Assembly (NCBI GenBank): GCA_030693515.1
Contig: JAUYAK010000010.1
Location: 124,001-188,000, forward strand
Reading direction: 5' to 3'
From: Opitutaceae bacterium
GTDB lineage: Bacteria > Verrucomicrobiota > Verrucomicrobiia > Opitutales > Opitutaceae
DNA: 64,000 nt
This document shows, in pieces, positions 1-64,000 of this stretch. How positions within the stretch are numbered: position 1 is the first letter of the stretch; the number at the start of each line of letters is the position of its first letter. The translations under genes and the position numbers were made by a program. Under the pieces are notes generated by a model, which was given only the letters and a program-made list of their open reading frames with translations, did not search any database and had not been told where the DNA came from.

Positions 1-1717
1 GCTCATGCTCTTTGCACCAGCCCTTGATTTCGACGTCGTTGAAAATCTTCCCGATGGTCCGGCGAAGCAGGCCTTTGAGATTGGCGTCCTGGAGGTCGTG
101 CAGGGAACGGATGGCCTCTTCCTTGTAGGCGCCGAGCAGCACGTCGGCGCGATCCGTGGCGCCGAGTTCGCGATAGAGCGCCTCGATCTGCGCGGACGTT
201 ACGCCGGCGGGCCAGGCGCGCCGCCAGAGAGACGCGAGGATTTCCTTCTGCCCGTCCTTGGCCTTCTCATGCGCAATGGCGAGCAGCAGGCTCGGGCGGA
301 GTCCCTCGATGTCGTTCGTCTCGCCGCCGAACCCGAGGTCGTTCAGGTCGTCGCGAATCTGGTAGGCGATGCCGAGCGCCTCGCTGTAGCGGCCGATGGT
401 TTCGGAGACATCATCGTGCGCAATCACGCCCGCGTAGAGCGCGCCCAGCCGCAACGCGACCTCAAAGGCCGGGGCGGTCTTGCGGCGGAAAATATCGAGC
501 ACCTCGTTCGGCCGGAGCGGCTGGGGGCGGCGCGCCCAGCACAGCTCGGCACCCTGCCCGCGGCAGAGCTGGCGCTGACCCTCCGCGGCGACCTGCAGCA
601 TTCGCACGCGCTGCTCGGCCGACACCTTGCAGGCTGCAAGGAGACGGTAGCCCTCGCCAATGAGCAGATCGCCGACGTTGAGCGCGACGGCGGTGCCATA
701 TTGCTCGTGCAGCGTTTTCTCGCCGTAACGGAGCGTGTCGTTGTCCTCGATGTCGTCGTGGATCAGCGAGGCTTTGTGGAAACACTCGACCGCAACCGCC
801 ACCTTGCGGAGATCATCGGGCAGCGCGGCGCCCGTGCTGCCGGACATCGCCTGATAGGTCGCGGCGGTCAGGAAGGGCCGCCAGCGTTTGCCCGCACGGC
901 CGAGCCATTCACGGCCGATGCGCTCGGTCTCACCCTCGGACTTGCCCATGATGAGCTCGAGCGAGCCCGGCGAAAACCAGAAGTCCACTTCGTCGCGCAG
1001 CGCCCCGAGGTCCATCCGGCGCGTGCGGTCCTCGCTCGTGAGGTGGATATATTCCCACACCCAGTCGAGATCGACGGTGGTGTCGATGCAGTCGTCCTGG
1101 AGGAGCGGAATGGCCACGCCGGGAATCGCCGCGGCCTCCATGTAAGGAAAAGCCTGCTCCAGCACGCTGAGGCAGCTCACGCCCACGATGGCGTCGATTT
1201 TCCCCGTCTGGATGATCGACATGACCACCGCGCTGCCCTCGGCCACGAGCACCGCGTAGCCCAATTTCTCCGCCTCCGCCTGCAGGTCCTGAATCGTGCA
1301 GAGGCCGCACTGTTTGCACAGCAGGCCGAACTCGTCGAACGGCGCGGGGCACTTCGACTCCACGCGCATGCACTTCGGCAGCAGCAGCAGCCGGCGCTCA
1401 AAGGGCACCGCGGCGAGCGGCTCGCGCCACATTTCGTTGGAAAGGACGACGCCAATGTAATCGCGATAGATCGGATCGCAGCGCAGCAGGGCGATGACGC
1501 GGTCAGCGTGCTCCTTCAGGGTCGCGGCCGGCAACGGCGGCACGGGCTTGTGCTCGGCGACATAGTCGCGCACGGCGTGCAGCACGCGCGTCCGCTCAAA
1601 GGGCGTCTGGGGGATGTTCTGCTTTGGCTTGCGGAAACGCTGCTGCACCGTGTGGCGCGGCAAGATAAGCGAGTCGAACGTGGCGGCGGGGGTTTCCGGA
1701 AGAGTGGAGACGCTCAT
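1..1717 (-). CDS. DUF116 / polyprenyl diphosphate synthase fusion (3' end cut by window)
   Basis: One frame stays open from the ATG at 1717 to the window edge, so the C-terminus is missing. Residues about 100-210 look like DUF116: cysteines at 116, 123, 134, 137 and 140 in a CxxCxxC-type cluster, then a stretch with SCLSVLEQAFPYMEA. From about residue 280 the protein is a trans-isoprenyl diphosphate synthase. It has the first aspartate motif DDIED (321-325, in LIHDDIED) and the second DDLND (456-460, in QIRDDLND). That family condenses isopentenyl diphosphate onto allylic diphosphates; chain length cannot be read here. I checked that both halves are in the same frame. It is last in a leftward six-gene run, 46 bases after the radical SAM gene. 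The DUF116 cysteines suggest a metal or Fe-S site, which is inference. Confidence 0.85.
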   Translation of the reverse strand, partial: MSVSTLPETPAATFDSLILPRHTVQQRFRKPKQNIPQTPFERTRVLHAVRDYVAEHKPVPPLPAATLKEHADRVIALLRCDPIYRDYIGVVLSNEMWREPLAAVPFERRLLLLPKCMRVESKCPAPFDEFGLLCKQCGLCTIQDLQAEAEKLGYAVLVAEGSAVVMSIIQTGKIDAIVGVSCLSVLEQAFPYMEAAAIPGVAIPLLQDDCIDTTVDLDWVWEYIHLTSEDRTRRMDLGALRDEVDFWFSPGSLELIMGKSEGETERIGREWLGRAGKRWRPFLTAATYQAMSGSTGAALPDDLRKVAVAVECFHKASLIHDDIEDNDTLRYGEKTLHEQYGTAVALNVGDLLIGEGYRLLAACKVSAEQRVRMLQVAAEGQRQLCRGQGAELCWARRPQPLRPNEVLDIFRRKTAPAFEVALRLGALYAGVIAHDDVSETIGRYSEALGIAYQIRDDLNDLGFGGETNDIEGLRPSLLLAIAHEKAKDGQKEILASLWRRAWPAGVTSAQIEALYRELGATDRADVLLGAYKEEAIRSLHDLQDANLKGLLRRTIGKIFNDVEIKGWCKEHE

Positions 1718-1763
1718 GAGTAAGAAAGACGGAGAAAAAGCGCGGCGATGGAAAGGAGGGAAA

Positions 1764-3059
1764 TCATGTCACGGTCGTTTCCGCCACGGCCCGCGGCGGA
1801 GCCGGCGGGGCGGAAACGAGCTGTCGGCTGAGCGACGCCGCTTTGCCGGCCGCATCGTGCGCGACGTCGCGGTAGGCGTTGAAATCGTAAAACCAGTATT
1901 TCTTCGCGAGCCGATACATCCAGTGCTTCTCCGGCACCTCCTCGCCCGGGAGCCACTGGCTGAAACGCGGCGTCATCGCGTCGAGCTCGGCCATCGCGGT
2001 CTGGCGCGTGGTCGTGTCGCGCGCGCCGTGCTTCACGACGATTTCCTTCACGAGGTCGGGCCGTTCGAGCACCACGCAGCCCCGGGTGTGCTTCGCACTC
2101 AGCTCGCGAAAGTCCTTCAGGAAGGCGCTGCTCTTCATCGTTTCGAAAATCCCGCGCGGGTCGTGGATGTCCTCCACGGCAAACTGGATGATCGGGCAAG
2201 GCTCGATGTCGCCTTTGGGGCCGATGTGGTGGCTCACGCCCGTGGACATCGGGCACAGCGCCTGCCCCTTGTCGTCGTAATACGCATCGATGATCGCGAT
2301 GGGCATTTTCGCCCGCGCATCGGTGACGAAGCGCCGCACCCGCACGAGCTGCGCCGGCGTCAGCGAGAGATCGAAGTTCGGCTTCGGCCCGACGGCACGG
2401 TAGCCATGATACCACGCGTAGTGGACGCCACGATCGATCAGCTCCTGGAGCCATTGCTCGGTGAGCAATTCATCGATGTTCGTGCGGCACACGCTCGTCG
2501 CGACACCCGTGAGCAGCCCGGCCGCAAGGCAGTGGTCGAGACCGCGCAGCGTGCGCGCATAGACATCCTTTTTTCCCCTGCGCTCGTCGCTGACGACCTC
2601 GCGGCCCTCGATTGAAATGAGCGGTGTGACATTGCCGGCGGCGCGCATCCGGGCGGCCGTCTTTTCCGTGATGAGCTGGCCGTTGGTGAAGACCTGAAAG
2701 TAGCAGTCCGGATGCGCGTCGAACAGATCGAGCACCTGCGGGTGCATGAACGGCTCGCCGCCGAGGATGCCGAAGAACGAATTCCCGTGCCGCTTCGCGT
2801 CGAGGATGGTGCGGTTAAGCGCCGCGAGATCGATGGCGTCCTTCGACTGCACATCCACCCAGCAGCCTTGGCAGCGCAGGTTGCAGGTGTTGAGAATCGA
2901 GAGGTAAAGGAACGGCGGAAAATATTCCCCGCGCTTGATCCGGCGTTTGAACCGCTCGACGGAGAGCATGCCCTTCCAGCCAAAATTCCACGCAAATTTC
3001 CACACGCACCGCGCGTTGGCGGAGCGAAGCGTGCGAAAGACGAGCGGCGGGAGCATCAT
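1764..3059 (-). CDS. Radical SAM enzyme with SPASM-like C-terminal cysteines
   Basis: 431 residues from ATG 3059, which overlaps the upstream stop (ATGA); a second ATG follows directly. The SAM-cluster motif CNLRCQGC gives cysteines 59, 63 and 66. GGEP follows at about residue 95, typical of SAM binding. Further cysteines ([21 protein letters not shown]) in the C-terminal third resemble an auxiliary-cluster or SPASM-type region. The enzyme should cleave S-adenosylmethionine and act by radical chemistry; the substrate is unknown. Its neighbours are a ferredoxin-like protein, a possible electron donor, and a polyprenyl synthase. It lacks an obvious match to HpnH, the hopanoid radical SAM protein, as far as I can judge by eye. 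Confidence 0.88.
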
Positions 3060-3907
3060 ACGCGTTGCGCCGCCAGCGCGGCCTCCGCTTTCGCCTTGGC
3101 CTCGATGGCGCGTTTTTGAATTTCCTCGGGGCTCGGCAGGCTCATCAAAACCTCGGGCGGGATGTCGCCCATCGCCGCGAGTTTCGTGAGGCATTTCTGG
3201 CGCTCGTTGAGCGCCTTGTCGGCGTCGCGCTCCTTGGAGAAACGCGACTGCGCGCGCTCGCTGCGCATCCGCAGCATCGAGTAGATGTCGCCGCCGAGCA
3301 GCGCGGAGATGTCCACCTTCATCTTCTCGCGCTGCAGATCCTCCTCCTTCACTTCGGCTCCGTTGATCGGGCCGGCCTTGTATTTCGGAAACATGATCGC
3401 GGCCTCGGGGCAGACGCGCGAGCAGGCGGGGCAGTTGGTTTTGCAGTTGTCCTGGTTCTGCACCTGGATGCTGCCCGCCGAGTCGGCGCCATAGACGCCA
3501 AAGAGGCAGAAACTCAGGCACTGCATGCAGTTCGTGCAACGGTCGTAATCGATGACGGGAAACCACGGTTTCCAGCCGCCGTGTTGCACGGCCTTTTGCT
3601 CCACCCGCGTCGTCTCGACCGCGCCGACGATCTGCTCATCCGTGAAACCGGAGATGTTGGTGAAACGCACGCGGTCGGTCGTGGCCTCGGCGGTGATTTT
3701 TTCCACCCCGTTGCGGAAACGTCCGAGCACGAGCGCCGGCACGTCGTCGGCCGGCGCGGTGCGGCCCGCGACGCCCACGCGCGTGAGCGCAAAGCCCTGG
3801 CCGAGCAGCCGCGACATCGCCTGAAACCGCTGCTCGCCGTCAAGCGGCTCGGCATCGGCCGCCTCGTAGAGGACGACACGCAGGTAAGTTTGATCGCGGA
3901 GCGGCAT
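3056..3907 (-). CDS. 2x[4Fe-4S] ferredoxin-type protein
   Basis: 283 residues from the ATG at 3907 (MPLRDQTY). Longer in-frame starts would run into the preceding gene. Two cysteine clusters are visible: [11 protein letters not shown] (C124, C127, C130, C134) and [12 protein letters not shown] (C155, C159, C162, C166). These fit a bacterial-type double [4Fe-4S] ferredoxin domain, with a spacing somewhat unlike the classic form. About 110 residues without an evident motif precede it, and an Ala/Lys/Glu-rich helical tail follows (about 240-283). It probably carries electrons for the radical SAM enzyme or the HdrA-like protein next to it. It overlaps the radical SAM start by four bases, so the two are probably translationally coupled. 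Confidence 0.8.
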
Positions 3908-3926
3908 GATCGGGGGGATGAGGAAA

Positions 3927-4349
3927 TCAGGAAGACGCAGGCGGGGTGGGAAACGTTGCGTTGGGTGAAGCGGGCGTGGCCTTGCCCGGCGGCAGGTTGG
4001 GCACGAGGTCGGCGGCCAGCAGGCGATCGACCACGGGCTGGGCGGCGAGTTCGCGCATATTGAGCACCTCCGTGCATGCGACATTGAGCGGCGCCCCGGC
4101 GGAGGCGAAGAGCCACTTGACCGCGCGCGGGTAGCACGCCGCGATCTTTACGCTGTCGCCGGCCGTGAGGCGCTTGAGCGCCGGGTCCTTGCGCGCGGAC
4201 ATCTCGCACAAATCCGCGACGGCCTCGAATGACTGGCCGGAATCGCAGAGCTGGCGCAGCACCGCGGCTTTCACCGCCGGGTCGATGATTTGCGCGTAGG
4301 TGCAGTTGCAGAAAAGAATACCGGGAGGCTGCTCAGGGGAAGATGACAT
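3927..4349 (-). CDS. Small HdrA-like protein (heterodisulfide reductase A N-terminal type)
   Basis: 140 residues from ATG 4349. It starts with [13 protein letters not shown] and then has [25 protein letters not shown] and VLNMREL. This order (CxC near the start, CxxxGQ, AACxPR, N-R near the end) resembles the N-terminal domain of HdrA-type proteins, which binds an Fe-S cluster ahead of the flavin domain. The flavin and ferredoxin domains are absent; the ferredoxin part may be supplied by the next gene, 19 bases downstream. The C-terminus is Pro/Thr/Ser-rich. The role is inferred as electron transfer to a disulfide or dithiol partner such as the lipoyl carrier of the same operon. Homology is by eye only. 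Confidence 0.6.
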
Positions 4350-4372
4350 CGGAGACTCGAACGGGGCGGCTT

Positions 4373-5551
4373 TTAGGTGGGCGAAAGCAACCGGTGCGTC
4401 GGCTGCGGTTTGCCGGGGCGAAAATGCTCCAGGTGATCCACGCGCGCGCGCAGGCCGGGAAAGTGCGCGGCGAGCGCGGCGACGGATTCTTCGACCGCCG
4501 TCTTCAACGACTCTGGCGCCGCCTCCGCGCGCAGGTTGAGAATCAACTGCCCGCCCGCCACCGGCTGATCGAGGCGGATGGACAGCTCCGGGACAAAGTC
4601 GCTGCGCACGAGATTGATCGCCGCGATGTCGTTGAGGCCGCCGGCGGGACTGAAGGTCATCTTGAGGTGCGCAACCTCACCGCCATGGGCCGGCTCGCGC
4701 AGCCGCGCCTGGATGTCGCGAGCGAGACGTTCCAGGACTGCATTGGCGTCAAACTCACCCTGCGCGTCGCATTGCACGGTGGCGTTGAGCCAGCCCAGCA
4801 ACGCCTCGCCGTCGGCGTAAATCTCGTAGTCCACCTGCATCGCGCGGCGCGCGACCTGTTCGTCGGCCACCAACCGCGCAAACCACGCGTCGAGTCCATC
4901 GCCGGTGCGCGCTGAGACCGTCAGCACCTCGGCGTGCGGAAACTCGCGCCCCAGCGCCTCTCGCAACAGCGCCAGGTCAGCCGCCGCCACGCTGTCACTC
5001 TTGTTGATCACGATCAGGTCGGCCTCCTCAAGTTGCTTGCGGTAGATATAGAGCACCTTTTCCGAAAACGCACGCCCCTCGCCGGCGCCGAGGCCGAAAA
5101 CCCGCAGCGCCCGCTGCGGATCGAGGAGCACGCTGAGCGGCGCGATTTTGAAACGGTCGCCATAGATGCGCCGCAACGGATAGGTCACGGTCGCGACGAG
5201 ATCGGTGCAACTGCCAACCGGCTCGGCGATGAACACATCCGGCCGGGTGGCGGCGGTGAGCTTGCCGGCGGCATCGACGAGCGAGTTGAAGCGGCAGCAG
5301 AAGCACCCGCCGGGAATTTCCTCCGTCGCGAAGCCGCGCGCGCGCAGCACCGCGGTGTCCACGAGCCCGCTGCCCTGATCGTTCGTGATGAGGCCGACGC
5401 GCAGGCCGCGCGCGTGCAGCGACTCGGCGAGCCGGGCGACGGCGGTGGTTTTTCCCGCGCCGAGAAATCCGCCGATCATGATGTAGCGCGCCGCCGTCGC
5501 ACCTGTCGCCGGAAGGGAAGCGCAGTCGCGGGTCTTTTCGTCGTCGCTCAT
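4373..5551 (-). CDS. CobW/COG0523-family P-loop GTPase
   Basis: 392 residues. The Walker A motif GGFLGAGKTT is at residues 27-36. The family metal-binding signature GGCFCC is at 81-86 (C83, C85, C86). NKSD, the G4 guanine-recognition motif, is at about residue 190. The family comprises GTP-dependent metal chaperones or metal-enzyme maturation factors in the cytoplasm. The C-terminal part (about 250-392) is divergent and lacks the usual His-rich tail. The start overlaps the stop of the H-protein-like gene (ATGA at 5548-5551). In this operon it may deliver metal to one of the metalloproteins; that is inference. Confidence 0.87.
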   Translation of the reverse strand: MSDDEKTRDCASLPATGATAARYIMIGGFLGAGKTTAVARLAESLHARGLRVGLITNDQGSGLVDTAVLRARGFATEEIPGGCFCCRFNSLVDAAGKLTAATRPDVFIAEPVGSCTDLVATVTYPLRRIYGDRFKIAPLSVLLDPQRALRVFGLGAGEGRAFSEKVLYIYRKQLEEADLIVINKSDSVAAADLALLREALGREFPHAEVLTVSARTGDGLDAWFARLVADEQVARRAMQVDYEIYADGEALLGWLNATVQCDAQGEFDANAVLERLARDIQARLREPAHGGEVAHLKMTFSPAGGLNDIAAINLVRSDFVPELSIRLDQPVAGGQLILNLRAEAAPESLKTAVEESVAALAAHFPGLRARVDHLEHFRPGKPQPTHRLLSPT

Positions 5552-6030
5552 GGCTCGGTGGGGGGAGGCGAATCTTTTTGCTGCGCGAGCATCCGGTCAA
5601 TGGTGGCGTTGAGGAGATTTGCGTAGTCCTGCGCCGGCATGCAGCCGGCATCGGGCTCGCCCGCCGCGCGATACAGCCAGCCCGCGCCATAGGGATCGTC
5701 GTTGATTTGCTCTAGGCGGCCCTTGAGCGCGGGATTGCCGCCCTGAAATGTGCCGTCCACCACGCCGTAGATGTCGCTGATTGCCTTGAAGCCCTCGATC
5801 CAGCCGAGGATTTTTCCGGGCTGGATGGCCGCGCCCACCGGCACCTCGAACGACTGATCGACCAGATCGCCGAGCATGCGGACGGCAAATTTGGAAAAGC
5901 CCACGCGCCACCCGCCATCCGCTTCGCGCGTCAGCCAATAGTGCGAGGGCGAATAGAGGGCGTCGACCGGCAGACGGGTCGCAAAATGGGATCGCTTGAA
6001 GAAAATCGTCTCGGGTTTCGCGGGGTCCAT
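5548..6030 (-). CDS. Glycine-cleavage H-protein-like lipoyl carrier
   Basis: 160 residues from ATG 6030 (MDPAKPET); an earlier in-frame start at 6093 would lengthen it by 21 residues into the divergent promoter. The core GWIEGFKAISDIYGVVDG matches the lipoylation loop of GcvH, with the acceptor lysine at K82, followed by an H-protein-like C-terminal helix region. No gcvT or gcvP is nearby, so it is probably not part of glycine cleavage. H-like carriers outside glycine cleavage are known from sHdr sulfur oxidation (LbpA). Here it is the first gene of a leftward operon with HdrA-like and ferredoxin-like genes, which supports a redox or sulfur-carrier role by inference. Confidence 0.8.
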   Translation of the reverse strand: MDPAKPETIFFKRSHFATRLPVDALYSPSHYWLTREADGGWRVGFSKFAVRMLGDLVDQSFEVPVGAAIQPGKILGWIEGFKAISDIYGVVDGTFQGGNPALKGRLEQINDDPYGAGWLYRAAGEPDAGCMPAQDYANLLNATIDRMLAQQKDSPPPTEP

Positions 6031-6137
6031 GCGGGTGGCGGCGCAGTGTTGGGCGTGAAAGCCGCTTGGCAAGGCGGCAGGCCTTGTTCCCAACGAAACT
6101 GGACTTGCATCGTGTTCGCGCCAGAAACGAAACCGCC
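6031..6137. promoter_or_regulatory. Shared divergent promoter region with nested inverted repeats
   Basis: A 107-base gap between the leftward H-protein-like gene and the rightward cysteine desulfurase must hold both promoters. It contains an outer inverted repeat GTTGGG (6048-6053) / CCCAAC (6089-6094). Inside this, CAAGGC (6070-6075) and GCCTTG (6081-6086) form a short stem. No convincing -35/-10 pair was found. The repeat could be an operator or an intergenic palindrome. Confidence 0.4.
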
Positions 6138-7295
6138 GTGACCTACCTCGATCACAACGCCACGTCCCCTCTCCTGCCGGAGGCCCGCGTGGCGTGGCTC
6201 GACGCCGAGGATCGGTTTCCCGGCAACCCCTCCAGCCCGCACCGGCTCGGCACGCGCGCGGATGCCGCGCTCGACCAGGCGCGCCAGCGGCTCGCCGCGA
6301 TCCTCGGCTGTTCGCCGCCGGACATCGTGTGGACCAGCGGCGCCACGGAGGCGTGCAACACCGTCCTGCACCACACCGCCGCCCGCGCCTCCGCGGCTCC
6401 GGTCTGCGTCAGTGCCATCGAACATCCCGCCGTGCTTGAGACCGCCCGGCATCTGTTTCGTGATCGCCTGCACCTCATTCCCGTCGGCCGCGATGGCGTC
6501 GCCGACCTGGCATGGCTGACACACCATCTCGCCCGCGAACGTCCCGCGCTCGTCGCGCTCATGGCGGCGAACAACGAGACCGGTGTGCTCCAGCCGTGGC
6601 GGGAGGCGCAGGAACGGTGCACGGCGGCGGGCGCGGCGTTTTTTTGCGACGCCACGCAGTGGTGCGGCCGCCTGCCCGCGCGCGGGCTCGGGGCGTGCGA
6701 CTTTGTCGCCGGCAGCGCGCACAAGTTTGGCGGGCCGCGCGGCGTGGGTTTTCTCAAAACTCCCTCGGGCTCGCCGCTGCTCCCGCTTTTCCACGGCGGC
6801 CAGCAGCAGGAGGGACGTCGCGCCGGCACCGAGAATCTGCCCGGCATCCTCGCCCTCGTCGCCGCATTTGAGGCGTGTGAGGCGCGGCTCGCCAGCGAGG
6901 GCACACTGCCCGCCCGCCGTGCGATGCGCGACCGTTTCGAGCGCGATCTGCTGGCGGCGTTGCCGAGCGCCACCGTGACCGGTGCGGGGGCGGAGCGCCT
7001 CTGGAATACCATCAACGTCGTCATGCCCGAGGTCGCCGACTGCCGCCAGCGCTGGGTCGTGAAGCTCGACAAGGCCGGCTTCGCCGTCTCCACCGGCTCG
7101 GCCTGCGCCAGCGGCTCCGAGCAGCCGTCGCACGTGCTTACCGCGATGGGCCGCCGCGCCGACGAAGCCGGCCGCGCGCTGCGTTTCAGCGCCGGCTGGC
7201 TCACGCCTGATTCCGCGTGGCACGATCTCCTGCGCGCAATCGTCGCCCTCCAGCCCGAGATGGCGGGGACCGGCTCGGTGGCTGACGCGCGGTGA
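6138..7295 (+). CDS. Cysteine desulfurase, NifS/IscS-like class V aminotransferase
   Basis: 385 residues from the GTG at 6138 (VTYLDHNATSP), chosen because family proteins begin at this strand; an ATG at 6066 would add 24 unconvincing residues. The pyridoxal-phosphate lysine lies in GSAHKFGG (K196). The persulfide cysteine lies in GSACASGSEQ (C323), as in IscS/NifS proteins. The family removes sulfur from cysteine and passes it on as a persulfide. It overlaps the terpene cyclase gene by one base and is divergent from the lipoyl/Fe-S operon, so it may supply sulfur to that pathway rather than act as the general Fe-S cluster enzyme. Confidence 0.87.
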   Translation: MTYLDHNATSPLLPEARVAWLDAEDRFPGNPSSPHRLGTRADAALDQARQRLAAILGCSPPDIVWTSGATEACNTVLHHTAARASAAPVCVSAIEHPAVLETARHLFRDRLHLIPVGRDGVADLAWLTHHLARERPALVALMAANNETGVLQPWREAQERCTAAGAAFFCDATQWCGRLPARGLGACDFVAGSAHKFGGPRGVGFLKTPSGSPLLPLFHGGQQQEGRRAGTENLPGILALVAAFEACEARLASEGTLPARRAMRDRFERDLLAALPSATVTGAGAERLWNTINVVMPEVADCRQRWVVKLDKAGFAVSTGSACASGSEQPSHVLTAMGRRADEAGRALRFSAGWLTPDSAWHDLLRAIVALQPEMAGTGSVADAR

Positions 7296-9154
7296 TGTCG
7301 CCCATGATGTTTGATGAACCGCTGCGCACCCGTATCGCGCGCGCCCGTGACACCGCCGTCGCCGCCCTGTTAAGCGAACGCAACGGCGCCGGGCATTGGA
7401 GCGGCGAACTCTCCGCCAGCGCCCTCTCCACCGCGACCGCCGTCACCGCGCTCACGCTGGTCGCCCGCGCCGATCCCGGCGCGGCGGAAAAACTGCGCGC
7501 GCCGCTCCGACGCGGTTTCGCGTGGCTCGCGCGGAATCAAAACGCCGACGGCGGCTGGGGCGACACCACGCGCAGCAAGAGCAACATCAGCACGACCACG
7601 CTCGTCTGGGCCGCCCTGGGCCTCGGCGAAAAAACCGACGACGAGATCCCAGCCGCGACCGCCGCCGCCGAACGCTGGCTCACGCGCGCCGCCGGCTCGC
7701 TCGAACCCGCTGCGCTCGTCGCCGCCATCGAGCGGCGCTACGGCGATGACCGGACGTTTTCGATTCCCATCCTCACGATGTGCGCGTTGTGCGGCCGCCT
7801 CGGTGCTGGGACCGACGGCTGGAGACACGTGCGGCAACTGCCGTTCGAACTCGCCGCCCTCCCGCAGCGCTGGTTCGGCGCACTCCAGCTTCCCGTGGTC
7901 AGCTACGCGCTGCCGGCGCTCATCGCCATCGGCCAAGTGCGGCACGGCCTGCGGCCGACGCGCAATCCCCTGCTTCGTGTCCTGCGGGAGCGGTGCAGCG
8001 ATCGCACGCTCGCGAAACTCGCGCAACTGCAACCACCCAACGGCGGCTTTCTCGAGGCCACGCCACTCACGAGTTTCGTCACGATGAGCCTCGCCGGCCT
8101 CGGCCTCACCGCTCATCCCGTGGTGCGGCGCGGAGTTTTTTTTCTCGAATCCTCGCAGCGCCCCGACGGCAGCTGGCCCATCGACACCAACCTCGCGACA
8201 TGGGTCACCACGCTCTCGATCAACGCGCTCGCGCCCTCCGCGCTGCCACATGAGGCGATCGCACCGCTTCAGCCGTGGCTCCTCGGGCAACAATATCGCT
8301 CGGCCCATCCCTACACCCTCGCCGCGCCCGGCGGCTGGGCGTGGACCGACTTGCCCGGCGGCGTGCCCGACGCAGACGACACGGCGGGCGCGATCCTCGC
8401 GCTGCTTCAACTCGCGCCCGGCGATGCGCCCGACGCCGGGTCGGCCGATGCGGTGCGCGCCGGCATCGGCTGGCTGATCGACCTGCAAAATCGCGACGGC
8501 GGCATCCCCACGTTTTGCCGGGGCTGGGGCAAGCTGCCCTTCGACCGCAGCAGTCCGGATATCACCGCCCACGCCATCCGTGCGTGGGTCGCCGCGCGAC
8601 CTCACGTCGTTTCTTCCCTTCAAGTTCGCCTGGATCGCGCACTCGCGCGTGCCGTGATTTTTTTGGAGAAAACCCAGCGCCCCGACGGCGCGTGGGTGCC
8701 GCTCTGGTTCGGCCATCAGGACGATCCCGCCGACGAGAATCCACTCTACGGCACCGCCCGCGTGATCGCCGCCCTCTGCGCCCTCGAGTCCGCCGGCCAC
8801 GTCGGAGTCCGGGCCGCGCTCGACCGCGCCCTGCATTGGATCGTCTCCCGGCAGAATCCCGACGGCGGCTGGAGCGGTGCTGTCGGAGCAAGTTCCTCGC
8901 TGGAGGAAACCGGCGTCGCACTCGAAGCGCTCGCCCACGCGCACCGTCGCGCTCACTCACCCTCACCCGGCGGCGCCGCGTTCGCGGCCGCACTCGCCCG
9001 CGGCGCCACCTGGCTGTGCGCCGCCATCGAACAAGATCAGTGGCGCACGCCCGCGCCGATTGGGTTCTACTTCGCGAAGCTCTGGTATTTCGAAAAACTC
9101 TACCCGCTCATTTTTGCCACCGGCGCGCTCACGCGACTGGCGAAGCTGCGCTGA
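7295..9154 (+). CDS. Class II terpene cyclase, squalene-hopene-cyclase-like
   Basis: 619 residues from ATG 7295 (a GTG at 7292 is also possible), close to the usual length for squalene-hopene cyclases. The protonating motif is D359-A-D-D in VPDADDTA, the DxDD motif of class II cyclases. At least five QW-type repeats are visible: QNADGGWG, QRPDGSWP, QNRDGGIP, QRPDGAWV and QNPDGGWS. These proteins are alpha-barrel, monotopic membrane enzymes that cyclise squalene or other polyprenes. No squalene-synthesis genes (hpnC/D/E type) are in view. A polyprenyl synthase lies in the divergent operon, so the substrate could be a prenyl chain other than squalene. Confidence 0.85.
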   Translation: MSPMMFDEPLRTRIARARDTAVAALLSERNGAGHWSGELSASALSTATAVTALTLVARADPGAAEKLRAPLRRGFAWLARNQNADGGWGDTTRSKSNISTTTLVWAALGLGEKTDDEIPAATAAAERWLTRAAGSLEPAALVAAIERRYGDDRTFSIPILTMCALCGRLGAGTDGWRHVRQLPFELAALPQRWFGALQLPVVSYALPALIAIGQVRHGLRPTRNPLLRVLRERCSDRTLAKLAQLQPPNGGFLEATPLTSFVTMSLAGLGLTAHPVVRRGVFFLESSQRPDGSWPIDTNLATWVTTLSINALAPSALPHEAIAPLQPWLLGQQYRSAHPYTLAAPGGWAWTDLPGGVPDADDTAGAILALLQLAPGDAPDAGSADAVRAGIGWLIDLQNRDGGIPTFCRGWGKLPFDRSSPDITAHAIRAWVAARPHVVSSLQVRLDRALARAVIFLEKTQRPDGAWVPLWFGHQDDPADENPLYGTARVIAALCALESAGHVGVRAALDRALHWIVSRQNPDGGWSGAVGASSSLEETGVALEALAHAHRRAHSPSPGGAAFAAALARGATWLCAAIEQDQWRTPAPIGFYFAKLWYFEKLYPLIFATGALTRLAKLR

Positions 9155-9166
9155 GCCTTTGCCCGA

Positions 9167-10522
9167 TCAGTTCGCGCCCACCGCCACGATCTTCCCGCGC
9201 GTGCGGAAAAAGAGCGTGCCCTCAGAAATCGCCGGCGTCGAGAGGCAGGTTTCGCCGAGCGGGTTGGTGGCGGCGACCGCAAATTTTTCGCCCACCGGCA
9301 CGACGAAGACGTTGCCAAGCTCACTCGTGAAATAAAGATGCCGCCCATCCGAGACCGGCGAGGCCGTGTAGCCTTCGCTGCTGGGCGAGAGTTTCTCGCT
9401 GTAGCGCACCTCCCCGGTCTTCGCGTCGAAGCAGGTGACGAGCCCCGTGTCGGCGCAGCCGTAGAGCAGATCGCCGACCACGATGGGGGTCTGCATGTAG
9501 TTGCCGCGGCGGTCGTGGTTCCAGGCGATGGCGGGGTGCTTCCAATCGGTGTTGTCGGGCGTGATGTCGCCGGTGGCGTCAGGCCGGATGGCGCGCATCG
9601 GACGGCTGCGACCGTGTGCGCTCGTGAAGTAGATTAGGCCGTGCGCGGAAATCGGCGTGGGCACGGGGATATCGCCGCCACCGTCGAGTTTCCAGAGTTC
9701 CTTGCCCGTCGCGAAATCGTAGCCGCCCGTGTGATGCCAGCCATTGACCGCGATCTGTTTGCGGCCGGCGCTTTCGACGATGGCCGGCGTGCTCCACGTC
9801 GGCACATCGCTGCGCGCCGTCCGCCAGAGTTCGCGCCCCGTCTCGAGATCAAAGGTCGCCAGAAACGAGCCCTGCTGCACGTCGCACAGCACGACGACTT
9901 TTCCGTCGTGGATAATCGGCGAGCTGGCGAAGCCCCACTGCGCCGTCTTCACTTGGAAATAGCCCGAGTCCATCGGCCCGAGATCTTTTTTCCACACGAG
10001 CGCGCCATCGGCGGCGTTGAAGCAGAAGAGCCCCTCGCTCCCGAAAATCGCGACGATGCGCCGTCCGTCGGTCGCGGGCGTGGAGTTGCAGTGCGTGGCC
10101 TTGGTGTGGCGGGCGACCCGCGGCACCGCCTCGTGCGCGAGCGTGTTCCAGAGGACTTTGCCCGTCGCGCGATCGAGGGCGAGGAGGCGCCACTGGTTTT
10201 TCTCGGTGTTGGGCGCGGCCTTGATGTCGCCAAACAGGCCGACGCGGAGGCTGGACTCGCCACCCTCCGCCACGGCCGTCGCGACAAATACCCGCCCGCC
10301 CCACACAATCGGCGCCGCGTGCGCGAGACCCGGGATCGGCGTGGACCAGCGGATGCCCGCGCCCGTCTCGCCATTCCAGCTCGTCGGCAGCGCCGTGGCG
10401 GCATCAAGGCCGCTGGCGGCGGGGCCGCGATATTGCGGCCAGTGCTGCGCGCCAACCGGGGCGCAAACGAGCAGAGCGAGGCCAACGGCGCGAATCACGG
10501 GGTGCGACAGCATGCCGTGCAT
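9167..10522 (-). CDS. Secreted PQQ-like beta-propeller protein 1
   Basis: 451 residues with an N-terminal signal peptide ending near CAPVGAQ. The mature start HWPQYRGP is shared, with variations, by all ten paralogs in this window. Blade motifs are ALDRATGKVLW, TFDLETGRELW, DFATGKELW and CFDAKTGEVRY, the A-x-D/A-x-T-G-x-x-x-W type seen in PQQ enzymes and BamB. No PQQ-dehydrogenase catalytic residues or heme sites were seen, so this is probably a non-enzymatic or uncharacterised periplasmic propeller. It ends 12 bases from the cyclase stop (convergent) and starts 100 bases from a divergent sulfatase. Confidence 0.85.
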   Translation of the reverse strand: MHGMLSHPVIRAVGLALLVCAPVGAQHWPQYRGPAASGLDAATALPTSWNGETGAGIRWSTPIPGLAHAAPIVWGGRVFVATAVAEGGESSLRVGLFGDIKAAPNTEKNQWRLLALDRATGKVLWNTLAHEAVPRVARHTKATHCNSTPATDGRRIVAIFGSEGLFCFNAADGALVWKKDLGPMDSGYFQVKTAQWGFASSPIIHDGKVVVLCDVQQGSFLATFDLETGRELWRTARSDVPTWSTPAIVESAGRKQIAVNGWHHTGGYDFATGKELWKLDGGGDIPVPTPISAHGLIYFTSAHGRSRPMRAIRPDATGDITPDNTDWKHPAIAWNHDRRGNYMQTPIVVGDLLYGCADTGLVTCFDAKTGEVRYSEKLSPSSEGYTASPVSDGRHLYFTSELGNVFVVPVGEKFAVAATNPLGETCLSTPAISEGTLFFRTRGKIVAVGAN

Positions 10523-10622
10523 TCAGCCCCGCTGTCGCACGACGGCAAGCGCGCGCGTTGACTCACGCCGCGCCGCGCTCCACCAATCCGCTGAGTCGTC
10601 CGTTCACCCTTCCCTACCCGCC

Positions 10623-12203
10623 ATGCACCGATTCCTCCTGATCGCCCTCTTTTCCTGCCTGCCCGCGTCCGCCTTCGCCGCCGCCCAGGCCCGGCCCAAC
10701 ATCCTCTTCATTTTCTCCGACGACCACGCGCAGCACGCGATTTCAGCCTATGGCTCAAAGGTCAACACGACCCCGCATCTCGACCGCCTGGCGCGCGCCG
10801 GCGTGCGCTTCAACCACGCCTTCGTCACCAACTCCATCTGCACGCCCAGCCGCGCCACGCTGCTCACCGGCAAGTATTCCCACGCCAACGGCGTCCCGGT
10901 CTTCAACGTCTTCGACGGCGGCCAGGCCCACGTCGCGAAAATGCTCCAAGCCGCCGGCTACCACACCGGCATGGTCGGCAAATGGCACCTCGGCAGCGAC
11001 CCCACCGGCTTCGACCGCTGGATCGTCCTCCCCGGCCAGGGCATCTATTTCGATCCCGATTTCCTCACGCCCCACGGCCGCGTCACGATCAAGGGCCACA
11101 CCACCGAGATCACCACCAAGCTCGGCCTCGAATTCCTCGACACCCGCCCGAAGGACAAACCGTTTTTCCTCAAGCTGCACCAGAAGGCGCCGCACCGCGC
11201 CTGGGAGCCTGACCTGAAAAACAAGGCGCTCTTTGCCAACAAGGTCATCCCCGAGCCCGCCACGCTCTGGGACGACTACGCCACCCGCCCCGCCGCGCTG
11301 CCCGAGAATCAGCAGACCATCGGCAACGACCTCACGCGCCGCGACCTCAAGCTCGTGCCGCCCGCCGACCTCGCGCCCGGCCCCGCGCGCCAGCAATGGC
11401 TCAACGTGAAGCCCACCGAGGTCGAGGTCACGCAGCCGGACGGCAGCAAGAAAACCCTCACCGGCCGCGACCTCGTGAAATGGAAATACCAGCGCTACAT
11501 GCAGGACTATCTCGCCTGCGTGCAGGGCGTGGACGACGGCGTCGGCGAAGTCCTCGACTACCTCGACCGCACCGGCCTCGCCGCCAACACCATCGTCATC
11601 TACAGCTCCGATAACGGCTGGTATCTCGGCGACCTCGGCATGTATGACAAACGCTTCATGTATGAGCCCGGCCTGCACATCCCGCTCCTCGCGCGCGGCC
11701 CCGGCATCAAGGCCGGCAGCGTCACCGACCTCTTCGCGCTCAACGCCGACTTCGCCCCCACCTTCCTCGACCTCGCCGGCGTGAAAGTCCCCGCCGACAT
11801 GCACGGCCGCTCCCTCGCGCCCCTCCTCCGCGGCGAGAAGCCGAACGATTGGCGCACGAGCGCCTACTACCGCTACTACCACGACCCGGGCCACCACAAC
11901 ACCCGCGCCCACTACGGCGTCCGCACCGCCACGCACAAACTCATCCATTACTGGAAAAAAGACGCGTGGGAGCTCTTCGACCTCACGAAGGACCCGACCG
12001 AGCAGAAAAACCTCATCACCGATCCCGCGCAGGCCGGCAAAATCGCCGAGCTCAAAGCCGAGATCGCGCGCCTGCAAAAACAGCTCGGTGACACCGGCCA
12101 GTTCGCCAACGAAATCCCCCGCGACGGCGTGGACGCCCCCAAGAACGTCCCCCGCCTCGGCGAGAAATCGGTCAAGGAAGCCGTCGCCGTGGCGGTGCCG
12201 TAA
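10623..12203 (+). CDS. Secreted sulfatase (type I, formylglycine family)
   Basis: 526 residues from ATG 10623 with a clear signal peptide (cleavage near SAFAAAQA). Metal ligands are at the start of the fold (FSDDHAQH, D33-D34). The modification motif ICTPSRATLLTG makes C73 the likely formylglycine (CxPSR). GKWHLG and SDNGWYLGDLG are further family motifs. It hydrolyses sulfate esters in the periplasm or outside; substrate class is not readable, but polysaccharide sulfates are usual in this phylum. A sulfatase-maturating enzyme is not in the window. The C-terminal 50 residues form a charged, probably helical tail. Confidence 0.92.
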   Translation: MHRFLLIALFSCLPASAFAAAQARPNILFIFSDDHAQHAISAYGSKVNTTPHLDRLARAGVRFNHAFVTNSICTPSRATLLTGKYSHANGVPVFNVFDGGQAHVAKMLQAAGYHTGMVGKWHLGSDPTGFDRWIVLPGQGIYFDPDFLTPHGRVTIKGHTTEITTKLGLEFLDTRPKDKPFFLKLHQKAPHRAWEPDLKNKALFANKVIPEPATLWDDYATRPAALPENQQTIGNDLTRRDLKLVPPADLAPGPARQQWLNVKPTEVEVTQPDGSKKTLTGRDLVKWKYQRYMQDYLACVQGVDDGVGEVLDYLDRTGLAANTIVIYSSDNGWYLGDLGMYDKRFMYEPGLHIPLLARGPGIKAGSVTDLFALNADFAPTFLDLAGVKVPADMHGRSLAPLLRGEKPNDWRTSAYYRYYHDPGHHNTRAHYGVRTATHKLIHYWKKDAWELFDLTKDPTEQKNLITDPAQAGKIAELKAEIARLQKQLGDTGQFANEIPRDGVDAPKNVPRLGEKSVKEAVAVAVP

Positions 12204-12270
12204 TACGCGCCACGCTCAAACGACTCGAACTTTGGGTTTCCGTCGCGAAAACAACTCAACTCACTGGGCC

Positions 12271-13041
12271 ATGAGCTATCGCTCGATCTTTTTCTTTTGG
12301 CTCGCGTGCGTGTGCTCGGCGTCCGAGCCAGTGTTTGTGGTGCTCGAACGAAACCCATGGGCATCAGTGATCGGATCGGACAGCCCGACCTTTGCACTCT
12401 ACGACGATGGGACGGTGATCTGGAGACCAGACAAGCCGACAGGCGGACGATCATTTCTTCACGGACGAACTCGCGACGTAGCCGCAGCATTGCGAGAGAT
12501 TGAACCCCGCAATCTCGGCAGTTTCGAAAAATTCTACGAACTCACCTCTTGGACTGACCAACCAACGACAGTGATTTGGACACCAAAGAAAACGGTCATG
12601 ATCTACGGCCAGTGGCGCCATGTGTCCGATCCGTCACGGGAAACGGACCCCCAGTTGCGCGAGATACTCACTCGCGACAGAGCCATGAACAATGCGCTCC
12701 CGGCCGAACTGCGAACTAGCCTCATACGAATCGATGCTCAGCGAAAACACGAAGGCGACATTTGGCTGCCCGAGCGAGTGCAAGTCATGCTTTGGCCGTT
12801 CCCGCACACACGGGAGGAACCGATTCCTTGGCCAAAAAAGTGGCCGGGGCTTTCTGCAAAAGACACCGTGAAACGCGGAGGCGATTCCTACAGCGTCTAT
12901 CTGCCAGCGACAGAGCTATCCACACTGCGGGATCTGCTTGCGAAGCGGGAGCAACGACGAGCCATTTTGATCGACGAACAGAAAATGTCTGCGGCGGTGA
13001 GACTCCCATTTCCAAGGGAAGAGTTGTGGATGAAAAATTAG
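12271..13041 (+). CDS. Hypothetical secreted protein, atypical lower-GC composition
   Basis: 256 residues from ATG 12271, with a short hydrophobic leader (SIFFFWLACVCSAS) that looks like a signal peptide. I do not recognise the family. Sequences such as FALYDDGTVIWRP and TVIWTPKKTVMIYGQWR suggest a beta-rich fold, and the C-terminal region has a predicted helix with many charged residues. Its base and codon use is visibly less GC-rich than its neighbours, with many A/T-ending codons, which suggests recent acquisition. It stands alone between the sulfatase and a convergent esterase. An earlier in-frame start would overlap the sulfatase. Confidence 0.65.
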   Translation: MSYRSIFFFWLACVCSASEPVFVVLERNPWASVIGSDSPTFALYDDGTVIWRPDKPTGGRSFLHGRTRDVAAALREIEPRNLGSFEKFYELTSWTDQPTTVIWTPKKTVMIYGQWRHVSDPSRETDPQLREILTRDRAMNNALPAELRTSLIRIDAQRKHEGDIWLPERVQVMLWPFPHTREEPIPWPKKWPGLSAKDTVKRGGDSYSVYLPATELSTLRDLLAKREQRRAILIDEQKMSAAVRLPFPREELWMKN

Positions 13042-13071
13042 CCGTTCACGGACTCAGGCCGTAGCAGGTGT

Positions 13072-13932
13072 TCACCTCACCTTCAGCTCGACAAACTCCC
13101 ACAGCGCCGCCGTCGCCGGATCGCCGGGGGTGCCGAGGTTGTCGTTGAGGCGGACGTGATCGGTGTCGCGGGCACCGAAGAGGCGCGCGGGCACGGCGGC
13201 GGCCTTTAGCACAGCGTTGAATCGCTGGGCCTGAGCCGTGGTGTCGGGGTGACCGACGACAAAGAGAATGAGAAACGGCGGGATGCCGCGGTCCTTGGCG
13301 ACGTGTGTGACGGCGGAGAAATCGCGGTGCAGCGCGGGATCGTCGCCGAATTTCTGGCGGTGGCCGGCTTTCGGCAGCGGCAGGCCGTGCGCCCGCGCGC
13401 GCGTCTCCGCCACCTCAATGATCGCGGGGACGTCGTAGGTGTCACCATCGACCGGGATGCAGCCCTTGATCGACGCGAATGAAAGACCGTGCGCGCGGAG
13501 ATATTTCGCATCGGTGCAGAGGAGCGCGGCGAGCTGCGCGCCGGCGGAGTGGCCGCCCACCAAAATCCGCCGCGGGTCGCCGCCGTGGCGGGCGATGTGG
13601 GCGTGCGTCCACGCGAACGCCTGCGCGATGTCGCGGATGATGTCGCCCATCGGCACGTGCGGCAGGAGCCGGTAGTTGGTCGAGACGAAGACGAAGCCGC
13701 GCTCGGTGAACATCTGCGGCTTGAGCTTCACGTCGCCCTTGTCGCCCGCCTGCCAGCCGCCGCCGTGGATCCAAAACACCACGGGCAAATCCTTCGCGCC
13801 GGCGGGCGCGTGGATATCCAGCACGTGGCGCGGGTGCCCGGACTCGGCGTAGCGCACATCACGCACGACGGTGATCGCAGGGGCGGCGGACGCGACGGTC
13901 GTGGTGAGGAGGAGCAACAGGGCGTTTTTCAT
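13072..13932 (-). CDS. Secreted alpha/beta-hydrolase, esterase (HGGGW type)
   Basis: 286 residues with a signal peptide (ending near ASAAP). The oxyanion motif HGGGWQAGD and the nucleophile elbow GGHSAGA are present, with a late histidine in DTDHV as the likely catalytic base. This arrangement fits BD-FAE or hormone-sensitive-lipase-like carboxylesterases, often acting on acetyl or feruloyl groups of plant polysaccharides. It is convergent with the hypothetical gene at 12271 and 45 bases from the next propeller gene on the same strand. Substrate is unknown. Confidence 0.85.
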
Positions 13933-13977
13933 GGGGCGTTTTGTGGGGAAATTTTTCTCTGTCGGCGTCCGGCGATT

Positions 13978-15402
13978 CTACTCCTCGAACGCATAGAGCT
14001 TCGTCTGCGTGCGGAGGTAGATATTTTTCCCGACGAGGGCAGGCGTCGCGAGGATGCGTTCACCAAAGTCCGCCGTATGCAGCGGCTCGGGTTTCGCGCC
14101 GCCGGCCTTGATGACGGTCAGCTTGCCGGGCAGCGAGGCCACATAGATGCGCCCGTCGGCCGCGACCGGCGAGGCGTAGTAGTTGCCATGGGCCGGCAGC
14201 CGCTCCTGCGCGTAGAAAGGTTCGCCGGTCTTGGGGTCGAGCGAAGACATCAAGCCGCCATCCTTCACGAAGTAGATGCGGCCCTGGTAGAATAGTGGCG
14301 ACGGCACGTAGGGCAGCGCGCGGCGATATTTCCACGCGACGTGTGTTTCCGAGATGTCGCCGCGGCCGCCGGGCTTCACCGCGATCAGGACGTTTTCGGC
14401 GCGGGTGTCGCCGGTTTTGATCCGCTCCCAGTCATCCGGCGTGATTTTGCCGTCACGATTGCGGTCAAACGCGCGCAAATAGTCGCGTCGTTCCACGGCG
14501 ATTTCCGAGAGCTCGACGACCCCGTCGCCGTTTTTGTCGTGCGCCTTGAGGAACGCCTCCCAGGTTTGACGCGGAGAGTCGGCCTGCCCCGGCGACCACG
14601 CGGCGAAAAACAGCAGCCCGTCGCCCACGACCGGCGTGGTGCAGACCGTGCCGGTCACATTCGTGATCGTCCAGCGTTCGACACCCGTTTTCAGCTCGTA
14701 GCCTTTGAGCTGGGCGGAGCCGGCGAGCACGACTTCCGCCGCATCATTCTGGCGCCAGATGGTCGGCGTGCCGAAGCTGCCGCTCGACTCGGGTCGCGGG
14801 GTCTCCCACACGGTCGCACCGGTCGCGACCTCCACGGCAAACAGCGTCGAATACCGATACTGGTCGCGGTTCAGCAGCACCAACCCGCCGTCGATGATCG
14901 GCGAGGTGCCAGTGCCAAACCGGCCGCCGCTCTCCGCGACCGGCAAGGGGCGCCGCCAGATTTCCTTCCCCTCGAAGTCATGGCACACGAGCCCCCATGA
15001 TCCGAAATAGCTGACCACATGCGTGCCGTCCGTCGCCGGCGTCGAAGCCGCCGGGCTGCCATCAACGCGGTGAAATTCCTCGACGCTTTCCGGCATGAAG
15101 GCGCGCGTCCAGCGCAGTTGCCCCGTGGCGCGCTCGTGGCAACGCACCTCGAGATTCGACCCCACGACGGTCGTGAGAAAAATCCTCCCGCCCCACACGC
15201 ACGGCGACGAAGGCGACCACGGCACCTCGACGCTCCACTTCACATTTTCGCCTGGTCCGATCTTTACCGGCGGGCGCGCGTCGGCCGCGGCAACACCGGC
15301 ACTGTTGAGGCCGCGGAACTGCGGCCAGTTCTCCGCCGCCCGGCCCACGAACCACGACATAGACAATGCTGCCGCAATTCTAAGCCCGGGGAAGATGCTC
15401 AT
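13978..15402 (-). CDS. Secreted PQQ-like beta-propeller protein 2 with EF-hand pair
   Basis: 474 residues, signal peptide, then NWPQFRG. Propeller blades include ATGQLRW, ELKTGVERW and SLDPKTGEPFY. Two calcium-binding loops interrupt the propeller: DKNGDGVVELSE near residue 288 and DRNRDGKITPDD near 312. Both have acidic residues at loop positions 1, 5 (N/D) and 12, as in EF-hands. The insertion sits between blades and is preceded by WEAFLKAHDKN, a helix typical of EF-hand proteins. The same architecture is seen in the two tandem genes downstream. Calcium probably stabilises or regulates the propeller; that is inference. Confidence 0.87.
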   Translation of the reverse strand: MSIFPGLRIAAALSMSWFVGRAAENWPQFRGLNSAGVAAADARPPVKIGPGENVKWSVEVPWSPSSPCVWGGRIFLTTVVGSNLEVRCHERATGQLRWTRAFMPESVEEFHRVDGSPAASTPATDGTHVVSYFGSWGLVCHDFEGKEIWRRPLPVAESGGRFGTGTSPIIDGGLVLLNRDQYRYSTLFAVEVATGATVWETPRPESSGSFGTPTIWRQNDAAEVVLAGSAQLKGYELKTGVERWTITNVTGTVCTTPVVGDGLLFFAAWSPGQADSPRQTWEAFLKAHDKNGDGVVELSEIAVERRDYLRAFDRNRDGKITPDDWERIKTGDTRAENVLIAVKPGGRGDISETHVAWKYRRALPYVPSPLFYQGRIYFVKDGGLMSSLDPKTGEPFYAQERLPAHGNYYASPVAADGRIYVASLPGKLTVIKAGGAKPEPLHTADFGERILATPALVGKNIYLRTQTKLYAFEE

Positions 15403-15495
15403 GCGGCCACTGCGCCCGAATCCCGCCGCGCCCGCAAGCCCGGGATCGCCACTTCGCCATTGCTCAAAGGGCGGCTTTGGCTCTCACGATGTGAC

Positions 15496-16509
15496 ATGCG
15501 CTTTCGTTCCCCTCTCCTCGCCGTCCTCGCGTTGCTCACGGCCAGCGTCGCGCTCGCCGCCGAAGCCCTGCCCGAGGGCGTTCGCCGCGTGCAGGTGCTC
15601 AACTACCCCGATTGCCTCGAACTCTCCAACGGCGAGACGCGCGTCACGCTCGGCCATCACGTGGGTGGCCGCGTGCTCGAATACGAATGGCGCGGGAAGA
15701 ACGCGCTCTACCTCGACCCGGCCGAGGCGAAATGGGGCACGCCGGGCGGTCCGGCCGCGCCGTCGAGCGCCGGGCGTTTCGACATCGGTCCGGAGATGAT
15801 CATCCCGAAGCGCGACAAGCTCTGGGCCGGGGCCTGGACCGCCGAGGCCATTGGCCCGCGCGCCGCGCGGCTGACGAGCCAGCCCGACGAAGCGACAGGC
15901 GTGCAGCTCATCCGCGAATTTCGCCTCGCAGCCCAGGGCACGCACCTGAGCTGCGAGCAGATCATCCGCAATGTCTCCCGCGAGACGAAATACTGGGCGC
16001 ACTGGAGCCGCACGTTTGCCGTGCACGGCGGCATCGGCATCGTGCCACTCACGCCCGAGGTGAAGCGTTTCCCCAACGGCTGGATCATGTATGCGCAGGG
16101 CGGCGAGCCCGCGATCCAGACCCGGCCCGTCGATCCCAACGTGCGCCTGCGCGGATCCTTCGTCGAGGTGCTGGGCCCGCCGCGCTTCCCCAAGATCGGC
16201 TTCGATTCACATGCCGGTTGGTTCGCCTACGTGATGCCGCACGGGCAGGCGTTCGTGAAGCGCTACGCCTCGCCGCGCGACGCCGTCTATCCGGAGGCCA
16301 TCGGCATGACCCTGTGTTTCTGGTATCCGCAGGCCAGCCAAGTTCCCGCGTGCGAGCTCGAGCCGCACGGCCCGCGCAACACGATCTCACCCGGCGCGAG
16401 CGCCAGCTACACCGAGCACTGGCATCTGATCGAGCACGCGTTTCCCGCCGCAGGCCAATCGCTCGATCTCGACAAGCTCGCCGCGCAGGTCGCGCGCGAG
16501 GCGCTGTAA
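15496..16509 (+). CDS. Secreted galactose-mutarotase-like protein
   Basis: 337 residues from ATG 15496 with a signal peptide (cleavage near ALAAEA). The body (CLELSNGETRVTLGHHVGGR, EYEWRGKNALYL, TYTEHW-like end ASYTEHWHLIEH) resembles the beta-sandwich galactose mutarotase or DUF4432-type carbohydrate-binding folds. It would bind or epimerise a sugar in the periplasm. It is divergent from propeller 2 and convergent with propeller 3. The assignment is by pattern only and moderately certain. Confidence 0.6.
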   Translation: MRFRSPLLAVLALLTASVALAAEALPEGVRRVQVLNYPDCLELSNGETRVTLGHHVGGRVLEYEWRGKNALYLDPAEAKWGTPGGPAAPSSAGRFDIGPEMIIPKRDKLWAGAWTAEAIGPRAARLTSQPDEATGVQLIREFRLAAQGTHLSCEQIIRNVSRETKYWAHWSRTFAVHGGIGIVPLTPEVKRFPNGWIMYAQGGEPAIQTRPVDPNVRLRGSFVEVLGPPRFPKIGFDSHAGWFAYVMPHGQAFVKRYASPRDAVYPEAIGMTLCFWYPQASQVPACELEPHGPRNTISPGASASYTEHWHLIEHAFPAAGQSLDLDKLAAQVAREAL

Positions 16510-16523
16510 GCGGCGGGCGCGGG

Positions 16524-16598
16524 GTAGCGGCGGGCGTCCCTGCTCGCCGATTCAGGACGTTCGACCAAACAACGGCGGGCCGGGAGGCCCGCCGCTAC
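16524..16598. repeat. Intergenic palindromic repeat
   Basis: The outer arms GTAGCGGCGGGC (16524-16535) and GCCCGCCGCTAC (16587-16598) are perfect inverted repeats. The inner part has a 9-base stem CGGCGGGCC/GGCCCGCCG with a four-base loop (16573-16594). It lies between convergent genes and could terminate both, although there is no T tract. It resembles REP-like elements. Confidence 0.6.
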
Positions 16599-16600
16599 GT

Positions 16601-18058
16601 TCATTTCCCAAACGCCCAGAGCTTCGTCGTCGTGCGCACGTAAAGCCGATCGCCGACGATCGCGGAGGTCGCCAGGATGCGTTCGCCGAAATCGGCCTGG
16701 TGCAGAATCTCCGGCTTGTCACCGCCGGCCTTGATCACGGTGAGCTTGCCGGGGAGCGAGGCGACGTAGAGGCGGCCATCGGCCGCGACGAGCGAGGCGT
16801 AGTAGCCGCCCGGTGCCCCCGTGATGCGCTCCTGCACGTAGGCGGGTTCGCCCGTTTTGGCATCGAGCGAAGTGATGATGCCGCCGTCCTTCACGAAGTA
16901 GAGGCGACCGTCGTAGTGCACCGGCGAAGGCACTTGGGGCAGGCCCTTGCGGAAACGCCACGCGACGTGCGATTCCGTGATGTTGCCCGTGCCGCCGGGT
17001 TTCACGGCGACGACGACATTTTCCGAGTGTGCGGACTCGGCCTTCATGATGTCCCAGTCCTCCTTGGAAAATTTCCCGTCGCGGTTCAGGTCCACCCCGC
17101 GCCAGTAGTCGATGCTGGCTACGGCGATTTCATCAAACGTCACGATCCCGTCGCCGTTCTTGTCGTATTTCTTGTAGAACTCATCCCACGTCGGCAGCGG
17201 CGAATCGGCGGTGTGGTTGTTCCAAGCAGCGAAATACAACATGCCGTCGGCCACCAGGGGCGTGGTGCAAATGTAGTCGGTGACGTTTTCCACGCGCCAA
17301 CGCTCCTGGCCCGTCTTGAGGTCGAAGCCCTTGAGCCGGCCATTCGACGCAACCACGATTTCATCGACGCCGTTGTTCTGCCAATGGACGGGCGTGCCAA
17401 AGCTGCCCGAGGCATCGGTCCGCGGCGTCTCCCAAAGTTTTTTCCCGGTCTTCACGTCGATCGCCAGCAGCGTCGAGTAGCGATAGAGATCGCGGCACAG
17501 CACGACCGTGCCGCCGACGATGATGGGCGAAGTGCCGGAGCCGTATTGTCCGGCGCTCAGCGCCAGCGGCAGCGGCAGGCGCCAGAGTTCCTGGCCGTCT
17601 ACATCGTGGCAGATGAGCCCAAACGATCCGAAATAACTCACCACGTGCCGCCCATCGGTCGCGGGCGTCGAGGCGGCGGGGCTGCCATCGGAGCGGTGAA
17701 AATCCTCGACCGCATCCGGCTTCACGCCGCGCGCCCAGCGCAACTGGCCATCCGCGCGATCATGGCAGCGCGTCTCGAGTTCGCCATTGCGAAACGTCGT
17801 GAGAAAAATGCGTTCGCCCCAAATCACCGGCGACGAGGGCGACCACGGCACCTCAATGCTCCAAGCCAGGCCCTCGGTCGGTCCGATCTTGATCGGAGGC
17901 TTCGCACCGACGGAGAGCCCGGAGGCGTTGGCGCCGCGAAACTGCGGCCAATGGGCCGAGGTGCTCTCGGCCGCCGCCAGCGGCAGTGAGAGCGCCATCG
18001 CCGCCCAGGCGAAGGCGGCCAAGGCGAGGCTCGGGGGATGAACACGTGTGGTTGTCAT
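16601..18058 (-). CDS. Secreted PQQ-like beta-propeller protein 3 with EF-hand pair
   Basis: 485 residues; signal peptide, then HWPQFRGANASGL. The blades include IDVKTGKKLW, DLKTGQERW and SLDAKTGEPAY. EF-hand loops DKNGDGIVTFDE (near residue 297) and DLNRDGKFSKED (near 322) are inserted at the same place as in propellers 2 and 4. It is nearly identical over most of its length to the upstream gene (propeller 4), so the two are a recent tandem duplication. Its ATG overlaps the stop of that gene by four bases. Confidence 0.88.
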   Translation of the reverse strand: MTTTRVHPPSLALAAFAWAAMALSLPLAAAESTSAHWPQFRGANASGLSVGAKPPIKIGPTEGLAWSIEVPWSPSSPVIWGERIFLTTFRNGELETRCHDRADGQLRWARGVKPDAVEDFHRSDGSPAASTPATDGRHVVSYFGSFGLICHDVDGQELWRLPLPLALSAGQYGSGTSPIIVGGTVVLCRDLYRYSTLLAIDVKTGKKLWETPRTDASGSFGTPVHWQNNGVDEIVVASNGRLKGFDLKTGQERWRVENVTDYICTTPLVADGMLYFAAWNNHTADSPLPTWDEFYKKYDKNGDGIVTFDEIAVASIDYWRGVDLNRDGKFSKEDWDIMKAESAHSENVVVAVKPGGTGNITESHVAWRFRKGLPQVPSPVHYDGRLYFVKDGGIITSLDAKTGEPAYVQERITGAPGGYYASLVAADGRLYVASLPGKLTVIKAGGDKPEILHQADFGERILATSAIVGDRLYVRTTTKLWAFGK

Positions 18059-19491
18059 TGGCCAAACGCCCAGAGCTTCGTCGTTGTGCGCACGTAGAGC
18101 CGATCGCCGACGATGGCGGGGGTCGCCAGGATGCGTTCGCCGAAATCGGCCTGGTGCAGAATCTCCGGCTTGTCGCCGCCGGCCTTAATCACGCTGAATT
18201 TGCCGGGCAGCGAAGCGACGTAGAGGTGACCGTCCGCCGCGACGAGGGAGGCGTAGTAGCCGCCGGGCGCACCGGTGATGCGCTCCTGCACGTAGGCAGG
18301 CTCGCCGGTCTTGGCGTCGAGCGAAGTCAGGATGCCGCCATCCTTCACAAAGTAGATTCGTCCATCGTAGGCCACGGGCGACGGCACATAAGGCAGGCCC
18401 TTGCGGAAACGCCACGCGACGTGCGTTTCCGTGATGTTGCCCGTGCCACCTGGCTTCACGGCCACGATCACGTTTTCCGAACGCACGGCCTTCGCCTCGG
18501 CGCTCATGATGTCCCAGTCCTCCTTGGTAAACTTGCCGTCGCGGTTGGCGTCCACGCCACGCCAGTAGTCGATGCTGGCTTCGGCGATTTCATCAAACGT
18601 CACGATCCCGTCGCCGTTCTTGTCGTATTTTTTGTAGAACTCCTCCCACGTCGGCAACGGCGAGTCGGCGGTGTCGTTGGACCACGCGGCAAAGTAGAGC
18701 ATGCCGTCCGCGATGACCGGCGTCGTGCAAACGTAGCCCGTGACGTTTTCGACCACCCAGCGCTCCTTGCCCGTCTTGAGGTCGAAACCCTTCAGGCGCG
18801 AATTGGCCGCGACGACGACCTCATCCACGCCGTTGTTTTTCCAATGCACCGGCGTGCCGAAACTGCCCGAGGCCTCGGGCCGCGGTGTCTCCCAAAGTTT
18901 TTTCCCGGTCCGCAGGTCCACGGCGAGCAGCGTCGAGAACCGATGCAGATCGCGGCACAGCACGACCGTCTCGCCCACGATGATTGGCGACGTGCCGGAG
19001 CCATACTGGCCGGCGCTGAGCGCGAGCGGGAGCGGCAGCCGCCAGAGTTCCTGGCCGTCCACATCGTGGCAAATGAGGCCAAATGAACCGAAGTAGCTCA
19101 CGACATGACGACCATCCGTCGCAGGCGACGAGGCGGCCGGGCTGCCGTCGGAGCGGTGAAAATCCTCCACCGCTCCCGGCTTCACGCCGCGCGTCCAGCG
19201 TAGCTTGCCATCGGCGCGGTTGTGGCAGCGGGTCTCGAGTTGGCCGTCACGAAAGGTCGTCAGGAAGATTCGTTCGCCCCAGATCGCCGGCGACGAGGGC
19301 GACCACGGCACCTCGACGCTCCACACGACAGACTCGGTCGGGCCGACTTTGACGGGCGGGGTTGCGCCCGCGGCGAGACCGGAGGCATTGGCTCCGCGAA
19401 ACTGCGGCCAGTGCGCCGAGGCGTCTGCGGCGAAAAGGGCGCCAGCACCGAGCGTCGCCAGCACGGCGAGCGCGGTTCTTGAGGTGTTCAT
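18055..19491 (-). CDS. Secreted PQQ-like beta-propeller protein 4 with EF-hand pair
   Basis: 478 residues; signal peptide (AGALFAADASA), then HWPQFRGANASGL. The propeller blades and EF-hand pair (DKNGDGIVTFDE near residue 288, DANRDGKFTKED near 314) match propeller 3 almost residue for residue. The main differences are in the signal peptide and scattered substitutions. It is upstream partner of propeller 3 and 17 bases downstream of propeller 5, so propellers 7 to 3 probably form one leftward transcript of five genes. Confidence 0.88.
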   Translation of the reverse strand: MNTSRTALAVLATLGAGALFAADASAHWPQFRGANASGLAAGATPPVKVGPTESVVWSVEVPWSPSSPAIWGERIFLTTFRDGQLETRCHNRADGKLRWTRGVKPGAVEDFHRSDGSPAASSPATDGRHVVSYFGSFGLICHDVDGQELWRLPLPLALSAGQYGSGTSPIIVGETVVLCRDLHRFSTLLAVDLRTGKKLWETPRPEASGSFGTPVHWKNNGVDEVVVAANSRLKGFDLKTGKERWVVENVTGYVCTTPVIADGMLYFAAWSNDTADSPLPTWEEFYKKYDKNGDGIVTFDEIAEASIDYWRGVDANRDGKFTKEDWDIMSAEAKAVRSENVIVAVKPGGTGNITETHVAWRFRKGLPYVPSPVAYDGRIYFVKDGGILTSLDAKTGEPAYVQERITGAPGGYYASLVAADGHLYVASLPGKFSVIKAGGDKPEILHQADFGERILATPAIVGDRLYVRTTTKLWAFGQ

Positions 19492-19508
19492 GAGGGGGAG
19501 ATGAGGAA

Positions 19509-20747
19509 CTACGGCCGGCCGATCCGGAAAAGGTGCGCTGCGCTACGGAGAAAAAGCGCCCCATCCGCCACGGCATACGAGGCCAGGGTCCGTTCCTCGA
19601 TCTTGTTCACCGCGATCGTCTCGAAGGTCCGCGACGCGCGGAGCACGGTGCCGACGCCCTCCTCGCTGAGGAAATAGAGTTTGCCGTCGGCGTGAATCGG
19701 CGAGGCCGAGTAGTTGCCCTCGAGGCGCTCCTGCCAGTGAACGGTGCCGGTCTTGGCGTCGAAGCACGTCGCGACGCCGCTGTCGGCCACGGCGTAGAGT
19801 TCGTCGCCCACGACGATCACAGAGGGCGTGAGCGGCGCGCCCTTGGTCGTGCGCCAGGCGATGTGCGTGTCGGTCACGTCGCCCTCGCCATCCGCACGGA
19901 TCGCCAGCAGGTCGGCACGGTTGTAGCCGGTGCCGACAAACAAGAGCCCGTGCGCAAACACCGGCCGCGGCACCACCGAGTAGCCGCCGCCGTAGCGCGC
20001 GCGCCAGATCTCGCGACCATCGCGCGGGTCGAGCGCCGAGACCGCACCGCTGCCAGGCGTGATGACCTGAGGGCGGCCGCCAACCTCGATGACGAGCGGC
20101 GTGGAGAACGAGAATTTCTGCCGCACGTCGGCCTCGCGCGCGACCTTCCAGGCGATTTCACCGGTCGCCTTGCGCAGCGCCACGATCGCCGGCTCCTTCG
20201 CGCCGTCAGCGCTGAACACCAGCAAGTCGCCCACCAGAGCAGGCGACCCGCCGTTGCCATGCACCGGATCGTAGCGAAGGCCGGTCTGGCGCCAGATAAT
20301 TTTCCCGTCGCGGTCCAGGCACGCCGTGCCGTGGTGGCCGAAGTGCACGTAAACCCGCCCGTCTTCGACGATGGCCGTGGGGCTCGCCGGGCTGTTCTTG
20401 GTGTGGATGGGCTTCACGCTCGCCTCGCTCGCAGGGATAATCTCGGTGTCCCACAGCGCGCGGCCGCTCACCACGTCGAATGCCAGCGCGCGCAGCGACA
20501 CGCCGCCGCTGCCGTTCTCGACGCCCGTGGTCAGAAAAATCCGCCCGCCCGCAATCGCGGGCGACGACCAGCCGGCGCCCGGCACGGCGACTTTCCAGGC
20601 CACATTTTTTGTCGCCGACCACTCGGTCGGCAGCGCCGTCGCGCTCGCGTGCCCCTGCCCCGTCGGCCCGCGAAATTCCGGCCAGTCAGTGGCGTGCACC
20701 GCCGCCGTCAGAATCAGACCGACGCAGAGAAGGGAAATCGATTTCAT
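19509..20747 (-). CDS. Secreted PQQ-like beta-propeller protein 5
   Basis: 412 residues from ATG 20747 (MKSISLLCVGL), chosen because a typical signal peptide begins here; the frame stays open for 99 more codons upstream inside the neighbouring gene. The mature start DWPEFRGPTGQG has the family motif. Blades include ALRKATGEIAW, ALDPRDGREIW and CFDAKTGTVHW. No EF-hand insertion. It is 32 bases downstream of propeller 6. Confidence 0.86.
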   Translation of the reverse strand: MKSISLLCVGLILTAAVHATDWPEFRGPTGQGHASATALPTEWSATKNVAWKVAVPGAGWSSPAIAGGRIFLTTGVENGSGGVSLRALAFDVVSGRALWDTEIIPASEASVKPIHTKNSPASPTAIVEDGRVYVHFGHHGTACLDRDGKIIWRQTGLRYDPVHGNGGSPALVGDLLVFSADGAKEPAIVALRKATGEIAWKVAREADVRQKFSFSTPLVIEVGGRPQVITPGSGAVSALDPRDGREIWRARYGGGYSVVPRPVFAHGLLFVGTGYNRADLLAIRADGEGDVTDTHIAWRTTKGAPLTPSVIVVGDELYAVADSGVATCFDAKTGTVHWQERLEGNYSASPIHADGKLYFLSEEGVGTVLRASRTFETIAVNKIEERTLASYAVADGALFLRSAAHLFRIGRP

Positions 20748-20779
20748 GAAAGTTAATGCCAGCACGACTGCGCAGCCCG

Positions 20780-22138
20780 TCACTTTGGCGCAGCGATCGC
20801 ATATAGCCGCTTCTGGCCGGTGAGGAAAAGCACCCCGTGGGCGGCGATGGGCGTGCCGTGGCCGCCGTCGTTCATCGTCGTGTTCGTCGCGAGGATTTTC
20901 TTCTCCCGCGCCGCGGCGAAGACGACGACGTTGCCCTCCGCGCCCTGCACATAGACCTTGCCGTCGGCGACGAGCGGCGATCCCCAGATGTTCGATTTTG
21001 TGTCCGCCTGCCAGAGGCGCTCGCCGGAGGCGGCATCGAAGCAACTTACGAATCCGGGCGCATCCGCGGCAAACACGAGGCCCTCATGCACCACGGGTAT
21101 CGAGATGCTGTCGCTGAATTTCTCCCCATCGACGCGCCAGATTTCCGCCGTGGCGGTGACGTCGCCACGCTGCTTGGCGTCCAGGCAGCGCAGCGCGCCG
21201 GGCCCCGTGCCTGCCTCCGGCTCGCCGATGGCGGCATAGACGCGGTCGCCGACAAACACCGGCGCGGCCAGAAACTGGAAGATGTTCGCATGGTCGCCGT
21301 CGGCGGCGGGCTTTTCGTGCGCCTTGCCGTTGAATTTCCACAGCAGCTGGCCCGTCGCGGGCGCAAAGCTATAGAGCCAGCCGTCGCCACCCGGGAAAGC
21401 CACCTGCGGCACGCCGGCGACCACGCCGTAGCCGGGCGAGCCCCACTGGCCCGTGAGAATCTTCGCGCCCGGCGAGGCGTCCTGCCAGGCCACGGCGCCG
21501 GTCGTGCGGTTGACCGCGAGGAAGCTAGGGGCCGCGGGATTCTTTACCTTGCCCGTCTTGTAGTCGGCCCCGTGTCCGGTGACGACAAACACGAGGTCGC
21601 CCACGACGAGCGGCGACGACGACGAGGCTTGGTTGGGCGACACGCCGAGCTGCTCCCGCATGTCGAGCAGCCAGACGAGGCGGCCATCGGCCACATCGCG
21701 GCACACGAACTCGGCGCGATTGCTGACATAGTAAACCCGATCACCCGCCACGCACGGCGTGGAACAGATCCCGATGGAGCCGTCGTCCTCGCCCGGATTC
21801 TTCAGCTTCTCGTGCGTCGCCTCCCAGAGGAGTTTGCCGTCGGCTTCGGCGAAACACTTCAACACGCCACGCTGCTCCGCGGGGGTGTCCGTGTCGCTGT
21901 CGGTGCCAATAAAGACCCGGCCGCCCGCGACCACCGGCGAAGCCCAGGTGGAACGACCGAGGGGCGCGCTCCATTTGACATGCTTGGGCGTCTTGTCGCC
22001 GGTATCCCACACGGTGGGCAGGCTGGTCTCGCGCGAGACCATGTTGCGATCAGGCCGCCCGCCGAGCATGGGCCAGTCGTCGGCGCGGGCCGCGCCGAGC
22101 AACAACAGGCCGCAGATCGCGGAATGGAGGCGTGTCAT
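20780..22138 (-). CDS. Secreted PQQ-like beta-propeller protein 6
   Basis: 452 residues from ATG 22138, which overlaps the stop of propeller 7 (ATGA); an ATG at 22153 is also possible. After the signal peptide the mature start DDWPMLGGRPDRNM is a divergent version of the family motif. Blades include CFAEADGKLLW, AVNRTTGAVAW and CFDAASGERLW. It is the most divergent of the leftward block, with a long insertion around GEDDGSIGICSTP. Exported, function unknown. Confidence 0.86.
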   Translation of the reverse strand: MTRLHSAICGLLLLGAARADDWPMLGGRPDRNMVSRETSLPTVWDTGDKTPKHVKWSAPLGRSTWASPVVAGGRVFIGTDSDTDTPAEQRGVLKCFAEADGKLLWEATHEKLKNPGEDDGSIGICSTPCVAGDRVYYVSNRAEFVCRDVADGRLVWLLDMREQLGVSPNQASSSSPLVVGDLVFVVTGHGADYKTGKVKNPAAPSFLAVNRTTGAVAWQDASPGAKILTGQWGSPGYGVVAGVPQVAFPGGDGWLYSFAPATGQLLWKFNGKAHEKPAADGDHANIFQFLAAPVFVGDRVYAAIGEPEAGTGPGALRCLDAKQRGDVTATAEIWRVDGEKFSDSISIPVVHEGLVFAADAPGFVSCFDAASGERLWQADTKSNIWGSPLVADGKVYVQGAEGNVVVFAAAREKKILATNTTMNDGGHGTPIAAHGVLFLTGQKRLYAIAAPK

Positions 22139-23406
22139 TTCCCGCCGATGCACACGAGGTGCGTGAACGTCTTCACGTAGATGCGGCCGCCGTCCACGCA
22201 GGCCGTGCTGTGCGTGCCCTCGCCGAGCGGATTGCGCGCGATGACATTGAAGGTGTCACCGGTCGCGAGGACGAACATGTCACCCGCGGTCGAGGCCACG
22301 TAGAGCTTGCCGTCGATCAGCACCGGCGAGGCAAAAAACTCCGCGCGCGGCAGACGCTCGGACCATATTTCCTTACCGGTGGCCGCCTCGATCGCGCTCG
22401 CGATGCCGCCGTCGCTGATGAGGTAAAGACGGCCGTCGTGATAAAGCGGTGTGGGCACGTAGGGCGTCGCACGGCGGAGGGTGTAGGCGACGTGCGTCTT
22501 GGCCACATTGCCACTGCCACCGAGTTTGATCGCGGAGAGATAGTTGCCGGTGCCGGCCCCGGAGCCGCAGCTCCCGATCGCGAGATCGCCGGCGACGATG
22601 GGCGAGGCCACCATGCGCTTGTCGAAGACCGGTGACTCCCAGTTTAGCGCACCGGTGCGCGCGTCGAGACTGGAGACGCCGTGCGACTGGCTCGTGAAAA
22701 TCAATTCAACGGAGCCGTCGGCGCGGCGATGCGTGACCGGCGTGCAGTAGGCGGCGGCAATGTTGGTGCCGCGCCCGGGACTGCGGGCGGACTTCCAAAC
22801 CTCGGCGCCCGTCTTGAGATGGAGCGCGACCACAAAGCTCTCCGAATCCTGATCATTGGGCACAATCACGGTGTGCTCGAAAATCATCGGCGAGGCGCCG
22901 TGGCCGTGCTGCGACTTGAACGGCCCGAGGTCGCGCGCCCAGAGTTCCTTACCGGCGTGGTCGTAGGCCCGCACCCACTGGTGCTGTTCCGAGACGAAAA
23001 CCGCCACGACGCGCTGGGCGTCCACCACCGCGGAGGTGTTGGCGTAGCCGGAATTTTTGCTGCCGGGGCGGTGCGTGGGGAGCACGTAGCTCTGCCGCCA
23101 GAGTTCCTTGCCGTCGCGTTTGTCGAGGCAGAGGAGCGCGCGCTCCTTGCCCCCGTCGAGCGCGGTCATGAGAAAAAGCTTATCGCCCCAGATCACCGGC
23201 TGCGAATGGCTCGCGCCCGCGATCGGCACGCGCCAGCGGAAATCGCTTTCAGTCCACGTCGTCGGCACGCCCTTGGCCGGACTGTGCCCGGTGCCGTTGG
23301 GCCCGCGGAAACGCGTCCATTCCTGGGCGTCGGCGCGCGACGCGAAGAGGGCGACAGTGAGCAGCGCGAACCATCCGCCGCGGGAAAAGAGAGCTTGGGG
23401 GTGCAT
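22135..23406 (-). CDS. Secreted PQQ-like beta-propeller protein 7
   Basis: 423 residues from ATG 23406 (MHPQALFSRGG), followed by a signal peptide ending near SRADAQ; the open frame extends further upstream without a better start. Mature start EWTRFRGPNGTGH. Blades include CLDKRDGKELW, ALHLKTGAEVW, SLDARTGALNW and AIEAATGKEIW. It is the first gene of the leftward propeller block. Its start is 143 bases from the divergent propeller 8, and the gap should hold both promoters. Confidence 0.86.
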   Translation of the reverse strand: MHPQALFSRGGWFALLTVALFASRADAQEWTRFRGPNGTGHSPAKGVPTTWTESDFRWRVPIAGASHSQPVIWGDKLFLMTALDGGKERALLCLDKRDGKELWRQSYVLPTHRPGSKNSGYANTSAVVDAQRVVAVFVSEQHQWVRAYDHAGKELWARDLGPFKSQHGHGASPMIFEHTVIVPNDQDSESFVVALHLKTGAEVWKSARSPGRGTNIAAAYCTPVTHRRADGSVELIFTSQSHGVSSLDARTGALNWESPVFDKRMVASPIVAGDLAIGSCGSGAGTGNYLSAIKLGGSGNVAKTHVAYTLRRATPYVPTPLYHDGRLYLISDGGIASAIEAATGKEIWSERLPRAEFFASPVLIDGKLYVASTAGDMFVLATGDTFNVIARNPLGEGTHSTACVDGGRIYVKTFTHLVCIGGK

Positions 23407-23549
23407 CGTGGGGATTGACGCGCACAGGCGCGCCGGGATGCGCGGGAGCACACGCGCCCCTCGGGGGATGGTCAAAGGGAAAGCGACCTCCGCGCCATCG
23501 TTGCGCTTGCCGCGGCTCCGCGATTCGCGCGATCTGGCACGACACCCCC

Positions 23550-24785
23550 ATGAAATCGCTCTCCCTCCTCGCCCTGGCCTTGGTCGTCGCAGCACCGTCT
23601 GTCCTTGCCTCCGCCGGCGATTGGCCAGCGTGGCGCGGTCCTACCGGCGACGGCCAGGCGGCCGCGGGCCAAAACCTCCCAGTGTCCTGGAGCGAGACGG
23701 AAAACATCATCTGGCGCGCTCCGGTGCGCGGCCGCGGCCACAGCTCGCCCACCGTCGTCGGCGATCGCATCTACCTCGCCACCGCGGACGCCGCGACCAG
23801 CGAGCAGCTCGTGCTCTGTTTCGACCGGGCGACAGGCCGGCTGCTTTGGGAAACCGTCGTGCATCGCGGCCCGCTCGAGTCCGGCCATCATCGCAACTCC
23901 TCCCCAGCCTCCAGCACCGTCGCCTGGGATGGCGAGCGCCTGCACATCACATTTCTCCACGCCAAGGCCATTTACGCCACGGCGCTCGATCGCACCGGGA
24001 AAATCCTCTGGCAGACGCGCGTCGCCGATTACGCCGTGCATCAGGGCTTCGGCGCTTCGCCCGTGGTCCACGAATCCGTCGTGCTCATCGCCGCCGACAG
24101 CCGCGCCGGCGGCACGATCGCCGGCCTGGATCGGAAAACGGGGAAAATCCTCTGGACGCAGTCCCGCCCCAAGATCGCAAACTACCCCTCGGTCGCAATC
24201 GTGCGCGCCGCCGGCCGCACGCAGGCCGTGCTCGGCGGTTGCAACCTCGTCGCCAGTTTCGATCCGCTCACGGGCAAAAAGCTCTGGGAGCACGAGGGCT
24301 CCACGGAGGAGACCGTCGTGACCGCGGTGACGGACGGCCAGCGCATCTTTCTCAGCGGCGGCTATCCGCGCAGCCACGTCGCCGCGATCGAGGCCGACGG
24401 CTCCGGCAAGATTGCGTGGCAAAATTCCACACGCGTCTATGTGCCGGCCATGCTCGTGCGCGACGGCCACGTGTTTGCCGTGCTTGATGCCGGCCACGCC
24501 GTGTGCTGGGACTCCGCCACCGGCGCGGAGCGCTGGCGCGAAAAAGTGGACAAGGACTTCTACGCCTCGCCCGTGATGGCCGGCACGCGCATCTACGCGA
24601 CCAGTCTCCGAGGCGTCACCTCCGTCTTCGAGGCGACCCCGCAGGCGTTCAAGCTCCTCGCGCAAAACCAGCTCGGCGACGAATCGTTCGCCACGCCCGC
24701 GCTCTGCGGTGATCGCGTTTACGTGCGCGGCTCAAAGAAGGGCGAGACGCGCCAGGAATTTCTCTGGAGCATCGGCCAAAAATGA
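23550..24785 (+). CDS. Secreted PQQ-like beta-propeller protein 8
   Basis: 411 residues from ATG 23550 (MKSLSLLALAL) with a signal peptide ending near VLASAG, then DWPAWRGPTGDG. Blades include CFDRATGRLLW, GLDRKTGKILW, SFDPLTGKKLW and WDSATGAERW. It begins a rightward three-gene unit: its stop overlaps the start of propeller 9 (ATGA at 24782), which in turn overlaps an MFS transporter. The function is unknown; the linkage to a transporter suggests handling of a small molecule. Confidence 0.86.
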   Translation: MKSLSLLALALVVAAPSVLASAGDWPAWRGPTGDGQAAAGQNLPVSWSETENIIWRAPVRGRGHSSPTVVGDRIYLATADAATSEQLVLCFDRATGRLLWETVVHRGPLESGHHRNSSPASSTVAWDGERLHITFLHAKAIYATALDRTGKILWQTRVADYAVHQGFGASPVVHESVVLIAADSRAGGTIAGLDRKTGKILWTQSRPKIANYPSVAIVRAAGRTQAVLGGCNLVASFDPLTGKKLWEHEGSTEETVVTAVTDGQRIFLSGGYPRSHVAAIEADGSGKIAWQNSTRVYVPAMLVRDGHVFAVLDAGHAVCWDSATGAERWREKVDKDFYASPVMAGTRIYATSLRGVTSVFEATPQAFKLLAQNQLGDESFATPALCGDRVYVRGSKKGETRQEFLWSIGQK

Positions 24786-26092
24786 GCCCGCGCCGGTTGC
24801 TTCAGCTTGGACTCGCCCTGCTCGCCTTGAGCGCCGGGCCGATCTTCGCCGCCACGGCCACACTCATCGCGTCACCCGAGGCCGGCTGGCCGCAATTTCG
24901 CGGCCCGCGCCGCGATGGCATCAGCGACGAAAAGGGCCTGCTCCGAGCCTGGCCCGACGCCGGCCCCCGGCTCCTCTGGACGGCCACGGGCGCGGGCCGC
25001 GGCTTCTCCTCCACGATCATCGGCGGCGGCCGGCTCTACGTGACGGGTGACTTCGAGGCCGAGGTCCGCATCCTTGCCTACTCGCTCGACGGCCAGCCGC
25101 TGTGGTCCGCGCGCAACGGCGACGCCTGGCTGAACCAATACCAGGGCGCGCGCGCCTCCGTCACCTACCGCGACGGCCGCCTCTACCATCAGAACGCCCA
25201 CGGCCGCCTCGCCTGCCTCGATGCCGCGACCGGCCGCGAACTCTGGGCCGTCGATCTGCTCGCGCGGTTTCGCGGAGAAAATATCACGTGGGGTCTCAGC
25301 GAATGCCTGCTCGTTGACGACCGCGCCGTGTGTTCCACCGCCGGCGGACGTGACGCGCTCATCGTCGCCTTCGACCGCACCACCGGCACGCTCCTCTGGC
25401 AAAGCGCCGCCCTGCCCTCAGACAAGGACGCCAGCGCGGCTGAAACCGCCTCCTACGCCGCGCCCATCCTCGTGCAGTTCGCCGGTCGCCGCCTGATCAT
25501 CGGCTGCGGCAACCGCACGCTCTATTGCGCGGATGCCGACACCGGCAAACTCCAGTGGACGCGCCCGCGCCCCACGAACTACGGCGTGCTCGCGATGGCC
25601 CCGGTGCTCGTGGGCGACGCCATCTTCATGGCCGCGCCGCACGGCGCACCGGGCCAGCTCTACGAATTGATCGCGCCGGCGCAGCCCGGCGATCCCGTCG
25701 GCGTGCGCGATGGCTGGACCAATCCCATCGACACTTGCCAGGGCGGAATCGTGCACGTCGGCGGCCGGCTCTATGGCTCGACCTATCCGCGCCGCGGGGG
25801 CTGGGCCGCGATCGATGCACGCACCGGCGCAACGCTCTACGAGACCGACGCGTTTGCGAAGGGCTCGACGTTGTTTGCCGATGGCCGCCTCGTCACCCTC
25901 GCCGAGGACGGCTGGATGCTCCTCCTTGAGCCGACGGAAACGAAATTCGAGGTGCGCGGCCGCTTCCGCCTCCCCGGCACGAACGAGCGCACGCGCGACG
26001 CCTGGGCTCATCCGGTGATCCATCAGGGGCGTCTTTATCTCCGCTACCACGACACCGTCGTGTGCTACGACATTCGCGCCACCGCGCCATGA
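24782..26092 (+). CDS. Secreted PQQ-like beta-propeller protein 9
   Basis: 436 residues with signal peptide (ending near PIFAATA), then GWPQFRGPRRDGIS. Blades include CLDAATGRELW, AFDRTTGTLLW, CADADTGKLQW and AIDARTGATLY. It overlaps both neighbours by four bases (propeller 8 and the MFS gene), so the three are translationally coupled. Its propeller is closer to the ELW-type of quinoprotein dehydrogenases than a BamB, but no cofactor residues were identified. Confidence 0.86.
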   Translation: MSPRRLLQLGLALLALSAGPIFAATATLIASPEAGWPQFRGPRRDGISDEKGLLRAWPDAGPRLLWTATGAGRGFSSTIIGGGRLYVTGDFEAEVRILAYSLDGQPLWSARNGDAWLNQYQGARASVTYRDGRLYHQNAHGRLACLDAATGRELWAVDLLARFRGENITWGLSECLLVDDRAVCSTAGGRDALIVAFDRTTGTLLWQSAALPSDKDASAAETASYAAPILVQFAGRRLIIGCGNRTLYCADADTGKLQWTRPRPTNYGVLAMAPVLVGDAIFMAAPHGAPGQLYELIAPAQPGDPVGVRDGWTNPIDTCQGGIVHVGGRLYGSTYPRRGGWAAIDARTGATLYETDAFAKGSTLFADGRLVTLAEDGWMLLLEPTETKFEVRGRFRLPGTNERTRDAWAHPVIHQGRLYLRYHDTVVCYDIRATAP

Positions 26093-27351
26093 CTCTGCCC
26101 GCCGCCTTCCCCACCAAGCTGCCGGCCCTGCTTGGGCGCACGCGTTTCTACTATGGCTGGGTCGTGGTCGCGCTCGCGGCGGTCGCGATGGTCGGCACCC
26201 TGCCCGGCCGCACGCAGGGTCTCGGCCTCATTACCGAATCCCTCTTGCAGGACCTGCGCCTGAGCCGCGTGGAGTTCGCCCACATGAACCTCTGGGCCAC
26301 GCTGCTCGGCTCGCTCTGCTGCATCGGCATCGGCCGGCTGCAAGATCGGCTCGGCAGCCGCATCATTCTTGCCACCGTCGCGGCGCTCCTCGGGGCGGTC
26401 GTGCTGCTGATGAGCGTGACGACCGGGACGATGATGATGTTTGCCTTGCTCGTGCTCTCGCGGGGCCTCGGGCAAAGCGCACTCTCGGTCGTGAGTCTGG
26501 CGATGGTCGGCCAGTGGTTTCGCCGCCGCCTGCCCGCCGCGATGGCCTTCTACTCCATCACGCTCAGCATCGGCTTTATGGCGGCCTTCCCGATTGTCGG
26601 TGAGATCGTGAAACGCGAGGGCTGGCGCACCGCGTGGGCCGCCATCGGCTGGTGTCTGCTGCCGGGACTCGCGCTTCTCGGCTGGTGGCTCGCGCGCCGC
26701 AGCCCCGAGGAATGCGGCTTGGCGCAGGAAGGCGCGGCGGCGACGGCCGATGATCTCACCAACGCCGGCGCCACGCTCGGCCAGGCCCTGCGCACGCCGG
26801 CCTTCTGGGTCTTTGCGGTGGCCAGTTCGACCTACAATCTCGTGGCCTCGGGCGTCGGCCTCTTCAACGAATCGATTCTCGCCGAGCGTGGTTTCCCGGC
26901 CGACATCTATCACCGCAGCCTCGTCTTCGTCGCGTTGTTTTCGCTGGTCGGCAATTTCCTCGGCGGCTGGCTCGCGTCGCGCTGGAGCATGAGCCGCCTG
27001 ATGGCGCTCGCCATGGCGCTCCTCTCACTGGCGCTGCTCAGCCTGCCCTCGCTCACCACCCTTGCGCACGTCGATGCGTTTTCGGTCGTGATGGGTCTCG
27101 CCGGCGGTTTCGTGATCGTGATTTTTTTCAGCTTCTGGGCGAAGGCGTTTGGCCGCGCTCACCTGGGTCGCATCACCGGCACGGCCCAGATGATGACCGT
27201 GCTCGCGTCGGCCCTCGGGCCGATCCTGCTCGCGCGCTGCCACTCGCTCACCGGCTCCTACGCGGCGGTCTTCTACGCGCTCGCCGCCGTAGTGGCCGCC
27301 CTCGGGGTCGCCGCGTGGATTGTCCGCGTGCCGGCTAGCGCGCAGCCTTAG
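26089..27351 (+). CDS. Major facilitator superfamily transporter (oxalate/formate or monocarboxylate type)
   Basis: 420 residues from ATG 26089, overlapping the propeller 9 stop. About twelve hydrophobic segments are visible. The loop after TM2 has GRLQDRLGSRIIL, matching the MFS motif G-x-x-x-D-R-x-G-x-R. YYGWVVVALA near the N-terminus is common in OFA and monocarboxylate-type members. It is in the inner membrane; substrate is not predictable. Its last 17 bases overlap the convergent gene at 27335. Confidence 0.85.
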   Translation: MTLPAAFPTKLPALLGRTRFYYGWVVVALAAVAMVGTLPGRTQGLGLITESLLQDLRLSRVEFAHMNLWATLLGSLCCIGIGRLQDRLGSRIILATVAALLGAVVLLMSVTTGTMMMFALLVLSRGLGQSALSVVSLAMVGQWFRRRLPAAMAFYSITLSIGFMAAFPIVGEIVKREGWRTAWAAIGWCLLPGLALLGWWLARRSPEECGLAQEGAAATADDLTNAGATLGQALRTPAFWVFAVASSTYNLVASGVGLFNESILAERGFPADIYHRSLVFVALFSLVGNFLGGWLASRWSMSRLMALAMALLSLALLSLPSLTTLAHVDAFSVVMGLAGGFVIVIFFSFWAKAFGRAHLGRITGTAQMMTVLASALGPILLARCHSLTGSYAAVFYALAAVVAALGVAAWIVRVPASAQP

Positions 27352-27931
27352 CCGGCCGCTGCAGCCGCTGCAGCCGCTGCAGCACGAAGCCCATGCCGGC
27401 CCCGAAGCCCAGTCCGTGCGATGCGCCCCAGAATAATTTTCCCGTCCGGCCGGGGACCAGTGCGTGCAGCTCGCCGCCGATGTAATAGCCGATGCTGTGG
27501 CACACGAGCAGACCGAGAAACAGTTCCGCAAAGCCCGCCGTGCCGCCAAAAGCCCGCCGCCACAGCCAGACGAGCGCGGCCAGCCCGAGCACCGCGCCGA
27601 TGAGATCGGCCTGATATTTGCCGCGCAGCCCCATCCACGCGGCCGACCAGAGCACCGCGTAGGCGATGAAGCCGATCGCGAAGCAAACCGGGAAACTCCA
27701 CGCCGCGCCGCGCCGCACGACGGCGCGCTGGATCACGAAGCCGCCGAGGCAAAAGATGACCGTCGCAATCGCCGCATACTGCAGCGCCGACTCACGGATC
27801 AGCCTGAACGCCCAGATCGAATAGCCCGCGGTAAACACGGCGGAGAGACCGATGGCCGAACCGACCATCGCGCCCATGAGCGACGGGCCGGGTCGCGCGC
27901 CGGGGGTTTCATGCAGTTGGAGGAATTTCAT
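27335..27931 (-). CDS. Small integral membrane protein of unknown function
   Basis: 198 residues with about six hydrophobic segments (for example GLSAVFTAGYSIWAF, YAAIATVIFCLGGFVI, FAIGFIAYAVLW, VLGLAALVWLWR, FLGLLVCHSIGYYIGG, GFGAGMGFVL). No family recognised. The C-terminus VLQRLQRLQRPAKAAR comes from a three-copy 9-base repeat. It overlaps the MFS gene tail by to tail, and is 22 bases downstream of the antiporter gene, with which it may be co-transcribed. Confidence 0.72.
   Translation of the reverse strand: MKFLQLHETPGARPGPSLMGAMVGSAIGLSAVFTAGYSIWAFRLIRESALQYAAIATVIFCLGGFVIQRAVVRRGAAWSFPVCFAIGFIAYAVLWSAAWMGLRGKYQADLIGAVLGLAALVWLWRRAFGGTAGFAELFLGLLVCHSIGYYIGGELHALVPGRTGKLFWGASHGLGFGAGMGFVLQRLQRLQRPAKAAR
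27356..27382. repeat. Three-copy 9-base tandem repeat
   Basis: The unit CCGCTGCAG is repeated three times exactly. It lies a few bases past the MFS stop codon and encodes the LQR triplets at the C-terminus of the small membrane protein. Such repeats can vary in copy number without shifting the frame. Confidence 0.85.
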
Positions 27932-27953
27932 GAGGAGGGGATTTTGATCGACG

Positions 27954-29207
27954 CTAGGCCGGTGTCGGAGCTGCTGTGGCTCGTTGTTTACCCACGAGCA
28001 GATCGAAAATGGGCGACGCCATCAGCGTCGTGATTACGGCCATGATGACAAGCGTCGCGAAAAGCGCCGGTGTGATCACCCCGCGCTGGAGGCCGATGTT
28101 GATGATGATGAGTTCCATCAGGCCGCGGGCGTTCATCAGCGTCCCGATGCCGAGCGCCTCGCGCTGCGGCAGGCCGGTCGCGCGCGCCGCGAGCCAGCAC
28201 GCGATGCCCTTGCCCCCGACCGCCGCGACCATCACCAGGCCGGTCATGCCCCACAGATAAGCGGAGTCGAGCAGACCGATCTGGGTGTTGAGGCCCGAGT
28301 AGGTGAAGAAGAGCGGCAGCAGCAGCGCCACGGTGAGCGGCTGGATGCGCGCGACGAGCTCGCGGGCCACCACTCCGCGCGGCATCGCCACGCCCACTAT
28401 AAACGCGCCAAATACCGCGTGCAGCCCGACCCAATCGGTAAAGCCTGCGCCGAGCGCCATCAGCGCGAGACAGACGGCAAACTCGCCATCGGTCAGTTCC
28501 CCGCGCGCCTCGATGCCGCGCGCCCAGCGCGCCAGCAGCGGCCGCCCCACCAGCAGCATCCCCGCGACGTAGGCCGCGCCCCCCCCGAGGTTCGCCCACG
28601 CATGGCCGATATTTCCATCGAAGCTCGCGAGCACGACCGCGAGCAGCCCCCAGGCCGCCGCATCGTTGATCGCGCCCGCGCCGATCGCGACGGTGCCCAT
28701 TGTCGTCCCGGTGAGGCCTTTGAAATGAATGATGCGCGCGAGCATCGGAAAGGCGGTGATGCACATCGACGCCCCGAGAAAAATCATCGCTTCGGCGCGT
28801 GTGGCTTTCGCCGGAAACAGCTCGGTGTGCCCGTGGAAATACCAGCCCAGCGCGGCCCCGAGCACAAACGGCGCGACCATGCCCGCGATCGACACCGCGA
28901 TCGCGGCGCGCGCCTGCCGCTGCACAATATCCATCCTGAACTCCAGCCCGACGACAAACATGTAGGCCGCCAGCCCGAGCTGCGACACCGGGAAGAGCAC
29001 GCGCAGCGTCTCGGGCGGGAAGATCGCCTGCGCCAGTCCGGGAAAAAGCACCCCCAGGAGCGACGGCCCGAGCAGCACGCCCGCGATCATCTCCGACACG
29101 ACCTGCGGCTGCCCCACCCGCCGGCCCAGCAGCCCGACCGCCCGGCAAACGAGGAGGATGACCGCGATCTGAAAGAAAAAATGGATCGCGAGCTGGAGGC
29201 TGGTCAT
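27954..29207 (-). CDS. Cation:proton antiporter, CPA2/KefB-like
   Basis: 417 residues, about twelve transmembrane segments. Features of the CPA2 fold are visible: GQPQVVSEMIAGVLLGPS near the start, AIGAGAINDAAAWGLL with the paired N-D in the ion path, and GTLMNARGLMELIIINIG near the end. The RCK/TrkA-N domains of KefB/KefC are absent, so it is a core-only antiporter, probably Na+ or K+ for H+. It resides in the inner membrane. It is 28 bases downstream of propeller 10 on the same strand. Confidence 0.88.
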   Translation of the reverse strand: MTSLQLAIHFFFQIAVILLVCRAVGLLGRRVGQPQVVSEMIAGVLLGPSLLGVLFPGLAQAIFPPETLRVLFPVSQLGLAAYMFVVGLEFRMDIVQRQARAAIAVSIAGMVAPFVLGAALGWYFHGHTELFPAKATRAEAMIFLGASMCITAFPMLARIIHFKGLTGTTMGTVAIGAGAINDAAAWGLLAVVLASFDGNIGHAWANLGGGAAYVAGMLLVGRPLLARWARGIEARGELTDGEFAVCLALMALGAGFTDWVGLHAVFGAFIVGVAMPRGVVARELVARIQPLTVALLLPLFFTYSGLNTQIGLLDSAYLWGMTGLVMVAAVGGKGIACWLAARATGLPQREALGIGTLMNARGLMELIIINIGLQRGVITPALFATLVIMAVITTLMASPIFDLLVGKQRATAAPTPA

Positions 29208-29235
29208 GCGGCGTGAGGCGGCGCGCCGCGTTCGA

Positions 29236-30594
29236 TCAGCGCTTGGTCACGCAGTAGAGGTGCGTGCCCGTGCGGATGAAAATCTCGCCGTCGGCAAAGG
29301 CCGGCGTGCAAAGCGTGTAGCTGCCATCGAGCGCGTTTTTACCGAGGAGCTTGTAGGCTGGGCCGGCTTGGACGACGGCGGTCTCGCCCGCTTCGCTGAT
29401 GAAATAAATTTTCCCATCGGCAAGGATCGGCGAGGAGCTGATGCGGCCGATGCCGGTGTTTTCCGGGCCGTAGACGCGCTCGCCGGTCTTCGCCTTCACG
29501 CACGTGATCGCGCCCTGATCGTCCACCATGTAGAGGAGTTCGCCGTCGCTCACGGGCGTGGGGACATCGGGCGAGCCTTTCTCCGTCCACTTCCACGCCA
29601 GGTGGCTCGTGGTGATGTCGCCCGTGCCGCCGGCCTTGAACGCGATGAAGGGCTTCACACGCGTCGGCGCGAAGATCATGCCGTCCTTCACGAGCGGCGA
29701 GGCGATGACGCGGAAGTTTTTCGATTTTTCCGGGTTGAGCCCGCCACCGCGCCACAGCTCCTGGCCCGTCGCGAGATCGTGGCCGGTGATGTAGTCGGCG
29801 CCACCCACGACAAACTGCTTTTTGCCGCCCTGCACGAGGAGCGCGGGCGTCGAATAGGAATCAGGGCTCTCGTGCTCGGCATCGGTCGGACGCTCGACCC
29901 GCCAGAGTGCCTTGCCGGTCGCGGCGTCGAGGGCAAAGAGGTAGCAGGGATCATCGGTGTAGAGCCCCTGGAGCATTTGAAAAACAAGTTTGCCGTCGAC
30001 GAGGAGCGGCGAGGAGCCGTAGCCAAACTGGATGCCCATTTTTCCGTAGGCCTTCTGGATGTCGAAGGTCCACTTCTGGTTTCCGTCGAAATCGAAGCAC
30101 GCCACGATGGCGTTGCCGGAGACGACCCAGACGTGCTTGCCGTCGGTCACCGGCGAAGGCGACGACATGTTGTGCTTCATCTTGATGTCGTTGCCGCGGT
30201 CGTAGGGCCGCCGCCAGAGTTCCTTGCCGGTCGCGCGATCGAGGCAGAGGAGCAAGATATCCTGGCCGCCGGGGCCCCGGACGCCACCCGGGGCCGGGCG
30301 CTTCTTTTTTCCGGGCTGGGGCGCATCGGCGACCGGAGCCGGCGCCGACGTGTCCTCTTTGGAAGGGGAATTCAGGAAAATCCGGTCGCCCCAAATCACC
30401 GGCGACGATCCGCTCCAAGCGGGCATCTCGATTTTCCACTTCACGTTCTCGGAGGTGCCCCAGGTAGCGGGGAGATTTTTGGCAGAGGGGGCGGTGCCAT
30501 CACCCTGGGGGCCCCGCCAGCTGGGCCAATGGGCGGCCGAGAGCGGAACGAGCGAACCAAGGGCAAGGGCGACGGCGAAGAGGGAATTTTTCAT
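29236..30594 (-). CDS. Secreted PQQ-like beta-propeller protein 10
   Basis: 452 residues from ATG 30594 (MKNSLFAVAL) with a signal peptide ending near PLSAA, then HWPSWRGPQGDG. Blades include CLDRATGKELW, ALDAATGKALW and DLATGQELW. A low-complexity insertion rich in Pro/Gly/Lys (ADAPQPGKKKRPAPGG) is inside the first blades. It opens the leftward unit with the antiporter and small membrane protein and is the propeller nearest to the housekeeping genes. Confidence 0.87.
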   Translation of the reverse strand: MKNSLFAVALALGSLVPLSAAHWPSWRGPQGDGTAPSAKNLPATWGTSENVKWKIEMPAWSGSSPVIWGDRIFLNSPSKEDTSAPAPVADAPQPGKKKRPAPGGVRGPGGQDILLLCLDRATGKELWRRPYDRGNDIKMKHNMSSPSPVTDGKHVWVVSGNAIVACFDFDGNQKWTFDIQKAYGKMGIQFGYGSSPLLVDGKLVFQMLQGLYTDDPCYLFALDAATGKALWRVERPTDAEHESPDSYSTPALLVQGGKKQFVVGGADYITGHDLATGQELWRGGGLNPEKSKNFRVIASPLVKDGMIFAPTRVKPFIAFKAGGTGDITTSHLAWKWTEKGSPDVPTPVSDGELLYMVDDQGAITCVKAKTGERVYGPENTGIGRISSSPILADGKIYFISEAGETAVVQAGPAYKLLGKNALDGSYTLCTPAFADGEIFIRTGTHLYCVTKR

Positions 30595-30728
30595 AGGGGT
30601 GATCTCCAAGGCTGGACGACGCAGGGAATCGAAAAACGATGCGGGACTAGAGGGTTGCGCACCGGGCTTGTCGAGCGCGAGCTATCTCAGGCATTGACGC
30701 GGATTTTCCCCACCCGTTTCTTCCCGGC

Positions 30729-31472
30729 ATGTCCCGTGCCTCCAAGTCCGTCGATCCTCGCGCGAAATACAAACGTGTCATCCTCAAGCTCTCGGGCGAG
30801 GTGCTCCGTGGCGGCAAGTCCGGCGATCCCATCGACGGCGTGACCCTGCTGGAGGTCTGCAATCAGGTGAAAGAGATTCACGATCTCGGCGTGCAGATCG
30901 GCGTCGTGATCGGCGGCGGCAACATCTTCCGCGGACTCAATGGCGAGAAACGCGGCGTCGACCGCACCACCGGCGACTACATGGGCATGCTCGCCACCGT
31001 CATCAACGGCCTCGCGCTGATGGACTGCCTGGAAAAAATCGGCGTCAATACCCGCGTGCAGTCCGCCATCCCGATGAACCAGATCGCCGAGCCCTTCATC
31101 CTGCGCCGCGCCATCCGCCACGTCGAGAAGGGCCGCGTCGTCATCTTCGTCGCCGGCACGGGCAATCCCTACTTCTCGACCGACACCACCGCCGCTCTCC
31201 GCGGTTCCGAGATGCACGCCGACATCATCATGAAGGCCACCAAGGTCGACGGCATCTACAACAAGGACCCCAAGAAGCACGCCGACGCGGTGAAATACGA
31301 TACCCTCACCTTCGTCGAAGCTTTGAAGGACCGGCTCAATGTCATGGACTCGACCGCCTTCTCGCTCTGCATGGACAACAACCTTCCGATCCTAGTCTTC
31401 GACCTCAACGACAAGCACGCCATCCGCAAGGCGATCATGGGCGAGAAGATCGGCACACTCGTCCGCAACTGA
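30729..31472 (+). CDS. pyrH: UMP kinase
   Basis: 247 residues of the amino acid kinase fold. Motifs are [54 protein letters not shown] and [11 protein letters not shown], all typical of bacterial hexameric UMP kinase. It phosphorylates UMP to UDP in pyrimidine synthesis. It is followed by frr after 38 bases, the common pyrH-frr pairing; tsf and rpsB are not seen upstream. Confidence 0.97.
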
Positions 31473-31510
31473 CGCCCCTCCTGCATCGCAAATCCCAAAT
31501 CCAAACTCCC

Positions 31511-32056
31511 ATGGCCCATCCCATTCTCACTGACTCCCAGGCCCGCATGAAGAAGGCGGTCGATCATACCCTTCACGAGTTCAGCTCCATCCACACCGGC
31601 AAGGCCACGCCCGCCATGGTCGAGACCGTGATGGTCGAGGCCTACGGCTCGATGCAGCCATTGAAGAGCTGCGCCGCCATCTCCACACCCGATGCCCGCC
31701 TGATCCAGATCCAGCCGTGGGACGTCTCGCTGATCAAGTCCATCATCTCCGGCATCCAGGCCGCCAACCTCGGCTTCAACCCCATGCCCGACGGGAAAGT
31801 CATCCGCATCCCGCTCCCCGACATGAGCCGCGAGCGCCGGCAGGAGTTTGTGAAAAACGCCCACCGCCTCGCCGAAGAAGGCCGCGTCCATGTGCGCAAC
31901 GTCCGCCGCGATTCCCTCGAAACGGTCAAGAAAGCCAAGTTGCCCGAGGACGACGCGGAGCGCCTCGAAAAGGACATCCAAACCGCGACCGACAAGGCCA
32001 TCGCCGAGATCAACACCCATCTCGCCCACAAGGAGAAAGACCTGCTGGCGGTGTGA
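31511..32056 (+). CDS. frr: Ribosome recycling factor
   Basis: 181 residues, matching the usual length. Conserved stretches include TPAMVETVMVEAYGS, IQPWDVSLIKSIISGI, GKVIRIPLPDMSRERRQEF and RDSLETVKK. With EF-G it splits post-termination ribosomes. It is probably co-transcribed with pyrH and is followed by a large inverted repeat. Confidence 0.97.
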   Translation: MAHPILTDSQARMKKAVDHTLHEFSSIHTGKATPAMVETVMVEAYGSMQPLKSCAAISTPDARLIQIQPWDVSLIKSIISGIQAANLGFNPMPDGKVIRIPLPDMSRERRQEFVKNAHRLAEEGRVHVRNVRRDSLETVKKAKLPEDDAERLEKDIQTATDKAIAEINTHLAHKEKDLLAV

Positions 32057-32066
32057 TCTGATTGGG

Positions 32067-32153
32067 CCACAGAGAGCACAGAGGAGACACAGAGCTCACA
32101 GAGCCTCCTCCTCGACTCTGTGAACTCTGTGTCTGTTCGCTGTGTCCTCTGTG
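32067..32153. repeat. Large imperfect inverted repeat built of CACAGAG units
   Basis: The left arm (32067-32103) has several CACAGAG-type units, and the right arm (32116-32153) is made of their complement (CTCTGTG). Arms of about 36 bases flank a 12-base loop. It sits right after frr and runs into the start of proB. It may end the pyrH-frr transcript or hide the proB start. Short-unit repeats of this style look like a genome-wide intergenic family. Confidence 0.8.
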
Positions 32154-33266
32154 ACCAACAATAATTTTTCGTCCGCCGCGCCGCGCCGCGTCGTCATCAA
32201 GCTCGGCACGGGCGTCCTCACCACCGGCATCGGCCAGCTCGACACCGCCCGCATCGCCGCCGTCTGCACCGAGATCACCGCACTCCGCGCCCGCGGCACC
32301 GAGGTCATCGTCGTTTCCTCGGGTGCCGTCGGCCTCGGCATGGGCGCGCTCGGCCTCGCCAAAAAACCCAAGGAGATCGCGAAGAAACAGGCCTGCGCCG
32401 CCATCGGCCAGTCACGCCTCATGCAGGTGTGGCAGGAAGGCTTCGCCCCGCACGGCCTCACCGTCGCCCAGGTGCTCCTCACGCACGACGACCTCCGGGT
32501 GCGCACCCGTTACCTCGGCGTGAAGGAGACCCTCCGCCAGCTCATCGCCTACGGCACGATCCCGGTCATTAACGAAAACGACACGGTCAGCGCCGCCGAG
32601 ATCAAGTTCGGCGACAACGACACGCTCTCCGCCATGGTCGCGAGCCTCGTCGAGGCGCAGCACCTCGTCATCCTTTCCACCGCGCCCGGCCTGATCGACA
32701 TGAAAGGCACCCGGGAAATCGTCCCGGTCGTCGAGCGCATCACCGCCGAGATCGAAGCGATGGCCGGCGGCACCACGAGCGAGACGGCGACGGGCGGCAT
32801 GATTTCCAAGATCACCGCCGCGAAGCTCGCCACCAAGGCCGGCTGCGGCGTCTTCATCGCCAGCGGTTCCGAGCCGCGCATCCTGGAAAAACTTTTCGCC
32901 GGCCGCGGCCCCGGCACGTTCTTCGTGCCGAGCGGTCTGCCGATGGAATCAAAGAAGCGCTGGCTCGCGTATTTCCAACGCCCCGCCGGCACGATCGCGG
33001 TGAACGAATGCGCCGTGCCCGTGCTGCGCGAGCAAGGCCGCAGCCTGCTCGCCGTGGGCGTGACGGGCGCGACCGGTGAGTTTGCCGCCGGCGACATCGT
33101 CAACATCGCTGGCCCCGACGGAACCATCTTCGCCCGCGGCAAGAGTGCCTACGCCAGCGAGGAGATTCCATCGATCGCCGAGCAACAAGGCCCCGCCGTC
33201 GCCGCCCTCTACCCCGCCCGCAAGCGCCTCGAGGTCGTGCATCGCAACGACCTCGTGCTGCTGTAG
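32142..33266 (+). CDS. proB: Glutamate 5-kinase
   Basis: 374 residues if started at GTG 32142; GTG 32151 is equally possible. There is an amino acid kinase domain (RRVVIKLGTGVL, SSGAVGLGMGALG, NENDTVSAAEIKFGDND, GGMISKITAAKLAT) followed by a C-terminal PUA-like domain (about 285-374). It makes glutamyl-5-phosphate, the first step of proline synthesis. Both candidate starts lie in or at the right arm of the upstream inverted repeat. proA is not adjacent. Confidence 0.93.
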   Translation: MSSVTNNNFSSAAPRRVVIKLGTGVLTTGIGQLDTARIAAVCTEITALRARGTEVIVVSSGAVGLGMGALGLAKKPKEIAKKQACAAIGQSRLMQVWQEGFAPHGLTVAQVLLTHDDLRVRTRYLGVKETLRQLIAYGTIPVINENDTVSAAEIKFGDNDTLSAMVASLVEAQHLVILSTAPGLIDMKGTREIVPVVERITAEIEAMAGGTTSETATGGMISKITAAKLATKAGCGVFIASGSEPRILEKLFAGRGPGTFFVPSGLPMESKKRWLAYFQRPAGTIAVNECAVPVLREQGRSLLAVGVTGATGEFAAGDIVNIAGPDGTIFARGKSAYASEEIPSIAEQQGPAVAALYPARKRLEVVHRNDLVLL

Positions 33267-33315
33267 AATCCTCCCGGACCTAAGCGCTAGGGAGGAAAGC
33301 GATTCTTCGCGGACC

Positions 33316-33345
33316 TTTGCGCCTCTTTGCGTCTTTGCGTTTTAA
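33316..33345. repeat. TTTGCG short-unit intergenic repeat
   Basis: TTTGCG occurs three times (33316-33321, 33326-33331, 33334-33339) in the gap between proB and the convergent DUF4139 gene. A short hairpin CCGGCG/CGCCGG (33349-33366) follows and could serve as a terminator for either gene; no T tract is present. Confidence 0.5.
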
Positions 33346-33367
33346 CCTCCGGCGCCTTTCCGCCGGC

Positions 33368-34798
33368 TTACTTCCACTCGTAGCGCACGCGATACGTCAC
33401 GACCTTCTCCGCATCCGGCGGCACGATCACGTTGAACTCGATCCGCTGCGCGTCCTTCTTCGTGAACTCGTCCGACTTCTGCGTAATCGCCCAGTTGCTC
33501 CAGCGATAGAGGTGCTCGACCACCCGCACAGTCACCGGCTCGGACTTCCGATTGCGCACCTTGATTTCGAAATCTTCCTCGGCGAAATCCTGGCGGTTGT
33601 TGCCGTTGAAATTCATGCGGACCCGCTCGCCCACGACGTCGAAGGCATCGCCTGTCTTCACCCGGATGAGCTCGTTCTTAGCCGTGTGATCGAGGTGGCT
33701 CTCGCCCGTGAACTCGATGCGACCGTCCGCATCGTCGCGCCGGTAGAAACGCAGCCGACCCTTGGGTAGCGGCAGGCCGAGCTTGTTGGCCTCGCTGTTC
33801 TTGAATTCGCGCATCACCCAAACCTTTTTGTTGCTCTGCGTCCCATAGGCCGGATCGCGAATCATGCCGCCCTGATAGGTGCTGAACATCCCCGTGCCGT
33901 CGTAGACGTAGACCACCGGCGCGTTCACGCCGCTCGCGCGCATGAACTCGACCTGCTTGCTCTCGCGGTCGCGCAGGGTCACGGCGCGCGGCAGCGAGTA
34001 GAGGTGGAATTCATCAAAAGCCTTCTCTGTCACGGTCTCAGCCGGCGCCCTCGCCGTCATCTGCATCAGCCTGTTGTAATCATGTTGCGCGGGCTTCGGT
34101 GCGATCTTCTGCACATCGCCCGCCATGATTTTGATCGCGGCATTCTCGAACACCTTGCCGCTGCTGTTTCGCAGCGTCACCCAGCCCACGACATCCAGCA
34201 CGTCGCCTTTTTCCGGCGCGAGCAGATTATAGGCGGCCTCCCAATCGAGCCCTCCGGTGATGTAACCGAGCTCCGCCTCGAACTTCGCCGCCTGTGGAGC
34301 GGCGAGCTTCCACGCCAGCGTAGGCTTCAAAATCCCATCGCCGGCCAGCGCCGGAAAAAGCGGTTCGCCGGGCAGGGAAAATCTCAGTTTCCCATTCACC
34401 TCGATGATCGGGCTCATGGCCTCGCCCCCCGGATTGTAGCCGCTGCGGATCACTTTTCCGCGAATCGGATATTCCTTCGCGTTCTGATCGCGCACGAGGA
34501 AATCGATTTCCTTGCCCTCGTTCAACGCGAGCAGCGCGCCTTGCGACATCACGTCCGCCCGATAACCCTGCTCAAGCACCCGGACCTGAACCTTGCCCGC
34601 GGGATCCCGCAAAACAACGGAATCCGCCTCCACCTGGGCGGTCGCGCCGGCGAACGTCACCTCATTTTCGCCCGCCTTGAGATCGAGCGGCACCCGCTCG
34701 CGCACGACAGCGAAATTCTGGTTGTAGATGGTCAGGGCCGGTTGGGCGCTGGCCGTCAAGGCGGCCACGAATAGAAGCGAAGCGAACAGGGTCTTCAT
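33368..34798 (-). CDS. Exported DUF4139-domain protein
   Basis: 476 residues from ATG 34798 (MKTLFASLLFV) with a signal peptide ending near ASAQPAL. The sequence has features of DUF4139 proteins: TIYNQNFAVVRERVPL near the start, GGLDWEAAYNLL in the middle, and a beta-rich C-terminal part ending VVTYRVRYEWK. Function unknown in the family. It lies between convergent proB and a divergent helicase. Confidence 0.8.
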   Translation of the reverse strand: MKTLFASLLFVAALTASAQPALTIYNQNFAVVRERVPLDLKAGENEVTFAGATAQVEADSVVLRDPAGKVQVRVLEQGYRADVMSQGALLALNEGKEIDFLVRDQNAKEYPIRGKVIRSGYNPGGEAMSPIIEVNGKLRFSLPGEPLFPALAGDGILKPTLAWKLAAPQAAKFEAELGYITGGLDWEAAYNLLAPEKGDVLDVVGWVTLRNSSGKVFENAAIKIMAGDVQKIAPKPAQHDYNRLMQMTARAPAETVTEKAFDEFHLYSLPRAVTLRDRESKQVEFMRASGVNAPVVYVYDGTGMFSTYQGGMIRDPAYGTQSNKKVWVMREFKNSEANKLGLPLPKGRLRFYRRDDADGRIEFTGESHLDHTAKNELIRVKTGDAFDVVGERVRMNFNGNNRQDFAEEDFEIKVRNRKSEPVTVRVVEHLYRWSNWAITQKSDEFTKKDAQRIEFNVIVPPDAEKVVTYRVRYEWK

Positions 34799-34906
34799 GG
34801 TGAATGAGGTGGGCTCCTCCGACAGACGAACGACGGCGATGTTTCTTAGCCACCGTTTTCCTTTGCGCCGGCCGCGGCTCTTTGCGGCCATCTCCCCTCG
34901 CTATTC

Positions 34907-36916
34907 ATGGATTTCCCGCTCGACGCCCAGCCTTCGTATGCCTCGCCCGGCGTCCCGCCGATTGATTTTCGCGCGGCGCTGAACGACGAGCAGTTTGCCG
35001 CCGTCACCGCGCCGCCGGGGCCGCTCCTCGTCCTCGCCGGAGCCGGATCGGGCAAGACCCGCACGCTCACCTACCGCGTCGCCTACCTGCTCTCGCAGGG
35101 CGTGCGGCCCGGCGAGATTTTGCTGCTCACGTTCACCAACAAGGCCGCCAAGGAAATGCTCCATCGCGTGCATGAACTCACCGGCGTCGAGCCGGGGCGG
35201 TTTTGGGGCGGCACGTTCCACAGCATCGGGCACCGCGCGCTGCGCATGCACGGCGAGGCCATCGGGCTGCCGCGCTCGTTTACCATCCTCGACGCCGAGG
35301 AATCCCAGGGCTTGCTGCGCGACGCCGTCGATGAGGCCGACCGCGGCTTCTTCAAGGACAAGACCCACCCCAAGCCCGGCCCGCTCCACTCGCTGCTCTC
35401 GATGGCGCGCAACACCCAGCTCTCCGTCGACGAGACCACGCAGCGTTTCTTCCCCCAGCACGAGGCCATCATCGAGCGCCTGCCGCTCTTCGCGAAAAAA
35501 TACGCCGACAAGAAACGCGAGGCCAGCGTGCTGGACTACGACGACCTGCTCGAACTGTGGCTCGAGCTGCTGAAAAAATCGGAGCCGACGCGCGAGTATT
35601 TCGTCCACCGCTTCCGCCATGTCCTCGTGGACGAATACCAGGACACCAACGTCCTCCAGTCCCAGATCGTCGATCTCATCGGCTCGCATCACCGCGTGAT
35701 GGCGGTCGGCGACGATGCGCAGTGCATCTACACCTGGCGCGGCGCCAACGTCGAAAACATCCTCACGTTTCCCGACCGCCACCCCGGCACCGTCATCCAC
35801 CGCATCGAGACCAACTATCGCTCCACCCCGCAGATCCTCGCGCTGGCCAACGGCGTGCTCCTCGCCCAGCCCAAGGGCCGCGCCTTCGAGAAGGAACTGC
35901 GCCCGCACCGCGCCAATTCCGAGAAGCCCTACTTTGTGCAGACGATGGACGGCCGCGAACAGGCGCAGTTCATCGTGCAGCGCGTCCGCGGCCTCGTGGA
36001 CGAAGGCTGCTCACTCGCCGACATCGCCATTCTCTACCGCGCGCACTTTCACGCCCTCGACATCCAGCTCGAGCTCTCGCGCCTCCAGATTCCCTATCAG
36101 ATCACGAGCGGCGTGCGGTTCTTCGAGCAGGCTCACATCCGCGATCTCGTGGCGCTGCTGCGCTTCGTTTACAACCCGAGCGACATCGCCGCGTGGAACC
36201 GCATCGCCATCCTCCTCCCCAAGGTCGGCGACAAGAACGCCCAGAAACTCCACGCCGCCGCCCTCGAACACGCCAAGCTGCTCCAGCAGGATTTCCTCGA
36301 CGCGCTCGGCACCGACGACGTCGCGAGCAAAGTGCCCAAGGACGCCAAGGAAGAGTGGCCCAAGTTCGTCGCCTCGCTCCAGCAGGTGAAGGAAATGATG
36401 CGCACGATGAAGCCCCACAACGCCGTCGAGATCGCGATCGACGGCTGGTATGGCGACTACCTCAAGGGCGCCTTCGCCAACTACGTCTCCCGCCTCGACG
36501 ACCTGAAATCCATGATCGGCTTTGCGAGCCGCTACGACGACATGCATCAGCTCCTCGTCGAAGTGATGCTGCTCAACAGCGAGACGAGCGATCGCTCCGC
36601 CGATCCCGACGCCGATGCGCTCCGCCTCACGACCGTCCACCAGGCCAAAGGCCTCGAATACGCCGCCGTCTTCCTCATCGGCCTGGCCGACGGCTCGTTT
36701 CCCCTCCGCCGCGCCATCGAGGCCGGCGACGTGGAGGAAGAGCGCCGCCTCTTCTACGTCGCCGTCACGCGCGCCCGCGACGAACTCTACCTCTGCTTCC
36801 CCAAGGTAAACACGAAGGGCGGCCCCGCGATGCTCCAAACCCCGAGCCGGTTCCTCACCGAACTCTCGCCTGAACTCTACCAGCCGCTGCGCATGAAGCG
36901 GAGCTATGGGTGGTGA
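34907..36916 (+). CDS. UvrD/PcrA/Rep-type superfamily 1 DNA helicase
   Basis: 669 residues. Walker A GAGSGKTRTLTYR near residue 45; Walker B DEYQDTN; motif III GDDAQCIYTWRGA; motif IV TNYRSTPQIL; motif V TVHQAKGLEY; motif VI VAVTRARDELY. It unwinds DNA 3' to 5' in repair or replication restart. At 669 residues it is a little shorter than PcrA/UvrD, whose C-terminal region is missing or reduced. A downstream hydrolase overlaps its stop. Confidence 0.94.
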   Translation: MDFPLDAQPSYASPGVPPIDFRAALNDEQFAAVTAPPGPLLVLAGAGSGKTRTLTYRVAYLLSQGVRPGEILLLTFTNKAAKEMLHRVHELTGVEPGRFWGGTFHSIGHRALRMHGEAIGLPRSFTILDAEESQGLLRDAVDEADRGFFKDKTHPKPGPLHSLLSMARNTQLSVDETTQRFFPQHEAIIERLPLFAKKYADKKREASVLDYDDLLELWLELLKKSEPTREYFVHRFRHVLVDEYQDTNVLQSQIVDLIGSHHRVMAVGDDAQCIYTWRGANVENILTFPDRHPGTVIHRIETNYRSTPQILALANGVLLAQPKGRAFEKELRPHRANSEKPYFVQTMDGREQAQFIVQRVRGLVDEGCSLADIAILYRAHFHALDIQLELSRLQIPYQITSGVRFFEQAHIRDLVALLRFVYNPSDIAAWNRIAILLPKVGDKNAQKLHAAALEHAKLLQQDFLDALGTDDVASKVPKDAKEEWPKFVASLQQVKEMMRTMKPHNAVEIAIDGWYGDYLKGAFANYVSRLDDLKSMIGFASRYDDMHQLLVEVMLLNSETSDRSADPDADALRLTTVHQAKGLEYAAVFLIGLADGSFPLRRAIEAGDVEEERRLFYVAVTRARDELYLCFPKVNTKGGPAMLQTPSRFLTELSPELYQPLRMKRSYGW

Positions 36917-37803
36917 GACGATTTTGCACAGGCCGTAGCGTTGCGCTCGTGATCCTGCTCGGCGCGCTGGGGTTTATCACCGTCTCTGCGTTTTTCCCCT
37001 ACCGCTTCACGAACCCGCCACGCCGTCCGCTGGCGGTTGCGCCAGAGACGTTTCTCACAGCGCATGAAGACGTCCATTTTGCTGCGCGCGACGGCGTGAC
37101 GCTCGACGGATGGTTTGTCCCGTGCGCCGACACGAAGAAAGCCGTCGTCCTGCTGCACGGCTACGGCACGACCCGCACACAGATGTTGGCGCGCGCAAAG
37201 TTTTTCCACGACCACGGCTACGCTGCATTGCTCTACGACGCGCGCGGACACGGCAAGAGCGACGGCGATCTGGTGGGCTTCGGGTTTTTCGAGACCCGCG
37301 ACCTGCTTGGTGCCCTCGATTGGCTGCGTGATCGCGGCTTCACGCAGTTTGGAAGTCTCGGCGCTTCGCAGGGTGGCGCCACCATCGCACTCGCTGCCAC
37401 GGACCTGCGTGAAGTCCGCTGGGCGATTCTTGAGAGTGTCTATCCCACGCTGACGAACGCTGTCGACCGCCGCTTCCGTCGCACGGTGTTGCTACCCGCA
37501 TGGCTTGCCGGTTGCGCCATGATTCCCATCGCCGAATGGCGGCTAGGAGTCAGCGCGGAGACGATCAGTCCGCGTGAAGCCATCGCCAGATTGCCCTGCC
37601 CTGTGTTCGTGATCTCCGGCGAACTCGATACCCACACACTGCCCGCCAATGCGCGCGAACTTTTCGATCACGCCCGCGAACCTAAATCCTGGTGGCTCGT
37701 GCCCGGCGCCGCACACGTAGACATCTACGGTTTCGCGAAAGCAGATTACGAGAAGCGCCTGCTCGAATTTGTCTCCAAGGCCGAATCGATGACCGTTCAG
37801 TAA
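36913..37803 (+). CDS. Membrane-anchored alpha/beta hydrolase
   Basis: 296 residues from GTG 36913 (another GTG at 36910), overlapping the helicase stop. One N-terminal hydrophobic segment (VALVILLGALGFITVSAFF) is a membrane anchor. HGYGTTRTQ, YDARGHGKSDGD and the nucleophile elbow GASQGG (S152) follow, with D in GELDTHT and H in AAHVDIYGF completing the likely triad. It belongs to the bem46/YqkD-like esterases. Its composition is somewhat less GC-rich than the helicase. Confidence 0.86.
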   Translation: MRRFCTGRSVALVILLGALGFITVSAFFPYRFTNPPRRPLAVAPETFLTAHEDVHFAARDGVTLDGWFVPCADTKKAVVLLHGYGTTRTQMLARAKFFHDHGYAALLYDARGHGKSDGDLVGFGFFETRDLLGALDWLRDRGFTQFGSLGASQGGATIALAATDLREVRWAILESVYPTLTNAVDRRFRRTVLLPAWLAGCAMIPIAEWRLGVSAETISPREAIARLPCPVFVISGELDTHTLPANARELFDHAREPKSWWLVPGAAHVDIYGFAKADYEKRLLEFVSKAESMTVQ

Positions 37804-37963
37804 TCGTAACGCAACTGGAGCAGCCACACGTTTTCACCGCCCAGCCGTAGGCGTTGAAAGGGTCAGAGGCTGCAGAGCGCCATTCGTTTCGGAGCCGCCA
37901 GGTCGCGGCCAGTGCTGCAGGAATCACAAGCCGCGATTCGCGCGTCACGCGCATGTCGTTGCG
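37797..37963 (-). pseudogene. Frameshifted C-terminal relic of an outer-membrane beta-barrel protein
   Basis: Read leftward, one frame gives SRLVIPAALAATWRLRNEW and another then gives RLGGENVWLLQLRYDY with a stop, changing frame near 37855. Alternating hydrophobic residues and a terminal aromatic residue are typical of the last strands of outer-membrane beta-barrels. No start or N-terminal part is present. It overlaps the hydrolase stop region. Interpretation is by pattern only. Confidence 0.4.
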
Positions 37964-38150
37964 CTCTATATATAATATGAAAATCGCTCAATCATCGGGT
38001 CGGGCGCGTCGATATAACCGCATGTTCCCATGCCCACAACGTCCGCTCCGGGCTGCTGCCACTGACCGCTATTATTCGGCGGAGCCTGCGCCCTACGCCA
38101 CGGCCAGCCCCTGCCACCGCTGAGAACGCCCACCTCCTCTGCAACCTTCC
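37804..38150. other. 347-base intergenic stretch before the TonB receptor
   Basis: Apart from the beta-barrel relic, it holds an AT-rich island near 37966-37980 with a TATAAT hexamer at 37971-37976, unusual in this GC-rich DNA. No matching -35 box was seen at the right distance. No RNA gene or riboswitch was recognised in the rest. Any promoter for the signalling operon at 38151 should be here. Confidence 0.4.
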
Positions 38151-40193
38151 ATGAAATTTCCGTCACGCTCACGTTCCGGTTTCGTCGCTCAAGCGGCGCT
38201 ATCCATCGCGGTATTGGCTCCCGGCGCCGCCTCCGCCCAAACCATTCCGGGCGCAGACTTCTCCGATCTCAGTCTTGAGGAATTGATCAAGGTCGAGATT
38301 TCGTCACTCGGGCGCAAGAACTCGGCGCTCTTCGAGACGCCCGCCCCCGGCCACATCGTCTCGGCCGACGAGATCGCCCGCAGCGGTGCGTTCAACCTGC
38401 CCGAGGCGCTCCGCCTCGTGCCAGGCGTGCAGGTCTCACGCGTTGATTCGTCGAACTACGCCATCACGATCCGCGGCTTCAACGACTCCACCTCCAACAA
38501 GCTCCTCATGCTGATGGACGGGCGCTCCGTCTACAACCAGCTGTTCTCCGGCGCGAGTTGGAACTTCCAGGAGCCTATGCTCTCGGACGTCAGCCGCATC
38601 GAAGTGCAGCGCGGACCGGCCGGCACCCTCTGGGGTGCCAACGCGGTCAACGGTGTCATCAACCTCGTCACCAAGAACGCCCATTCAACCCTGGGCTCGC
38701 TGGTGTCAGTCACGCACGGCGATCGCTTTAACTTCGGGCTCGAAGCGCGCCACGGCTGGAATTTCAACCCCGCCACCGCGGCCCGGGTCTACGTCAAATA
38801 CCAGGACCATGACGACTACGGCACCGGCTTCGGCACGGGCTCGGAGGGCTGGAACTACCGCCTCGCCGGCACCCGCCTCGACTGGGATCGCCCCGGCGGC
38901 GGCGGCCTCACGGTGATCACCGAGCATCGCGAACTGCGAGTCTCCGGCACAACCAACCAGCCCACGCTGCTCCCGCCCTACTTCGTGACCTACCACGACG
39001 ATCGCCGCACCCGCGGCACCGATCTTTCGCTCAAGTGGAAACAGCCCGTGCTCGGCGACGGCCGCCTCTCGGTCCAAGGTTCCGTCACCCATGGCGACAC
39101 GTCCCAATTCGCATCCGGTGAACGGCACACGACCGCCGACATCGACACGCAGCTCACGCTCTATCCGCTGCCCCGGCACGAAGTCATCACCGGCCTGACC
39201 TACCGCTCGACCTCCGATCACCTGCGCAGCTCCGAGTGGTTCAACTACCGCGTCAACGCTGCCACCACGTCATTCGTCGGCGCTTTCGCCCAAGACGAGA
39301 TCACGCTCATCCCGGAAAAGGTGAGACTCACGCTCGGCGCCAAGATTGAGCGCAACAGCTACAGTGGCTGGGAAACCCAGCCGAGCCTGCGCCTGCTCTG
39401 GCACCCCACCCGCAAGCAGACGATCTGGACTGCGGTCTCACGCGCCGCGCGCACGCCTTCGCGCTCGGAGCGAGACATCACCTGGTTTGCCGCCACAGTG
39501 CCGCCGTCGCCCCTGCTGCCCCTGCCGTTGCCGACCAAGGTCATCGCGCTCGGCGACCCCAATTTCAGCTCGGAACACGTCACGGCGTATGAACTCGGCC
39601 ACCGCTTCCAGGCCAGCCGCCGTTTCAGCGTCGATACCTCCCTCTTCCGTGCGGACTACACCGACATGCGTGGCCTGCGCCCGCAGATCCTGCCGCCCAA
39701 TCTCACCACCTTCCCCCCGCACTTCACCTACCTCTACACCGCGACCAACAACGTCGAGGGCTACACCTACGGCGGTGAGTTCTCGATCCGCTGGCAACCT
39801 GTCGACCGCGTGCGCCTCGACGCCTCCGTGGCCGTGGTCCGCACCCGACTCCAGCAGCTAACGCCTTCAAGCGAGCCCGATGCCTCCATCGCCGGCCTGA
39901 TCGGCAACAGCCCGCGTGAGGAATACAAATTGCACGCCGGCTGGGATGTTTCCGCCCACTGGAGCATCGATGCCTACGCGCGCCACACCGGTCCCCTGCC
40001 CGGTTCGGCGGTGCCGAGCTACACCGGTCTTGAGGCGCGCCTCGCCTGGCGTCCCCGCGAAAACTATCAACTTGAGCTCATCGGCCGCGACCTGCTCGAT
40101 CCCCAGCACGCCGAGATGGCGGGCTTCATCATCGGCAACGGCGCCCGCGAAATTGCGCGCAGCGTGTTCGTCCGCGTGACCTTCAAACACTGA
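38151..40193 (+). CDS. TonB-dependent outer-membrane receptor
   Basis: 680 residues with a signal peptide (ending near GAASAQ). DLSLEELIKVEISSLGRK and the plug region APGHIVSADEIARSG, PEALRLVPGVQV, AITIRGFND, LMLMDGRSVYN and RIEVQRGPAGTLWGANAVNG are classical. A long beta-barrel follows (about 200-680). The last residue is His, not the usual Phe. It heads a unit of five genes with a YfiR-like protein and two-component proteins; the short 9-base gap to the next gene implies co-transcription. Substrate unknown. Confidence 0.92.
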   Translation: MKFPSRSRSGFVAQAALSIAVLAPGAASAQTIPGADFSDLSLEELIKVEISSLGRKNSALFETPAPGHIVSADEIARSGAFNLPEALRLVPGVQVSRVDSSNYAITIRGFNDSTSNKLLMLMDGRSVYNQLFSGASWNFQEPMLSDVSRIEVQRGPAGTLWGANAVNGVINLVTKNAHSTLGSLVSVTHGDRFNFGLEARHGWNFNPATAARVYVKYQDHDDYGTGFGTGSEGWNYRLAGTRLDWDRPGGGGLTVITEHRELRVSGTTNQPTLLPPYFVTYHDDRRTRGTDLSLKWKQPVLGDGRLSVQGSVTHGDTSQFASGERHTTADIDTQLTLYPLPRHEVITGLTYRSTSDHLRSSEWFNYRVNAATTSFVGAFAQDEITLIPEKVRLTLGAKIERNSYSGWETQPSLRLLWHPTRKQTIWTAVSRAARTPSRSERDITWFAATVPPSPLLPLPLPTKVIALGDPNFSSEHVTAYELGHRFQASRRFSVDTSLFRADYTDMRGLRPQILPPNLTTFPPHFTYLYTATNNVEGYTYGGEFSIRWQPVDRVRLDASVAVVRTRLQQLTPSSEPDASIAGLIGNSPREEYKLHAGWDVSAHWSIDAYARHTGPLPGSAVPSYTGLEARLAWRPRENYQLELIGRDLLDPQHAEMAGFIIGNGAREIARSVFVRVTFKH

Positions 40194-40202
40194 GGCGCCG
40201 CC

Positions 40203-40841
40203 ATGTCTACGCTTCACCTTCAACCTATGGCCCGGCGGTGTTCGCCACCCTCCGGCCCGCGTGCCCGCCGTCTGGCGGTGCTCGGCGCCGTCCTCGCCAC
40301 CCTGGCCATCCTCTCACCGGCCCGCGGCTTTGCCGCTGCCGATCCGGTCGAGTATCAGGTCAAGTCCGGCTTCCTTTTCAACTTCGCCAAGTTCGTCGAG
40401 TGGCCCACCGATACGCTCGCGCCCGGTGCCGCCGTGCGCCTGGGCGTCTTTGCTCCGGACGATGTTTTTCAACTCATCACGAAATCCCTCGTCGGCAAAG
40501 TCGCCGGCGATCGCCCCTTGGTGGTCGAGCGCCTGACCACGGCCCAGCTTGAGAAAGGCGACGCCCTGCCCCACATCATCTTCGTCCATCAAGACGCCTA
40601 CCGCGCGGCAGCCGAGCCCGGGCTCACTCCTCAAATGATCGCGGCGCTCGCGGAAAAGCACCCCGTGCTGATCGTCGGCGAGAGCGCCGGCTTCGCGACC
40701 TCAGGCGGTATGATCGGATTTGTGCAACGGGGTGAAAATCTCCGCTTCCAAGTCAACCTCGCCAGCGCCCAGCGGGCCGGCTTGAAATTATCCGCCCGCC
40801 TCGCCGGCCTCGCCGAAATCGTCGCCGCCGCGAAGCCATGA
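40203..40841 (+). CDS. YfiR/DUF4154-family periplasmic protein
   Basis: 212 residues; a later ATG at 40230 is possible. After an N-terminal hydrophobic segment the sequence EYQVKSGFLFNFAKFVEWP is the hallmark of the YfiR/DUF4154 family, followed by LPHIIFVHQD, HPVLIVGESAGFA and GGMIGFVQRGENLRFQVNL. YfiR-type proteins restrain the periplasmic domain of partner sensors. The next gene encodes a sensor with a CHASE8-like periplasmic part, so YfiR probably regulates that kinase. Confidence 0.88.
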   Translation: MSTLHLQPMARRCSPPSGPRARRLAVLGAVLATLAILSPARGFAAADPVEYQVKSGFLFNFAKFVEWPTDTLAPGAAVRLGVFAPDDVFQLITKSLVGKVAGDRPLVVERLTTAQLEKGDALPHIIFVHQDAYRAAAEPGLTPQMIAALAEKHPVLIVGESAGFATSGGMIGFVQRGENLRFQVNLASAQRAGLKLSARLAGLAEIVAAAKP

Positions 40842-42478
40842 TCTCGGGCCGGATCGGTCGTCCCCTGCGCCAGTGGCTGCGCGGCAAGTCCGTCCGCCAC
40901 AAATTCGGTTTCATCACCTTCTTCGCTGTCACGTGCGCGGCGCTCGCCGCCTCCGCGGCGCTCCTGGCCTACCGGATTTACGAGCAGCGCGGCGACCATG
41001 CCGCGGAGGCGCTCGCCCTCACTCGCATCGTCGCGGAGAATGCCGCGGGCCCCGTGAGCTTCCAGGACTCAGCCGCCGCCGCCGCGGTCCTCGCTCCGCT
41101 TCGCGCCAAACCGTCGATCCGTGCCGCCGCGATCGACCTGCCCTCCCGCCGGAATTTCGCCACCTATGGCGATCTCTTCCCGGCCATCCGGCCGCTCACT
41201 GAACAGCCCTCGGTCTTCGATGGCTGGCTCCTGCACACCTCGGCCGCGATCGGCGCGCCGGGCGCACGCCTCGGCACCGTGCATCTCGTCTCCGATTTGC
41301 GTCCCATGTTCTGGGCCGCACTGCGGGCCTCGGTGGTGGCGCTTGCGCTCGCCCTGGTGATGGCGCTTTTGCTAAGTTTCTTCGTCTTGGCGCGTCTGCG
41401 CGGTGTGATCCTCGATCCCGTGGACAACCTCCATGCCGTCACGCGCCGCGTCACCGAAAACGCCGACTTCTCCCAGCGCGCCGAAGTCATCAGCGGCGAC
41501 GAGATGGGCGAGCTCACTCAGGCCTTCAATCGCATGCTCGACCGTCTCCAGGCCAAGGAAAGTGAGCTGCGCTCCGCCAACCAACAGCTCATCGACCAGT
41601 TCGAGGAGCGAAAACGCCTCGAAGCCAAGCTGCTCGAGACCTCCCGCCAAGCCGGCATGGCGCAAGTCGCCACCGGCGTGCTGCACAACGTCGGGAACGT
41701 GCTCAACAGCGTGAACATCTCCGCCAACATCCTGCGCGACAATCTCAGCGCCAATCCCCGCCTGAAGCTTTTCAAGCAGGTGGCCGATCTGATGCGCGAA
41801 CAGGGCGACGGCCTGAATCGTTTCCTCGCCGAGGACGCCCGCGGCCGCCTTGTGCCCAAGCTCGTCATCGAGCTCGCCGATCAGATGCTCACCAAGCAGG
41901 CCGATTTGCAGCGCGAGCTCGAGCACATGGTCCAGAACGTCGACCACATCAAACAGATCGTCGCCATGCAGCAGAACTACGCCAGGGCTGGCGGCGTCGT
42001 GCAGACCCTCCAGCCGGCGACGCTGTTCGAGGAAGCCACCCGTCTCGCACAGGCTTCCGTCGATCGCCATGGGGTGCGCATGACCCCCGATCTATCCGAC
42101 GCCCCCGACATCGAGTCCGACCGCCATCAGATCCTCCAGATTCTCGTCAACTTCATCACCAACGCCGTGCAGGCCGTGAAGCAACGGCCCGACGGCGACC
42201 GGCGGGTGGCCTTGCGCCTCGCACAGAAGGACGACCGGATCCAGTTTACCGTGGAGGACAATGGAGCGGGCATCCCACCGGAGAACCTGCAGAAGATTTT
42301 CATGCATGGATTCACCACGCGCCGGGACGGGCATGGCTTCGGCCTTCACTCCGGCGCCCTCGCCGCGCGCAATCTCGGCGGTGCTCTCCATGTGCACAGT
42401 GACGGCCTCGGCCTCGGTGCCCGCTTCACGCTCGATCTGCCGCTACGCATGCCCGCCGCCCTGCCTCGCGCCGCATGA
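40838..42478 (+). CDS. Membrane histidine kinase with CHASE8-like sensor and HAMP domain
   Basis: 546 residues, overlapping YfiR by four bases. Two transmembrane segments (about 25-47 and 165-187) flank a periplasmic region that resembles the YfiN/CHASE8 type. HAMP follows ([13 protein letters not shown] to FNRMLDRLQ), then a coiled coil, the H-box [12 protein letters not shown] with H283, and the ATPase (N-box [37 protein letters not shown]). It would autophosphorylate in response to periplasmic signals. In YfiBNR-type systems the partner is a diguanylate cyclase; here it is a kinase instead. Confidence 0.86.
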
Positions 42479-44211
42479 ATTCCCCGCGCCACCACCGCAT
42501 CCTCGTGATCGACGACACTCCGTCGATCCACGACGACTTTCGCAAGGTGCTCACCTGCTCCACCCCGGCCGTGGATGCCGAGCTGGGCCAGCTTGCTGAC
42601 GCCATCTTCGGCGCTGCGCCGCCCGCGGCCGCCGTCGAAAGTTTCGAGCTCGATTGCGCCAGCCAAGGCCAGGAAGGCCTCGCCCTCGTCCAGCGCGCCC
42701 TGGCCGAGGAGCGCCCGTATGCCATCGCATTTGTCGACATGCGCATGCCCCCGGGCTGGGATGGGCTTGAGACCATCCAGCATCTCTGGGCCGCCGATCC
42801 GCGCCTGCAGACGGTCATCTGCACCGCCTACTCCGATCACAGCTGGAGCGTCATCCGGGAGCGTCTCGGCCATACCGATCGCCTGCTCATTCTGAAAAAA
42901 CCCTTCGATCAGATCGAAGCCCTCCAGCTCGCGCACGCCCTCACTGAAAAATGGGTGCTCACGCAGACTGCGCGCCGGCACTCCGAGGAACTCGAGGCCA
43001 TGGTCGCTGCCCGCACCACGGAGTTGCACGCCGCCAAGGAGGCCGCCGAGCGGGCCAACCGGGCCAAGAGCCTTTTCCTCGCCAACATGAGCCACGAGAT
43101 CCGCACTCCGCTCAACGGCATTCTGGGGATGAACGCGCTGCTGCTGAATTCGGAGCTCTCTTCCGAACAGCGGGAATTTGCGCGCACGATGGCGGACAGC
43201 GGCGAAATCCTCCTCGCCCTCCTCAACGACATCCTCGACGGCTCGCGCATCGAGTCCGGCCACCTTGAGATCGAGCAGGCCTCCTTTTCGCTCAGCGACG
43301 CGATCAGCAGCGCCGTGCGTCTGCTCACCCCGAAGGCGCAGGCCAAGCGCCTCGAGTTCATCTCCACGATCGAGGCCAGCACGCCCAACGACCTGACCGG
43401 CGATTCGGTCCGCGTTCGCCAAGTGCTCATCAACCTGCTGGACAACGCCGTGAAGTTCACGGCCAGCGGCGAAGTCTGCCTCCGCGTGCGCCCGCTCGAC
43501 CTGTCGGACGAGGCCGCGCGAATCGAGTTCACCATCGAAGACACCGGCACCGGCATCGCCGCCGCCGATCAAGCCCGGCTTTTCCGGCCCTTTGCCCAAG
43601 TCGATGCCTCTATTACCCGCCTCCATGGCGGGAGCGGGCTCGGTCTTTCGATCTGCCGCGGCCTAGTCGAATTGATGGCAGGCACACTCACGTTGGAGAG
43701 CGAACCGGGGCGCGGCTCGCGCTTTTGTGTGACGCTACCTTTCCGCCGACAAGCGGTCACCGCGCCTCAGCATAAACCGGCCTCGGCTCCCGCCCTCGCC
43801 CCCGCCTCATCCATCGTCGGCGCCCGGGTGCTCGTCGCGGAGGACAATGTCGTAAATCAAAAAGTGATCGCGCAGCACCTGAAGCGTCTCGGCCTGACCG
43901 CCGTGATTGCGTCCAACGGCCGGGAGGCGCTTGAGCAATTGCAGCGGCAAACCTTCGATCTCGTGCTGATGGATTGCCAGATGCCGGAGCTGGACGGCCT
44001 CGCCGCAACGCGCGAGATCCGCGCGCGCGAAGCCGCCACCGGCGCACGCCGCCTGCCGATCATCGCGCTTACCGCCGGCGTGGCCGACATGGACCAGCAG
44101 GCCTGCTTCGCCGCGGGCATGGACGACTACATGTCGAAACCCGTGCGCTGGGAACTGCTGCCGCGGCTCCTGAAGCAGCACCTGCCCCAACTCGCGCTCA
44201 ACGCCGCATGA
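42475..44211 (+). CDS. Hybrid histidine kinase: receiver-HisKA-HATPase-receiver
   Basis: 578 residues, soluble. The N-terminal receiver has [17 protein letters not shown], an insert of about 45 residues, and phosphoacceptor D88 in [12 protein letters not shown]. The kinase core has H207 in [11 protein letters not shown], the N-box, DTGTGI and [11 protein letters not shown]. The C-terminal receiver has VAEDNVVNQ and D500 in [11 protein letters not shown]. It probably receives phosphate from the upstream kinase and passes it on. It overlaps both neighbours by four bases. Confidence 0.9.
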
Positions 44212-45155
44212 AGCCTGTCGCTCCTGCCATCGCTTTCCGCGTCCTGGTGATCGACGACATGCCGACGATCCACGAGGATTTCCGGAAAGTCCTTTCCACC
44301 GACACCGCGTCCGCCCCCCAGGTGGAGGAACTCGCTTCCGCCATTTTTGGAGCCGCCAGCGCCACCCCGCTGCCGTCACGCTTCGAGCTGGATTCCGCCG
44401 CCCAAGGGCAGACCGGGCTCGCGCTCGTGCAGGATGCGCTGGCCGAGGGCCGGCCCTACGCGCTCGCGTTTGTGGACATGCGCATGCCGCCGGGTTGGGA
44501 CGGCTTGGAGACCATCCGCCGACTCTGGGCGGCCGATCCGCACCTCCAAGTCGTCATCTGCACCGCCTACTCCGATCATAGCTGGTCGACGATCACCGAA
44601 CGCCTCGGGCAGTCGGACAATCTGCTGATTCTAAAAAAGCCCTTCGATCACGTCGAGGTCCTGCAAATCACGCACGCGCTCACGCGCAAGTGGAGCCTGG
44701 CCCGTGAAATCGAGGCGCACGTGGCCGGCCTTGACGATCGGCTGCGCGCCGCCGAAGCCGGCTTCACCGCGGTGTTCGAGGCCAATCCAGTCGCCCAGGC
44801 GATTGTCTCCCGCGAGCCCCCGCGGGTCCTCGCGGTCAACCCCGCCTTCGAAAAAATGACCGGCTGGGCCAGCGCCGAGATCGTGGGATTCACGCCCGAT
44901 GCGGGCAAGCGCGGCTTCGATCCGGCGTGCTGGAGCGACATGTTTGCCCGCCTGGCCACCGGTGCGGCGATCGACGATCATCCGTGCGCATTCCAAGCGA
45001 CGCCGGCGAGCCCGTCGCTCTCTCTGCTTTGCTCCGCCCGACCGCTTACATTCCGCGACCAGCGCTGCATGATCTGGGTGCTTCGCGATATGACTGCCCA
45101 ACGGGAAATCCCCCGCCGCTTGCTCGCGTCGGAAACGACCTCTGCGGCCGCATAG
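44208..45155 (+). CDS. Receiver-PAS protein without output domain
   Basis: 315 residues from ATG 44208, overlapping the previous stop. The receiver is the same long-insert type as in the hybrid kinase ([15 protein letters not shown]90 in [24 protein letters not shown]), so the two share a common origin. A PAS domain follows (about 180-290: [28 protein letters not shown]). After it only about 25 residues remain, and no GGDEF, EAL, kinase or DNA-binding domain. It may work through protein contacts. Confidence 0.85.
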
Positions 45156-45284
45156 CGGCTCGGTGCCGTCCACGCAGGGACGGCTTTTGCGCCCTCGTGG
45201 CGGAGCGTGGTCCCATAACCACCACGTTTCGCGGGCTTGCGGCGCGTGCAACGGGTGCTGAACCTGTGGCACTTCTCCCCAACC

Positions 45285-46838
45285 ATGCGTTTACTCCTAC
45301 TCGCCGCTCTTACCCTGATCTCCGCCGCGTCCGCCGCCCAACCGCCCAACATCCTCTTTGCCATCGCCGACGACTGGGGCGTCCACGCCGGCGCCTACGG
45401 CACCAAGTGGGTTCAGACGCCCGCCTTTGATCGGGTCGCGCGCGACGGCCTGCTTTTCAAGAACACCTATACGCCCAACGCCAAGTGCGCGCCCTCGCGT
45501 GCCGCCATCCTAACCGGCCGCAACTCCTGGCAACTTGAGGAGGCCGCGAACCACATCTGCTATTTCCCCGCCAAGTTCAAAGGCTGGGGCGAAGCGCTCG
45601 CGGAGCACGGCTGGTTTGTGGGCCACACCACCAAGGGCTGGGGTCCGGGCGTCGCCACCGACGCCGCCGGCAAACCACGCCAGATGACCGGCCGCGCCTT
45701 CAACGGCCGCCAGCTTAAACCCGACGCGACCGGCATCTCGCCCGCCGATTACGCCGCTAACTTCGATGATTTCCTCGCCGCCGCACCGACCGGGAAGCCG
45801 TGGGCCTTCTGGTATGGCGCCCTCGAGCCGCACCGTGGCTACGAGTTCGGTTCCGGCGTGGCCAAGGGCGGCAAGAAACTCAGCGACATCGATCGCGTGC
45901 CCGCGTTCTGGCCCGACAACGACACCATCCGCCACGACATGCTCGATTACGCCTACGAGGTGGAGCACTTCGACCGCCACCTCGGCCGCATGCTCGCCGC
46001 GCTCGAAGCCCGCGGCCTCCTCGCCAACACGCTCGTCATCGTCACGAGCGACCACGGCATGCCCTTCCCCCGCGGCAAAGGCGCAGCCTACGAATACTCC
46101 AACCACGTCCCCATGGCCGCGATGTGGCCCGCCGGCATCGCGGCCCCCGGCCGCGTGATCGACGATATGATCAGCTTCATCGATCTCGCGCCTACGTTTG
46201 CCGAGCTCGCCGGTCTCACTTGGGCGCAGACCGGCATGGCGCCGTCGCCGGGCCGCAGCCTCACGGATATTTTCCGCGCGACCCGCGGCGGCCAGATCAA
46301 TCCTGCGCGCGATCACGTGCTCATCGGCATGGAGCGCCATGACATCGGACGCCCCGGCGATGTCGGCTATCCGATCCGCGGCATCGTGAAGGGCGGCCAC
46401 CTCTACCTGCAAAACTTCGAGCCTTCTCGCTGGCCCGCCTGCAACCCCGAGACCGGCTACCTCAACGTCGATGCCAGCCCCACCAAGACCTTCATCCTTG
46501 AGGCTCACCGGAAGAATCCTGCCGACGTGCCGTGGGCGCTCGCCTTCGGCAAACGCCCCGCCGAAGAATTCTACGATCTGCGGACCGACCGCGATTGCGT
46601 GAAGAACCTCGCCGCCGATTCCGCCACCGCCGCCACGCGGCAAAAGCTCCGGGACGAGATGCACGCCGCCCTGAAGGCGCAGGGCGATCCGAGGATGTTC
46701 GGCCGCGGGGAGGTTTTCGACCAGTATCGCCACGCAAATCCGCAGCATGTGAACTTCTACGAACGCTACATGAAGGGCGAAAAACTCAAGCCCGGCTGGG
46801 TGAACGTAACGGACTTCGAGAAAGCCCCGCTGGATTAA
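45285..46838 (+). CDS. Secreted sulfatase 2 (formylglycine family)
   Basis: 517 residues from ATG 45285 with a signal peptide (ending near SAASAAQ). [10 protein letters not shown] gives the metal aspartates D29-D30 and [13 protein letters not shown] the formylglycine site at C68. [12 protein letters not shown] is a further conserved motif. Compared with the first sulfatase it has the C-A-P-S-R variant and a different middle. It hydrolyses sulfate esters; target unknown. A large perfect palindrome follows. Confidence 0.92.
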
Positions 46839-46848
46839 GGGCCCGCCC

Positions 46849-46874
46849 GTGGGAGCGAGCTGGCTCGCTCCCAC
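46849..46874. repeat. Perfect intergenic palindrome
   Basis: Arms GTGGGAGCGAGC and GCTCGCTCCCAC (12 bases each) are separated by two bases. It sits 10 bases after the sulfatase stop. It forms a strong hairpin and is followed by a run of A, not T, so it is a poor intrinsic terminator. It resembles REP-type elements seen in other genomes. Confidence 0.75.
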
Positions 46875-46898
46875 AAAAACTCACCGCCCGCCCACCCG

Positions 46899-46928
46899 TT
46901 GACACGCCTTCCGCCCGACCCGTAACCT
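46899..46928 (+). promoter_or_regulatory. Candidate sigma-70-type promoter of accA
   Basis: TTGACA at 46899-46904 is followed after 18 bases by TAACCT (46923-46928), and the accA ATG is 13 bases further on. The -10 match is moderate. The leader would be short. Confidence 0.35.
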
Positions 46929-46941
46929 TTCCGCCTATCCC

Positions 46942-47922
46942 ATGGAATCACCGGCCTACGTCCTCGAATTCGAGAAACCGCTGCGCGAACTCGCCCGCCA
47001 GCTCGACGAGCTGCGCCAGCGCTCCATCGAGACCCACGTCGATCTCGCCACCGAGATTCACGCCATCGAGCAGAAAATCGAGGCGACGCGACGCGACATC
47101 TACTCGCGTCTCACCTCGTGGCAGAAAGTCCAGATCGCGCGCCACCCGCGGCGGCCCTATGCGCTCGATTACATCCGCGCCCTCTTCGAGGACTTCCAAG
47201 AGCTGCACGGCGACCGCCAGTTCAAGGACGACCAAGCCCTGATCGGCGGCACCGCCTTCTTCAACGGCGAGGCCGTGATGATCGTGGCCCAGCAGAAAGG
47301 CCGCGATCCGAAGGAAAGAATCCTGCGCAATTTCGGCATGCCCCAGCCCGAAGGCTACCGGAAGGCGCTCCGCCTGATGCGCATGGCGGAGAAATTCCGC
47401 CTGCCCCTCATCACCTTCATCGACACCCCTGGGGCGTTTCCCGGCATCGAGTCCGAGGCGCGCCACGTCTCCGAAGCCATCGCCGTGAATCTTCGCGAAA
47501 TGGCGCTCCTCCGCACGCCGTCGATTTCGGTCGTCGTCGGCGAAGGCGGCTCGGGTGGCGCGCTCGGCATCGGCGTCACCGACCGCGTGCTCATCTTCGA
47601 AAACAGCTACTACTCCGTGATCTCGCCCGAAGGTTGCGCAGCGATTCTTTGGAAGGACAACGCCGCGGCCCCGCTCGCCGCCGCCGCGCTCAAGGTCAGC
47701 GCCGATCATCTCGAAAGCCTCGGCGTCGTGGACGAAGTGATCCCTGAGCCCTCGGGCGGCGCGCACCACGATCCGGCCCAGGCGGCCAGCGCGCTGAAAT
47801 ACGCGCTCCAGAAGCACCTCAACGATCTGCGCGCCTTGGACACCGAGAAACTCCTCACCGCACGTTACGAGCGGTTCCGCCACCTCGGCGTTTACGAGGA
47901 AGCCGGCACGGTGCGGAGTTGA
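46942..47922 (+). CDS. accA: Acetyl-CoA carboxylase carboxyltransferase, alpha subunit
   Basis: 326 residues, normal for AccA. Conserved stretches include RHPRRPYALDYI, ELHGDRQFKDDQALIGG, NFGMPQPEGYRKALRLM, LPLITFIDTPGAFPGI, VVGEGGSGGALGIGV and SVISPEGCAAILWKD. It transfers CO2 from carboxybiotin to acetyl-CoA with AccD in fatty acid synthesis. accD is not adjacent, as is common. Confidence 0.97.
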   Translation: MESPAYVLEFEKPLRELARQLDELRQRSIETHVDLATEIHAIEQKIEATRRDIYSRLTSWQKVQIARHPRRPYALDYIRALFEDFQELHGDRQFKDDQALIGGTAFFNGEAVMIVAQQKGRDPKERILRNFGMPQPEGYRKALRLMRMAEKFRLPLITFIDTPGAFPGIESEARHVSEAIAVNLREMALLRTPSISVVVGEGGSGGALGIGVTDRVLIFENSYYSVISPEGCAAILWKDNAAAPLAAAALKVSADHLESLGVVDEVIPEPSGGAHHDPAQAASALKYALQKHLNDLRALDTEKLLTARYERFRHLGVYEEAGTVRS

Positions 47923-47937
47923 AAGATTTAGTGGGCA

Positions 47938-47960
47938 AGGCCCGCTCTCCGGGCGGGCCT
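47938..47960. terminator. Hairpin between convergent accA and ymdB
   Basis: GGCCCGC (47939-47945) pairs with GCGGGCC (47953-47959) over a 7-base loop; no convincing T tract follows. Placed 16 bases after accA and about 95 bases before the end of ymdB. Confidence 0.45.
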
Positions 47961-48053
47961 GGGTTTCAAGGCCCTTCGCCTCGGCCAGCACCAAGCACGC
48001 GGGCAACCCAGGCCGGTGCGGAGAACCGGCCCCACCTTGGGACTTGAGCTTCC

Positions 48054-48836
48054 CTACGCTCGCACCGTGACCAGCTCGATCTTCTCGGCGTTCGCACTCG
48101 AAGGGTTGATCTCGATTAATGCGGCCGAGATACGCACATCGCCCGTCGCCACTTCGAAGCGCCGCGGCATACCATCGAGAAACCGTTCGACCACCGGTCG
48201 CACTTCGCGACCCAGCACGCTCGCATACGGCCCGGTCATGCCCACGTCGCACATGAAAGCCGTCCCCTTGGGCAGGATGGTCGCGTCGGCCGTCGGCACA
48301 TGCGTGTGCGTGCCGAGCACCGCCGTCACCCGGCCATCCAGATGCCAGCCCAGCGCGATCTTCTCCGAGGTCGCCTCCGCATGAATCTCCACGATGATGG
48401 CGTCGGCCTGAGCTTTCAATTGCTCGACCATGCGGTCCGCAGTGAGGAACGGGCACTCGGCCTTCATGCCCATGAACGTCCGTCCGAGCACCGTAAACAC
48501 CGCCACGCGAAATCCGCGCTGCTCGATGATGAGATGGTCCCAGCCGGGATTGGATTTCGGCAGATTGGCCGGCCGGCACACATGCTCGATCTGGGTGATC
48601 TCGTTTTCCCAGCCGCGCTGATCCCAGACGTGGTCGCCCAGCGTGATGGCATCGACGCCGCAGCCGAGGATGGACTTGGCGATGGCGCCCGTGATGCCGG
48701 CGCCAGCGGCGGCGTTCTCGCCATTGGCGATCACGAAATCGATGCCGCGCTCGGTGCGCAGACGAGGGAGTTTTTCCGCCAGGATGTCGCGGCCGGGCCG
48801 GCCGACGACATCACCGATAAACAGGAGCCGGAGCAT
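48054..48836 (-). CDS. ymdB: YmdB-family metallophosphoesterase
   Basis: 260 residues, usual for this family. Motifs: [14 protein letters not shown] near the start, [43 protein letters not shown] and [10 protein letters not shown] near the end. Family members bind two metals and hydrolyse cyclic nucleotides such as 2',3'-cAMP, and affect RNA-related stress regulation in other bacteria. It is divergent from ilvB with 131 bases between them. Confidence 0.92.
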
Positions 48837-48967
48837 TTCGTGACCGTGCGGGCCGGGCGGCGGGGTTCGCCAGCCAAATCGTGCCGGCGCAGCACCGTCG
48901 AACCGCGGGCTTGCCTCGCCCCACCCGGCCCGTCTTTCTTTCCAGCCTGTTTGTCCTCACATAAGCC

Positions 48968-50746
48968 ATGAAAAAAGACATCACCTCACCCGCCGCGTTT
49001 CCCAAGGCCGAGATCGGCCGCGAAATGAAGGGCTCCGACTGCGTCGTCGAGTGCCTGATCCGCGAGGGTGTCGATGTCATTTTCGCCTATCCCGGCGGCG
49101 CCTCGCAGGAGCTCCACCAGTCCCTCGCCCGCACGGACAAAATCCGCACGATTCTCCCGCGCCATGAGCAAGGCGGATCGTTTGCCGCAGAGGCCTACTC
49201 GCGCGTGACCGGCAAGGTCGGCGTGTGCATGGCGACCAGCGGCCCCGGCGCCACCAATCTCGTTTCCGCCATCGCCGATGCCTTCATGGACTCGGTCCCG
49301 ATGGTCGCGATCACGGGCCAGGTGTTCTCGAAATACATCGGGAAAATGGCGTTTCAGGAGACGGATTTCTACGGCATGACGCTGCCGATCGTGAAGCACT
49401 CCTACCTCGTGATGGATGCGAACGATCTGCCGCGCATCTTCAAGGAGGCGTTCTATCTCGCGCGCAGCGGCCGCCCGGGGCCCGTCATCATCGACATCCC
49501 GAAGGACGTGCAGCAGAAAAAATTCCAGCCCGTCTATCCGGCGACCGTGGAATTCCGCAGCCCCTACGCCACGGCTACTTTCCACGCGCCTGATGAGCAA
49601 CTGAAGCAGGTGCTCGCGCTCATCGCCGAGGCCAAGCGCCCCGTGCTCTACGCCGGCGGCGGCATCATCTCCGCGGAGGCGCACAAGGAGCTGAAGGCGT
49701 TCGCGGAGCAAACCAACCTCCCGGTCGCCACCACGCTGATGGGCCTCGGCGGTTTTCCCGAGACCCATCCGCTCTCGATGCGTTGGTTCGGCATGCACGG
49801 CTCGGCCTACGGCAACTGGGCCGTTGATCAGAGCGACCTCCTCATTGCCGTGGGCGCGCGTTTCGACGACCGCATCACGGGCGACACGAGCAAATTCGCC
49901 GCCGGAGCCAAGATCGTCCACATCGACATCGACGCCTCCGAGCACAACAAGAACAAGCGCGCGATGCTGCCCATCGTGAGCGACGTGAAATTCGCGCTCA
50001 GTCGCATGCTTGAGCTGGCCAAGGCCGCGAAGTTCTCCCCGCCCGACACCCAGGCCTGGCACGCGCAGATCGCGACGTGGAAGCAGGAGCACCCCTTCCG
50101 CTACGACGAGAGCAAGCACATCGTCCCGCAGGAAGCGGTGCAGGTGCTCTACGAACTCACCAAGGGCGACGCCATCATCACGACCGGCGTCGGCCAGCAC
50201 CAGATGTGGGCCGCCCAGTTCTACCGCTTCGACGAGCCGCGCCGCTACATCAGCTCGCTCGGCCTCGGCGCGATGGGCTTCGGCTATCCCGCCGCGCTCG
50301 GCGCCAAGGTCGCGCGGCCCGACAAGCAAGTCATCGACATCGATGGCGACGGCTCGTTCGTGATGAACATCCAGGAACTCGCCACCGCCAAGATCGAGAA
50401 CATCGCCGCGAAGGCGATGATCCTGAACAACCAGCACCTCGGCATGGTCGTGCAGTGGGAAGACCGCTTCTACGGCAGCGTGCGCGGCAACACCATCCTC
50501 GGCGACGAGAGCAACGTCGGCAGCCCGGAAAACCTCGACGGGCTCTACCCCGACTTCGTGAAGATCGCCGAAGGCTTCGGCGTAAAGGGCCGCCGCGTCC
50601 ACAAGAAGAGTGAGCTGCGCGCCGCCATCCAGGAGATGCTCGATTGCGACGGCCCGTTCGTCCTCGACGTCATTGTCCCTTACACCGAGCACGTGCTCCC
50701 CATGATCCCGGCCGGCAAGACCGTGAAGGACATGCTGCTGAAGTGA
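48968..50746 (+). CDS. ilvB: Acetolactate synthase large subunit
   Basis: 592 residues. The FAD/TPP enzyme motifs are [45 protein letters not shown] and [17 protein letters not shown] with [17 protein letters not shown], the TPP-binding pattern GDG-x-NN. It makes acetolactate for branched-chain amino acids. No regulatory subunit ilvN follows; a strong terminator ends the transcript at 50814, so the small subunit must be elsewhere. Confidence 0.95.
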
Positions 50747-50783
50747 AGTAAACGCGAGCCTCTCGCGTCAGCCAAGCTACCCA

Positions 50784-50814
50784 CGGGCCGCACCACGCGG
50801 CCCGTTTTTTTTTT
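50784..50814 (+). terminator. Strong intrinsic terminator after ilvB
   Basis: CGGGCCGC (50784-50791) pairs with GCGGCCCG (50797-50804), five-base loop, followed by ten T. This is a classical intrinsic terminator. Confidence 0.9.
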
Positions 50815-50838
50815 GCCCGGACATCACGCCTTCAGCGC

Positions 50839-50870
50839 AAAAAAAAGCGCCACCCCGCGAGGGATGGCGC
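50839..50870 (-). terminator. Strong intrinsic terminator after glnII
   Basis: On the minus strand a 10-base stem (50861-50870 with 50847-50856, one G-U pair) and a 4-base loop are followed by eight T. It is 30 bases past the glnII stop. Its placement beside the ilvB terminator isolates two convergent units. Confidence 0.88.
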
Positions 50871-50899
50871 CGTGGAAGAATCAAAAACGATCGGCCAGC

Positions 50900-51943
50900 T
50901 CAGCCCTTGCCCTTCGGCAACGGCACGGACTGGATCGTCTTCAGGATGCGGCCGGCCACGAGATACGGGTCGGCGGCGGAGTTCGGACGGCGATCCTCAA
51001 GGTAGCCCTTGTAGCCGTTGTTGACGAAGCTGTGCGGCATGCGGACCGAGGCACCGCGATCCGCGAGACCGTAGCTGAACTTGTCGATCGACTGCGTCTC
51101 GTGCAGGCCGGTGAGACGGAGGTGATTCTCCGGGCCGTAGACGGCGATGTGCTCGTTGCAGTTCTTGCTGAAGGCTTCCATGAGCTTCTCGAAGTAGGCC
51201 TTGCCGCCGACCTCGCGCATGAACTTCGTGGAGAAGTTCGAGTGCATGCCGGAACCGTTCCAATCGAGCGGGCTGTTGAAAGCCCCGAGGATGGGTTTGC
51301 AGCGCCATTCGATGTCGATCTCATACTTTTCGCACAGGCGCGCCATGATGTAGCGGGCGACCCACATCTGGTCGGCGGCGCTCTTGGAGCCCTTGCCGAA
51401 GATCTGGAATTCCCACTGGCCCTTGGCGACCTCGGCGTTGATGCCCTCGATGTTGATGCCGGCATCGAGGCAGATGTCGATGTGCTGCTCGACGATCTCG
51501 CGCGCGACGGAACCGACGTTCTTGTAGCCTACGCCGGTGTAGTAGGGGCCTTGCGGGGCGGGATAGCCACCCTCCGGGAAGCCGAGCGGGCGACCGTCCT
51601 GGTAGAAAAAGTATTCCTGCTCAAAGCCGAACCACGTGTCCGCATCATCCGGGATGGTGGCGCGCGAGTTCGAGGGGCTGGGCTGGCCGGTGTGCTGGTA
51701 GCACTCGCACATCACGAGCACGCCGTCCTTGCGCGTGCTGTCGGGATAGACCGCGACGGGCTTGAGCACGATGTCGGAACTCTTGCCCTCGGCCTGCTGG
51801 GTCGAGCTGCCATCGAAGCCCCAGTTGGGCAGTTCCGCGAGCTTCGGGAACTTGGCGAATTCCTTGATTTGCGTCTTGCTGCGCAAATTGGCCAGCGGCG
51901 TGTAGCCGTCGAGCCAGATGTATTCCAGTTTGTATTTGGCCAT
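50900..51943 (-). CDS. glnII: Glutamine synthetase type II (eukaryote-like)
   Basis: 347 residues, the size of GSII rather than the about 470 of GSI. EYIWLDGYTPLANLRSKT, NWGFDGSSTQQAEGKSSD, FGFEQEYFFYQ and FNSPLDWNGSGMHSNFSTK, HETQSIDKFSYG and NRGASVRMP-like DRGASVRMPHS are typical. It joins ammonia to glutamate using ATP. A sigma-54-type promoter lies upstream and an intrinsic terminator downstream, so it is a single-gene nitrogen-regulated unit. Confidence 0.95.
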   Translation of the reverse strand: MAKYKLEYIWLDGYTPLANLRSKTQIKEFAKFPKLAELPNWGFDGSSTQQAEGKSSDIVLKPVAVYPDSTRKDGVLVMCECYQHTGQPSPSNSRATIPDDADTWFGFEQEYFFYQDGRPLGFPEGGYPAPQGPYYTGVGYKNVGSVAREIVEQHIDICLDAGINIEGINAEVAKGQWEFQIFGKGSKSAADQMWVARYIMARLCEKYEIDIEWRCKPILGAFNSPLDWNGSGMHSNFSTKFMREVGGKAYFEKLMEAFSKNCNEHIAVYGPENHLRLTGLHETQSIDKFSYGLADRGASVRMPHSFVNNGYKGYLEDRRPNSAADPYLVAGRILKTIQSVPLPKGKG

Positions 51944-52041
51944 GATGAGGTGCGGTGGGAGCAGGGTTTTAGGACGAGATCGGAGTGAACGTGGATGATT
52001 TTCTCACCCGGAAACGAGTGCAAAAATCGAAAGCGCAATTA

Positions 52042-52057
52042 AGCAGCTCATGTGCCA
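52042..52057 (-). promoter_or_regulatory. Sigma-54 (RpoN)-type -24/-12 promoter of glnII
   Basis: Read on the minus strand, TGGCACATGAGCTGCT matches the consensus TGGCACG-N4-TTGCW except for two bases (A for G at position 7, C for T at 12). The GG and GC dinucleotides are at the required spacing. The start site would be about 12 bases on, giving a leader of about 90 bases to the glnII ATG. Confidence 0.7.
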
Positions 52058-52193
52058 GTGGCAATCAGAAGTTTTGTTCATGACATTGGTCGGGGCGTGA
52101 CGGGTGGCTGGCCGGAGCGGCGGGCCGGGGCACTCGCCGCTGCACCGCACGCTTGCCAGCCGCCGGCCCCACGCGAACCCTGCCGCCGCCGCC

Positions 52194-52613
52194 ATGCATT
52201 CGATCAAGGACACCGCCCGCGCCACCGTCCGCATCGGCTTCGACGGGCGCGTGCACAAGACCTTCCGCGGCCATCTCGCCCGCGAGCGCTTCGATCACGA
52301 GGTGCTGGTGTTGCGCCTGCTGGAGGAGCGCGGCTGCACGTTTGTGCCGCGCGTGCTGGAGGCGGACCCGGAGAAACTGCTGCTCGTGACGACCAACTGC
52401 GGCGGGCGGGTGGACCACCTGCAACCCGAACGACAGAAGGAAATCTTTGCGGAGTTGGAGGCCTTTGGCGTGCGCCACGAAGACCGCGACCTGCGCAATA
52501 TCACCTACCGCATCGCGGACGGCCGCTTCTGCATCATTGATTTCGAATTCGCCACCATCCTCGACGACGGCACCGGCCGCTCGATCAGTCTCCGCCCCTC
52601 CGCTGCGCAATGA
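52194..52613 (+). CDS. Minimal protein-kinase-like protein
   Basis: 139 residues from ATG 52194. A reduced kinase fold is visible: K22 in VHKTF, E36 in FDHEVLVL (likely helix-C glutamate), hinge LLLVTTNC, catalytic loop HEDRDLRN (H95, D97, N102; HxDxxxxN) and IIDFEF (D116, like DFG). Glycine-rich loop and most of the C-lobe are missing, recalling the compact Bud32/RIO-like or LPS-kinase folds. Its stop overlaps the PP2C start, so the phosphatase probably reverses its action. Activity is inferred. Confidence 0.7.
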   Translation: MHSIKDTARATVRIGFDGRVHKTFRGHLARERFDHEVLVLRLLEERGCTFVPRVLEADPEKLLLVTTNCGGRVDHLQPERQKEIFAELEAFGVRHEDRDLRNITYRIADGRFCIIDFEFATILDDGTGRSISLRPSAAQ

Positions 52614-53446
52614 CTCCCGAGCAACCCTCGCCCGACGTGCTATGGTCGGGCCTCACCCATCCCGGCCGCGTGCGGCCCAACAACGAGGACGTGTTCCTCG
52701 CCCTCGCGCTCGACGCGCGGGAGGTGAGATTCCTCGGCAAGACGGGCCGGGCCCCGCTCGCCGCAAGCGATTTCATTTTCGCCGTGAGCGACGGCATGGG
52801 GGGCGCCAAGTCGGGCGAGTTCGCCAGTCGCATCGCGGTCGACCGCATCACGCGGCTGCTGCCAGCGGCGCTGCGCGGAAACACGAGCGCGGCTCCGGCG
52901 GATTTCTCGGCCGTGCTCGGCGACCTCGTCGCCGCCATCCATCGTGATCTGCTGCGACTGGGCTACTCCTACGAGGAATGCGCCGGTATGGGCGCCACCC
53001 TCACGCTCGCCTGGGTGCGCCAGGATCGGATGCACTTCGCCCACGTCGGCGACAGCCGCCTCTACCATTTGCCCGCCGGCGGGCCGCTCATCCAGCTGTC
53101 GCACGACCACAGCTACCCAGGCTGGCTGCGCCGGCAGGGGCAGCTCAACGAGCGCGAAGCCCGCACCCATCCACGCCGCAACGCCCTCAGCCAGGCCCTC
53201 GGCGCCGGCAACCAGTTCGTCGATCCGCAGCTGGGTGAGGTCGCGCACCGCCCTGGTGATCGCTTCCTGCTTTGCTCCGATGGCGTGATCGACGGCCTCT
53301 GGGATCGCCAGCTCGAGGAGTTGCTCGGCACCGACCCCGCCGAGCCCGATCCGCGCAGCCGCGCCCACCGGCTCGTCGAGGAAGCGGTCGCCCTCTCCGG
53401 CCGCGACAATACCACCGCCGTGGTCTTCGAACTCGGTGCGCCATGA
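52610..53446 (+). CDS. PP2C-family serine/threonine phosphatase
   Basis: 278 residues. Metal-binding and catalytic motifs are in order: RVRPNNEDVF, AVSDGMGGAKSGEF, GMGATLTLAWV, AHVGDSRLYHL, LCSDGVIDGLW and SGRDNTTAVVFEL. It dephosphorylates Ser/Thr in the cytoplasm; no membrane or sensor domain. It overlaps the mini-kinase upstream and the cyclotransferase-like gene downstream, each by four bases. Confidence 0.93.
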   Translation: MTPEQPSPDVLWSGLTHPGRVRPNNEDVFLALALDAREVRFLGKTGRAPLAASDFIFAVSDGMGGAKSGEFASRIAVDRITRLLPAALRGNTSAAPADFSAVLGDLVAAIHRDLLRLGYSYEECAGMGATLTLAWVRQDRMHFAHVGDSRLYHLPAGGPLIQLSHDHSYPGWLRRQGQLNEREARTHPRRNALSQALGAGNQFVDPQLGEVAHRPGDRFLLCSDGVIDGLWDRQLEELLGTDPAEPDPRSRAHRLVEEAVALSGRDNTTAVVFELGAP

Positions 53447-53805
53447 GTTCGCGGCTCTTCGTTTACGGCACGCTCAAACGCGGCTGCTGCAACCACCATC
53501 ACCTCGCGGGCCAGCGGTTCATCGGCCCGGCCCGCACGGTCCCCGGCTACCGGCTCTACGATCTCGGCGGCTATCCGGGGCTCGCGGCGGCGCCCGATGA
53601 TCGAGCGGGCGTCGTGGGCGAAGTCTGGTCCGTCAATCTCGCGTGCCTGCGCGAACTCGATCTTTTCGAGGGCGTGCACGAGGGGCTTTATCGACGGGAC
53701 CCCGTGCCCCTGATCGCGCCCTTTGCGGCAAAAAAAATCGACGCCTACGTCTCCGCGCTGCCCGTGACCGGCCGCGCGGAGGTCGGGGCGGAGTGGATCG
53801 AATAG
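53443..53805 (+). CDS. Gamma-glutamylcyclotransferase-like (GGCT/AIG2) protein
   Basis: 120 residues. VYGTLKRGCCNHH near the start and GYRLYDLGGYPGL, VVGEVWSV and LRELDLFEGV match the YtfP/GGCT fold; the catalytic glutamate is likely in LDLFEG. Enzymes of this fold cleave gamma-glutamyl compounds. It ends 6 bases from the convergent tau extension of dnaX. Confidence 0.85.
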   Translation: MSSRLFVYGTLKRGCCNHHHLAGQRFIGPARTVPGYRLYDLGGYPGLAAAPDDRAGVVGEVWSVNLACLRELDLFEGVHEGLYRRDPVPLIAPFAAKKIDAYVSALPVTGRAEVGAEWIE

Positions 53806-53811
53806 CGGGCG

Positions 53812-54210
53812 CTACTCTTTCAACGCCTTCCCCGGCAGGCGTCGCACCGCGACGAAGCGCGCGCGAAACAAGTCCTCGAGCACCTCGCGCACCTCGTCGG
53901 GGATGCGCTGCACAAGTTCTTCGAGGGGCGGGAGCGCCTTGCCCGCGGACTCGTCCGTGCTCTCCTCCGCCGGTCGCGCCACGACAAGCGGTTCGCCACG
54001 CGCCCGCGCCTCGGCGATAAAGGAGGCCTCCGCCGTCTCATCCGGCCACAACGGCGCCATGCCATCGGTCAGCGGGACCGAATCGGGTTCCGACGGCGCC
54101 GGTTCCGGCGGTCGCTCGGCGACGACCGCGGTGCCGCCCATCACGGCGGGCTTGCTCTGGGCGGAGGCGAGCTGCGCGCCCAGCCGCGATTCCAGCCGAT
54201 CAATCAGCCC
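53812..54210 (-). CDS. dnaX: DnaX tau-specific C-terminal extension (-1 frame)
   Basis: After the A10 run at 54211-54220 the -1 frame continues as [16 protein letters not shown] and stays open to a stop at 53812, adding about 132 residues. It ends ...[17 protein letters not shown]. In other species this part of tau binds polymerase and helicase. There is no start codon of its own with a plausible ribosome site, so it needs frameshifting or transcript slippage. A shorter start (GTG-ATG at 54144) is less likely. Confidence 0.7.
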
Positions 54211-55355
54211 TTTTTTTTTTCGCTGTCGGCTGGTGCGGCCGACGCCTCGTCCCCGAGCGCCGCGAGTTCCTTGATCAACGAGTCAATCGCGCGCGCGCGG
54301 CTGGCTTCGACGGCCTTGAGGAGCGTGACTTCGAAATTGATCTTCTCCGCGAGGCCCAGCTTCACGCTCCCCTCGCCTTCGCGCAGCCCGTCGAGCATGC
54401 GCGTGATCTGCTCGGTGGTCATCGCGGTGCCGAGCCGGTCGCTCTTCCCGCCCTGCGCGATCGCATCGAGCAAGGCCGTGCGCACCAAGGCCTGCAAATC
54501 GACGAGCAGCCGCACCAAGTCGCGGCCGGCGGCATCGCACTCATCGACGAGGGCGATGATTTTCCGGTGATCGCCCGCCGCCAGCGCGGAGGCGAGCTCT
54601 GCAACTTTCTCCCCGGCGACGAGGCCGTAAACATCGAGCACGTCCGGCTCCGTGATCTCGGCGCCGCAGAACGAAATCATCTGGTCGAAGATCGACTGCG
54701 CATCGCGCATGCCGCCATCAGCGAGGCGCGCGATGCACGCCAGCGCGGCGTCGGCCACCGTGATCTTCTCCGCCTTGGCGATCGCCTTCAGGCGCTCGAC
54801 GATGAGGTCATCTGGAATCGGCTTCAGGTCGAAGCGCTGGCAGCGTGACACAATCGTCGGCAGCACCTTCTGCGGATCGGTCGTGGCGAAGACGAATTTC
54901 ACATGAGCCGGCGGCTCCTCCAGGGTCTTGAGCAGCGCATTGAACGCCGCGGCCGAGAGCATGTGCACCTCATCGATGATGTAGATTTTGAATTTCCCCT
55001 GCGCCGGCGCATAGCGCACCGTCTCGCGGAGATCGCGCACCTGATCGACGCCGTTGTTTGAAGCGCCATCGATCTCGATGACGTCGAGGTGCGACCCCTC
55101 GGCGATGGAGACGCAGGCCGGATCTTTCGGATCAAAATCGGCCTTGGGGCCATCCGTGCAGTTGAGGGCCTTGGCGAAGATGCGGGCGGTCGAGGTTTTG
55201 CCCGTGCCCCGCGGACCCACGAAGAGGTAGGCGTGCGCGATGCGCTGGCGGGAGATGGCGTTGCGCAGCGTGCGGACCACATGATCCTGGCCGACGAGAT
55301 CGTCGAAGGTCTGCGGGCGCCACTTGCGTGCGATGACTTGATAGGCGGTGGACAA
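54204..55355 (-). CDS. dnaX: DNA polymerase III subunit gamma (and tau by frameshift)
   Basis: 383 residues in the zero frame from a TTG start at 55355 ([14 protein letters not shown]). Clamp-loader ATPase: [67 protein letters not shown]. The usual zinc-binding cysteines appear reduced: only C68, C81 and C158-type ones are seen, so the four-Cys module looks incomplete. Stop TGA follows the slippery run directly, giving a short gamma form; tau needs the -1 frame. Confidence 0.92.
54211..54220 (-). other. A10 slippery site in dnaX
   Basis: Ten consecutive A on the minus strand, read GAA-AAA-AAA-AAG-GGC-TGA in the zero frame. It includes the heptamer A-AAA-AAG known from E. coli dnaX. Slippage back by one, or RNA polymerase adding one A, joins the gamma and tau frames. 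A sequence error in the homopolymer is an alternative. Confidence 0.75.
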
Positions 55356-55415
55356 GACGCTCTAGCTAGAAGGCCAAAAACGAAAAGCGAAAATCCAAAA
55401 TCGAAAAATAAAAGT

Positions 55416-55512
55416 GGCCAGGCACTCCACGGCACTGGGAGAACGTCGTTGCCGTTGCTACCTTCCGGTCCTGGCGGAGTTCACGTGCCCTGCCCATGCA
55501 TGGCACCTGGCC
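55416..55512 (-). ncRNA. ffs: Signal recognition particle RNA, small bacterial type
   Basis: About 97 bases. The minus strand has the conserved hairpin core CAGGACCGGAAGGTAGCA (GGAA tetraloop helix 8 that binds Ffh). The ends GGCCAGG and CCTGGCC pair perfectly. It lies upstream of dnaX on the same strand, as in several Gram-positive species, with 60 bases between. Confidence 0.92.
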
Positions 55513-55607
55513 GGCGCGAACCATGCGACTCGACCCAGGCAGCGCAACAGTCAATTTCGGAAATTGCTGGCGCGGCGAATGGCCGTGGCAACCAGCAGAA
55601 ACACTCG

Positions 55608-56243
55608 TCAGGGCTGGGCTGGCCGCGGTGCCTTCGGGCGCACAGGCGCGGGTTCCCCGGCTGGACGATTAGCGCCTTCGGTGGCCGCGTTCTCCGCCCG
55701 TTTCGCCTTGAGCTGTTCCGCGCGTTTGAGCTGCTCAGCCCGCGCGCGCTCCTGCATCTGGACGTGCATCTTCTCGAGTTCAGTCCGCTGCGCCGGTGTC
55801 AGGGTCGAAGAAATATCCTCATACATCCGTTCCGTGACCCGGACCGAATCGGTCAAATTTTCCTGCCGCAAACGCAGCAGATCCTCGCTGGCGCGAGCGA
55901 TGATGGGCCGAATGCGCTCCCGTTGGGCCCCGCTCAGTTCGAGCCGTTGGGTAAACGTCCGCATGAGCTGCGGCATGACCGATCCGGGCACCGCCGGCAG
56001 GGGGAGAAAACCTCCGCCTTTTTTGGTGGTATGCGGCGCGGCTGGGTTCGCGGCCGGAGTCGCGGGAGCACTCGCCACCGGTGCTGCGGGCGAAGCCGGC
56101 TCCACCGCCGGCGCGATAAAAGTCTGCCGGGCCTCGCGGCCCTGTTTCCTCGCATTAACTCCCAGCGTAAAGACACCGCCGAACACCGCGCCGGCGACAA
56201 AGACGGTGAGGAAGGTGGCGATGACTTTCCAGGGCTTGTCCAC
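55608..56243 (-). CDS. Membrane-anchored CpxP/Spy-like periplasmic protein
   Basis: 211 residues: one N-terminal membrane segment (VIATFLTVFVAGAVFGGVF), a Pro/Ala-rich linker (about 45-75), then a helical region with QRLELSGAQRERI and LTPAQRTELEKMH; the second fits the LTxxQ motif of CpxP/Spy and metal-resistance proteins. The C-terminus is Lys/Arg/Pro-rich. It is the last gene of an ECF sigma operon, 6 bases after the small membrane gene. It may act as a sensor or chaperone of envelope stress. Confidence 0.75.
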   Translation of the reverse strand: MDKPWKVIATFLTVFVAGAVFGGVFTLGVNARKQGREARQTFIAPAVEPASPAAPVASAPATPAANPAAPHTTKKGGGFLPLPAVPGSVMPQLMRTFTQRLELSGAQRERIRPIIARASEDLLRLRQENLTDSVRVTERMYEDISSTLTPAQRTELEKMHVQMQERARAEQLKRAEQLKAKRAENAATEGANRPAGEPAPVRPKAPRPAQP

Positions 56244-56249
56244 AGGCGC

Positions 56250-56579
56250 TCAGTCGGCCGACAAGTTGAGCACGATCGTCATCGCGTCGTCCGTATGGAG
56301 GAGTTCCTCGTCGGCGTGCTGCACGAAGGCGCCGGAGCCGGCGAGTTCCTGATAGTTCAGCGCCACGCTGCATAGCGCGAGGAGCGCGGCCACGCCGACC
56401 GCGCGGAAGGCGAAGCGCTCAAACAGCGACACGACCCGGCGTTCCTGCGCTAAGGCCAGCGCGGCGACACGGGTGGCAAAGCCAAAGGGAGCGGAGGCAT
56501 CGCGGTCATCGCGCACCGTGCGCGCCGCGGCAGTGAGACGCGCCCAGGGATGGCGCGGGGCGTTGTGGTTCGGGCTCAT
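56250..56579 (-). CDS. Small single-span membrane protein, putative anti-sigma factor
   Basis: 109 residues with a cytoplasmic N-terminus (about 65 residues), one transmembrane helix (VGVAALLALCSVAL) and a short periplasmic tail. No zinc anti-sigma motif (HxxxCxxC) is present. The position right after the ECF sigma gene, overlapping it by four bases, supports an anti-sigma role by context only. Confidence 0.6.
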   Translation of the reverse strand: MSPNHNAPRHPWARLTAAARTVRDDRDASAPFGFATRVAALALAQERRVVSLFERFAFRAVGVAALLALCSVALNYQELAGSGAFVQHADEELLHTDDAMTIVLNLSAD

Positions 56580-57172
56580 GATCGTTCTTGTTTTTGTAGT
56601 TCCTGAAAAAGCTTCTGCAACTTCCGTCTCGCGCGAAACGCGCGGACCTTGATGAGCGACTGGTTCCAGCCGGTGAGGCCCGCGATCTCGGCGATCGATT
56701 TCTGCTCGAGGTCGAGGAGGCGGATGACGAGCTGGTCGTCGGGTTTGAGCTGGCCGAGGAGCTTGTGAACCAGCTCGTGCGCGGCCATGGCATCGTTGGC
56801 GGGGACCTCGTTCTCGTTCGTCATCACGGCGTCGAGCACGTTGGCCTCGTTCTCCGACAGGTCGGCCCAGCGGAACTCGGGCCGGCGCTTCTGCGCCCGC
56901 AGATGATCGATGCAGGTGGTGACCGCGATGCGGGACACCCAGTGCGGAAACGGAACCGCCCCCTGATATTGTGCCAAGCGCGTGAACATCTTCATGAACA
57001 CTTCCTGAGTAAGATCCTCCTCGGAAACCCGGCGGGGCAAGTGCGACCGCACGATGCGAATGACAAGAGGATACAGGTGATCCACGAGTTCGCGCGCAGC
57101 GGATTGATCGCGCTGGCGCACCCGTTCAAGGCAGCCAGCCAGATCGAGCGGCGGGGCTGCATCGTCAGACAT
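56576..57172 (-). CDS. ECF-family RNA polymerase sigma factor
   Basis: 198 residues. Region 2 is present as HLYPLVIRIVRSHLPRRV, SEEDLTQEVFMKMF and HWVSRIAVTTCIDHLRAQKRR; region 4 as LKPDDQLVIRLLDLEQKSI and GLTGWNQSLIKVRAFRARRKL. It should direct transcription of a small regulon, probably including its own operon. The start ATG 57172 is 97 bases from the stop of the next gene upstream in the sequence order. Confidence 0.9.
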   Translation of the reverse strand: MSDDAAPPLDLAGCLERVRQRDQSAARELVDHLYPLVIRIVRSHLPRRVSEEDLTQEVFMKMFTRLAQYQGAVPFPHWVSRIAVTTCIDHLRAQKRRPEFRWADLSENEANVLDAVMTNENEVPANDAMAAHELVHKLLGQLKPDDQLVIRLLDLEQKSIAEIAGLTGWNQSLIKVRAFRARRKLQKLFQELQKQERS

Positions 57173-57269
57173 GAGTCAATGGATGCGTGGACATGCACGA
57201 CAGGCAAGACGCCGTTGAGTCCGCTCGGTTACCACCGAAACAGCATCCAAGCCTCCGCCCGCCGGTGGG

Positions 57270-59828
57270 TTACTTGAACTTGTTCAGCTCCTCAGGGCTC
57301 CACGCATCCGTTTGCCCGGCAGTGGCCGACCGGATGGCCGCCACCGCGGCGGGGTCGACAGGCGAGGCGGCATGGCCCCACTCGCGCCGAAGGTAGGTCA
57401 AGATGGCTGAAACCTGCTCGTCGTTCAGGGCCGCGCCAAACGCCGGCATGTCACCCGTATGCACGCGGCCGAGCACCGTGATCGGGCCGCGAACGCCATG
57501 AAGCACGATGCGCACGCTGCGCTCGGGCGAACCTAGCACCCACTCGGAATCGAGCAACGGCGGCGCCAAGCCGTCGAGCCCGCGGCCATCGGCCTGATGG
57601 CACGCGGCGCACACGGCGGCGAAAAGCGTGCGGCCCGAATGGAAACGTGCTTGCTGCGCCGGTGTGAGCGGAACGGCAGCGCCGGCAACGGTGACACCGG
57701 GTTTGCCGGGCCAGACGATGACGTCCTTGAGTTTGTCGAGGCGCGCCTTGGTCGAGGTGTTTTTTTCCAGATCGGCCCAGCCCGCGGGCTGAGCCGCAAG
57801 CGTGATCGGGCGGCGCGACATGCCGACGGTCGGCACGAGTCCGTCGAGGAGCGCGGCCGCGTGTTTGCTCGCGGCGGCCAACGCCACCACCCGCTGCACG
57901 GATTTTTCGTCACGCGATCCGAGCACCCCGCGCACGAGCCCGGTCATGATTTTACCGGTGGCGGACGCACCCGCCGTCGTCGATGGATCGGCATGCATCG
58001 TCTCAAGCACGCTCAGCTCGCGGCCCTTAAGGCCACTCAGGACCGCGTCGGACAGAAACAGGTTGGCCGGCTGTGTCGCAGCCACCCAGGCCAGCTGGCG
58101 ATCGAGCGCTGCGTTGTTGGCCTGCCCGAGTGACAGCACCGCTTGCAGCACCACAGCCTGCGATGCATCACGCGTGAGCGCCAGCATGTGTTGGATCAGA
58201 ACATCGTCGGGCGAAGAGGGCAAAAAACGCTCCGCCACACGCAATCCCGCCGCACGCACGAGCGGCGAGGCATCGCCCAGCGCGGCAAGCACCGACGCCC
58301 GATCGAGCGCGCCGGCGCCATCGAGCACGGCGAGCGCATGCATGCGACCTTGCGCGAGCGGACCGTTCGTCGCGACTTCGCGAATAGCTCCCGCCAACGC
58401 CGGATCACGCGCCTCGACGAGGAGACGCTGCGCGGTCTCGCGCCACCACGCGTTGGGATGCGAGAGCTTCGCGACCCACTCGGCGGGTTTCATCGGCGGG
58501 ATGTTCGCGACACGCGGCGCGGGCTTGCCGTCCGGCACGACGCGATAGATGCGCCCAAGGTGCTGCGGATCCTTGAGGCCGCGATCCTCGCTTTGTTTGC
58601 GCAGGTAGCTTGTGAGCGAGATGCGGTGCTGCAGCACACCGCGGTAGAGATCGACGATGTAGAGCGCGCCGTCGGGGCCGGTGGCGAAACTCACGGGGCG
58701 GAAGCGTTCGTCGGTCGAGGCGATGATTTCTTTTTTCTCGTCGGCGTAGGCATTGCGGCCGCGCACGGTGCCATTCTCCGATGTGAGCACGGTGTGGCGC
58801 ACAAAGTTGCCCGCCGGCTCAGCCACAAACAAATTACCCGCCAGCTCCGGCAGCAAGTCGCCGCGGTAGATCCACCAGCCGCACGCGGCGGTAAATTCCT
58901 TGAGGCGGCCGTCGCGCAGCATCTCGGGGCGGTAGCCGCGGTTGATGCCGGGATTCACCCGCACGGGCCAGACGAGCTGGTTCTCGGCCCCGTTGACGTT
59001 GGTGCCAGCCAGACGTGGATAGTGCGGATTGCGTTGAAGGTAGTCGGAGTGAATCACGTCCACGCGCAGCGAGTCGCTGTTGGAGCCATGATAAAGCCGT
59101 CCCCAATCATCCTGCGTGAGGCCCCACTGGCCGCGGAAAGTCGTCGCACCCGTCTCCCACCCGCCGTTCACGCGGCGGAATTTCTTCGTGTAGGCCGCGC
59201 TGTAGATCCAATTGTCGAAGGCCCAGAGCAGGCTGTTGGGCGCGCGCTCAGGGTTCGCGAGGTGCGGGCGCTTGGGATCGACGCGCACGCCGTAGTCGGT
59301 GGCGACGACTTCGCGGGTGTCGGCCTTGCCGTCGCCGTCGGTGTCCCGGAAAAAAATGAGCTCGGGCGGCGCGCCCACGAGCACACCGTCGCCGACAAAA
59401 GCGATCGCACGGGGCATTACCAGGTTGTCGGCGAAGATCACGGACTGGTCGTAGCGGCCGTCGCCATCGGTATCGCGTAGCACGGAGACGCGCCCGGTGG
59501 GCAGGTCTTCTCCGTTGCCATCGAGGTCGGGCATGTAGCCGCGCATCTCGACGACGAACATCCGCCCGTCCGGCGCAAACGCGATCGCCACCGGCTCCTG
59601 CACCAGCGGCTCCGCGGCCGCGAGTTCGAGTCGGAAACCCGGCGCCACCGTGAATGATTTCATCGCCTGTTCGGGCGTAAGCGCCGGCGCTGGTGGAATC
59701 TTATCGGCGGGGACGAGCGACCGCTGGACCTCGCCCTTTTTGTCCGCGACATCGCCGATCTGGGCGAAGGCCGTGGACGAAACCAATACGGGGAGGAGAA
59801 CGAGGTGAAAGCGGGATAGGCCAGGCAT
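57270..59828 (-). CDS. PVC-type membrane-bound dehydrogenase with HEAT repeats and cytochrome c
   Basis: 852 residues with signal peptide (ending near STAFAQ). The N-terminal part (about 40-440) is a soluble-glucose-dehydrogenase-like propeller (DTDGDGRYD and DTDGDGKAD calcium-loop motifs, RFRPVSFATGPDGALYIVDLYRG). The middle is made of HEAT-like helical repeats (about 470-700). The C-terminal cytochrome c domain has VCAACH (heme site, about residues 739-743). It is an exported electron-transfer enzyme whose substrate, perhaps a sugar or alcohol, is unknown. It is 12 bases downstream of the TonB receptor gene. Confidence 0.9.
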   Translation of the reverse strand: MPGLSRFHLVLLPVLVSSTAFAQIGDVADKKGEVQRSLVPADKIPPAPALTPEQAMKSFTVAPGFRLELAAAEPLVQEPVAIAFAPDGRMFVVEMRGYMPDLDGNGEDLPTGRVSVLRDTDGDGRYDQSVIFADNLVMPRAIAFVGDGVLVGAPPELIFFRDTDGDGKADTREVVATDYGVRVDPKRPHLANPERAPNSLLWAFDNWIYSAAYTKKFRRVNGGWETGATTFRGQWGLTQDDWGRLYHGSNSDSLRVDVIHSDYLQRNPHYPRLAGTNVNGAENQLVWPVRVNPGINRGYRPEMLRDGRLKEFTAACGWWIYRGDLLPELAGNLFVAEPAGNFVRHTVLTSENGTVRGRNAYADEKKEIIASTDERFRPVSFATGPDGALYIVDLYRGVLQHRISLTSYLRKQSEDRGLKDPQHLGRIYRVVPDGKPAPRVANIPPMKPAEWVAKLSHPNAWWRETAQRLLVEARDPALAGAIREVATNGPLAQGRMHALAVLDGAGALDRASVLAALGDASPLVRAAGLRVAERFLPSSPDDVLIQHMLALTRDASQAVVLQAVLSLGQANNAALDRQLAWVAATQPANLFLSDAVLSGLKGRELSVLETMHADPSTTAGASATGKIMTGLVRGVLGSRDEKSVQRVVALAAASKHAAALLDGLVPTVGMSRRPITLAAQPAGWADLEKNTSTKARLDKLKDVIVWPGKPGVTVAGAAVPLTPAQQARFHSGRTLFAAVCAACHQADGRGLDGLAPPLLDSEWVLGSPERSVRIVLHGVRGPITVLGRVHTGDMPAFGAALNDEQVSAILTYLRREWGHAASPVDPAAVAAIRSATAGQTDAWSPEELNKFK

Positions 59829-59840
59829 GGGGAAACAGGA

Positions 59841-62800
59841 TCAGAAATTACCCTTCACGCCAAACGTCCAGCTTACACCATAGTTGCCATAGCGATAGAG
59901 TGCGGCGGCGATGCCGCGCCGTGGATCCCCCTCGTAGAGAAGCTGGGGATTGTTGAGGATGTTGCGGCCTTGGAAAAACAGGCTGGTGGTTTTCCAGACC
60001 CGGTAGCTGCCGCTCATATCGAGTTTGAAATTGTGGCGCTGGTAGCGGCCGAAGACGGTGGTGAATGGCGAGTCGTCGAGCCACACACCGCCGGCGCGCA
60101 GGCCGAAGCGCTGGTAGTTCCAGCTCACACCACCGGTGAATTTGTTCGGCACGACGCCTGGACGCCACTGGTTCGCATAGGAGCGGGTGTAGCTCAGATT
60201 CACGCTCGTGCCACGCAACGCACCGGGCAGAAACGTGAGCTGCTGGTTGTAGCCGACCTCAAGATTGCGGTAGCGATAGACGAGGCTGCTGTTATCCAGC
60301 GACTCGAAAGTGTAGCCGGCGTAAGCCGGATCGTCTGCGTAGCCGAACTCATCAGCGGTGAAGCGACGCGTGAAGCGGATGCGGGAGATTTCGTTTTGCT
60401 GCACAAGCAAGGTGAGGCTGCCGACGTTGCTTAAATACCACGCGAGGCGCGCCACGTAGTTGTCTGAGAGTTCGGGTTTTAAATCGGGATTCGGCGCCGT
60501 GACGATCTGCGCGGTGTCGTTGATTGACCAGACACCGGCGAGCGCATCGATCGGCGGACGCGAGATCGCATAGCTGTAGCCAAACTGGGCGAAAAGATCG
60601 GGACGAATGGTGTATTTGGCACTGATGCTCGGGAAAAAATTATCGTAGACGCCGCGGCGCGTGACACGCGGCCGGGAAGCGAACTGGTGATCTATGCCCG
60701 CATTGGTCGTCGCCCGGCGCGTCGCGGTGCTGATCGGGAATCCCGCGGCCTGCACCTGTGCGGCGGTGAGCGGATTGAACTCCTTCGATTCGGTCTCAGT
60801 GCGCTCCCAGCGCACGCCGCCCTGAAATTGCCACCGACCGACGCGGGTGTTTGCCATGCCATAAGCGGCGGCGACAGTCTGCTTGAAGTCGCGCTTGTTG
60901 GCGTAGAACGCCGCGTAGTAATTTTCCACAGTCGCATTGTTCGTGAAATATTCCGGGTGCGTCTGATAGAGCGAACTGAGCCCCTGGCGGCTCACGATTG
61001 TCGGCATATTCGAGATATTGAGCGCGGTGATGCCGCCAAACGTGGCGCTGAAGGGGCGCGGCGATGGGAACGCGGCGTAGCTGCCGTTTACGCCGCCGCC
61101 GGGACCGTTGTAGGCATACGAGTTGTAGACGGTGCGATTCTCCGAGCGGCGGTATTCCTCGTTCACCTTGCCACCGAACTTGAGGAATGTCGGCAAGTTC
61201 CACGGCGTGGTGTAGCGCGCGTTAAAATCGGCGTTGTAGATTTCGACGAGGGCGAAACGCCCATCCTCGGTGGAGAGGCGCGGGTTGGTGAAGTTCGCGA
61301 GGTTGGACCAGTCGGGGCTGCCGGGGGCCTGCACGATGGTCCACTCGGCGGAATTCGGACCGGGGCGCGTCGCACGGAAATCGGTAACGAGAGGGTTGAG
61401 CGTCTCAAGGCGGGCTGTGCCGCGGACAATGCCCTCGTAGTCGTTTTTGGAGCGCGAATAAGTGAACGCACCGTCGAGCAGCAGGCTGCCGAGGGTGTAT
61501 TCGAACTTGGGCGTGAAGGTGACAGTGTTGGTGAGCTTGTCGAAATTGCCGCCGCCGAAGGCCAGCGTGCGCGAGGTGTTGGACGCAAGACCGTTGGTGC
61601 GGATATCGGTGAGGCCGTCGCCGAGCACATTCTGGCGGCCCGTGGCGGCCGCGGTGCCGTTGGCTGCGGCGTTGAACGTAAGCGCGCGCGTGAACGTCGC
61701 GCCGTCGTAAGCGTTGAACATCGCCGTCATCGAGAGCACGAGGCGCGACGTGGCCTTGTAGTCCGCGGTGAGCGAGGCGGTAAAGCGGTCCACAAATTTC
61801 GGCCCGTCGGTAAACACGATGCCGGTAAGCACCGTCGGGCGCGGGTCGGTGGCCGTCACGGTGCGGTTGTAAGTGTGGGTGACGTATTGCTGCTCGTAGA
61901 GCACCTTCGACTGGCTGAGGCCAAAGCGGATGCCAAGGCGCTGGTCCATGAACACATCGGAATAATCGAGCGTGAAGTTCGGCCGGATGAGGCGGTTTTG
62001 GCGGTCACCGGGGCCGTAGGTTTTGCCAAGGGTAAACTCGTCGGAGTTGGCACTGAGGCTCACTTGCCAATCGATGCGGCGGCCCTTGCGGTCGAAGGCG
62101 CGCTTCGTCTTCAGGTTGATCGTGCCGGCGGGCGCGTCCGCGTCCATGTCGGAGCTGGTGGTGCGGCTCACCTCGATGGACTCGATGCTATTGATCGACA
62201 TCTGCTCGAAGCCGACAGAGCGCGAGGCCGCACCCGCACTGCCGTTGATCATCGATCCGTAAGAGGCGAATGCGTCGGCGCTCGCCATTTTTTGGCCGTC
62301 CATCGTGACACCCACGTATTGCGGATCGAGGCCGCCGAGGCGCGGGCCGCGGGTCTCCGCATCGACGTATTCGAGGTCGACGCCGGGGAGATATTTAAGG
62401 AACTCGCCGACGTTGCCCTCGGCGACGTCGCCAAAAATATCAGAGGCGACAGAGGTGCCGATATTCATGCTGCGGCGCTGCGCCATGATGGCCTTCGCGT
62501 TGCCCTCGCGATCATTGTAGACAACGAAGCGCCCCATCTGCACGGCCGCGCCGGTGTCCGGGGCGGTGAGCGCACTCTTAAGCTCAAAGTCGTGTGTCAC
62601 CCTCGCGCCCGGCGCGACAGTGATTGTGGCGCTCGTCGTCTGATAGCCGGAGAACGACACGACGAGCGTGACGGGCCCGCTGGGGACATTGTCCAGCTGA
62701 TAGCGGCCGCCTTCCTCGGAGTAGGCCACACGATCGGTCCCGGTGATCCGAACCTCAGCGTTGCGCACAAAGACATCGGTCGCGGGGTTGAAGATGCGGC

Positions 62801-62879
62801 CCTGAACGGAGCCGGTGTCGGCGGCGGCAAAAGCTGATGCCGCGAGAAATGCGAACGCGAGGAGAAGGCGGATGTTCAT
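59841..62879 (-). CDS. TonB-dependent receptor with carboxypeptidase-regulatory N-terminal domain
   Basis: 1012 residues from ATG 62879 (MNIRLLLAFAF); the frame extends 27 residues further without a better leader. After the signal peptide comes a CarboxypepD_reg-like domain (GSVQGRIFNPATDVFV, YQLDNVPSGPVTLVVS). The plug contains NIGTSVASDIFGD and VGEFLKYLPGVDLEYV; the barrel ends WTFGVKGNF with terminal Phe. It imports a large substrate and is probably co-transcribed with the dehydrogenase-cytochrome gene. Confidence 0.9.
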   Translation of the reverse strand: MNIRLLLAFAFLAASAFAAADTGSVQGRIFNPATDVFVRNAEVRITGTDRVAYSEEGGRYQLDNVPSGPVTLVVSFSGYQTTSATITVAPGARVTHDFELKSALTAPDTGAAVQMGRFVVYNDREGNAKAIMAQRRSMNIGTSVASDIFGDVAEGNVGEFLKYLPGVDLEYVDAETRGPRLGGLDPQYVGVTMDGQKMASADAFASYGSMINGSAGAASRSVGFEQMSINSIESIEVSRTTSSDMDADAPAGTINLKTKRAFDRKGRRIDWQVSLSANSDEFTLGKTYGPGDRQNRLIRPNFTLDYSDVFMDQRLGIRFGLSQSKVLYEQQYVTHTYNRTVTATDPRPTVLTGIVFTDGPKFVDRFTASLTADYKATSRLVLSMTAMFNAYDGATFTRALTFNAAANGTAAATGRQNVLGDGLTDIRTNGLASNTSRTLAFGGGNFDKLTNTVTFTPKFEYTLGSLLLDGAFTYSRSKNDYEGIVRGTARLETLNPLVTDFRATRPGPNSAEWTIVQAPGSPDWSNLANFTNPRLSTEDGRFALVEIYNADFNARYTTPWNLPTFLKFGGKVNEEYRRSENRTVYNSYAYNGPGGGVNGSYAAFPSPRPFSATFGGITALNISNMPTIVSRQGLSSLYQTHPEYFTNNATVENYYAAFYANKRDFKQTVAAAYGMANTRVGRWQFQGGVRWERTETESKEFNPLTAAQVQAAGFPISTATRRATTNAGIDHQFASRPRVTRRGVYDNFFPSISAKYTIRPDLFAQFGYSYAISRPPIDALAGVWSINDTAQIVTAPNPDLKPELSDNYVARLAWYLSNVGSLTLLVQQNEISRIRFTRRFTADEFGYADDPAYAGYTFESLDNSSLVYRYRNLEVGYNQQLTFLPGALRGTSVNLSYTRSYANQWRPGVVPNKFTGGVSWNYQRFGLRAGGVWLDDSPFTTVFGRYQRHNFKLDMSGSYRVWKTTSLFFQGRNILNNPQLLYEGDPRRGIAAALYRYGNYGVSWTFGVKGNF

Positions 62880-62939
62880 GGTTGGGGAGATATCACCATG
62901 GCCCGAGGGGCGGTCCATGCGAACCCGCGGAGGAAAGAC

Positions 62940-62976
62940 CTTGACTCGCGCGTGCGTCAAGTAACTTTTCAGTTAC
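62940..62976. promoter_or_regulatory. Overlapping operator-like palindromes between TonB receptor and DegT genes
   Basis: CTTGAC (62940-62945) and GTCAAG (62956-62961) form one inverted repeat with a 10-base spacer. GTAAC (62961-62965) and GTTAC (62972-62976) form a second with a 6-base spacer. Both lie in the 126-base divergent gap, so a repressor or activator there could control both genes. Confidence 0.45.
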
Positions 62977-63005
62977 ATAACGACGCCCCTCGTTCCACCC
63001 CTCAC

Positions 63006-64000
63006 ATGCACTCCCCTGCCTCCCGCCGCAATTTTCTCGGTTGCGCGGCTACCGCCGCTCTCGCCGCCAGCCTCGCACGTGTTTCCGCCGCGGAGCCCAA
63101 AACCGCCGCCACCACTCCTCACGGAGCGTCGGGCACAGACTGGCCTCTTATCGACGTAGCCGACGAAAAAGCCCTGCTCGACGTCCTGCACAGCGGCAAG
63201 TGGGGTCGCACGTCCGGCGGCGCGCGCAACCGCGAATTCGAGACCGTCTTCGCCCAACGCATGCAGGCGAAGCATTGCATCGCCACCTCGTCCGGCACTA
63301 CGGCGCTCCTCACCGCGCTCGGCGCGCTCAATATCGGCCCCGGCGACGAGGTAGTGCTCCCGCCCTACACGTTTGTGGCGACCTTCAACGCCATCACCGC
63401 GAATTTTGCGCTGCCGGTCTTCGCCGATACCGACCCGGCGAGTTTGCAAGTCGACCCCACGTCCGTCGCCGCCGCGATCACGCCGGCCACGCGTCTCCTG
63501 CTGCCCGTGCATATCGCCGGCACCGCCTGTGATCTCGACGGCATCCTCGCGGTCGCCAAGGAGCGCAAGCTCCCCGTGCTGGAGGACGCCTGCCAAGCTC
63601 CGCTCGCCGAGTGGCGCGGGCGCCCCGTCGGCACCCACGGCATCGGCGGCTGCTTCAGCTTCCAAGCCAGCAAAAACCTCACCGCGGGCGAAGGCGGCGC
63701 CATCGTAACCAACGACGACGAATTCGCCCACCGCTGCTACAACTTCCATACGCCCGGCGGCGGCAAACCCGCGCCGAGCCTCGGCCGCGCGGCGAATTTC
63801 CGCCTCACCGAATTTCAGGCCGCGCTCCTCCTCTCGCAATGGCGGCGCTTCGAGGCACAGCAAACCACCCGCGCCGACAACGCCGCGCACCTCACCCAGC
63901 TCCTGGCCGCGATCCCCGGGATTGCGCCCGCCCGGCTCGCCGCCGGCAACACCCGCAACGGCTGGCACCTCTACATGTTTCGCTACGAGGCCGCCAAATT
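63006..64000 (+). CDS. Tat-exported DegT/DnrJ/EryC1-family aminotransferase (3' end cut by window)
   Basis: 331 residues visible, open at the right edge. The N-terminus SRRNFLGCAATAALAAS has a twin-arginine signal. The fold type I enzyme follows: ATSSGTTALLTALGAL, LPPYTFVATFNAI, EDACQAP and the PLP lysine in FQASKNLTAGEGGAIV. Members normally act in the cytoplasm in sugar nucleotide synthesis or as regulators, so export after folding would explain the Tat signal. It is divergent from the TonB receptor. Confidence 0.87.
   Translation, partial: MHSPASRRNFLGCAATAALAASLARVSAAEPKTAATTPHGASGTDWPLIDVADEKALLDVLHSGKWGRTSGGARNREFETVFAQRMQAKHCIATSSGTTALLTALGALNIGPGDEVVLPPYTFVATFNAITANFALPVFADTDPASLQVDPTSVAAAITPATRLLLPVHIAGTACDLDGILAVAKERKLPVLEDACQAPLAEWRGRPVGTHGIGGCFSFQASKNLTAGEGGAIVTNDDEFAHRCYNFHTPGGGKPAPSLGRAANFRLTEFQAALLLSQWRRFEAQQTTRADNAAHLTQLLAAIPGIAPARLAAGNTRNGWHLYMFRYEAAK

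Follow-up and report, generated by a model that had tools for sequence, protein, structure and literature searches.

The window, by which we mean the whole 64,000-nucleotide stretch of Opitutaceae DNA that was analysed, contains a small kinase-like gene that is followed by two further genes on the same strand and faces a glutamine synthetase gene on the opposite strand. The features assigned in this region, with the evidence used for each, are as follows.

50900–51943, minus strand: GlnII-type (type II) glutamine synthetase, divergent from the mini-kinase gene (profile, structure matches, co-occurrence)
52042–52057, minus strand: TGGCACATGAGCTGCT, a sigma54-like promoter directed towards GlnII (86 of 88 homologous intergenic regions have a counterpart)
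52058–52085, no strand assigned: GGCAAYCAGAAGTTT...TTCATGACA, a block of conserved non-coding sequence adjoining the sigma54 site (intergenic alignment)
52194–52613, plus strand: mini-kinase of 139 amino acids, with an N-lobe, a truncated C-lobe and the residues K22, E36, HxD97, N102 and D116FE (alignment, AlphaFold2, Foldseek, VIA-align)
52610–53446, plus strand: PP2C-type protein phosphatase of 278 amino acids (profile, conserved Asp motifs, adjacency and fusion)
53443–53805, plus strand: γ-glutamylcyclotransferase-like protein (GGCT) of the GGACT/AIG2 family, with a YGTL motif and E76 (profile, conserved residues)

The mini-kinase reading frame opens with ATG at 52194 and closes with TGA at 52611–52613 (139 amino acids), that of the PP2C runs from ATG at 52610 to a stop codon at 53444–53446 (278 amino acids), and that of the GGCT from ATG at 53443 to a stop codon at 53803–53805 (120 amino acids). 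An ATGA overlap is present at both the mini-kinase/PP2C and the PP2C/GGCT junctions, so that the coupling of the three genes by overlaps given in a preliminary description of this DNA was confirmed, coordinates included. The PP2C scored 62 bits against PF13672 (cut-off 24), and its metal-binding Asp motifs (D27, D61-G62, D224-G225 and D266) are intact and conserved in 117 sequences; judged by profile and motifs, the product is a PP2C phosphatase. By the same kind of reasoning the third product is a GGACT-type γ-glutamylcyclotransferase, with 79.3 bits against PF06094 (cut-off 22.8) and conservation of Y8-G-T-L11 and E76. GGCT genes adjoining the mini-kinase are mainly restricted to the Opitutaceae, the window's own family, and the three-gene operon is thus one local form of a module made up of GlnII, kinase and PP2C.

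For the mini-kinase, the catalytic residues were located at the positions previously claimed, namely K22, E36, H95-x-D97-x4-N102 and D116-F-E118. In an alignment of 80 family members K22, E36, H95, D97, N102, D116 and E118 are invariant, as are R32, C48, P52, G70, R101, T104 and Y105, among others, and F117 of the DFE motif is nearly so. Three cysteines, C48, C69 and C113, are kept in nearly all members. The reported lack of a glycine loop was borne out insofar as the sequence has no Gly-rich motif, with the refinement that a β1–β2 hairpin (strands 2–6 and 10–14) is nonetheless predicted, its turn carrying a conserved K5-x-T7-x-R9. An orthologue is encoded by 63 of the 95 relatives compared, mini-kinase-encoding loci numbered 264 in GTDB genomes, and the family is strongly conserved in Verrucomicrobiae; together with the invariant catalytic residues, these counts rule out chance or an annotation artefact. 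Plasmids were also searched, and none encoded a mini-kinase. In the phylum of one further genome (G368), the mini-kinase was detected in 1 of 199 genomes, namely G368 itself.

The window protein passes no profile cut-off, scoring 16.8 bits against APH (PF01636; cut-off 23.2), 13.7 bits against Kdo (PF06293; cut-off 21.3) and 20.7 bits against the Bud32 profile TIGR03724 (cut-off 125). Across the 80 members, weak matches were obtained to APH in all 80, to Kdo in 65 and to TIGR03724 in 64 (best E 4e-8), and most members also match the Kdo, Bud32 or lanthionine synthetase profiles weakly. This pattern makes the mini-kinase a member of the kinase-like superfamily that fits no named family. A search of solved structures with a single sequence, either one homologue or the window protein, gave nothing credible. 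CK2 and CDC7, the best profile matches among solved structures, were rejected as candidates, the matches covering the catalytic-loop region alone. Outside the class, a phylum sample contained a single weak relative, a methyltransferase-like protein encoded among glycosyltransferase-like genes (locus L153, 3056–4423), the C-terminal domain of which resembles the mini-kinase (HRDMNRKN, DFE).

An AlphaFold2 model of the mini-kinase was obtained with high confidence (pLDDT 92.9, pTM 0.86), in which the β1–β2 hairpin is followed by α-C, two strands, a short α-E, the catalytic loop, two further strands and the DFE motif; beyond this there is little except a variable tail, and no helix follows residue 118. 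Foldseek returned Ark1 first (8yv4, E 8e-7, 29% identity), then PRPK/Bud32 and Rio2, and VIA-align gave Z scores of about 10–12.7 to many kinases, including Ark1 (Z 11.3, 30% identity, 110 residues). The structure prediction that the preliminary description had proposed yielded a kinase fold with PRPK/Bud32 and Rio2 among the nearest, and the suggestion of a compact kinase is upheld, as far as the fold goes, by a complete catalytic set, a confident model and kinase folds at the top of both searches. On the model, a kinase fold is almost certain. With its β3 Lys, α-C Glu, HxDxxxxN and DFx motifs in such a fold, the protein belongs to the protein-kinase-like superfamily. The features of Hanks-type Ser/Thr kinases (PF00069) are not all present: in place of the Gly-rich loop of subdomain I the turn reads K-x-T-x-R, and the full C-lobe, with activation segment and subdomains VIII–XI, is absent. 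Since the C-lobe after DFE is missing (activation segment, α-F to α-I), the fold gives no account of how the mini-kinase would bind a protein substrate, a point against the phosphorylation switch favoured below.

The nearest relatives by fold raise the question of an RNA substrate. ArkI/Ark1 (AQ578 family) is the closest solved fold, at 29–30% identity over about 110 residues, and shares the small size, the DFE metal loop and a reduced C-lobe without subdomain VIII. ArkI, an archaeal RNA kinase, phosphorylates U47 of tRNA. Some of its bacterial homologues have tRNA as a substrate too (PMC9095486). The mini-kinase could by analogy act on tRNA or another RNA, its links to PP2C and GlnII then reflecting co-regulation only. 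We consider this quite improbable, because the mini-kinases have an invariant H-x-D (H95-x-D97) where TkArkI has HGQ, and they have no counterpart of the extra C-terminal helices of TkArkI, in which a YKR motif of α-7 is thought to bind RNA. The known eraser is KptA, not a PP2C, and the literature consulted on ArkI describes no association with PP2C or GlnII; an RNA kinase would leave both the PP2C fusion and the GlnII association unexplained. Bud32/PRPK, the KEOPS kinase, likewise has a reduced kinase fold and a weak TIGR03724 match links the two, but the window protein lies far under the family cut-off, has a shorter C-lobe and is linked to PP2C and GlnII. An atypical minimal kinase of Bud32/ArkI/Rio-like type that uses ATP is the reading we retain for the mini-kinase itself.

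The pairing of this kinase with its phosphatase, also put forward in the preliminary description, held across the family: among 129 distinct mini-kinase loci, PP2C is directly downstream in 106 and fused to the mini-kinase in 12. On the mini-kinase tree the fused state needs 4 changes, at least 3 of them forced by supported branches, so that the fusion arose independently at least 3 times. Two fusions (G206 and G354) belong to genomes from the window's own family that are assembled as a single contig, and the model of a native fusion was again confident (pLDDT 95.2, pTM 0.81). The fused form also occurs in four loci titled as planctomycetes (L069, L081, L096 and L099), which may be transfers or mislabelled bins. 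In one genus PP2C is divergent beside GlnII (L182, L184 and L190) and the mini-kinase follows an mgtE-like gene (L146 and L148), and one other genome shows the same split of PP2C/GlnII from the mini-kinase (L183 and L191). In L146, L148 and L191, the mini-kinase gene lies directly 3′ of the mgtE-like gene, which encodes a magnesium transporter, and is distant from both GlnII and PP2C.

Hanks kinases and Stp1/IreP-type PP2C phosphatases encoded side by side, as in the PknB/PrkC–Stp pairs, form reversible Ser/Thr switches. Kinase and PP2C genes adjoin in the mini-kinase locus too, although here the kinase is a minimal one of 139 amino acids and there a Hanks kinase. On the evidence of adjacency and fusion, mini-kinase and PP2C are very probably partners, and we infer that the former phosphorylates a protein and the latter reverses this. 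Alternatively, the mini-kinase could have little or no catalytic activity and serve as a nucleotide sensor that controls the PP2C by allostery, with phosphorylation left to one of the genome's Hanks kinases. A missing substrate-binding lobe and the lack of a Gly-rich loop are compatible with such a role, as are four matches to Hanks-type kinases at other sites of the window's genome; fusion to PP2C would suit a regulatory domain. Pseudokinases, however, usually lose part of the catalytic set, which is invariant here (HxD Asp, DFE Asp, β3 Lys and α-C Glu), and in one genus the mini-kinase gene follows mgtE and is separate from PP2C; we therefore regard a sensor as unlikely, and continue with the reversible switch.

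The operon as titled in the preliminary description stood as far as its kinase, PP2C and GGCT genes on the plus strand are concerned; what it missed is the consistent partner, GlnII, on the other strand, and the sigma54-like promoter between them. The window GlnII scored 379.7 bits against the GlnII equivalog NF041605, which is under the curated cut-off of 500; it is about 75% identical to rhizobial GlnII and matches Streptomyces and eukaryotic type II glutamine synthetase structures. By these matches it is a type II glutamine synthetase, divergent from the NF041605 model. GlnII adjoins the mini-kinase in 96 of the 129 loci. In 87 it lies upstream in divergent orientation, and where the two genes share a direction it lies downstream in 5 and upstream in 4; the linkage thus survives three gene orders. 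Among 288 genomes from the phylum, 53 have the mini-kinase, 58 have GlnII and 52 have both (Fisher p 3e-49, phylogeny ignored), with the two genes within 5 kb of each other in 43 of the 52 and apart in 9. All 63 mini-kinase carriers in the relatives set have GlnII; two further genomes (G061 and G086) have GlnII without the mini-kinase, in both cases a distant form at 58–59% identity. A DnaX tree built from 73 genomes shows 14 changes of state for the mini-kinase. Among nine supported independent pairs, GlnII changes in the same direction in a mean of 8.9 (sign test p 0.004); when less complete genomes were excluded, five supported independent pairs were left (p 0.06). Because the two genes are often adjacent, a joint loss may be a single deletion, and the unlinked cases outweigh the sign test. 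Within its bacterial group, the mini-kinase is found almost only where GlnII is. One genome (G286) has a weak kinase-like domain and lacks GlnII.

Of the 88 intergenic regions, 86 have the sigma54-like site before GlnII, at a distance of 84 to 136 bases 5′ of the start codon, as against 5.7 sites expected from single-base shuffles. A site directed towards the mini-kinase was rejected, occurring in 5 of 88 regions, about the chance number. The block at 52058–52085 is, from its conservation, a probable regulatory site. A second conserved non-coding block, CGCTTGCC, lies between GlnII and the mini-kinase at 52150–52159.

Taken together, the kinase/PP2C pairing and the co-occurrence with GlnII suggest a so far unrecognised on/off switch for nitrogen use. 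The explanation that we favour, with rather better than even confidence, is that the mini-kinase and its adjacent or fused PP2C would form a reversible phosphorylation switch acting on nitrogen assimilation in Verrucomicrobiae, in which GlnII, expressed from the sigma54-like promoter under presumed nitrogen control, would be the probable target, or else the enzyme that is adjusted in activity. Of its parts, involvement in nitrogen assimilation is probable; that GlnII itself, rather than PII or another nitrogen-response component, is the direct substrate is possible but doubtful. GlnE/GlnD/PII offers a precedent in that post-translational control of nitrogen assimilation is also the purpose proposed for mini-kinase and PP2C, but there a type I glutamine synthetase is adenylylated, whereas here a type II enzyme, a kinase and a PP2C are involved and a search of the window's genome found no GlnE adenylyltransferase. 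GlnE is present in 3 of the 53 mini-kinase carriers and is rare across the phylum generally; mutual exclusion of mini-kinase and GlnE was not significant (p 0.44) and was discarded.

The pair may instead have a wider target related to nitrogen or energy, such as PII, a regulator or a transporter, with GlnII merely in the same regulon, a reading that we hold to be a real if minority possibility and that overlaps the favoured one, in which the exact substrate stays open. Several mini-kinase loci have PII and GlnA genes nearby. One (L111) has a PII gene, GlnII, the kinase, PP2C and a type I glutamine synthetase, in this order, and PII genes lie near five further loci; these arrangements speak for the favoured reading as well. 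Rhizobial GlnII, which is 71–84% identical to the kinase-type GlnII and has all its conserved Ser and Thr, was seen without the kinase: in the one annotated rhizobial locus examined (about 75% identical) neither kinase nor PP2C is nearby. No phosphosite specific to the lineage was found in GlnII of mini-kinase carriers, that is, no conserved Ser or Thr absent from rhizobial GlnII. The divergent layout also favours shared regulation. Against a broader target, GlnII alone is tied to the mini-kinase throughout, and the PII genes of the window's genome are located elsewhere than the mini-kinase locus. Three of them lie within about 4.4 kb (L274–L276; G000 contig C30, 33403–37740).

A literature search found no GlnII/mini-kinase/PP2C module and likewise no description of kinase/PP2C control of bacterial GlnII. 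If the proposed switch is real, the mini-kinase would be among the smallest protein kinases with a full catalytic set, and the ways in which bacteria regulate nitrogen assimilation would extend to a kinase/phosphatase route, here in a phylum with GlnE in few genomes. It would also provide a very small natural kinase for asking how much of the kinase fold phosphotransfer needs, and the natural kinase–PP2C fusions are convenient for testing.

For distant GlnII enzymes without a mini-kinase (families f44, f51 and f2), 7 of 8 fetched loci encode a Hanks-type Ser/Thr kinase close to GlnII, the exception, L192, being a short contig; this counts in favour of the proposed switch. A broader proposal, that a kinase of about 125 residues with a dedicated PP2C controls type II glutamine synthetase reversibly and that a Hanks kinase beside GlnII substitutes for it in other lineages, is offered only tentatively and seems to us rather unlikely. 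In all five f44 loci fetched (L176–L180), a GGCT-like gene, a Hanks Ser/Thr kinase gene and the distant GlnII stand in a row, a layout that parallels the GGCT link in the window.
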